Source: Dokdonia sp. (GTDB lineage: Bacteria; Bacteroidota; Bacteroidia; Flavobacteriales; Flavobacteriaceae). Taken from it: a stretch of DNA of 37,340 bases. Shown one piece after another: positions 1 through 37,340 of the stretch (positions are counted from its first letter, which is position 1; each line of letters opens with the position of its first letter). Under the pieces are notes generated by a model that saw only the letters and a list, made by a program, of their open reading frames with translations, did not search any database and was not told where the DNA came from. A program made the translations under genes and the position numbers. The stretch covers positions 1-37,340 of the forward strand of contig JALZVV010000050.1 in the NCBI GenBank assembly GCA_023299935.1. Direction: 5' to 3'.

Positions 1-210
1 GAACGCTTGGATGTGCTTAAAGAAAAAATGGCCGCACTGGATATCCCAGAAGAAGAAATGTGGTGGTATCTAGATACTCGTAAGTTTGGTACTTGTGTGC
101 ATAGTGGTTTTGGTCTTGGTTTTGAGCGCTTAGTACTTTTTGCCACAGGAATGGGTAATATAAGAGACGTAATTCCCTACCCTCGCTTCCCAGGTCACGC
201 CGAGTTTTGA
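1..210 (+). CDS. asnS: Asparaginyl-tRNA synthetase, C-terminal end (truncated by window start)
   Basis: [69 protein letters not shown] is the class II aaRS motif 3 ([10 protein letters not shown]) and typical AsnRS C-terminus. Confidence 0.95.
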
Positions 211-786
211 TGTAGACGGTAGTTGGTAGTTTCTGGCTTTTAGATCTTAGACATTAGTGCTTAGTACTTCGATATTCGTTAATCAGTATTCGATATTCTG
301 TATTCAAGTATGAGTGTGTCGTGGCTTCTGGTTACTAGTTCTACAATCTCCAATCAACAATCGCTAATCATAGCAAACTTTGGTCAGTAGTCTTTAGATG
401 GTAGTTGGCAGTAATTAGCTTTTGGCTTTTGGCTTTTAGTACTTCGGTATTCGATATTCCTTATTCTAAATTCAACAATCGTTAATCTTCTTGGGTAATC
501 TCGATACATTTTTCGCTTCACTCAAAACACTCGACCACCTATTAGTTTATAGCTTTTGGATAATAGCACTTCAATATTCGTAATTCAGCATTCATTATTC
601 GTAATTCTAAAATCTCCAATCTCCAATCAACAATCTCCAATCGTTAATCTTCTAGGGTAATCTCGATACATTTTTCGCTTCGCTCAAAACACTCGACCAC
701 CTATTAGTTTGTAGCTTTTGGATAATAGCACTTCAATATTCGTAATTCAGCATTCATTATTCGTAATTCTAAAATCTCCAATCATT
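211..786. repeat. Low-complexity intergenic repeat region rich in words such as ATTCGATATTCG, AATCTCCAATC and GGCTTTTGG; contains a 141-bp direct duplication
   Basis: 481-621 and 643-783 match over 141 bp with 3 mismatches; no credible ORF in the interval. Confidence 0.85.
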
Positions 787-810
787 AAGGGTCATTCGCC
801 CCTTTTTTTT
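787..810 (+). terminator. Putative Rho-independent terminator (AAGGG-loop-CCCTT-T8)
   Basis: aagggtcattcgcccctttttttt. Confidence 0.6.
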
Positions 811-877
811 CTAGACAAACACTTGTAAGTTTATAATACCTATTTTTAGGTTTCAATTAACTAAAATTCTATTATTT

Positions 878-1519
878 ATGAAAACACTCAAAATGATGGC
901 GCTCCTGTGCCTTTCTGTATTGGCATTAGTCTCCTGTATCCAGGGCAATGACACTACAGCAACCGAAAGTAGCGAGCCTATTGCTCCACCAGGTATTATT
1001 ATCCCTGTTCAAGAGGCAGAAAATCTGTACCACCGTTATGGAGAGAAAAGAGTCTCTCTTATAGAAAAGGCTATTAATGTAGATGATGAAGGTAACCCAA
1101 TATCTCAAAATGACAGCAGTTATGTCCAAGCGACAACTTCTCTTACAGTAGATTATACTGATTTAAAAAATTATCTAGCATTTATTGAACAAGAAGCAAG
1201 TAATGCCAATACTGACATAACAGGATTACGTATTTATTTTGGAAAATATGCAGATACCACAAACGATGGAAGAGCCACCATGTTTATGAATCCAGTTAAA
1301 AAATACGGAGCTGGAGGAATTACAGATGACGTTGCTTTTGCCATAGATAAGTCTGGAAAAAAACCTAAGGCTGTTTATGTGAAGGATTGTTACAAAGTCC
1401 CCGGCACTATGACTAACCAAGCCAACTTAACGATGCCCATACAAGGCACCATACAGAGTCTAGCGGCCAATAATTCTCCTTGGAGACCACCGCCAACAAA
1501 TGACCCAGATTATCAATAA
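878..1519 (+). CDS. Small predicted lipoprotein, paralogue of 2310-2909
   Basis: Signal peptide and lipobox (LALVSC); shared block YTDLKNYLAFIEQEA...LRIYFGKY and Pro-rich C-terminus WRPPPTNDPDYQ. Confidence 0.85.
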   Translation: MKTLKMMALLCLSVLALVSCIQGNDTTATESSEPIAPPGIIIPVQEAENLYHRYGEKRVSLIEKAINVDDEGNPISQNDSSYVQATTSLTVDYTDLKNYLAFIEQEASNANTDITGLRIYFGKYADTTNDGRATMFMNPVKKYGAGGITDDVAFAIDKSGKKPKAVYVKDCYKVPGTMTNQANLTMPIQGTIQSLAANNSPWRPPPTNDPDYQ

Positions 1520-1543
1520 CATTTATTAAAATCGTTGCCGATT

Positions 1544-2203
1544 ATGGATTACTATTATTATACGGTATTTTTTACTGAATTTTTGGCAGCTATATCGGCA
1601 ACGGTTTTTTTGTATAAGTATAAGAATACAGCGCTTTTTTGGTTATTGCCATTATTATGGTTTATTCCTATCAATGAATTAGTGTGCCAATATATCTTTC
1701 CGAGAACAGCTACAGGGTATATTCTATATAATATATACAGAACAGCTGTGCCACTTGCAATAATTTTTTTAGTTCTTTCCAAATTGCGAAAAAGGCTCAA
1801 TCGTCTTATTGTAATAGTTCAAATATCATTTGCTATTCTTTTATATATTTCTGAAGTATTTATAATAAATCCTCTTAATACTTTTATTGATTTTTCCTTT
1901 ACCGCGGCATCAATATTTATTGTTATTTCTCTTTTAATCTATTTTATTGAAGAAATTAATGGCAATTATCATTCTCAAGTCAACAGAAATCTATTTTTGT
2001 GGGTATGTTTTGGATTTTTAATTTTTCATATTACATATCCAATAATATTTTTTGCACAAAAATATATTGCACTAGAAAATGAAGTTTTTATTTTATCTCT
2101 TAATAAGTTACAACTTATATTGTCTATTGCTTCCTATCTCATAATTGCTTTCGGTTTTTATTATGGGGATACCGTAACAACTACAGCAGATGGAGGTCAA
2201 TAG
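1544..2203 (+). CDS. Polytopic (about 7 TM) membrane protein, array member A
   Basis: MDYYYYTVFFTEFLAA...; several hydrophobic segments; shares YKYK..L..LPLLW, ILYN.Y and C-terminal AFGFYYGD motifs with neighbours. Start moved from the track's TTG at 1535 to ATG 1544. Confidence 0.8.
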   Translation: MDYYYYTVFFTEFLAAISATVFLYKYKNTALFWLLPLLWFIPINELVCQYIFPRTATGYILYNIYRTAVPLAIIFLVLSKLRKRLNRLIVIVQISFAILLYISEVFIINPLNTFIDFSFTAASIFIVISLLIYFIEEINGNYHSQVNRNLFLWVCFGFLIFHITYPIIFFAQKYIALENEVFILSLNKLQLILSIASYLIIAFGFYYGDTVTTTADGGQ

Positions 2204-2309
2204 CACCAATGCAATTATTACAAGAATAATCCTTTCTACTTTTACAAAATAGTTTTTTATAACTGCTTAGATTATAGTATATTTAATAATTAACAAAAAA
2301 ATCAACAAC

Positions 2310-2909
2310 ATGATTAAAAAAAACTTGATGCTCCTATTGTTCCTGGCAATAGCTTGCATGGTTTCCTGTGAACAGGACAACGACCCACAAAACATTGAGG
2401 AGGTAAATCTCACTGCAACACTCCCATCTTCATCTAACACTCCAAAAGTATTACTTTCTATTGATGATGCCAAGGCAATGATGGACACCTATAATGACGA
2501 TATTAGTCGTAGTAATATTGAAGATGCACCACATTTTGTAGACTTTGATTACAAAGATCTTAAAGAGTATCTCTTATTTATTGAAAGTCAATCTAAAGAG
2601 GCAAATGTCGAGATAGAAGCGCTTCGATTTTATTTTGCGCAATACCCTTCTCAGTATCCATCGGGAAAAACACCTAAAGATGTCAATAAAAAATCTTTAT
2701 TTTACAATCCAGTAACGGCATTCCCAGGATTAATAGGTAATATGTCTTATGCTATACAGAAAAATGTAGACGGCACCTCAGAAGCGGTTACGGTGGGAAG
2801 TATTCTTGACATGGGTAAGTCTAATGATACTGATGTACAAAGTCTAGCAGGAGACGACTTAGAATGGCCACCACCTCCATATCCAAATGATCCAAATGAC
2901 TATCACTAA
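2310..2909 (+). CDS. Small predicted lipoprotein, paralogue of 878-1519
   Basis: Lipobox ACMVSC; YKDLKEYLLFIESQSKEANVEIEALRFYFAQYPS...WPPPPYPNDPNDYH parallels the first lipoprotein. Confidence 0.85.
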   Translation: MIKKNLMLLLFLAIACMVSCEQDNDPQNIEEVNLTATLPSSSNTPKVLLSIDDAKAMMDTYNDDISRSNIEDAPHFVDFDYKDLKEYLLFIESQSKEANVEIEALRFYFAQYPSQYPSGKTPKDVNKKSLFYNPVTAFPGLIGNMSYAIQKNVDGTSEAVTVGSILDMGKSNDTDVQSLAGDDLEWPPPPYPNDPNDYH

Positions 2910-2931
2910 GAATAAATAAAATGGAGCCAGA

Positions 2932-3590
2932 ATGAATGCATTAGAAATAATAGCACATACTGCTGAATTAATTGCAGCTATTCTGGCTACTTTTCATTTT
3001 TATAAACACAGCAATAGTACTTAAGGTACTTTCTATTTTATCTCTGGTATGTAGTTCTAAATGAATTAATGGCCTATTTTCTCTTATCTTTAGGTCTTAT
3101 TCGATTTGAATTGACCAATATTTATGGTTTAATTACTCCTCTATATGTAATCTGGACCTGCAAGAGCTTTTTAGCCTCTAAAAAAGCAAAGCGACTACTT
3201 AGCCTGTTTGTTCTAATCATTTGTGTGGTCAATCTCACAGAAGGAATACTCAAAGGCTTACATAACGAACCTTGGACGACAAGTAAAATCACAGGACCTT
3301 TATTGAGTGTTGCCGCCTTTACCATTTATTTAATAGGCCTCTTTAAATTAAATGAGGTCATCAATCCCTTCAAGGATATTTTTACCTATTTTTTATTGGG
3401 CTTTACCTTATTTTCTGTAGCCTCTCCTATTATCCTTCTTGGTAGGACTTTCTATCTGGACAACTATAGCATGAGTGTTAACTTATCCTATATCATGGGG
3501 TCCGTGGTCATAGCGATGTATCTTATTTTTGCTTTCGGTTTTTATTATGGGGATAGGGTAATACCTAGGTCAGATAGTACTTTTGAGTAG
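2932..3590 (+). pseudogene. 7-TM array member B, disrupted by a single-nucleotide frameshift near 3019-3022
   Basis: 2932 frame gives MNALEIIAHTAELIAAILATFHFYKHSNST*; the frame of the 3069 ORF read back to 3021 gives LRYFLFYLWYVVLNELMAYFLL..., which together align with A (MDYYYYTVFFTEFLAAISATVFLYKYKNTALFWLLPLLWFIPINEL). Confidence 0.8.
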
Positions 3591-3619
3591 TTTGCATTTG
3601 GAATTATTGATGCGCGAGT

Positions 3620-3685
3620 ATAATCATGATAAATGTAAGATTATTCTGTCATGACATTTCCGTTACATCCAATTGATTAATTTTG
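3620..3685 (+). promoter_or_regulatory. Candidate promoter/operator for the downstream array-HK-RR unit: ATAATC-N13-GATTAT dyad, TGTCATGACA palindrome, TAATTTTG -7 element
   Basis: ATAATC 3620-3625, GATTAT 3639-3644, TGTCATGACA 3647-3656, TAATTTTG 3678-3685 (fits Bacteroidetes TAnnTTTG); GTG start at 3708; no clear -33 TTG. Confidence 0.4.
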
Positions 3686-3707
3686 TGGTTCATACAGTTA
3701 TTGCCCA

Positions 3708-4358
3708 GTGTTAGAACCAGCTTATATTTTTGAATGGCTTGCCGCCCTTGCCGGCCTTGTATTTTTTTATAAATACAAGCAGTTTCCTATTAAGTGGGTA
3801 CTCGCCCTAGTGTGGCTCACCGTATTTGTAGAAACCGCTGCAAAATTCCAGGTCTTGTTTATAGATGGCACCAATCATTTAATTTATAATTGCTACCTCA
3901 TAACCTCTTATCCTCTCCTATACTATATTATCTATAGTCACATGCAACATCCTTTACGCAAAAAAATTGTTGCCGGCATTGCCATAGCGGTGACAACCGC
4001 AATGCTTTTTAGAGCATTTACCACTCCTTTTCTCACGACCTTTATGGTATATATGTTTAGCTTAGCTGTAATTGGTTTAGTGGCTATTTTACTCTTGTAT
4101 GCCATAGACTTACTTAAAAGCAACAATCAAATTACCTTTAAAAATAGATTGGAGTTATTCGTGTTTGCAGGGTACATGATATTTGGCATTAGTTATATCC
4201 CTTTGTCTTACGTTCTAACTTCCTTTGAGTTTATTCAATTAGGGCCGGAGACTATGAGCATCTTATACGGGATTCAAAATAGTACTGTTATTTTTATGAA
4301 TATCCTGTTTATCGTAGGCTTGATATGGACAGATCCAAGAAAGCAGATCTCAAATTAG
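3708..4358 (+). CDS. Polytopic (about 7 TM) membrane protein, array member C (GTG start)
   Basis: MLEPAYIFEWLAALAGLVFFYKYKQFPIKWVLALVW...LIYNCYLI...FKNRLELFVFAGYMIFGISYIPLSYV...; shares family motifs. Confidence 0.8.
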   Translation: MLEPAYIFEWLAALAGLVFFYKYKQFPIKWVLALVWLTVFVETAAKFQVLFIDGTNHLIYNCYLITSYPLLYYIIYSHMQHPLRKKIVAGIAIAVTTAMLFRAFTTPFLTTFMVYMFSLAVIGLVAILLLYAIDLLKSNNQITFKNRLELFVFAGYMIFGISYIPLSYVLTSFEFIQLGPETMSILYGIQNSTVIFMNILFIVGLIWTDPRKQISN

Positions 4359-4439
4359 GGGCAAATACCCTATACTCAGGAGTTTCAAAAATTCTAACTT
4401 ACAAACTTATATTGTCCAACAATTCGCAATGTGCTCTTA

Positions 4440-4571
4440 ATGAACCAAGAAGAGGTATTAATATTGTATTTAATTATAGCTATTATACTATTGCTACTCT
4501 TTTTTGTGGCTACTCTTTTTTGTGGCATTGCCTTGTATTATAGATTCGATAATAAAACAGCTATAACCTAA
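4440..4571 (+). CDS. 43-aa single-TM mini-protein resembling the histidine kinase N-terminus (possible kinase remnant)
   Basis: MNQEEVLILYLIIAIILLLLFFVATLFCGIALYYRFDNKTAIT compared with HK MDEKSTLIIVLVSVTILLLLVVIVAVLFSVFIKRKNS; same relative position after a 7-TM gene; ends 4 bp before the next gene. Confidence 0.5.
   Translation: MNQEEVLILYLIIAIILLLLFFVATLFCGIALYYRFDNKTAIT
4494..4525 (+). repeat. Perfect 16-bp tandem duplication (CTACTCTTTTTTGTGG x2)
   Basis: 4494-4509 and 4510-4525 identical. Confidence 0.95.
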
Positions 4572-4575
4572 GCCT

Positions 4576-5232
4576 ATGTCGTATTATCATATTGTTTACG
4601 CCATATTTTTATCTTTCATGGCACTCACTTGTATTGTGGTCACCTCCCAGCGAGCTAAGTATAAACATACGCCGCTGGTTATGGCACCTGCCATTCTCTG
4701 GCTTGGTCTTATCTCAGAAGGTGGTGGTTTTTTGTATGGCACCTATGTGACCTATGACAATGGATGGATTTACAACACGACAAATATTATTTTCTTTGCA
4801 TTATTATACTGGATGATGTATCGTTATATCACTAAAGCAGGTCTGCGCAAGATTGCTAGAATCCTGGCTATATTAGGGATTGCTTTTTATGTCTTCAGAT
4901 TTTTTACCGCAGACAGCTTTAATGTGCGATTAAGCATTGCCCATTGTGTGGCAGTTGCTATTTTTCTTGTGCTGTCTATTATGTATATCATTCAGTTATT
5001 ACGTAGTAATATGTCCTTCTATTTTAGAGAACATCCAGAATTTATTTTTATTGGAGGATTTCTTATTTTAAATCTAGTGTACGCTCCTATTTATGTTTCT
5101 AGCGATTTAGACTTGCATATCTTTAGTGAAAGCTTTTACACCTTTCTCTCTTCCATACACAGCTATGTCTATATGGCAATCAACTTGCTGTTTATGATTG
5201 GGTTTTTATGGTCTAAAAAAGCACGTATATAA
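4576..5232 (+). CDS. Polytopic (about 7 TM) membrane protein, array member D
   Basis: MSYYHIVYAIFLSFMALTCIVVTSQRAKYKHTPLVMAPAILWLGLISE...; closely resembles member E. Confidence 0.85.
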   Translation: MSYYHIVYAIFLSFMALTCIVVTSQRAKYKHTPLVMAPAILWLGLISEGGGFLYGTYVTYDNGWIYNTTNIIFFALLYWMMYRYITKAGLRKIARILAILGIAFYVFRFFTADSFNVRLSIAHCVAVAIFLVLSIMYIIQLLRSNMSFYFREHPEFIFIGGFLILNLVYAPIYVSSDLDLHIFSESFYTFLSSIHSYVYMAINLLFMIGFLWSKKARI

Positions 5233-5271
5233 TTATATTTGAATTGTCCTGACCAAAATCTAAAACCCACT

Positions 5272-5928
5272 ATGTCTTACTATGAGACCTTACTCACAAT
5301 TTATCTCAGCATCTCATTCATTTGCTGTTCTATAGTGAGCTCGCAGTATCATAAATACAAACATACACCCCTCAAACTAGCACCCGCTATTTTATGGCTA
5401 GGTTTTGTAACAGAATTTTCGGCAACCTTATATAGCAATTATATCGAGGTGTACAACGGTTGGATTTTTAATGGTTATACTTTTTTCTTTTATCTACTGC
5501 TGTATATCTTAGTACTTAGATATCTCAAAAATATAAGATTTAAAATAACCACAGTCCTATTGGGTAGCGCAGCCTTACTATTTTTTGTTTACAGATTCTT
5601 CTCAACGGGATTATACAATGATCGTTTTATATATGCAAATGCAGTATTAATTTTAGTATTTCTAATAAGCTGCGCGATGTATTTAGCAGAATTATTACAA
5701 CGTCCAACACAACTTGAATTTAGAAAACATCCCGAGTTTTTTTTATTGGGTGGTTATCTCATTTTTCATCTGATTTACACACCACTTAGTGTTGCCTATG
5801 ATCAAGAACTACGAATATTTAGTAGTGAATTTTATATAACCCTAATTTCCATACAAAGCTACATTTTGATAGCAATGAACCTCTTATTTATTTACATTTT
5901 TATATGGACGAGAAAAGCACACTTATAA
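5272..5928 (+). CDS. Polytopic (about 7 TM) membrane protein, array member E
   Basis: MSYYETLLTIYLSISFICCSIVSSQYHKYKHTPLKLAPAILWLGFVTE...; ATG 5272 preferred over TTG 5239; 3' end overlaps the HK start by 25 bp. Confidence 0.85.
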   Translation: MSYYETLLTIYLSISFICCSIVSSQYHKYKHTPLKLAPAILWLGFVTEFSATLYSNYIEVYNGWIFNGYTFFFYLLLYILVLRYLKNIRFKITTVLLGSAALLFFVYRFFSTGLYNDRFIYANAVLILVFLISCAMYLAELLQRPTQLEFRKHPEFFLLGGYLIFHLIYTPLSVAYDQELRIFSSEFYITLISIQSYILIAMNLLFIYIFIWTRKAHL

Positions 5929-6674
5929 TTGTATTGGTATCGGTTACTATCTTGCTGCTACTGGTAGTAATTGTGGCTGTGCTTTTTTCGGTATTTATAA
6001 AACGTAAGAACAGCCTATTAACTGAGCAGCAAGATGCTCAAAAACGTTTTGAACAAGAAATTGCAGAGACACAAATAGAGATTCGTGAAGAAACTTTGCG
6101 TAACATAAGTTGGGAGCTTCATGATAACATAGGACAACTCCTTACCCTAGCCAAAATACAAACCCAAAATGCAGGATCAGACCAAAGTATGCTGGATGAA
6201 GCTGCTGCAACCATAGGCAAGGGACTTACAGAGATACGAGCCCTTTCTAAATTAATTAACCCAGAAGCCCTCAACACGCTTTCCTTAACAGAAGCTTTAG
6301 AACTAGAGCTCGAACGTTTTCATAGGATGGCGTATCTTAAACCTACCCTTACAGTAAGTGGTTCTCCTATAGCAATAGATAAAAAAATAGAAGTCATTAT
6401 TTTTAGAGTGTTGCAAGAGTTTTTTACCAATACCATCAAGCATTCTAAAGCCACAACACTCTTGGTAGACGTAAGCTATAGTGACTCTTTGCTTGAAGTC
6501 ATTGCTCAGGACAATGGAGTGGGCTTTAACTACACAGAAGCCCGAGCAAAAAATGGCATTGGCTTGACCAATATAGAATCCAGAGGAAAACTAATAGGTG
6601 CTGTTATTGCCATATCTTCCCAAGACGGAGAAGGTACACGATTACGTTTAACTTATAAACCACAAAAATTATGA
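5904..6674 (+). CDS. Sensor histidine kinase (HisKA_3/NarX-LiaS class) with one N-terminal TM and no evident sensory domain
   Basis: Phospho-acceptor region RNISWELHDNIGQLLTLAKIQ; N-box FFTNTIKHSKAT; G1 DNGVGFN; G2 GIGLTNIESRGKLIGA. Confidence 0.92.
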   Translation: MDEKSTLIIVLVSVTILLLLVVIVAVLFSVFIKRKNSLLTEQQDAQKRFEQEIAETQIEIREETLRNISWELHDNIGQLLTLAKIQTQNAGSDQSMLDEAAATIGKGLTEIRALSKLINPEALNTLSLTEALELELERFHRMAYLKPTLTVSGSPIAIDKKIEVIIFRVLQEFFTNTIKHSKATTLLVDVSYSDSLLEVIAQDNGVGFNYTEARAKNGIGLTNIESRGKLIGAVIAISSQDGEGTRLRLTYKPQKL

Positions 6675-7300
6675 CAACTATTGTAGTCGTTGACGATCAC
6701 ACTTTATTATCGCAAGCCATAAGCGGTCTCGTTAACTCTTTTCAAGACTTTACGGTCTTATATACCGCAAAAAATGGTCAGGATTTTATTGACCAGTTGG
6801 TTTTTCCAGACAAACATCCAGACATTGTTCTTATGGATGTTAATATGCCTATAATGGATGGGATAGAAGCCACCACTTATCTCAAAGAACATTTTCCAGA
6901 CATTAAGGTGCTTGCGCTTTCTGTAGAAGAAGAGGAGCATGTAATTTTAAAAATGCTTCGGGCGGGAGCCAAAGGGTATTTATTAAAAGACACAGAAAAA
7001 TCTGTCCTTCATAGTGCTTTAAAAGAGGTTGTAAATCTAGGTTTTTATCATAGCAATACGGTATCACAATTGCTTGTACGCTCCTTAGACAAGGATAATG
7101 TACTTGCCCTTAAAGAACGGGAGATTGAGTTCATAAAGCACGCCTGTACAGAAATGACCTATAATGAGATTGCAGAAAAGATGTTCCTAAGCCCTAAAAC
7201 GGTACAAGGATATAGGGATAGTGTCTTCTCAAAACTCAACTTAAAAAACAGAACAGGACTGGTAATATACGCCATAAAGAATGGCTATTTTAAGCCCTAA
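6671..7300 (+). CDS. NarL/LuxR-family response regulator
   Basis: Receiver domain IVVVDDHTLL...IVLMDVNMPIMDG...GAKGYLLKD; HTH LKEREIEFIKHACTEMTYNEIAEKMFLSPKTVQGYRDSVFSKLNLKNRTGLVIYAIKNG; ATGA overlap with HK. Confidence 0.95.
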   Translation: MTTIVVVDDHTLLSQAISGLVNSFQDFTVLYTAKNGQDFIDQLVFPDKHPDIVLMDVNMPIMDGIEATTYLKEHFPDIKVLALSVEEEEHVILKMLRAGAKGYLLKDTEKSVLHSALKEVVNLGFYHSNTVSQLLVRSLDKDNVLALKEREIEFIKHACTEMTYNEIAEKMFLSPKTVQGYRDSVFSKLNLKNRTGLVIYAIKNGYFKP

Positions 7301-7311
7301 TGGCGTTTTTT
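7269..7311 (+). terminator. Possible terminator overlapping the 3' end of the response regulator
   Basis: ACGCCAT (7269-7275)/ATGGCGT (7300-7306) stem with nested GGCT...AGCC, followed by a T run. Confidence 0.4.
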
Positions 7312-7429
7312 CTTTTATGCTTTCGCGAAAGCGTAAACCTTCTAACCCGCCTTTTGTAGATTAAAAATTATCTTGGTATAGCGTTAAATCTTTGAGCTAA
7401 TATACTCTCGATTTTTGTAAATTCGTAGT

Positions 7430-8881
7430 ATGTTAAAACAGCAACTCAATTTTAAACTTTCACAGAAACTATCACCGCAGCAAATCCAGTTGATGAAGTT
7501 GATACAATTGCCCACCCAGGCATTTGAGCAAAAAATCAAACAAGAGTTAGAAGAAAATCCAGCCTTAGATAGCGGAAAAGAAGAAATCAAAGACGAGTTT
7601 GATGAGTTTAACAATACAGAAGACGAATACGATAATGACACCATAGAAACTGAGATTAATATAGATGAGTACCTGAGTGATGATGAAATCCCAGAGTACC
7701 GTCTAAGTGCTAATAACTATAGTGTAGATGATGAAGACAAGCAAGTGCCTTATGCTTCTGGAACTTCTTTTAATCAATTTCTCAAAAACCAGCTCAATAC
7801 ATTTAGACTTAATGAAGAGGAGCGCGAGATCGCAGAGTTTATTGTGGGAAGTCTGGATGAGAGCGGTTATTTAAGGCGCTCTCTAGAGGATGTTATGGAT
7901 GATCTTGCCTTTACTCAAAATGTATATACCACAGAAGAGAAGATAGAAAAAGTCTTACTTACCGTGCAGGATTTAGACCCGGCTGGAGTAGGTGCACGCA
8001 GTCTAGAAGAATGTTTAGTACTGCAATTAAATCGTAAATCACCTACTAAAACAGTAGAGCAGGCCATTGCAATATTAGAAAAATCCTTTGATCATTTTAG
8101 TAAGAAGCATTATAAGAAACTTATGGCTAAGTTTCATATCTCAGAAGAGGAGCTTAAAGGTGCTATACAAGAGATAGAACAGCTCAATCCTAAACCAGGC
8201 GGCTCCTATGCCAGCAATACAAAAATTGTAGAGCACGTGGTTCCAGATTTCACTATACGTATAGTAGAAGGAGACTTAGAACTAAGCCTTAACGGGCGTA
8301 ATGCCCCAGAGCTTAAGGTCTCTAGGGACTATAGCAACATGCTTAAAGGCTACAAAGCCTCAAAAGAGAAAACTAAAGCGCAAAAAGATGCTGTTATGTT
8401 TATCAAGCAAAAACTAGATGCGGCTAAGTGGTTTATAGAAGCTGTATTACAACGTCAGCAAACCCTTTTTGTGACAATGAGTTCTATTATGAACTATCAA
8501 CAAGAGTACTTTTTATCTGGTGATGAGCGTTCTTTACGCCCTATGATTCTCAAGGATATTGCAGAAGAGATAGGAATGGATGTCTCTACGGTAAGCCGTG
8601 TGGCAAACAGCAAGTATGTAGATACACCTTATGGAACCAAGCTTATAAAAGAGTTCTTTAGTGAGAGTATGACTAATGATCAAGGAGAAGAAGTATCTAC
8701 TCGTGAGATTAAGAAAATACTGGAAACCGTTATCAGTGAAGAGAATAAGAAAAAACCACTCACAGATGAGAAACTGGCTGGAATTCTAAAAGAAAAAGGT
8801 TATCCAATTGCCAGGCGTACTGTTGCAAAATACAGAGAGCAGCTTGACCTGCCAGTGGCTAGACTTCGTAAGCAGATTTGA
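7430..8881 (+). CDS. rpoN: RNA polymerase sigma-54 factor
   Basis: MLKQQLNFKLSQKLSPQQIQLMKLIQLPTQAFEQKIKQELEENPAL N-terminal region I and C-terminal RpoN-box-like ARRTVAKYREQL. Confidence 0.97.
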   Translation: MLKQQLNFKLSQKLSPQQIQLMKLIQLPTQAFEQKIKQELEENPALDSGKEEIKDEFDEFNNTEDEYDNDTIETEINIDEYLSDDEIPEYRLSANNYSVDDEDKQVPYASGTSFNQFLKNQLNTFRLNEEEREIAEFIVGSLDESGYLRRSLEDVMDDLAFTQNVYTTEEKIEKVLLTVQDLDPAGVGARSLEECLVLQLNRKSPTKTVEQAIAILEKSFDHFSKKHYKKLMAKFHISEEELKGAIQEIEQLNPKPGGSYASNTKIVEHVVPDFTIRIVEGDLELSLNGRNAPELKVSRDYSNMLKGYKASKEKTKAQKDAVMFIKQKLDAAKWFIEAVLQRQQTLFVTMSSIMNYQQEYFLSGDERSLRPMILKDIAEEIGMDVSTVSRVANSKYVDTPYGTKLIKEFFSESMTNDQGEEVSTREIKKILETVISEENKKKPLTDEKLAGILKEKGYPIARRTVAKYREQLDLPVARLRKQI

Positions 8882-9486
8882 TGAAACACTTGATTAAAAG
8901 TTTTTCTTATATTTTTCATCCACTCTTTATGCCTATTGCTGGAGTGGTACTTTATTTTTGGATCAGTCCCCGTTTTTTTAATGATCGCTTTCTCTATTCC
9001 AAACTATTTGCAACAACTATAATGACAGTCATAATACCCATCTTGAGTTTTTATATGCTTAAGAACTTAGGGCAAGTGACTGAGATTCATCTCAAAAATG
9101 TAAAAGAGCGCAGGTATCCTTTACTTATGCAAGCGATGTTTACCTTTATTTTACTCCAGATTGTTTTTGACGGTTATGAAATTCCGCCTTTGTATTATTT
9201 TTTTGTCGGCATTCTAGGCTCTAGTATTGGAGCATTACTGCTTGTATTCTTAAATTTTAAAGCTAGTCTTCACATGATAGGTATAGCTGGACTAGTCACT
9301 TTTGTATTTGGGTTGAGCTTGCACTTTAGTCAGAATTTGTTGCTGTTATTAGGCATCTTAATTATTGGAATAGGAGGTACGGCGAGCTCCCGATTAGAAG
9401 CTAAAGCACATAGCCTTCCAGAACTAGTAATAGGTTTTGCCGTGGGACTTATGCCGCAGCTCTTCGTATTTAAGTATTGGTTATAG
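8881..9486 (+). CDS. Conserved membrane protein, possibly PAP2-like
   Basis: MKHLIKSFSYIFHPLFMPIAGVVLYFWISPRFF...; hydrophobic throughout; ATG overlaps the rpoN stop codon. Confidence 0.7.
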   Translation: MKHLIKSFSYIFHPLFMPIAGVVLYFWISPRFFNDRFLYSKLFATTIMTVIIPILSFYMLKNLGQVTEIHLKNVKERRYPLLMQAMFTFILLQIVFDGYEIPPLYYFFVGILGSSIGALLLVFLNFKASLHMIGIAGLVTFVFGLSLHFSQNLLLLLGILIIGIGGTASSRLEAKAHSLPELVIGFAVGLMPQLFVFKYWL

Positions 9487-10179
9487 AAAAGAAAATTGCA
9501 ATCCAAGTCGCAATACCTGCAGATCTACTGTTTCACCTCTAATCACAGCATTTTCATCAAATAAAGTACTGAGCCCATAGTAGGCTTGCAAATTAAAGGT
9601 GCCATACCCAAAACTCAACGTGAGTCCATATTGAAAGGTATTTACTTCTGGAATATCTCTAATCTCCACTGTTGTTCCATCATTTTCAAAAGTGGATTTA
9701 AAACCAAATATATATCCAAATCGTACTCCTGCGTGAATCCTCCAGAAAGAATAGTCCGTAGGAGTAGAAGTACGCCATCTGTATTCTATAGGCACCTCTA
9801 AGGAATAATAAGTGAATCTATTAACATCCTCATTAACGTCTGAAGTAATGACATCATAGGCTATTGTATTGATATTCTCCCCTTCTCCTATAAAAAGATT
9901 TTGATTAAAAGTATCTGCCGCTACACCTATACCTACACCTATGGATTTGGTCCTTTTTATATTAAAAGGCATATCTCTTATAAATCCTGTTTGTAGACCT
10001 CCACTAAACCCACTTTGACTAATACCTGCAGGCTTATCTCCTAGCAAATTAAAGCTTACACCTACATAAAATTGATCTTCGCGATAAAGAGAGTCAATCA
10101 CTTGAACGCCTACCACCTCCTCCTGAGCCTGAAGAGGTATAAAAGAATAGCATATAACAAAAAGAAGAAAGTATTTCAA
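9481..10179 (-). CDS. PorT/SprT-like outer-membrane beta-barrel protein (type IX secretion associated)
   Basis: Signal peptide, then EDQFYVGVSFNLLGDKPAGISQSGFSGGLQTGFIRDMPFNIKRTKSIGVGIGVA...; C-terminal LRLGLQFSFL. Confidence 0.75.
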   Translation of the reverse strand: MKYFLLFVICYSFIPLQAQEEVVGVQVIDSLYREDQFYVGVSFNLLGDKPAGISQSGFSGGLQTGFIRDMPFNIKRTKSIGVGIGVAADTFNQNLFIGEGENINTIAYDVITSDVNEDVNRFTYYSLEVPIEYRWRTSTPTDYSFWRIHAGVRFGYIFGFKSTFENDGTTVEIRDIPEVNTFQYGLTLSFGYGTFNLQAYYGLSTLFDENAVIRGETVDLQVLRLGLQFSFL

Positions 10180-10232
10180 AAAAATAAAAGTTTATTCAAA
10201 GATACTCGTTTTACCCTATGTTCCTAAAACAA

Positions 10233-10260
10233 AAAAGCCACGCTAGAGAGCGTGGCTTTT
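10233..10260 (-). terminator. Rho-independent terminator hairpin downstream of exbD (bidirectional in appearance)
   Basis: AAAAGCCACGCT-AGAG-AGCGTGGCTTTT. Confidence 0.85.
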
Positions 10261-10279
10261 GTTACTAATTTAAAATGTA

Positions 10280-10750
10280 TTACTGCACAACATCTTCTGC
10301 TTGCGTAGTAACATATATTACTTTGAGAAGGTTTGCTTCTCTCAATTCCTGCTTAACATCATAGATAAGGCCAGAATTTGTTTCTTTATCAACTTTAAAA
10401 GCCACCATAACCCTATCTTTTAACTCATCACGCAATTTCTCGCGCTCTTCTAAAATAGCAGGTTGTACCTCATCAATATTAACAAATTTATCTCCTATCT
10501 GGATTTTACCTTCTGTTCCTAGATCTGTATATCCTGCACCTGGTTTCCCGGCAAAAATATAAACCGAACGGTCTTTAATCAGTTTTTCAGTCTGATCAGA
10601 AGAAGGTAATCCTTGGTCTACCTTTACATCGTTCTTACGAAGTACGGTAGCAACCATAAAGAAAAAGAGTAACATAAATACAATATCGGGCAATGAAGCC
10701 GTAGATATTGCTGGCAATTCTCCTCCTTTTTTCTTTTTAAATTTAGACAT
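10280..10750 (-). CDS. exbD: ExbD/TolR biopolymer transport protein
   Basis: GGELPAISTASLPDIVFMLLFFFMVATVLRKNDVKV. Confidence 0.9.
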   Translation of the reverse strand: MSKFKKKKGGELPAISTASLPDIVFMLLFFFMVATVLRKNDVKVDQGLPSSDQTEKLIKDRSVYIFAGKPGAGYTDLGTEGKIQIGDKFVNIDEVQPAILEEREKLRDELKDRVMVAFKVDKETNSGLIYDVKQELREANLLKVIYVTTQAEDVVQ

Positions 10751-10773
10751 TGTATTGCGTGTTTATGTTAGTA

Positions 10774-11388
10774 TTAACTGTTAGGATCAATCTCAGAAAG
10801 TTTAAGCGGATACATTTTCTTAATCACGCTCAGTTTTTCCTTCGCCTTATCCTCATCTCCAGTATAAAGCCCTTCATCTATAGCAGATTTAATCTCTGTA
10901 TATTTCCATCCATATAAACGCTGGCTCTCTCTATCTCTTAAGAAATTATAAGCAGCAACTAATTCGTTTTGAACCAAAATATAATCTTCAAAATTAGATT
11001 CTCTATGATTCTTAACAGTTACAATCGCCTTATCTGGATTATCTGAAGAACTTGGGTTACGCTCTCCTTGGCAGTAATCACAGTGTCCTTCTTGACCTTG
11101 TGGATATCCTCCATTGTCTAAAAAGCCAATAGCCGCTTCCTTAAGGTCTTTGATTTCCATTAACTCGTCTTCTACAAAAAGATCTCCATCTTTACCAACG
11201 ATAACTACAAATAGGTTCTTTTCCTTAATAATAGGAGGCTCCACATCTGTAGGCTGATCCGGCGGTAATGAACGGACTAGTCCTCTATCTTTCTCAATAG
11301 TAGTAGTTACTAGAAAGAAAATAAGAAGCAGGAAGGCAATATCTGCCATAGACCCTGCATTAATTTCTGGTGCTGTTCTCCTAGCCAT
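10774..11388 (-). CDS. exbD: ExbD/TolR biopolymer transport protein with HCDYC-containing insertion
   Basis: RRTAPEINAGSMADIAFLLLIFFLVTTTIEKDRGL; insertion GGYPQGQEGHCDYCQGERNPSSSDNPDKA. Confidence 0.88.
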   Translation of the reverse strand: MARRTAPEINAGSMADIAFLLLIFFLVTTTIEKDRGLVRSLPPDQPTDVEPPIIKEKNLFVVIVGKDGDLFVEDELMEIKDLKEAAIGFLDNGGYPQGQEGHCDYCQGERNPSSSDNPDKAIVTVKNHRESNFEDYILVQNELVAAYNFLRDRESQRLYGWKYTEIKSAIDEGLYTGDEDKAKEKLSVIKKMYPLKLSEIDPNS

Positions 11389-11391
11389 AAT

Positions 11392-11853
11392 TTATCCTTT
11401 AATAAGTTTCTTAAGACCTCCTCCTAACATCGTTACAATAGCTCCAATTGCTAGGATATAAAAAGCGTTAAGTCCGGCACTTACCCATCTTGCACCGTTA
11501 GCAGATAGTATTTTACCATCTCTCATAGGTGTTTCTTCTCCAGAAGCTAACAAATAAGAAATAGCTATTACAATTAAGAAGGCTCCTAGCCCTATTAATG
11601 TGTTTTTAGCATTTCCTCCTGCTAATCCTTTAAGAACGAATATCACAACAAGAAAAACACAAACCGCGAGAACGATATATGATATAAGCACTAGTATGTT
11701 TATACTTTGTGGTACTTCTACCGCTTGTATACCTACTGCCTTAACTTCTTGTTTAAGCCCTTCGCCGTCTAGCGTGGCTACGATTCCAGCAAAAATGAGT
11801 CCTAGTACACCTAGAATACCCATGATTACTTTGGTTATTTTATGTAATCCCAT
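11392..11853 (-). CDS. Membrane protein encoded between exbB and exbD
   Basis: MGLHKITKVIMGILGVLGLIFAGIVATLDG...; about four hydrophobic segments. Confidence 0.75.
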   Translation of the reverse strand: MGLHKITKVIMGILGVLGLIFAGIVATLDGEGLKQEVKAVGIQAVEVPQSINILVLISYIVLAVCVFLVVIFVLKGLAGGNAKNTLIGLGAFLIVIAISYLLASGEETPMRDGKILSANGARWVSAGLNAFYILAIGAIVTMLGGGLKKLIKG

Positions 11854-11878
11854 TTTTTTTGTGTTTTAAGATTACTAC

Positions 11879-12670
11879 TTATTTTTTGTGTCTTACAAGA
11901 AGATCCATCAATGTGATAGAAGCATCTTCCATATCATTTACGATACTATCAATTTTTGCAATAATATAGTTATAGAAAATTTGCAGTATAATAGCCACAA
12001 TCAGACCAAATACTGTTGTAAGAAGTGCTACTTTAATACCTCCTGCAACAAGTGCTGGATTCATATCTCCTGCAGCCTCAATCTTATTAAACGACTGGAT
12101 CATACCAATTACCGTTCCCATGAAACCAAGCATTGGTGCTAATGCGATAAATAAAGAAACCCAAGAAACGTTTTTCTCTAATTGTCCCATTTGTACACCT
12201 CCGTACGCTACTACTGCTTTCTCTGCAGACTCAATTCCTTCATCCATACGGTCAAGACCTTGATAATAGATAGAAGCAACAGGACCTTTTGTGTTACGAC
12301 AAACTTCCTTAGCAGCTTCTACTCCACCACTATTTAAAGCATCCTCAACATTTTGAGCTAGCTTCTTACTATTAGTAGACGCAAGATTTAAAAATAATAT
12401 TCTTTCTATAGCGATAGCAAGACCTAAAATCAAACATACAAGTACAATACCCATAAATCCTGGACCTCCTTGTATAAAATATTTTTTAAGCACTTGTGTA
12501 AAAGGGATGTCTGCATCATCAGCTACATCTTGGATACTGGCTCCTGGTTCTACACTAGCAACTATTTGTTGCGTTTGAAATGGTAACGCTGTTTGCGCGT
12601 TGCTCGCCTTTGCAGTAAACCCTACAGCCATAATAGCGGCGATTGCCATAATAGAAAATAATTTTTTCAT
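11879..12670 (-). CDS. exbB: MotA/TolQ/ExbB proton channel family protein
   Basis: GGPGFMGIVLVCLILGLAIAIERILFL...APMLGFMGTVIGMIQSFNKIEAAGDMNPALVAGGIKVALLTTVFGLIVAI. Confidence 0.93.
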   Translation of the reverse strand: MKKLFSIMAIAAIMAVGFTAKASNAQTALPFQTQQIVASVEPGASIQDVADDADIPFTQVLKKYFIQGGPGFMGIVLVCLILGLAIAIERILFLNLASTNSKKLAQNVEDALNSGGVEAAKEVCRNTKGPVASIYYQGLDRMDEGIESAEKAVVAYGGVQMGQLEKNVSWVSLFIALAPMLGFMGTVIGMIQSFNKIEAAGDMNPALVAGGIKVALLTTVFGLIVAIILQIFYNYIIAKIDSIVNDMEDASITLMDLLVRHKK

Positions 12671-12993
12671 TGCTCTTAATCTTAAATTTAAATTAGTAAA
12701 GGGTTAAATATAGTAATTAATTAGAATAATACTGAAAAATTACTGCTAAGAATATTGAGTTTGCATTCATATTATTGAATATCAACTATTCTCACTTTTT
12801 TCATGAAAAATTCACAATCTTAAGCCTCAAGCCTACGCACCGTCAAAAGGTATTATAACCCCTACTAAGTGCAACTTAAGCACTGTATGAGTTACTGCAA
12901 CGAATAGTATCAAAAAGCATTTCGTTACCTATATACTTTATAATTATTTTATCAAATAGGTCCTTTACAATGCAATAAAAACCAACTATCGAG

Positions 12994-13050
12994 GGCTATG
13001 CTGGAAATGCGTATTGCTTTGCAATACAAAGAAAGACTCCTAGAAAAATG
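12994..13050 (+). repeat. Dispersed direct repeat, copy A (57 bp)
   Basis: GGCTATGCTGGAAATGCGTATTGCTTTGCAATACAAAGAAAGACTCCTAGAAAAATG; 1 mismatch to 14205-14261. Confidence 0.9.
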
Positions 13051-13099
13051 TACGGTCCCTTGAAGAAAGTGACTATTACATTTAATCACCAACCAACAA

Positions 13100-13963
13100 T
13101 TAGTTCTGACAAGGCGTAGTCCTAAGAGAAAAATATTCTGCCTCTCGTTCAAAGAAATTATTAATAAAACAATCAGAATTAATTTCTTCAATTTGGTATA
13201 ATCCACCCAAAATTATACTATTAAATTCCCAATGAACATATTTGTCTATTCCTCTAAACACCTTGGAGTCCTTCCTCCAAGGATCTAAGGATTTTTGAAA
13301 ATAACTATTTGCAAAACTAAAATTAGACCATTGATTTACGTGTATTAATTCATGTGTAATTAAGCGAAAATCATTTAATCTTGTATTATCTATATTAATT
13401 GCCACTCCAAGGGCTTGACCTGCTGTAAAATTTCTGAATGAATCAGGACTCGAAGAAAAAATCAATTCTCAAGATTGAAGACTCAACTTAGTCTCAAATT
13501 TTGAATTAACAGCTGTAAAAATTGTTAAACCTAAGGCAACAGGTAAAACTTTATATCTAACTCTAAGTTTACCTGGAGTGTGAAATTCAATTCTATTAAA
13601 AGCCAAATTAATATGAAATCTATCGAAGATATCTCTATTATTAGCTGCATTCTCGATTATACTGGTTCCAGCTGAATTCAATATTTTAGCTCCCCAATTA
13701 TATTCTAATTGATCATTAATTACTATCTCAGTGGTTAACTTCTTACTTCCGAAAACGATAGCCCCGCCTAAACCTCCTTTCCATAATGCTCGAAGTATAA
13801 CTTTGCCTGTTTTTTCATCTGCTTTTTTATTAATCACTGCTCCAATGGCTGAACCTATACTTCCTATACCTACATTATAAGTAATATTCTCAAAATTATT
13901 TGTTTGAGCATGACCCTGAGAGCATAACAAAGCAAGAATAATTATTGTTAGGGAATATTTCAC
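13100..13963 (-). pseudogene. Exported protein with metallopeptidase-like HELIH motif, interrupted by one in-frame TGA at 13469-13471
   Basis: 13963-13469 (MKYSLTIIILALLCSQGHAQTNN...FETKLSLQS) and 13468-13100 (ELIFSSSPDSFRNFTAGQALGVAINIDNTRLNDFRLITHELIHVNQW...) lie in the same frame. Confidence 0.75.
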
Positions 13964-14179
13964 ATTCTTTGTTCTAATAATCTATTGAGGATAGCACAAC
14001 TGCGGACTCGTTATTTAAAATCTACTCAAAATAAATATTGACTTATTGTAATTCAAGTATTTATAATGCTCTGTAAGATAATTGATTCTGATAAGCCTCT
14101 GAATTTTTATGTAAAATGTTAACACAAACAAAAGCCCAATCCTTGATTATTGCGCTTAAAATTAAAGAGAAAGAATGAA

Positions 14180-14244
14180 CTCACTACGCTCGCTGATCCC
14201 AAAAGGCTATGCTGGAAATGCGTACTGCTTTGCAATACAAAGAA
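14180..14244 (+). repeat. Dispersed direct repeat, copy B (65-bp unit; copy A homology 14205-14261)
   Basis: CTCACTACGCTCGCTGATCCCAAAAGGCTATGCTGGAAATGCGTACTGCTTTGCAATACAAAGAA. Confidence 0.9.
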
Positions 14245-14286
14245 AGACTCCTAGAAAAATGCTTGAATCCTACTCATTAGGATTAG

Positions 14287-14351
14287 CTCACTGCGCTCGC
14301 TGATCCCAAAAGGCTACGCTGGAAATGCGTACTGCTTTGCAATACAAAGAA
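14287..14351 (+). repeat. Dispersed direct repeat, copy C
   Basis: CTCACTGCGCTCGCTGATCCCAAAAGGCTACGCTGGAAATGCGTACTGCTTTGCAATACAAAGAA; 2 mismatches to copy B. Confidence 0.9.
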
Positions 14352-14406
14352 CACCCTTATAAAAAATACTTGAGCAAGCTCAGATATTTTTTATAAGGGT
14401 GTTCTT
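14347..14406 (-). terminator. Long hairpin downstream of tRNA-Ser, probable terminator
   Basis: 29-bp arms (14347-14375, 14378-14406) with 2 mismatches; outer 22 bp perfect; 2-nt nominal loop. Confidence 0.7.
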
Positions 14407-14415
14407 TTACATTCG

Positions 14416-14503
14416 CAGAGAGGAAGGGATTCGAACCCTCGATACGCTATTAACGCATACACGCTTTCCAAGCGTGCGCCTTAAGCCACTCGGCCACCTC
14501 TCT
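14416..14503 (-). tRNA. tRNA-Ser(GGA)
   Basis: Minus strand AGAGAGGTGGCCGAGTGGCTTAAGGCGCACGCTTGGAAAGCGTGTATGCG...GGTTCGAATCCCTTCCTCTCTG; acceptor AGAGAGG/CCTCTCT, anticodon GGA, long variable arm. Confidence 0.95.
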
Positions 14504-14612
14504 AGTTTATTGTAATAACTTTTCGCAAAAGCATACTACTCAAAACATCTCCTTTTAAAGGAGCGTGAAATAACAAAAAAATTGTGACCTACTAAAGTAA
14601 TGCACGCTTAAA

Positions 14613-15650
14613 TTAAGAGAGCTCCCCTCGCAAGGAGGTTTCATATACAGATTTAAAGACTTTAGATCCTAATTCTTGTCCCAACAGATACATCATTTTT
14701 ACAATAGCTGCTTCTGTAGTTAAATCCTTCCCACTTATAACGCCTATTTTTTTTAGCGTCACACTCGTTTCGTAATTCCCCATCTGCACACTTCCTGTAA
14801 TACATTGCGTCACATTCACTACAGGAATACCTCTAGCAATAGTGTTCTTAATGGCTTCTATAAACCACGCTTTTGTGGTTGTATTACCCGTCCCATAGGT
14901 TTCTATAATCACGCCTTTTATATTAGGAATGTCCAACATGGCAAGAACCATACTTTCGGAAATCCCTGGATGCATTTTTAATAATAAAACATCACGCACT
15001 AGCTTTTTATGAACCTTAAAGGCTTTACGACCTGCTCGCCATAATACCTCATCATTTATAGTAAGATGTACTCCAGAGGTAGCCAGTGATGGATAATTAG
15101 GAGAATCAAAAGCCTCAAAATGTTCTGCGCTTAATTTAGTTGTTCTATTTGCTCGATACAGTTTATACTCAAAATACAGACATACCTCTTTAATAACAGG
15201 CTGCCCTCTTTTACATAATGCCGCAAGTTGAACGGCTGTAATCAAGTTCTCTTTTGCATCTGTTCTTAAATCACCTATTGGCAATTGAGAGCCGGTAAAA
15301 ATTACTGCTTTGCCTAGATTCTCAAGCATAAAGCTTAAAGCAGAGGCCGTATAACTCATGGTATCACTACCGTGCAAGACCACAAAACCCTGGAAGTCGT
15401 TATAATTAGACTCAATAATACTACACAATTCTACCCAGTAGTCCGGATTCATATTAGAAGAGTCTATAGGCTCCTTAAAAGAAGCGGTGCTTATCTCACA
15501 ATCCAATAAGCGCAACTCAGGTATATTTTTGAGTAGTTTATCAAAATTAAAGGCTTTGAGTGCACCCGTCTTATAGTCCTTGACCATACCTATAGTACCG
15601 CCTGTATAAATCAATAAAATTTTAGGTTTAGTACTCATAGCGCTCTGCAT
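14613..15650 (-). CDS. ansA: Type I L-asparaginase
   Basis: ILLIYTGGTIGMV...VVLHGSDTMSYTASALSFML...VIFTGSQLPIGDLRTDAKENL. Confidence 0.95.
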   Translation of the reverse strand: MQSAMSTKPKILLIYTGGTIGMVKDYKTGALKAFNFDKLLKNIPELRLLDCEISTASFKEPIDSSNMNPDYWVELCSIIESNYNDFQGFVVLHGSDTMSYTASALSFMLENLGKAVIFTGSQLPIGDLRTDAKENLITAVQLAALCKRGQPVIKEVCLYFEYKLYRANRTTKLSAEHFEAFDSPNYPSLATSGVHLTINDEVLWRAGRKAFKVHKKLVRDVLLLKMHPGISESMVLAMLDIPNIKGVIIETYGTGNTTTKAWFIEAIKNTIARGIPVVNVTQCITGSVQMGNYETSVTLKKIGVISGKDLTTEAAIVKMMYLLGQELGSKVFKSVYETSLRGELS

Positions 15651-16788
15651 TTGTTACTGGGGTGGCATACATTTTTAAAAAACTAACAATTGCTATCTCG
15701 TCATTAATATCTACGCGTCTTTCCATTCTACGATCAAACTGTCGTAACTCGACCGCATCATATTGAGCGGCATACTTGGCTGTATTATGCAACTTGTCAA
15801 AAGCAATATAGTTAGAGGGCCATAGTTTATAATGGGTATGTATTTTTTTATCAATCACTTTTGCAAAAGCCTGCAAACGTTCATTATCACTACCTGCTTC
15901 TTGGAGCACCCCATATTCATTATCTTCTAATGGCGCCACCGAAATATGAATACGTTTCTTAAAGCCTAAGGCTCCTTTAAGAATACTATTAAAATCTTCA
16001 TTAGGCGTTTTTATATATGGGATATCGCGCTGCTTTGCTATGAGTTCAGGTACCTTAAGTACATCTGTAGGATCATACTCATACGATATACTTACCGGAA
16101 CAATTCGCAATGACTTAAGGTATTGAGATAAAGACAGATCGCCTTTTGCCAAGGCTAGCATTTTAAGTACACCCTGTTGGGTTTGATCATCACCATCTTT
16201 AGTACGCCCTTCACGCTGTGCAATCCATACTGATCTACCACTGGAGTGCAGGTCTTGCATGTATTGCGATAATACTTTTGAGTTCTGTAACATCTCCCGA
16301 GGTGACTGCTGGCGACGCACTAAAAAGTTACGATTAAGCCTAGACAACTCCATTAAAAAATCTTTTTGCACTAAATTATCGCCTATAGCGCTCGCCGTCA
16401 TTACTTTATTATGGTCGTACAATGACACATTAAGTAAAGAGGTGTCTAAGACAATATCTCTATGATTTGAGATAAATAAATAAGACGTCTTATTGTCTAA
16501 CCTATCAAATCCAGAATAACTAAAACCATCACTACTTTTAAATAATAAATTTCTCGCCGACTTATAAATCACACGCGTTTGAAAATCAAATATGGAATTA
16601 CAACTATCAAGAACTTCTTCTATCTCCTCATCTGACTTAGTGGGAAAAGTGAATTGTAATAGCACCTTAAAATAAGGATGCTTTGAAGCATGTTTTATCG
16701 CTTGATTAACCTCTGCATCATGATAAGGACGGATATGATCTATTTCGGTATTCACTTCGTTTTTAGGTCTTATCTGGCAAATGTGCAA
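15628..16788 (-). CDS. 1-acyl-sn-glycerol-3-phosphate acyltransferase-like protein
   Basis: SYLFISNHRDIVLD (NHxxxxD-type motif), IAQREGRTKDG. Confidence 0.85.
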   Translation of the reverse strand: MHICQIRPKNEVNTEIDHIRPYHDAEVNQAIKHASKHPYFKVLLQFTFPTKSDEEIEEVLDSCNSIFDFQTRVIYKSARNLLFKSSDGFSYSGFDRLDNKTSYLFISNHRDIVLDTSLLNVSLYDHNKVMTASAIGDNLVQKDFLMELSRLNRNFLVRRQQSPREMLQNSKVLSQYMQDLHSSGRSVWIAQREGRTKDGDDQTQQGVLKMLALAKGDLSLSQYLKSLRIVPVSISYEYDPTDVLKVPELIAKQRDIPYIKTPNEDFNSILKGALGFKKRIHISVAPLEDNEYGVLQEAGSDNERLQAFAKVIDKKIHTHYKLWPSNYIAFDKLHNTAKYAAQYDAVELRQFDRRMERRVDINDEIAIVSFLKMYATPVTNAERYEY

Positions 16789-16793
16789 AAATT

Positions 16794-17570
16794 CTAGGAG
16801 TTATGACCAAAAACAAGCTTCGCATTTGTCGCAGTTATCTTTGCAATCTCCTCCAAACTCATCTGATATATAGTAGCCAGTTTTTCGGCAACAAGAATTA
16901 CATAGCTACTTTCATTGCGTTTTCCTCTATGCGGCGCAGGACTGAGATAAGGCGCATCTGTCTCTAATACAATATGTTCCAATGGAATCTCAGCAAGGAA
17001 TTGATCAATCTTACCATTCTTAAAAGTAACAACACCACCTATACCTAGTTTCATATTATAGCTTATCGCTTTTATGGCTTGCTCTTTTGTTCCTGTAAAG
17101 CAATGAAAAATACCATGTAAATCCTTCCCTTTCTCTTCTTCTAGGACTTCAAAGACTTCATCAAAAGCGTCTCTACAATGGATTACTATGGGTAGTTTAT
17201 ATTTTTTGGCCAGTTGGATTTGGGTTCTAAAAGCCACTTTTTGTAAAGCTAGGGTGCTTCTATCCCAATATAAATCGACGCCTATCTCTCCTATGGCTAC
17301 AAAAGATCTCTTCTCCAATTCAGACTCCACATGAGCCATTTCTGCCTCATAATTTTCGGGCTTTACATGCGTAGGATGCAACCCCATCATAAGATGCATC
17401 TGTTCAGGATAAGCCTTTTCAAGAGTATACATGCGTTCTGTATATGCAGAGTCTATAGCAGGAATATAAAATTGCTGCACTCCAGCATCTACGGCGCGTT
17501 GTATCATTGGGTCTTGATCTTCATCAAAAGCCTCACTGTATAAATGAGTATGGGTATCTATAAATCGCAT
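16794..17570 (-). CDS. TatD-family hydrolase
   Basis: MRFIDTHTHLYSEAFDEDQD...IGEIGVDLYWDRS...LPIVIHCRDAF...LETDAPYLSPAPHRGKRNES; start at 17570 preferred. Confidence 0.95.
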   Translation of the reverse strand: MRFIDTHTHLYSEAFDEDQDPMIQRAVDAGVQQFYIPAIDSAYTERMYTLEKAYPEQMHLMMGLHPTHVKPENYEAEMAHVESELEKRSFVAIGEIGVDLYWDRSTLALQKVAFRTQIQLAKKYKLPIVIHCRDAFDEVFEVLEEEKGKDLHGIFHCFTGTKEQAIKAISYNMKLGIGGVVTFKNGKIDQFLAEIPLEHIVLETDAPYLSPAPHRGKRNESSYVILVAEKLATIYQMSLEEIAKITATNAKLVFGHNS

Positions 17571-17641
17571 GCTGCAAAAATAGGAGGTATTACGCTTTCG
17601 CGAAAGCAAAACCCATCCCACTTTATTACTTTTGCACACTT

Positions 17642-18082
17642 ATGGCAAGTCTCAGAGAATTTTTAGTAGCAAAGGGCTATACCCGTATCAAACTTAATAC
17701 GACGGCAACCAATCATCTGGAATTCAAAGCCACCGTAAACGGGATAAAAGGATCTTTTATACTAGACACGGGCGCCTCGAGCTCTTGCATAGGACTGGAA
17801 TTTGCAGATTATTTTAAACTCATTAGTGAAGATAGCGAAGTCCTGGCCGCTGGCGCTGGCGCATCAGATATGATTACTAAACTGTCTAAAGACAATAGAA
17901 TCAAAATTGGCACTTGGAAAAAAGAAGGGCTCGATATCGTACTTTTTGACCTTACCCACGTTAATACCGCATTAGAAAATCATAAGGCAGATCCTGTTCA
18001 CGGAATTCTTGGAGCAGATATTCTTAATCTAGGAAAAGGCGTGATTGATTATCAGTATAGCTGTTTCTATCTTAAAAAATAG
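17642..18082 (+). CDS. Retropepsin-like aspartyl protease family protein
   Basis: GIKGSFILDTGASSSCIG, HGILGADIL; TACTTTTG -7-like element at 17627-17634. Confidence 0.88.
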   Translation: MASLREFLVAKGYTRIKLNTTATNHLEFKATVNGIKGSFILDTGASSSCIGLEFADYFKLISEDSEVLAAGAGASDMITKLSKDNRIKIGTWKKEGLDIVLFDLTHVNTALENHKADPVHGILGADILNLGKGVIDYQYSCFYLKK

Positions 18083-18115
18083 ATCTCTTGCATACGGGAG
18101 ATTATCAAAAAACAA

Positions 18116-18508
18116 GTGAAATACGTAACGAGCATATTTATATTTATTACCTCACTCGCGGTATTTTCTCAAGAAGATGCGCAAAGAGTTTTTCACAAAC
18201 AGTTTACTAAAGAAGATGGTCTTAATATAGAAACGATTAATACCATTGCCCAGAACAATAACGGTTGTGTGTTGCTAGGTGGTGGGATTACGCAAGTGCG
18301 CTTGGACTTATTGGGAGAAACACAACCCACTACATTACAACGTTTTAATTTCTATTCCTTTCATACTATTGCATTACCTGATAATGATTTGAGTAGTGTA
18401 AAATACATTCATAAAAGAAAAAATGGGGATTTTTATGTCCTTACAGAACAATCACTATATCTATTCAACCTTATTACCACAAGCTTTAAAAAAATTGTGA
18501 GTCCATAA
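18116..18508 (+). pseudogene. Truncated N-terminal relic of a beta-propeller (Reg_prop) sensor/HTCC-type regulator
   Basis: Signal peptide then FHKQFTKEDGLNIETINTIAQNNNG...; stops after 130 aa and continues in-frame as KSGIYKIYNSNNKKYIITQYGFEVIVNNL*. Confidence 0.55.
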
Positions 18509-18772
18509 AAATCAGGGATTTATAAAATTTACAACTCTAACAACAAAAAATATATAATCACACAATACGGGTTTGAAGTGATTGTAAATAACCTATAAAC
18601 AAGAACATAAGAACTTATTTTCTCCCTATAATTCCTTTTCATTCCGACAAGCCATCCTACAGGCAGGGGCGGGAATCTCAACTTCCGTTTCAATATCCTT
18701 CCTCATTCGACATTCATCATTCAAAAATCATCATTCAACAATCAAAAATCTCCAATCCCCACTATGTACCCC

Positions 18773-18798
18773 TACGTAATTTTTGCACTACCTACGTA
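18773..18798 (+). promoter_or_regulatory. Two direct CCTACGTA boxes spaced 20 bp
   Basis: TACGTA at 18773-18778 and 18793-18798 within cccctacgtaatttttgcactacctacgtattt. Confidence 0.4.
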
Positions 18799-18839
18799 TT
18801 TCATACTCTCCAAAGAAGTGCTATTTTTACTTCATAATA

Positions 18840-18930
18840 ACAAATCAAAAAGATTGTAATTGATAGTAAGTTAATCGGGGGATAGATTTACTATAAAAGA
18901 AAAACCGAGAATAGATTCTCGGTTTTTGCT
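18840..18930 (+). ncRNA. Candidate small RNA with G-rich loop and strong terminator
   Basis: AGTAAGTTAATCGGGGGATAGATTTACT pairable segment followed by AAAACCGAGAAT-AG-ATTCTCGGTTTTT; not part of any ORF. Confidence 0.35.
18900..18927 (+). terminator. Rho-independent terminator hairpin
   Basis: AAAACCGAGAATAGATTCTCGGTTTTT. Confidence 0.75.
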
Positions 18931-18965
18931 TTTCTATCAAATTATAATACTACTATTTACTCCAT

Positions 18966-18995
18966 AAAAAAAGACCGAACAAAAATTCGGCCTTA
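18966..18995 (-). terminator. Terminator of the DinB-family gene
   Basis: Minus: AAGGCCGAATTTTTGTTCGGTCTTTTTTT. Confidence 0.7.
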
Positions 18996-19020
18996 TATAG
19001 TTTACAATATATATTCTTAT

Positions 19021-19515
19021 TTATATCAAACTCTCATCTGCAGAGGCTACATAACTTGCTGGCACTTTTAGATTATTCATTCGCAAGTACACCCCTAATT
19101 GTGCTCTATGATGGATGGTATGGCTAATTACTAAATTACGAAACACATCTTGCTTAGCTACATTATTAATGTAGGTGGTTTCTCCATTTTTTAATGTCCA
19201 CGTATTTGTAAGTTGATCTTCTGGCATTTGTGCCAAAGCCTCTCTCGCTTGTGTTACATTAGCTTCAAAAAGTGCAACGATCGCTTCTTTTGTTTTTGCA
19301 GGCTCAGATGGAGGTAATTGACTCAAATCAAAACTAGACATCCCGGTAATTGCAGGCACAAAAGCAGGAATATTAGCAATATGATTCATTAAGCTTGTTG
19401 CGTCCATTGATTTTTCATGAGGCTTATAAGCAAAAAAGTCATCTGATATCACATCAAAAAAACGACGTGTGGTATTCATCTCTTGTTCAAAATTTGCAGC
19501 AATTGATTCTTTCAT
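19021..19515 (-). CDS. DinB-family protein
   Basis: NFEQEMNTTRRFFDVISDDFFAYKPHEKSMDATSLMNHIANIP...VISHTIHHRAQLGVYLRM. Confidence 0.9.
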   Translation of the reverse strand: MKESIAANFEQEMNTTRRFFDVISDDFFAYKPHEKSMDATSLMNHIANIPAFVPAITGMSSFDLSQLPPSEPAKTKEAIVALFEANVTQAREALAQMPEDQLTNTWTLKNGETTYINNVAKQDVFRNLVISHTIHHRAQLGVYLRMNNLKVPASYVASADESLI

Positions 19516-19666
19516 GGTATAGTATTTAAGTTAGATTATTTAAATTTCTTTTCAAGATAATAAGGTTCTACATAGTCTTTATCTCTCCAATGTATGCTTA
19601 AGTGGTCACCATTAATTATAATTCCTTTCAAGATTATGATTTTTTTAATTGAAACTACCACAAAAA

Positions 19667-19692
19667 AAAGCCGAACACATAGGTTCGGCTTT
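19667..19692 (-). terminator. Terminator of odhB
   Basis: AAAGCCGAAC...GTTCGGCTTT with minus-strand T run. Confidence 0.85.
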
Positions 19693-19714
19693 ATATTATA
19701 AGCTGCAATAATAA

Positions 19715-20926
19715 TTACATTTCTAAGGCTTTCTTAGGATCTCCATTCATTAGTATGTTAATTGGGTCTTCTAAAGCTTCTTTTACTGCTACTAAAAATC
19801 CTACAGATTCTTTACCATCAATGATACGGTGATCGTAGGATAAAGCAACAAACATTATAGGTGCGATGACAACTTGCCCATCTATAGCAACAGGACGTTC
19901 TACAATATTATGCATTCCTAGAATCCCTGATTGTGGCGGGTTAATAATAGGAGTAGATAACATAGACCCAAACACTCCTCCATTAGAAATGGTAAAAGTT
20001 CCGCCTGTCATCTCATCTACTGTAATTTTACCATCACGAGCACGTATAGCTAGGCGCTTTACCTCACTCTCTACACCTCTAAAAGAAAGATTCTCTGCAT
20101 TGCGAATAACAGGAACCATTAATCCTTTAGGACCAGAAACCGCAATGGAAATATCTTTATAGTCAAACGTAAGCATTTCCTTCCCATCTATCATACTATT
20201 TACAGAAGGATACATCTCTAACGCTCTTACTACCGCAAGTGTAAAGAAGGACATAAACCCTAAACTCACCCCGTGTTTTGCTTTAAAATCTTCTTTGTAC
20301 TGCTTACGCAAGTCAAATATAGGCTGCATATTCACTTCGTTAAAAGTGGTAAGCATAGCCGTTGTATTCTTTGCTTCTACCAGGCGCTCTGCTACTTTGC
20401 GACGCAGCATAGATAATTTTGTACGACTCTCTCCTCGTGTTCCAAGTCCTGGAGTACCCATAGATGGTTGTGCTTGTACAGCATCATCTTTAGTAACGCG
20501 ACCATCACGACCTGTTCCAGTCACGTGGCTAGCACTCATTCCTTTTTCATCAAGAATTTTCTTAGCTGCAGGACTTGGTGTTCCAGAAGCATATGTCTTG
20601 GCTACTGGCGTCTCAACCTTAGGAGCGGGAGCTGCTTTTTCTTCGGCTTTAGGAGCTGCCTCTTTTTTTGCACCGCCAGCAGGAGCTTTTGCTGCTGTAT
20701 CAATAAGACAAACTACTGCGCCTACTTCTACTGCGTCTCCTTCTTCTGCTTTGAGGGTGATAACGCCACTCATTTCTGCAGGGAGTTCTAAGGTTGCTTT
20801 ATCGCTATCTACTTCGGCTATTGCCTGATCCTTCTCTACATAATCGCCATCTTCTACAAGCCATTGTGCAATTTCTACTTCGGTGATGGACTCTCCCGGT
20901 GAAGGGACTTTCATTTCTAAAACCAT
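19715..20926 (-). CDS. odhB: 2-oxoglutarate dehydrogenase E2 (dihydrolipoyl succinyltransferase)
   Basis: [51 protein letters not shown] lipoyl domain; catalytic [16 protein letters not shown]; start at 20926 preferred. Confidence 0.97.
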
Positions 20927-21014
20927 AGTTTTTCTATTTAATTTCCGCGGAAGCGAAAATCTCATCCTTAATTATTTATTATTTTTATTGTTCCTGAATT
21001 ATCAACACTTCCAC

Positions 21015-23768
21015 CTAGACCGAAGTCTTTTGAATTTCAAAAACGCTATCAATTACTTTTTTATGCCTTGCCTTAGAGCGTGCACTACTACCTGCTGCTG
21101 GCGAGCTATATGCATAACGTGCACATAGACGCAGCTTCACTTGACTAAAATTCATAAGCATATACCCCCAAGCTCCCATATTACGAGGCTCTTCTTGTGC
21201 CCACACATAATCTGTTACATTAGGATAACTGTTTATAATAGTCTCCAGCTGCTTTTGTGGTAATGGAAACAATTGTTCAATACGCACTAAAGCCACATCT
21301 TCTCTATTATTCTCTGTACGGCGCTCCAATAAATCATAATAAAATTTACCTGTACAGAATACCAGTGATTTTACTTTTTGCTTATCTACACCTTCATCAT
21401 CAAAAACTTCCTGAAAACTCCCCGTTGCGAGTTCTTCTTTAGTACTCACAACAAGTGGGTGTCTTAATAAAGATTTAGGCGTAAATACGACAAGCGGCTT
21501 TCTAAAATTCCACTTCATCTGGCGACGTAATAAGTGGAAAAAGTTTGCTGGTGTTGTCACATCTGCCATTATCATATTATCGCGAGAGCACAACTGTAAG
21601 TAACGCTCCATACGTGCACTAGAATGCTCTGATCCCTGCCCTTCATAGCCATGTGGTAATAACATTACGAGTCCGTTTTGTGTTTTCCACTTAGACTCTG
21701 CCGCAGAGATATACTGGTCCAACATAATCTGAGCTCCGTTAGAAAAATCTCCAAATTGTGCTTCCCAAATCGTTAAAGTTTTTGGCGATGCCATTGCATA
21801 GCCATAATCAAAACCTACTACTCCATACTCAGAAAGCAAAGAGTTATAAATATCCATTTTTCCCGCCAAGTCAAGACGGTTGTGAAGATTGATCTCTTCT
21901 ACATCATCTTCTGTCTTTATTATGGCATGACGGTGGGAGAAGGTGCCTCGTTCTACATCCTGTCCAGAAATACGAACATTAAACCCTTCTTCCATTAAAC
22001 TCGCATAGGCAAGTAATTCGCCCATTCCCCAATCTAATGCATTCTTCTTTGTATACTGTTCGTTACGCCCAGCTATGATACGCTGTATCTTACGAATAAA
22101 CTTCTTATCCTCCGGTAGTTTTGTAATGCCATCTGCCAGTTTATCAAGCTTCTTGAGTGCATAAGTCGTATCTACAGGAGCAAGAATATCTTCCTTAGTC
22201 CCTAATTGGTACCCTTCCCAATCATCGGCGAGAATTTCAGTGATGACGGTTTTATTCTTTTTACGAGACGCTTCCAGATCTTCTTCTAGATCAGCCTTAT
22301 ATTCTTTCTCTATATCTTTTACAAAGCCCTCTTCTATAATACCTTGGTCTAGCAATTGAGCGGCATAAATATCTCGAGGGGTTTTATGCTTCTTAATCGC
22401 TTTATACAATTGAGGCTGAGTGAACATAGGCTCATCGCCTTCATTATGTCCATACTTACGATATCCCAAAATGTCAATAAAGACATCTTTACCAAATTCC
22501 ATTCGATAGTCCAGTGCAAACTGAAATGCGTGACATACTGCCTCCACATCATCCCCATTTACGTGCAATACAGGAGAAAGTGTAACTTTACTTACGTCTG
22601 TGCTATATGTAGAAGAACGGGCATCTAAGTAATTTGTAGTAAATCCTACTTGGTTATTTGCTACAATATGTATAGTTCCGCCTGTACGATAGCCATCAAG
22701 TTGTGCCATTTGCACAATCTCATAAGCAATACCTTGTCCTGCTATTGCTGCATCACCGTGAATGGCGATAGGCAATATTTTTTTATCATCACCACCTAAT
22801 TGATTGTCAATCTTAGCACGTGACATCCCTTCTATAACTGCTCCCACAGTTTCAAGGTGAGATGGATTAGGGGCTAAATCCATACGGATTTTACGTCCTT
22901 TATCGCTTTCGCGAAAGCTGGTCCAACCCATATGATACTTAACATCACCATCAAAAAGCTCATCTTCATCATATTCTTTCCCGTCAAACTCAGAGAAAAT
23001 AGCCTCTGGTGACTTTCCAAAAATATTAGCTAACACATTCAAACGGCCTCTATGTGCCATCCCCAGTACAAACTGTTCGATCCCTTTTTCTGACCCACGC
23101 TCAATAAGTGCATCCAGTCCAGGAATCATAGCATCCAATCCTTCTACAGAAAAACGTTTTTGCCCCACATACTTAGAATGTAAAAAAGTCTCAAATGAAA
23201 CAGCTTGGTTCAATTTTTTAAGAATATGTTTTTTCTCATCCACTGCAAAGCTTGGATGATTATCGTTGGTATTCAACCAGTTTTGAATCCATTGGATTTC
23301 TTTGGGGTCACGTATGTACATATACTCTACCCCTATAGCGTCACAATAGATGGCTTCTACATGTTCTCTTATTTTTCTTAAGCTGGTTTTTCCTAACCCT
23401 AGAATAGATCCTGCTTCAAAGAATTTATCTAAATCTGATTCTGAAAGGCCAAAGTTGCCTAATTCCAGCGTAGGTTCATACTTGCGTCTGGCGCGTACTG
23501 GATTTGTTTTGGTAAACAGGTGACCACGAGTACGGTAAGCATCAATAAGTTTTACTACCTGAAATTCTTTTTGAACATTTTCTGGTAGTACAGCTACGCC
23601 TCCCATCTCTGAAGAAACCGCCTCACCACTCTCCATACCAAAGTCAAAACCTTGGAAAAATGCACGCCAACTAGGCTCTACACTATCTGGGTTCAATAAA
23701 TATTGGTCGTATAGCTCTGCAAAATATGCAGTATGCGCAGCGTTTAAAAATGAAAATCTATCCATCAT
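21015..23768 (-). CDS. odhA: 2-oxoglutarate dehydrogenase E1
   Basis: HRGRLNVLANIFGKSPEAIFSEFDG...HGDAAIAGQGIAYE...LLPHGYEGQGSEHSSARMERYLQL. Confidence 0.97.
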   Translation of the reverse strand: MMDRFSFLNAAHTAYFAELYDQYLLNPDSVEPSWRAFFQGFDFGMESGEAVSSEMGGVAVLPENVQKEFQVVKLIDAYRTRGHLFTKTNPVRARRKYEPTLELGNFGLSESDLDKFFEAGSILGLGKTSLRKIREHVEAIYCDAIGVEYMYIRDPKEIQWIQNWLNTNDNHPSFAVDEKKHILKKLNQAVSFETFLHSKYVGQKRFSVEGLDAMIPGLDALIERGSEKGIEQFVLGMAHRGRLNVLANIFGKSPEAIFSEFDGKEYDEDELFDGDVKYHMGWTSFRESDKGRKIRMDLAPNPSHLETVGAVIEGMSRAKIDNQLGGDDKKILPIAIHGDAAIAGQGIAYEIVQMAQLDGYRTGGTIHIVANNQVGFTTNYLDARSSTYSTDVSKVTLSPVLHVNGDDVEAVCHAFQFALDYRMEFGKDVFIDILGYRKYGHNEGDEPMFTQPQLYKAIKKHKTPRDIYAAQLLDQGIIEEGFVKDIEKEYKADLEEDLEASRKKNKTVITEILADDWEGYQLGTKEDILAPVDTTYALKKLDKLADGITKLPEDKKFIRKIQRIIAGRNEQYTKKNALDWGMGELLAYASLMEEGFNVRISGQDVERGTFSHRHAIIKTEDDVEEINLHNRLDLAGKMDIYNSLLSEYGVVGFDYGYAMASPKTLTIWEAQFGDFSNGAQIMLDQYISAAESKWKTQNGLVMLLPHGYEGQGSEHSSARMERYLQLCSRDNMIMADVTTPANFFHLLRRQMKWNFRKPLVVFTPKSLLRHPLVVSTKEELATGSFQEVFDDEGVDKQKVKSLVFCTGKFYYDLLERRTENNREDVALVRIEQLFPLPQKQLETIINSYPNVTDYVWAQEEPRNMGAWGYMLMNFSQVKLRLCARYAYSSPAAGSSARSKARHKKVIDSVFEIQKTSV

Positions 23769-23875
23769 AGGTTAAAATAGTCGGTCAAGTGACCTTGGTC
23801 GAACAAAAATACGACTTTTAACATTTTAGGATATAGATTTCCTATATTTATCACAGATAATTAGTATCAAAACCT

Positions 23876-24418
23876 ATGAAAATGAACACACGCATCAATT
23901 CTCTGCTTGTTTTAGCAGCTATTTTATTTTTTTCACCTCTAGCTATTGGACAAAATGACCTGATAAAACCTAAAAGTGACTTTTGGAAAAAAGTACGCTT
24001 TGGAGGAGGCTTAGGACTAAATTTTGGTAATAATTTTACCAACATCAATATATCACCCAGTGCCTTATACCAACCTAACGAGTATATCGCTTTTGGTCCA
24101 GGTTTAAATTATACCTTTCAGAGATTTGCTGACACCAGAAACTCAATTATAGGAGCAAGTGCTATTATCCTGGCAAATCCTATAGACTTTTTACAACTTT
24201 CTGGAGAATTAGAACAATTGAGAGTAAACCGCTCTTTTGATGGTCGTCCAGATGAAGACCCATTTAACAATACCGCTCTCTTTCTTGGAGCTGGATATCG
24301 ATTGAATGTAGGAGGTAATAGTTTAGGCGCAGTGGGAATTCGTTATAATGTATTGTTTAGAGAATCAGACGGGATATATCAAGATGCGTGGTTGCCATTT
24401 GTAAGGGTTTATTTCTAG
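23876..24418 (+). CDS. Small exported beta-barrel-like protein
   Basis: Signal peptide then WKKVRFGGGLGLNFGNNFTNINISPSALYQPNEYIAFGPGLNYTF...; C-terminal aromatic VRVYF. Confidence 0.75.
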   Translation: MKMNTRINSLLVLAAILFFSPLAIGQNDLIKPKSDFWKKVRFGGGLGLNFGNNFTNINISPSALYQPNEYIAFGPGLNYTFQRFADTRNSIIGASAIILANPIDFLQLSGELEQLRVNRSFDGRPDEDPFNNTALFLGAGYRLNVGGNSLGAVGIRYNVLFRESDGIYQDAWLPFVRVYF

Positions 24419-24517
24419 TCCGTAGTCCTATGGAATTAATTAGCAGTTACAACTTAATCCAAGCTACTTTTTACTAAATACCTTCTACTAGTTATTACGT
24501 ACTCAAGAGCACTGCTG

Positions 24518-25492
24518 TTATACCGTTCGTTTCATAAGACCTAAACCAAACTCACGTAGCAGTTGTTTTTTATCTTCAGAAATTTCTAGATTTTCTAGAG
24601 ATTCAAAAGCGAGTTGGGTATATTTTGCCATTTCATCTTGAGTTGCTTGTGCAGCGCCACTGGCAATAAACTGTTCCTTTACGGTTTCTATTTTTTCGGT
24701 GGGATTTGTAGGCGCAATAGAAAAGAGATGTTCTAATTGTTGCGCTTCATCTTTATCAGAATTTTGCAAAGCCGTCAAATACAAAAAAGTCTTTTTATTT
24801 TCAATAATATCGCCACCTACCTGTTTCCCAAAGGTCTCCGGATCTCCAAAAGCATCTAGATAATCGTCCTGCAACTGGAAAGCAATACCTAAATCGCGTC
24901 CATAGTTATAGATCGATTCTTGACAGCTTTCTGATGCTCCGGCAACAATGGCTCCCATTTTAAGCGAGGCCGCTACAAGAACAGCCGTTTTATATTCAAT
25001 CATTTTTAGATATTCTGGAATAGAGACATCATCACGAGTTTCAAAATCCACATCATATTGCTGCCCTTCACAAACTTCTATTGCGGTTTTGGAAAATAGC
25101 TTCGCAAGCTTGCGAAAGATTTCTCCATCATAATTTTCAAACAATTGATAGGCTCGTATAAGCATCGCATCTCCAGATAGAATCCCCGTATTTACATCCC
25201 ACTTTTCATGCACGGTTTCCTGCCCACGGCGCAAAGGGGCATCATCCATAATATCATCATGTACTAAAGAAAAATTATGAAATATCTCTATCGCTAATGC
25301 CGCATCTAAAGCCTTTTCATAAGGAGCATTGTACAACTCTGCAGCAAGCAAGGTAAGTACGGGACGCAAACGCTTCCCTCCTAATTTCAAAATATAATCT
25401 ATAGGCTCATATAAATTAAAAGGCTCTTTGATAAAAGTACGCTCTTCTAAATATTCTATAAAAAGGGATGAATATTCTGGAATGGAATGCAT
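24518..25492 (-). CDS. Polyprenyl (isoprenoid) diphosphate synthase
   Basis: GGKRLRPVLTLLAAELY, HNFSLVHDDIMDDAPLRRG (FARM), AFQLQDDYLDAFGD (SARM). Confidence 0.95.
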   Translation of the reverse strand: MHSIPEYSSLFIEYLEERTFIKEPFNLYEPIDYILKLGGKRLRPVLTLLAAELYNAPYEKALDAALAIEIFHNFSLVHDDIMDDAPLRRGQETVHEKWDVNTGILSGDAMLIRAYQLFENYDGEIFRKLAKLFSKTAIEVCEGQQYDVDFETRDDVSIPEYLKMIEYKTAVLVAASLKMGAIVAGASESCQESIYNYGRDLGIAFQLQDDYLDAFGDPETFGKQVGGDIIENKKTFLYLTALQNSDKDEAQQLEHLFSIAPTNPTEKIETVKEQFIASGAAQATQDEMAKYTQLAFESLENLEISEDKKQLLREFGLGLMKRTV

Positions 25493-25586
25493 AGGTAGTG
25501 TTTAAAGCGTAAAAATAAGACTTCAAAATGGGAATTCTTGTATTACGCTTTCGCGAAAGCAAAATTAATTAATAAACAAAAACTTA

Positions 25587-25626
25587 GGAAACTTTTTTAG
25601 TTTCTAAAGTTTCCATTGTACATTTG
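25587..25626 (+). promoter_or_regulatory. TetR-type operator dyad overlapping a TAnnTTTG promoter
   Basis: GGAAACTTT-N10-AAAGTTTCC (25587-25614, perfect 9-bp arms) and TACATTTG (25619-25626), 10 bp before ATG 25637. Confidence 0.7.
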
Positions 25627-25636
25627 CTGTCCATTT

Positions 25637-26242
25637 ATGAAAGAAAAAATTATTCATACCGCCACCGAATTATTTCTTAAACAGGGATTTAAGAGTGTGA
25701 CCATGGATGAGATCGCCGCAGAGCTCACCATGTCTAAAAAAACACTCTACCAGCATTATAGTAACAAGGAAACCATTATTGCTGTCGTGGTAGATAATCT
25801 TTTTGAGCATATCTGCGGGGTTATTGACGAAATTTGCGCGCTAAAACAAAATCCAATAGTAGAGGTGTACGAGATTAAAAAGCAACTCATGCATCATCTC
25901 AAAGATGAAGCCTCTGCACCAATGCATCAATTAAACAAATACTACCCTCGTATATACTCCTCCCTAAAAGCAAGGCAATTTGATTATATGCAAAATTGTG
26001 TTGTAGACAATATACAACGTGGTATGGAAGAGGGTCTGTTCCGGGACAATATAGATGTGGGGTTTGTGAGTAGGATATATTTTAATGGTGTAACGGGCAT
26101 TAAAGACCCGCATCTATTTCCTATAAAAATGTTTGCCCCCAAGGAACTTTTTGAATCCTTCCTAGAATACCACCTACGAGGCATTGTGACCCCAAAAGGG
26201 CGAAGCATCTTAAACAAGCTAATTCATTCAACTCAAGATTAA
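25637..26242 (+). CDS. TetR/AcrR-family transcriptional regulator
   Basis: MKEKIIHTATELFLKQGFKSVTMDEIAAELTMSKKTLYQHYSNKETII. Confidence 0.95.
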   Translation: MKEKIIHTATELFLKQGFKSVTMDEIAAELTMSKKTLYQHYSNKETIIAVVVDNLFEHICGVIDEICALKQNPIVEVYEIKKQLMHHLKDEASAPMHQLNKYYPRIYSSLKARQFDYMQNCVVDNIQRGMEEGLFRDNIDVGFVSRIYFNGVTGIKDPHLFPIKMFAPKELFESFLEYHLRGIVTPKGRSILNKLIHSTQD

Positions 26243-27597
26243 TGAAATATATACTCACCATACTCACGATATTCCTTCTAGCTACTTATAGCTTCGGGCA
26301 AGAAGAGCGTAGTTACAATTTCACCCTAGAAGAGGCTGTCAATTTTGCTTTAGACAGTAATCGTACGGCGATTAATGCACGTAGAGACATTGCCAAAGCC
26401 ATCAAACAAAAATGGGAAACCACAGCAACGGGTTTACCACAAATAAACGGAGCGATTGATTATCAAAACCAACTAAAACAACCAACTGCCTTTATTCCTG
26501 CCGAATTTTTTGGAGGAGCACCAGGTACTTTTCAGCCTGTAATTTTTGGTACTCAACAAAATGCTTCTGTAGTCGCCACGCTTAATCAATTAATCTTTGA
26601 TGGCTCCTATCTTGTAGGCTTGCAAGCAGCAAAAACCTTTCTAGAATTTTCTGAAAATGCCAATGAAAAAACCCAGCTGGAAGTTCGTAAAGGGGTCATA
26701 AATGCCTATGGTGGCGTACTCATCGCAGGAGAGAGTGTTGCTATTCTAGACCGAAATCTGATAACACTGAAGAAGAATCTAGACGATACTAAAGTTATTG
26801 TAGCCAATGGCTTGACAGAGTCTGAAGATGCAGAGCAACTAGAACTCACCTACAAACAGCTAATGAATCAACGAGAGAATGCCCAGCGTATGGAAGGCAT
26901 TGCCTTGCAAATGTTTAATAATGCACTGGGATTGGATATTGATACCAACACCACACTTATACAATCCCTGGAAGAACTCTCCTTCCCAGCATTAGAATTA
27001 TTATCGTCTAACTTTTCGGTAAATAATAATGTAGATTGGAAGATTGCAACCAATCTTACACAACAACGCGAGTTAGAACTCAAATTGGAAAAAAGCAGAG
27101 CGCTCCCCACCTTAGGAGGTTTTGTAAATTTTGGAACCGCAACGGGACAGAACGAGTTTAATTTCTTTGATTCGAGTACGCGCTGGTTTGCACAAAGTAT
27201 TGCTGGTGTGAGCCTTAATGTTCCTCTTTTTAGTTCAGGACTGCGCAATGCAAAAACCGCACGTGCATCCATTGCTTTAGAGCAAGCTACTTCAGACTTA
27301 GAAGAGACAATACAGCAGATAGAACTGGCTTTCGCGCAAGCAAAAAATGACCATCAATTTGCGGTGAATACCTACCAAAACACTAAAGAAAATCTTGCTC
27401 TCGCAGAGCGTATTGAAAATAAAAACCGTATTAAGTTTCAAGAAGGCGTTGGATCAAGTTTTGACCTGAGGCAAGCACAAACACAACTATACAGCATACA
27501 ACAAGAAGTATTGCAATGTATGCTCAATATTATCACCACAAAAGCTCAATTAGAAACCGTATTGAATATTCCTAATTATAGAACTACGAGAAACTAA
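26242..27597 (+). CDS. TolC-family outer membrane efflux protein
   Basis: YNFTLEEAVNFALDSNRTAINARRDIAKA...; coiled-coil repeats; overlaps tetR stop. Confidence 0.93.
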   Translation: MKYILTILTIFLLATYSFGQEERSYNFTLEEAVNFALDSNRTAINARRDIAKAIKQKWETTATGLPQINGAIDYQNQLKQPTAFIPAEFFGGAPGTFQPVIFGTQQNASVVATLNQLIFDGSYLVGLQAAKTFLEFSENANEKTQLEVRKGVINAYGGVLIAGESVAILDRNLITLKKNLDDTKVIVANGLTESEDAEQLELTYKQLMNQRENAQRMEGIALQMFNNALGLDIDTNTTLIQSLEELSFPALELLSSNFSVNNNVDWKIATNLTQQRELELKLEKSRALPTLGGFVNFGTATGQNEFNFFDSSTRWFAQSIAGVSLNVPLFSSGLRNAKTARASIALEQATSDLEETIQQIELAFAQAKNDHQFAVNTYQNTKENLALAERIENKNRIKFQEGVGSSFDLRQAQTQLYSIQQEVLQCMLNIITTKAQLETVLNIPNYRTTRN

Positions 27598-27622
27598 GCG
27601 CACGACCACAAACATATATATT

Positions 27623-28819
27623 ATGAAAAATTTATTATCCATACTAGCAATTACACTTTTTCTATCTTCTTGTGGAAATGAAGAAAAATCAGTCTCATTA
27701 CAAGAGTTAGTTAACGAGAGTGATATAAAAGCAATACGAGCAAAAAAGGACGAGCTCAACGCAAGGGCAACAGCTATCAAAGAAGAATTAACTCAGATAG
27801 AAAAAGCTATTGAGATCTTGGACCCGGCAGAGAAGAAAGAAGTTCTGGTAACGACTACTGTCGTTAAAGACACTTTGTTTAATCACTATATAGAAATACA
27901 AGGAAGCGTAGAGACTAAACAAAATGTACTGGTCTATCCAGAATACCAAGGCACTTTGCTTCGAGTAAATGTAAGAAAAGGGCAACGCGTTTCTAAAGGA
28001 CAAACACTGGCTAGCATAGATGATGGAGGTTTGAGTAGCCAGCTAGCGCAACTGCAAACTCAGGAAGCCTTAGCTCAAACCACTTTTGAGAGACAAGAAC
28101 GATTATGGAGTCAAGAAATAGGCTCAGAAATCCAATTTTTACAAGCAAAAGCACAATACGAATCTGCTCAAAACATGGTAAAACAAATGAAGAGTCAGTT
28201 GGGCAGAACTGTTGTTAAAGCGCCCTTTTCTGGAGTAATAGATGATGTTATTACAGAGCAAGGCACCGTTGTTGCACCTGGCGTACCTCTATTTAGAATC
28301 ATTAATTTAAGTGATATGTATGTAAGTGCAGAGGTTCCAGAAACCTATTTAAAAACCATACATAAAGGAAAAAATGTGAGCGTATATTTTCCTGTACTTG
28401 ATGAAACCGTAGAGACTAGGATTAAACAGTCTGGAGATTATATCAATCCTGCTAACCGTAGTTTTCCCATAGAAATTGATGTCCCTAACAAAAACGGGAA
28501 TATCAAACCCAACCTTACCGCCCGACTTTCAATTAATGACTACACGGCGGAGAATGCGATTCTGATTCCGCTTAATGTGATTAATGAAAATGCCGCTGGC
28601 GAGCAATATGTGTATACCGCTGAAGTTTATACTGAGCCAGGTCGAAGTACGAAAGCGCAAGACAACACAACAGTTGCCAAACAACAAATCATTACTACGG
28701 GAAAATCGCAGGGCGATAAAATTGAAGTCCTATCAGGTATTAAAACAGGAGACCAGATTATAGTAGAAGGCGCAAGATCTGTAAAAGACAATCAAGAAGT
28801 ACGAATCCTAACTTACTAG
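27623..28819 (+). CDS. RND efflux periplasmic adaptor (lipoprotein)
   Basis: Lipobox LFLSSCGNEE; VEVKGQRVSKGQTLA-type lipoyl block (RVNVRKGQRVSKGQTLASIDDGGL), VVKAPFSGVIDDV. Confidence 0.95.
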   Translation: MKNLLSILAITLFLSSCGNEEKSVSLQELVNESDIKAIRAKKDELNARATAIKEELTQIEKAIEILDPAEKKEVLVTTTVVKDTLFNHYIEIQGSVETKQNVLVYPEYQGTLLRVNVRKGQRVSKGQTLASIDDGGLSSQLAQLQTQEALAQTTFERQERLWSQEIGSEIQFLQAKAQYESAQNMVKQMKSQLGRTVVKAPFSGVIDDVITEQGTVVAPGVPLFRIINLSDMYVSAEVPETYLKTIHKGKNVSVYFPVLDETVETRIKQSGDYINPANRSFPIEIDVPNKNGNIKPNLTARLSINDYTAENAILIPLNVINENAAGEQYVYTAEVYTEPGRSTKAQDNTTVAKQQIITTGKSQGDKIEVLSGIKTGDQIIVEGARSVKDNQEVRILTY

Positions 28820-28823
28820 TAAG

Positions 28824-31800
28824 ATGAATGCAGAAAAACAAAAAAAGGTAGACAAAGAATTTGGTTTATCAAGTTGGGCGATAGACAACCCAACCATCAT
28901 TTACGTACTTATGGCATTGTTTCTTGTCTTAGGGCTCAGTGCGTACCTTGGGATGGCCCGAGAGAATTTTCCAGAGATTAATGAGACTAAGATTTATATC
29001 TCTGCTCCCTATCCGGGCAATACCGCCGAAGATATCGAACGTCTTATTGTAGATCCCTTAGAAGACAAGCTACAGAACCTTTCTGGAGTAGTAGAAGTTT
29101 TATCTACCTCGCAGGAAGATTATGCCATTATCACAGTAGAGTTTGACTACAAGATGGATGTGCAAGTCGCAAAACAGCGAGTAAAAGATGAAGTAGACTC
29201 TGAAACAGCAAATGAAGACTGGCCCACCTTTAATGGTGCTAAAGTAGAACCTAATGTTTTTGACCTGAGCATCTCGGAAGAGACTCCTATCTTAAATGTA
29301 AATGTCTCCGGAAATTATCCAGTAGACAAGCTTAAAGACTATGCAGAATACTTGCAAGACGAGATAGAAAGTCTGAAAGAAATAAAAGAAGCGACTATAC
29401 GAGGCGCTCAGGAACGAGAAGTAGAAGTTGCAGTAGATATCTATAAAATGATGGCTGCCCAAGTTAATTTTGATAACGTAATTGGCGCCATTAACAATGG
29501 CAATATGACCCTATCTGCAGGAAACTTAGTTTCCAGTGGGCAACGCCGTAATATTAGAATTATCGGAGAAATTGACACTCCAGAAGAATTAGAAAATTTT
29601 GTAGTAAAATCAGAAAACGGTGCAGTCTATCTAAGAGATATTGCGACAGTTACGTTTACAGAAGAAGATAAAACTACTTATGCCCGTGACCTCACCCTAG
29701 AAAAAGGAGATTCTGTAGATGATCTAGAAGTAAGTAAAAGTGTGGTCATGCTGGATGTTAAGAAACGTTCTGGAGAGAATATGATTGCCGCTGTAGCGCA
29801 GATTACAGACATCATTAAGAATGCTGAGACTAATGTTTTCCCTCCGGACGTAAAAATCACGACAGCAAATGACCAAAGTGCAAAAACCGAAAACCAAGTA
29901 AACGACCTTGTAAACAATATCATTTTCGGGATAATTCTCGTTGTTGGGGTTCTCATGTTTTTCTTAGGGTTTAAAAACGCACTTTTTGTAGGCTTTGCCA
30001 TCCCTATGTCCATGTTTATGAGTTTTATGATTCTCAACCTGATGGGCTATACGATGAATACGATGATTCTTTTTGCTCTCATTATGGGACTGGGAATGCT
30101 TGTAGATAACGGGATTGTGGTGGTAGAAAACGTGTATCGATTAATGGATGAAGAAGGGATGTCACGTATCCAAGCAGCCAAAAAAGGAATTGGAGAAATT
30201 GCTTTCCCAATCATCATTTCAACACTAACTACCGTAGCGGCCTTTGTTCCTTTAGGCCTATGGCCAGGACTGATGGGTCAATTTATGATTTACTTCCCGA
30301 TTACCTTGTCGGTGGTATTAGGGTCGTCCTTGTTTGTTGCGATATTCATTAACTCGATGCTAGTGTCTAAGTTTATGAAAACAGATGAGAAAACGCTTTC
30401 GCGAAAACTACTCCTGCGCATTTCCTTAGTCATGTTACCCATAGGTATATTAATCCTTTTTGCCGGAGGGCCCGTGAGAGGATTTGGTTCTCTCATACTT
30501 GTGACCATTGTACTAATGTGGGTCTATAAATACCTATTGTTTAGTGCCGCCGAAGTTTTCCAACGTCGTTTCCTAAGCTGGTTAGAAAATAAATATAAAG
30601 GATTCTTAGGTTGGGCACTTAGAGGCTGGAGACCACTAGTATTTGTCATTAGCATTTTTATTTTACTCTTTGCCACTTTTGGTGCTTTTGGAGGTTCAAT
30701 AGGTGCTGGACGTACGTCCATAGAATTTTTTCCAGACAATAAACCCAATCAAATCTATGCATATATAGAATATCCTGAAGGCACGGCTATCGAAAAAACA
30801 AATGCGATTACAAAGGAAATTGAACGTCGCATCTTTAAAGTTTTTAATGATGGCGAATATTTAGAAGGCACAGATTATAACGCCCTTGTAGAAACTTCTG
30901 TTTCTCAAGTAGGTGAAGGAGCTAGTAATCCACAAACCGATGGAGGCAGCGCTGCCGAAATGCCTCACAGAGCTAAGATTACAGCTACCATGCGAGAGTA
31001 CAAATTTAGAAATGGCGCAGATAGTGAATTACTCCGTTTTAAAGTACAAGATGCGCTCAAGGGGATTTACCCGGGCGTGGTGATTACCGTTGAAAAAGAT
31101 GCAGCAGGTCCTCCACAAGGCTATCCAATCAATCTAGAATTAGAAGGAAACAATTATGAGGAACTAATAGTTGCCGCAGAGAAAATGCGCAACTTTATAA
31201 ATGCACGTAATGTCCCTGGAGTAGATGAGATTAAGATTGATGTAAACCGTGGTAAGCCAGGAACACAAGTCATTGTAGATCGCCAAAAAGCCGGAGAATT
31301 GGGTGTGGCTGTAGGTCAAGTAGGTATCCAATTGCGTAATTCTATTTTTGGAAGCAAGGCTGGTGTCTATAAAAAAGAAGGTGAGGATTATGACATCTAT
31401 GTTCGTTTTAAGGAAGACCAACGTTTTAATAATTCTGCATTATTCAATCAGAATATCATCTTTAGAGACCCTGCTACGGGACAAATAAAAGAGGTTCCAG
31501 TCGCTGCTGTAACCACAACAAAAAATACTTCATCTTTTAGTTCGATTAAGCATCGTGATTCTAAACGTGTGGTTACCGTATACTCAGCACTCGCTGCGGG
31601 ATATACAGATGCACAGGTGGTAGTCACAGCAATCCAAGAAGAGATGAATAATTTTACAGACCTCCCTAAGAATATAAAAGTAAATTATACAGGTCAGATT
31701 GAGGAACAAAATAAGGAGATGGCCTTTTTAATGAGCGCCTTTTTTGGAGGATTAGGCTTGATTTTCTTTTTATTAATTTTTCAGTTTAGCTCTATTTCAA

Positions 31801-32405
31801 AGCCTATCATTATTATGATAGCAATATTTTTGAGCTTTATTGGCGTATTTGGGGGGATCATCATTAGCGGCTCTTCATTTGTTATCATAATGACAATGAT
31901 GGGTATCATTTCCCTAGCAGGAATTGTAGTAAATAACGGTGTAGTGCTGCTGGATTACACCCAACTCTTAGTCGACAGAAAGGAAGTAGCTCAAGGCTTA
32001 GAAGGAAAACAAATGTTAGATATCTCAACAACTATAGATGTGATCATAGAAGGAGGCCGTGCACGTTTACGTCCGGTGCTTCTTACGGCTATCACAACAG
32101 TCTTAGGCCTAATCCCTTTAGCTATTGGAATCAATATAGATTTCTTTGGCTTGTTTCAGGACTTTAACCCTAGTATTTATGTAGGCGGCGATAATGTGAT
32201 ATTCTGGGGACCTTTAGCCTGGACAGTGATTTACGGTCTAATTATAGCTACTTTCCTCACACTCATCATTGTACCATTACTCTATTATATAGTTTATCGT
32301 ATGAAGCTTTATTTTAGAGGAACAAAAGCAGTTACAAAGAAGCATATTAATGCATCAGATATTGAAAATGAAGCAAATGATTTTGCTATTCGTGAAAGCA
32401 ACTAA
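28824..32405 (+). CDS. RND-family (AcrB-like) efflux permease
   Basis: SAPYPGNTAEDIERLIVDPLEDKLQNLSGV; GLGMLVDNGIVVVENVYRLM; AGIVVNNGVVLLDYTQ; RPVLLTAITTVLGLIPLA. Confidence 0.97.
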   Translation: MNAEKQKKVDKEFGLSSWAIDNPTIIYVLMALFLVLGLSAYLGMARENFPEINETKIYISAPYPGNTAEDIERLIVDPLEDKLQNLSGVVEVLSTSQEDYAIITVEFDYKMDVQVAKQRVKDEVDSETANEDWPTFNGAKVEPNVFDLSISEETPILNVNVSGNYPVDKLKDYAEYLQDEIESLKEIKEATIRGAQEREVEVAVDIYKMMAAQVNFDNVIGAINNGNMTLSAGNLVSSGQRRNIRIIGEIDTPEELENFVVKSENGAVYLRDIATVTFTEEDKTTYARDLTLEKGDSVDDLEVSKSVVMLDVKKRSGENMIAAVAQITDIIKNAETNVFPPDVKITTANDQSAKTENQVNDLVNNIIFGIILVVGVLMFFLGFKNALFVGFAIPMSMFMSFMILNLMGYTMNTMILFALIMGLGMLVDNGIVVVENVYRLMDEEGMSRIQAAKKGIGEIAFPIIISTLTTVAAFVPLGLWPGLMGQFMIYFPITLSVVLGSSLFVAIFINSMLVSKFMKTDEKTLSRKLLLRISLVMLPIGILILFAGGPVRGFGSLILVTIVLMWVYKYLLFSAAEVFQRRFLSWLENKYKGFLGWALRGWRPLVFVISIFILLFATFGAFGGSIGAGRTSIEFFPDNKPNQIYAYIEYPEGTAIEKTNAITKEIERRIFKVFNDGEYLEGTDYNALVETSVSQVGEGASNPQTDGGSAAEMPHRAKITATMREYKFRNGADSELLRFKVQDALKGIYPGVVITVEKDAAGPPQGYPINLELEGNNYEELIVAAEKMRNFINARNVPGVDEIKIDVNRGKPGTQVIVDRQKAGELGVAVGQVGIQLRNSIFGSKAGVYKKEGEDYDIYVRFKEDQRFNNSALFNQNIIFRDPATGQIKEVPVAAVTTTKNTSSFSSIKHRDSKRVVTVYSALAAGYTDAQVVVTAIQEEMNNFTDLPKNIKVNYTGQIEEQNKEMAFLMSAFFGGLGLIFFLLIFQFSSISKPIIIMIAIFLSFIGVFGGIIISGSSFVIIMTMMGIISLAGIVVNNGVVLLDYTQLLVDRKEVAQGLEGKQMLDISTTIDVIIEGGRARLRPVLLTAITTVLGLIPLAIGINIDFFGLFQDFNPSIYVGGDNVIFWGPLAWTVIYGLIIATFLTLIIVPLLYYIVYRMKLYFRGTKAVTKKHINASDIENEANDFAIRESN

Positions 32406-32617
32406 CTTCAATTCATTCCGGGGCATTCAAAGCATCAAGAAAACCTAAAATTTTGTAATTTATATCATAAGCCTTGACTACGCTCAACCCGATTATTAGG
32501 ATTGTTTTACACGCTTTTTGGTTCATTAGCAAGATTATGTTTTGGCGCAAGCGGATCCGTCAAAATTATGTCCAAAGGAAGTGAGCAGTCTTACCACATA
32601 AAAAACTCGATCCTTCT

Positions 32618-32647
32618 TTGTAAATTAAGAGATTAGCGATATATTTG
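32618..32647 (+). promoter_or_regulatory. Bacteroidetes-type promoter of rplU-rpmA (TTG-N19-TATATTTG)
   Basis: TTG 32618-32620 and TATATTTG 32640-32647. Confidence 0.65.
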
Positions 32648-32708
32648 CACCCGCTTAAACCGAAAGGAAGGCACAGTTTAAAATTTAATCACATATTAAT
32701 AATTCGCT

Positions 32709-33419
32709 ATGTACGCAATTGTAGAGATAGCAGGGCAGCAATTTAAAGTTGCAAAAGACCAGAAAGTCTTTGTTCACCGTCTGTCTACCGATGAAGGGAA
32801 AAAAGTTGCATTTGACAACGTTCTTTTAATTGGAGACGGTAACAATGTTACTATCGGCGCCCCGGCTATAGACGGAGCTCAAGTAGGAGCTAAAGTCGTG
32901 AGACACCTTAAAGGTGACAAAGTAATCGTTTTCAAAAAGAAAAGACGTAAAGGATACCGTAAGAAAAACGGACACCGTCAGTCTCTTTCTGAAATCGTAA
33001 TTGAAAGCATCGTTGCTTCTGGAGCTAAAAAAGCAGCTCCTAAAAAGGAAGCTAAGAAAGTAGCTCCTGTAAAGGAAACTACAAAAGCTGAGCCTAAGGC
33101 TAAAGCAGTAGCTCCTAAAAAAGAAGCAGCTGAACCAGCAGCAAAAAAGGCTCCGGCTAAGAAAGCTTCTGGAAAAGCAGACGATCTTAAGAAAATTGAA
33201 GGAATTGGGCCTAAAATTGCGCAAACCCTTACAGATGCAGGCGTTGCTACATTTGCAGAACTTGCAAAAACGGCACCAGCTAAGATTTCTGAAATCATTG
33301 CAGGAGTACGTGGAAATCACATTCCTGACACTTGGCCTAAGCAAGCAGAAATGGCTGCAGCAGGAAAATGGGATGAGCTTAAGAAATGGCAAGATGAATT
33401 AGATGGTGGGAAAGCTTAA
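32709..33419 (+). CDS. rplU: Ribosomal protein L21 with Ala/Lys/Pro-rich linker and C-terminal helix-hairpin-helix-like domain
   Basis: MYAIVEIAGQQFKVAKDQKVFVHRL...KRRKGYRKKNGHRQ; C-terminal DDLKKIEGIGPKIAQTLTDAGVATFAELAKTAPAKISEII. Confidence 0.97.
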   Translation: MYAIVEIAGQQFKVAKDQKVFVHRLSTDEGKKVAFDNVLLIGDGNNVTIGAPAIDGAQVGAKVVRHLKGDKVIVFKKKRRKGYRKKNGHRQSLSEIVIESIVASGAKKAAPKKEAKKVAPVKETTKAEPKAKAVAPKKEAAEPAAKKAPAKKASGKADDLKKIEGIGPKIAQTLTDAGVATFAELAKTAPAKISEIIAGVRGNHIPDTWPKQAEMAAAGKWDELKKWQDELDGGKA

Positions 33420-33482
33420 TAAGCAACTCACTTAAGTTTAATATAGATCCAAGCTTTTGCGAGGATCAAAAAAAGTAACAAA

Positions 33483-33743
33483 ATGGCTCACAAAAAAGGA
33501 GTTGGTAGTTCAAAAAACGGTCGTGAATCACAATCGAAGCGCCTAGGTGTTAAGATTTTTGGAGGACAAGCTGCAATTGCAGGGAACATCATCGTACGTC
33601 AAAGAGGAAACACGCACCACCCAGGTGAAAACGTGTATGGTGGAAAAGATCATACCCTTCACGCTAAAGTGGATGGTGTTGTAAAATTCGCTAAAAAGAA
33701 AGATAACAAATCTTATGTTTCTGTAGTACCATTTGAAGCATAA
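33483..33743 (+). CDS. rpmA: Ribosomal protein L27
   Basis: [29 protein letters not shown]...[21 protein letters not shown]. Confidence 0.98.
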
Positions 33744-33766
33744 GGAATATCTTATCCTTAAAAAAT

Positions 33767-33796
33767 AAAACCCTTTCCAGTTTTGGAAAGGGTTTT
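33767..33796 (+). terminator. Terminator after rpmA
   Basis: AAAACCCTTTCC-AGTTTT-GGAAAGGGTTTTTT. Confidence 0.9.
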
Positions 33797-33830
33797 TTAT
33801 GTGGTAATATTTTTTCTTACAAAGAAAGCT

Positions 33831-34529
33831 TTACTTATTCACCAATTTATCCGTGCCTAGGTACCCATCATCTTTGTTATAGTACCAAGCACGATCTTTA
33901 GGCATTTTAATCCCTTCTACGAGCATTTCGCCTGAAAGCAGAATATATTCACCGGTTTTCTCATTAGCGACCTTAAAAAACTGATACACTTCCATTGCAT
34001 ATGTTTCAGGATCAAAGTAAAATTGCCAAATATCTGAACCCACTGTTTCATCATAGCTAACGCGCACTACGAGATACTCTTTATTCTTGAAAGTCGTCCT
34101 TTGTACCACCGGATGTATGTTTGTACCCAGATCTTTGAGTTTCATAGGCAGTCCATACAAGTAGGTATAGTAATTTTTAAACATCACCGTACGTTCACAT
34201 TCCTTCTCTGCTAAGGAAGCTTCTTTTACCGTTCCATCTACCTCAGAAAAGCGGCAGTTGCCATTTTCTATTTCGCGAAAGCTCTTTTTATCTCCTTGTT
34301 GCGTAGAGACGTTAAAGTACTCTTGGGGTAAATCTATGGTTATCATACTCTCTCTTCGAGAGTTATCCTGCATTTCTAGAACGACCTTAAATTCTCCTTG
34401 AAAACTGGACCAATTATTTCCTGGGTCGTGATACCGTATTGCCTTTGTTACCACTTCTTCTCCTGTAAATACCTGTGCACTTAGGCATTGAAATACCATT
34501 ACAAACAGCAAACTAAAAACAATTTTCAT
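33831..34529 (-). CDS. LolA-like outer membrane lipoprotein carrier/DUF-type exported protein
   Basis: MKIVFSLLFVMVFQCLSAQVFTGEEVVTKAIRYHDPGNNWSSFQGEFKVVLEMQDNSRRESMITIDLPQEYF; start moved from 34592 to 34529 at the signal peptide. Confidence 0.7.
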   Translation of the reverse strand: MKIVFSLLFVMVFQCLSAQVFTGEEVVTKAIRYHDPGNNWSSFQGEFKVVLEMQDNSRRESMITIDLPQEYFNVSTQQGDKKSFREIENGNCRFSEVDGTVKEASLAEKECERTVMFKNYYTYLYGLPMKLKDLGTNIHPVVQRTTFKNKEYLVVRVSYDETVGSDIWQFYFDPETYAMEVYQFFKVANEKTGEYILLSGEMLVEGIKMPKDRAWYYNKDDGYLGTDKLVNK

Positions 34530-34615
34530 CCTTATATTTTTGAAAAATGAATATACAATCTTTTCATTTAGTATATTTTCAAATGCATCCAAAAGCTCAA
34601 AATGCGTCCATTAAA

Positions 34616-34643
34616 AAAGCCGTCCTATAGTAAGACGGCTTTT
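34616..34643 (-). terminator. Terminator of the gld operon (after gldN)
   Basis: AAAAGCCGTC...GACGGCTTTT. Confidence 0.85.
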
Positions 34644-34663
34644 AAATGTTGTACGAAATCACA

Positions 34664-35554
34664 TTAGTAATTCCAAAGATCTTGTTCTAAATCCCTAATA
34701 CGTTCTTTTATTCGATTAGACTCATAGAGCTGCATCATTGCATTATTACTAATATACTCTTTTACCTGCCTATCACCCTGAACATTGTCTTCTCGATAAA
34801 TCGTACCGTTAAAACGCCTACTATTTAAGAGATGATCAAACGATATGGGCATAGAAGTATTTTTCCTGTTAAATGCTTTGGCCTTATGCAGAACTTCTCT
34901 TGCTCCTGGGAACCATACCCAAAACAACTCAATATCTTCTTGCTGAGCATCATCTAAGAAGTTTACATCTCCAGAAACTGGGGCAAAACCTAATAATCGA
35001 TACTTAAGCTCACCTTGACGTTTGTCTACATACCAATATCCTCTCATATGATAGGCATTAATATCGTAAGCACTTATACGCCTTGTCTCGATATTATAAT
35101 CAGAAATAGGCAAACCTTCATTTAGTTCTCTATATCCATCATCTGTAGTATCAGTTTTTACCAATGCCGCAGAGATATCATCCAACTGTATTTTTTCTGT
35201 AAAATATGAATCTGAGTAAATGGCATCAATCTCTCCATTCTTTACCGCTTTAAGTACCACATCATATAAAGATCTTCTATCTGATCCAATATTCAGGGTA
35301 TCTACAGGGTAATACATTGGGAAATTAACACGCTCATCTAAATCTACTACCTCCCACGTACTTTTAGACCAGAGCACATCCCTATCGCCAACATATCCGT
35401 AAGGCAGTGGATTATCATTATCATTTTCTATCTGCTCCTCTGTCTTCTCAAACATTTGGTCTGGCGTTTTTGCATTCAAGATATTTCCTTGAGCAAAAGC
35501 CGGTACCGAAAGTACACAAGCAATAGCAAGTAAGATTGCATTTTTAAGATTCAT
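34664..35554 (-). CDS. gldN: Gliding motility/type IX secretion protein GldN
   Basis: Exported; DRDVLWSKSTWEVVDLDERVNFPMYYPVDT...; adjacent to gldM. Confidence 0.93.
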   Translation of the reverse strand: MNLKNAILLAIACVLSVPAFAQGNILNAKTPDQMFEKTEEQIENDNDNPLPYGYVGDRDVLWSKSTWEVVDLDERVNFPMYYPVDTLNIGSDRRSLYDVVLKAVKNGEIDAIYSDSYFTEKIQLDDISAALVKTDTTDDGYRELNEGLPISDYNIETRRISAYDINAYHMRGYWYVDKRQGELKYRLLGFAPVSGDVNFLDDAQQEDIELFWVWFPGAREVLHKAKAFNRKNTSMPISFDHLLNSRRFNGTIYREDNVQGDRQVKEYISNNAMMQLYESNRIKERIRDLEQDLWNY

Positions 35555-35566
35555 AGTATATAAATA

Positions 35567-37132
35567 TTAGTTTGTCACCTCTATAATTACATTCGATACT
35601 TTTGGCAATTTATAACTCGAATTACCTTGTATCTGAGCTTTAATATCAAAAATCTGGACTGTAGACCCTCGTTTTGCCTTTTTCAAAGCATTCTTTGCCT
35701 GAGCATTCAACTTTGTACCTTGCACTTGAACTGTTCCTGCTCCTGGAGCCTTAAATTTGAAACTTGTAACTGACAAGTCCAAGTCAAAATCAAAATCAAC
35801 CAGTTTAGCTCCTATTGGTGCGCTACCTATTGCTTCTCTAGACATTTTCATGTTTCCAGAGTCATCATTACGCATAGTACCTGTAGGACGCGGAATATTC
35901 TTAATACGGAAAGTCGCTTTATCGCTTACACTACCTCCTCCATCAGGAAGGGTACCACTAACATTAATAGTTACTTCTTTGCCCGTACCTGGAGACATCA
36001 TATAGCTTGATCCACTCTTTTTTGTTAAACCAGGAGCAGAAGCGTTAATCTTACTATCCTGTATTCCAGCAAATGTAATGGTCATAGGATTCTGCACCCC
36101 ACGATAAACTACATTCATTTTATCAGCTGCTATTGTAGCACTGTTAGGCTTGTTAATGGTTGTCCACTTCTGATCCACTGCCACTTCTACTTCCTTACCA
36201 TCTTGTAAGAAAATTAAATTACCAGTAATTTTATGATCTCCAACACCACCAGAACCAACTTTTAATTTTACGCGACCACCTTCAAACTCATAACGGTTTC
36301 CAATAGGTCTACCATCAATTAAAAGTTCCACTCTTTCTGGTTTAGTAGATTCATCTACACGCCCTAATGATATCATACCATCAAAGGTTTCTCCTGTATA
36401 GAAAGCCCCTTTTTCCTGGGTCATTACTGTAGAATAGTTTTGGTCACTAATCTTAGATAAAGCCTTTAAGTTTCCTGAAAGAAGTTTAGACAATAATTCA
36501 TTTTCAATAACTTTAATGTCATTCTGCATTTGTGTCATCTTTGTTAAAGATGATACCATTGGAAATCCAACAAAATGGTAATTAATGTAATCTTTTGTCA
36601 CTCCCTCACTATCTGTAATATCTTCCGAATTAAAAACTTCAGATATTTCTGCAGCTAACTCTTGATTAGTATCTTGAATAAGCGCCACCATTCCATTGCG
36701 GTACATATCCATTTGATCTAAAAAGTTTTGACCAGCTGCCGAAACTTTCCCTCCTTTATAGAAGTTCTCATCTAGGTACTGTGTCTTATCCATTGATTCA
36801 TAGTCCTTATCATCTTTTACTTTATTGCCAACTAAAAGTTCAGCTTTTGTAGTTTCAAGATAATCGTATAACTTTTTGGATATATCGGAAGCACTTTGTG
36901 CCGTAGCCGCAGCTGTTTTGAACTCTTCGTTCTCGCCAGCTTTTTTTCTGAGATCACCTAAAGCAAGGTTATTCTTAGCTTCAAAACCAGTATTAGCTTT
37001 CACTAACTTCTCATTAATCGATCCAAATGCCGATAGTACTTCCTTAGACATATTTAATGCTAGCATTGCTATAAACACTAAATACATCAGGTTAATCATT
37101 TTCTGCCTTGCAGATAATTTTCCTCCTGCCAT
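35567..37132 (-). CDS. gldM: Gliding motility/type IX secretion protein GldM
   Basis: MAGGKLSARQKMINLMYLVFIAMLALNMSKEVLSAFG. Confidence 0.97.
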   Translation of the reverse strand: MAGGKLSARQKMINLMYLVFIAMLALNMSKEVLSAFGSINEKLVKANTGFEAKNNLALGDLRKKAGENEEFKTAAATAQSASDISKKLYDYLETTKAELLVGNKVKDDKDYESMDKTQYLDENFYKGGKVSAAGQNFLDQMDMYRNGMVALIQDTNQELAAEISEVFNSEDITDSEGVTKDYINYHFVGFPMVSSLTKMTQMQNDIKVIENELLSKLLSGNLKALSKISDQNYSTVMTQEKGAFYTGETFDGMISLGRVDESTKPERVELLIDGRPIGNRYEFEGGRVKLKVGSGGVGDHKITGNLIFLQDGKEVEVAVDQKWTTINKPNSATIAADKMNVVYRGVQNPMTITFAGIQDSKINASAPGLTKKSGSSYMMSPGTGKEVTINVSGTLPDGGGSVSDKATFRIKNIPRPTGTMRNDDSGNMKMSREAIGSAPIGAKLVDFDFDLDLSVTSFKFKAPGAGTVQVQGTKLNAQAKNALKKAKRGSTVQIFDIKAQIQGNSSYKLPKVSNVIIEVTN

Positions 37133-37180
37133 GTCTTTATATTTTTAAGGTTAGTAATTAGTTATAGTAACTAACATTAA

Positions 37181-37340
37181 TTATTTAGACATTGCAGATA
37201 ACATACCTCCATATACTCCATTTAATGAAGAAAGGTTTGTCGCAAGACTTTCCATTTGCTCTTTAAGCTTTCCTGCATTTGCAGTTACTTGCTCATTGAT
37301 CTCTGCCTGACGACTAGAAGATTCTACCTGTACTTTGTAA
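37181..37340 (-). CDS. gldL: GldL C-terminal end (truncated by window end)
   Basis: YKVQVESSSRQAEINEQVTANAGKLKEQMESLATNLSSLNGVYGGMLSAMSK*, immediately upstream of gldM. Confidence 0.85.
   Translation of the reverse strand, partial: YKVQVESSSRQAEINEQVTANAGKLKEQMESLATNLSSLNGVYGGMLSAMSK

Follow-up and report, generated by a model that had tools for sequence, protein, structure and literature searches.

The question that this locus raises is how a histidine kinase with no sensory domain of its own receives its input. In the window, by which we mean the whole 37,340-nucleotide stretch of Dokdonia sp. DNA analyzed here, the kinase gene (5904..6674, on the + strand like all features below) encodes a protein with a single N-terminal transmembrane (TM) segment (~5925-5999), which is preceded by about six residues and leaves no space for a sensor domain, in agreement with the first-pass annotation of this DNA; Pfam finds HisKA_3 and HATPase_c only. 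The H-box reads WELHDNIGQ, and both its WELHDN motif, which holds the phospho-accepting H, and the ATP-binding motifs are conserved. The kinase gene overlaps by 4 bp (6671-6674) the gene for a NarL/LuxR-type response regulator with receiver and GerE domains (6671..7300), and HisKA_3, HATPase_c, receiver and GerE all score above the Pfam cut-off, which identifies the pair as a two-component system. Our best reading of the locus is a previously undescribed four-part system in Dokdonia-related marine bacteria, made up of a lipoprotein, a seven-helix membrane protein (7TM), the bare kinase and the regulator.

Upstream of the kinase, lipoprotein A (878..1519; 213 aa, lipobox LVSC), whose homologues lie immediately 5′ of a 7TM gene at most loci, pairs with 7TM protein A (1544..2203; 219 aa), and lipoprotein B (2310..2909; 199 aa, lipobox MVSC) precedes 7TM gene B (2932..3591). 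There follow 7TM protein C (3708..4358; 216 aa, GTG start), 7TM protein D (4576..5232; 218 aa; 75% identical to its orthologue in locus L032) and 7TM protein E (5272..5928; 218 aa), the gene of which overlaps that of the kinase by 25 bp (5904-5928). The open reading frames starting at 878, 1544, 2310, 3708, 4576, 5272, 5904 and 6671 and both overlaps agree with the first-pass annotation, which had also grouped the five 7TM genes as paralogues on the basis of motifs spotted by eye. Using a family profile built from 155 non-Dokdonia members only, we obtained scores of 101.7 bits for A, 118.0 for C, 101.2 for D, 105.5 for E and 56.6 for the B fragment, whereas the best of 200 hydropathy-preserving shuffles of each reached 18.4 bits; the motifs are real, and all five align together as one family. 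The array is thus real, with one correction: the frame from 2932 ends after 30 codons and the remainder of gene B runs in another frame (frameshift near 3018-3022), which leaves four intact members (A, C, D and E). This frameshift is either a one-base loss, making B a pseudogene, or an assembly error in the MAG. Intact B orthologues are present in L034, L035, L040 and L050, and E in L032 is a 66-aa remnant with an internal deletion, which together with the broken B of the window indicates that single 7TM members are dispensable.

D and E are 42% identical and the other 7TM pairs ~24-29%. In the tree, C is sister to D/E, the array classes A, A′, B, C and D/E are old orthologous groups, and separate, independent expansions of the family occur in L099 and L235. 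Lipoproteins A and B are homologous to each other (27% identity, E 1e-16). The 7TM genes are under purifying selection (dN/dS mostly 0.02-0.20), and the family is present in 184/301 sampled Flavobacteriaceae genomes and extends to other Bacteroidota families. Sequence searches of Pfam, NCBIfam and the PDB gave no match for either the 7TM or the lipoprotein family. A small open reading frame between C and the kinase in L034-L036, considered as a possible 7TM remnant, proved unrelated in sequence.

Flavobacteriaceae carry the cassette at many chromosomal positions that are unrelated to one another, and its basic form outside the window comprises a single lipoprotein, a single 7TM protein, a single kinase and a single regulator, encoded in that order. 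The association with this kinase held in both directions of sampling: at loci sampled via the 7TM gene the kinase was adjacent in 35/40 cases in Flavobacteriaceae and in 24/27 in the wider phylum, and 78/80 loci found via the kinase alone had a 7TM gene upstream (76 also with a lipoprotein gene), most of them with a start/stop overlap between the 7TM and kinase genes. The members of the window's array are indeed duplicated, as had been proposed, but the set of five arose by an expansion specific to this lineage and is not the basic unit. In five genomes (G245, G126, G138, G028 and G098), lipoprotein-7TM(-7TM) genes are retained but the entire genome lacks a kinase of this family, and a rho-proCBA neighborhood was identified for these kinase-less genes. 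One locus (L184) has the kinase without a 7TM gene, and it also lacks asnS, so the missing 7TM gene there is probably an assembly gap.

An AlphaFold2 model of 7TM protein A (pLDDT 93.9, pTM 0.89) has exactly seven helices, and positive-inside charges give a predicted N-out/C-in topology, with K+R of 3.2, 3.6, 2.3 and 2.5 in loops 1-2, 3-4, 5-6 and the C-terminus, respectively, versus 0.1-1.1 outside. The conserved 7TM residues are E45, N63, Y133, G157, P167 and G204-F205. The inner helix halves are more conserved than the outer ones (entropy 2.48 vs. 2.95, p 1e-5), and the same holds in 53/58 allele comparisons. When the 7TM model was used in Foldseek, the matches listed on top were 7TM receptors, with a best E-value of 0.098 and a TM-score of ~0.5, which is not significant. 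Foldseek of the lipoprotein gave nothing significant or consistent.

When Dokdonia loci that are almost the same are compared, individual 7TM genes prove to have been exchanged for divergent alleles (42-62% identity), against ~90-100% identity for most of the genes around them. In L034/L035, B is 50% and A 62% identical, with lipoprotein B (LipB), A′, C, kinase and regulator at 95-100% and lipoprotein A (LipA) at 90%; in L039/L040, B and A are both 42% identical and LipA 76%, with LipB, C, kinase and regulator at 91-100%. L035/L040 is the reverse case, where dS is 0.11 for B and 0.32 for A′ versus mostly 1.0-2.6 for the other genes. The C-terminal end of the lipoprotein encoded upstream changes along with the 7TM allele, in that a variable core of 3-5 residues lies between SLAG and PPPP, and S-L-x-x-N/D-(variable 3-5)-P-P(-P) is the extreme C-terminus in almost all lipoprotein homologues. 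The window's lipoprotein A tail, IQSLAANNSPWRPPPTNDPDYQ (1451..1516), has this variable core inside the conserved frame, and the lipoprotein B tail is VQSLAGDDLEWPPPPYPNDPNDYH (2835..2906). The LipB proteins of L034 and L035 have the same body through SLAGDD and then differ, with VIW in L034 and WEY in L035 ahead of PPPP and one further residue beyond it, and the 7TM alleles behind these two tails are the ones with 50% identity. In L035/L040, the LipB bodies are 78% identical, but the tail from SLAGDD on is identical and the 7TM proteins are 95% identical. Overall, the tail tracks the 7TM allele in the focal cassettes with 23 for and 1 against, and in triplets with 72 versus 4. A variable peptide and a variable receptor changing together is the pattern of a pheromone-type system, which this co-switching resembles, but it is confounded by linkage: the tail is 4-47 bp from the 7TM gene in most pairs listed, so that hitch-hiking could yield the covariation.

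From these observations, we favor, at a probability of about 0.7, a split receptor-kinase system in which the 7TM/lipoprotein pair would serve the histidine kinase as a detachable receptor. The receptor would consist of a seven-helix inner-membrane protein (N-out, C-in) and a small lipoprotein partner, and the conserved inner half of the 7TM protein would signal sideways to the one-TM HisKA_3 kinase, which itself lacks an input domain and would in turn phosphorylate the co-encoded NarL-type regulator. In the window, the putative receptor module has been duplicated (A, B, C, D and E), and several receptors, two with their own lipoprotein, would serve one kinase. Strains exchange these modules through recombination, with the lipoprotein tail and the 7TM gene moving as one unit, and exchange in such units suggests that the tail most probably acts by direct contact, gating its cognate 7TM partner. 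The earlier interpretation is partly supported. Its view of interchangeable sensor subunits agrees with 7TM genes that act as exchangeable modules under purifying selection and adjoin the kinase nearly everywhere. Points that speak against the split receptor-kinase model are the five genomes that keep the pair without the kinase, the lipoprotein homologues that lack a hydrophobic N-terminus (below), the tight linkage of tail and 7TM gene, and the dispensability of single members seen in E and B.

In ComQXPA and Agr, a polymorphic C-terminal peptide and a multi-helix receptor co-vary while the regulator and kinase core are conserved, much as the tail and 7TM protein change together here; those systems, however, are Gram-positive, their receptor is fused to the kinase and their locus has a processing enzyme, whereas here the peptide is a putative one, the tail of a lipoprotein, and the receptor is separate from the kinase. 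In UhpABC, the separate membrane sensor UhpC acts on the HisKA_3 kinase UhpB, which works with a NarL-type regulator, an arrangement like the one proposed here, but UhpC is a transporter homologue with ~12 helices versus seven, and the window's kinase scores 86 bits against a UhpB cut-off of 408. LiaF does not have the seven-helix architecture, and we know of no lipoprotein partner, receptor arrays or allele exchange in LiaFSR or VraTSR. Membership in LiaFSR was rejected (kinase 63.9 bits against a LiaS cut-off of 450, and no LiaF match). What is shared with LiaFSR and VraTSR (PMC3543457) is a nearly sensor-less HisKA_3 kinase, a NarL-type regulator and a separate membrane protein gene alongside, and LiaF is described as an inhibitor.

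The 7TM sensor kinases 7TMR-DISM, HisKA_7TM and LytS/BtsS (PMC10653868) likewise feed a seven-helix membrane input into a signaling enzyme, but their 7TM part is fused to the enzyme, whereas the genes are separate here. A profile comparison that covered 7TMR-DISM and HisKA_7TM rejected homology to these two: the probabilities were 2-3% (7TMR-DISM_7TM) and 0.2% (HisKA_7TM), a level that reversed sequences also reached, whereas distant members of the window's 7TM family gave 99.9%. None of 65 7TM family members had a 7TMR-DISM or HisKA_7TM Pfam match, and the 7TM profile found no fused 7TM-kinase in ~690 Flavobacteriaceae and Bacteroidota genomes, the open frames among the matches listed being no longer than 310 aa. 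With neither homology to the fused-sensor domains nor a fused form, the idea that a 7TM kinase was broken apart finds no direct support. GPCRs, heliorhodopsins and PAQR proteins share the N-out seven-helix receptor topology but have no sequence relation to the family, the Foldseek E-value being the non-significant one above. The colony-spreading genes pep25/lbp26 (PMC9950754) and csl (PMC7807042) were considered as relatives, and no link was found.

In a stronger form of the split receptor-kinase model, which we consider less likely than not, the lipoprotein tail would act as a peptide signal, either tethered or set free, for which the 7TM protein would be the polymorphic receptor, giving pherotype-like cell-cell signaling with ComX/ComP- or Agr-like logic. 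The conserved frame around a variable core at the C-terminus of nearly all homologues is consistent with this, as are the L034/L035 LipB pair (different tail cores, divergent 7TM proteins), the L035/L040 pair (shared tail, near-identical 7TM proteins), a tail region predicted to be largely unstructured and the location of 7TM variability on the outer half. Linkage alone could nevertheless explain the covariation, the cassette contains no processing or export gene, and the literature searched gave no support. Moreover, a hydrophobic N-terminus is missing from 31/175 lipoprotein homologues, among them the LipB proteins of five Dokdonia genomes, and no hidden signal peptide was found upstream where checked; export of these is doubtful, and they fit poorly with a periplasmic ligand. 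Rather unlikely, in our view, is its broadest version, a Bacteroidota-wide peptide recognition in which a polymorphic, GPCR-shaped receptor would bind the tail as its cognate ligand and act through a sensor-less kinase encoded separately, while species duplicate receptor-ligand modules and trade them with one another.

The 7TM/lipoprotein pair could also be an accessory kinase regulator, such as a LiaF-like inhibitor or a damage sensor, its diversity driven by phages or toxins that target membrane proteins exposed at the surface and not by ligand specificity. Escape selection would also give allele replacement at the outer half, and accessory membrane proteins that inhibit HisKA_3 kinases have a precedent in LiaF (PMC3543457), but this reading seems improbable to us given that the tail of a separate protein changes along with the 7TM allele, that the lipoprotein body and the kinase-side helices remain conserved and that several 7TM copies are retained per kinase. 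We consider very unlikely an enzymatic or transport function of the 7TM protein (e.g., as an AgrB-like membrane peptidase acting on the lipoprotein tail), with the kinase sensing its product. The conserved polar residues E45 and N63 do lie in the outer membrane half, and lipoprotein-7TM pairs survive without the kinase; on the other hand, the conserved positions include no Cys/His pair or metal motif, Pfam and the PDB gave no peptidase match and the kinase has no domain for sensing a product.

What is new here is the replacement of 7TM alleles between near-identical Dokdonia loci together with a co-switching lipoprotein tail, and the sequence and domain libraries and the literature searched contain no description of such a receptor. 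If the split receptor-kinase model is true, several seven-helix receptors that can be exchanged for one another may supply the input of one bare histidine kinase, and the allele pairs L034/L035 and L039/L040 would be natural receptor/tail swaps. To our knowledge, no native peptide signaling system is established in Bacteroidota, and the matched variable tails would offer a direct route to the ligand in this phylum.

The first-pass annotation had placed a tandem array of five paralogous seven-transmembrane (7TM) proteins, A–E (genes at 1544, 2932, 3708, 4576 and 5272), with lipoproteins, a histidine kinase and a NarL-type regulator at 878–7300, and ORF calls bear out these gene positions. Full-length ORFs encode A, C, D and E, but B (2932–3591) is not intact: the frame from 2932 meets a stop after 30 codons and the remainder lies in another frame from ~3018, which puts a frameshift near 3018–3022. 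B orthologues are uninterrupted in other Dokdonia genomes, so the frameshift is either a recent loss (a pseudogene) or an assembly error in the source MAG (251 contigs, 85% complete). A–E do belong to one family, as a profile built without any Dokdonia sequence scores them at 57–118 bits, compared with ≤18 bits for shuffles preserving the hydropathy pattern. Lipoprotein A (878–1519) and lipoprotein B (2310–2909) are homologues of each other. Between asnS and the array, region 200–870 holds a 162-bp direct repeat (436–597 and 598–759, 86%) and is rich in short AT-rich repeats. Elsewhere in the window, the ribosomal protein L21 encoded at 32709–33419 carries a long extension at its C-terminus that closes with a helix-hairpin-helix-like segment, KKIEGIGPKIAQTL, and a 130-aa ORF at 18116–18508, possibly a truncated gene, resembles the beginning of a two-component-regulator propeller protein.

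The 7TM family was found in 18/18 Dokdonia genomes, usually flanked by asnS on one side and rpoN or a transporter-like gene on the other, and its simplest form there is a lipoprotein-7TM-kinase-regulator cassette (loci L044, L045, L047, L048 and L049). Across the Flavobacteriaceae the 7TM protein occurs in 184 of 301 genomes, and the association with such kinases holds: among 40 loci read, which like the other loci considered here were chosen and not drawn at random, the kinase lies directly downstream of the 7TM gene in 35 and a lipoprotein homologue upstream in all 40. A phylum-wide sample gave matches in 82/393 genomes, with the kinase retained in 24/27 loci. In the reverse test from the kinase, which also used named genomes (Aquimarina, Polaribacter, Aequorivita, Kordia, Tenacibaculum, Leeuwenhoekiella and others), 76 of the 80 closest matches have all four genes; of the rest, two meet a contig end before the lipoprotein and one before the 7TM gene, and the fourth, L184, is missing asnS as well as the 7TM gene. 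The flanking genes identified are housekeeping genes (asnS, rpoN, rho-proCBA, panB), and thus no effector belongs to the cassette itself. We found no description of such a system in the open-access literature searched.

Protein A is predicted to have seven helices (AlphaFold2, 65 sequences, pLDDT 93.9), and charge distribution over 201 sequences gives an N-out, C-in topology. The Foldseek PDB matches listed are 7TM receptors, but with a best E-value of 0.098 they show no more than a resemblance to a GPCR fold; no relation was detectable to the 7TM regions of 7TMR-DISM or HisKA_7TM sensors. The inner ends of helices 5, 6 and 7 hold many of the most strongly conserved positions, and the outer half is more variable than the inner (p 1e-5), also between recent alleles (53/58 comparisons), a pattern expected of a receptor whose outside varies and whose partner on the inside is fixed. 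A small alpha/beta fold with a mostly disordered tail is predicted for the lipoprotein, for which no PDB relative was found.

Alleles of the 7TM genes have been exchanged between loci. Across the region, the Dokdonia loci L034 and L035 are 90–100% identical in almost all genes, except B (50%, dS 3.0) and A (62%, dS 2.0). Between L039 and L040, kinase and regulator show few or no differences and C is 97% identical, while B and A are at 42% and lipoprotein A also shows part of the effect (76%). L035 and L040 form a more distant pair, in which dS is 1.0–2.6 for most genes yet 0.11 for B and 0.32 for A′, a further Dokdonia class, indicating recent transfer. Sliding windows put the left breakpoint within the lipoprotein gene, at least ~100 bp upstream of the gene end, and the right breakpoint in most cases near the 7TM gene end. 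The 7TM and kinase identities are similarly discordant in Aquimarina, Aequorivita and Kordia.

The lipoprotein tail follows these alleles. Lipoprotein B of L034 and L035 is near-identical up to QSLAGDD, then reads VIW or WEY before PPPP, with one more difference after PPPP, and the downstream 7TM is a different allele; between L035 and L040 the bodies differ, yet tail and 7TM are identical or almost identical. Among 155 cassettes, with the body held constant, the tail tracks the 7TM allele in 23 focal cassettes with 1 against, in a triplet test that removes phylogenetic dependence only in part. In Aequorivita, an invariant N and PPP enclose three highly variable tail residues. For contact with the 7TM the tail is the best candidate, and it may be the ligand. 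Two observations weigh against a simple model of an extracellular ligand: joint exchange needs no functional reason, because tail and 7TM are physically adjacent, and 31/175 lipoprotein homologues lack a signal peptide, including lipoprotein B of five Dokdonia genomes (L034, 3893–4414; L035, L039, L040 and L050; the copy in the window carries a lipobox).

Expansion into tandem receptors happened more than once: the three 7TM copies of L099 group together, as do the three of L235, and in Dokdonia the classes A, A′, B, C and D/E are long-standing orthologous groups. At L254 and L258 (both Kordia) and L091 it is the lipoprotein that has been amplified, with three consecutive copies preceding a single 7TM. 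The E orthologue of L032 (7621–7821) is cut to 66 aa by an in-frame deletion joining about residues 1–46 to 196–218, with the kinase-gene overlap kept. Lipoprotein-7TM(-7TM) genes also occur without kinase or regulator (L096, adjoining rho and proCBA; L100, L102, L103 and L105), and since all five of these genomes keep the pair and have no kinase of this family, the pair may work with a different partner as well. We infer a receptor made up of lipoprotein and 7TM, in which the inner face of the 7TM would drive the kinase TM helix, and that one kinase can be shared by several receptors.
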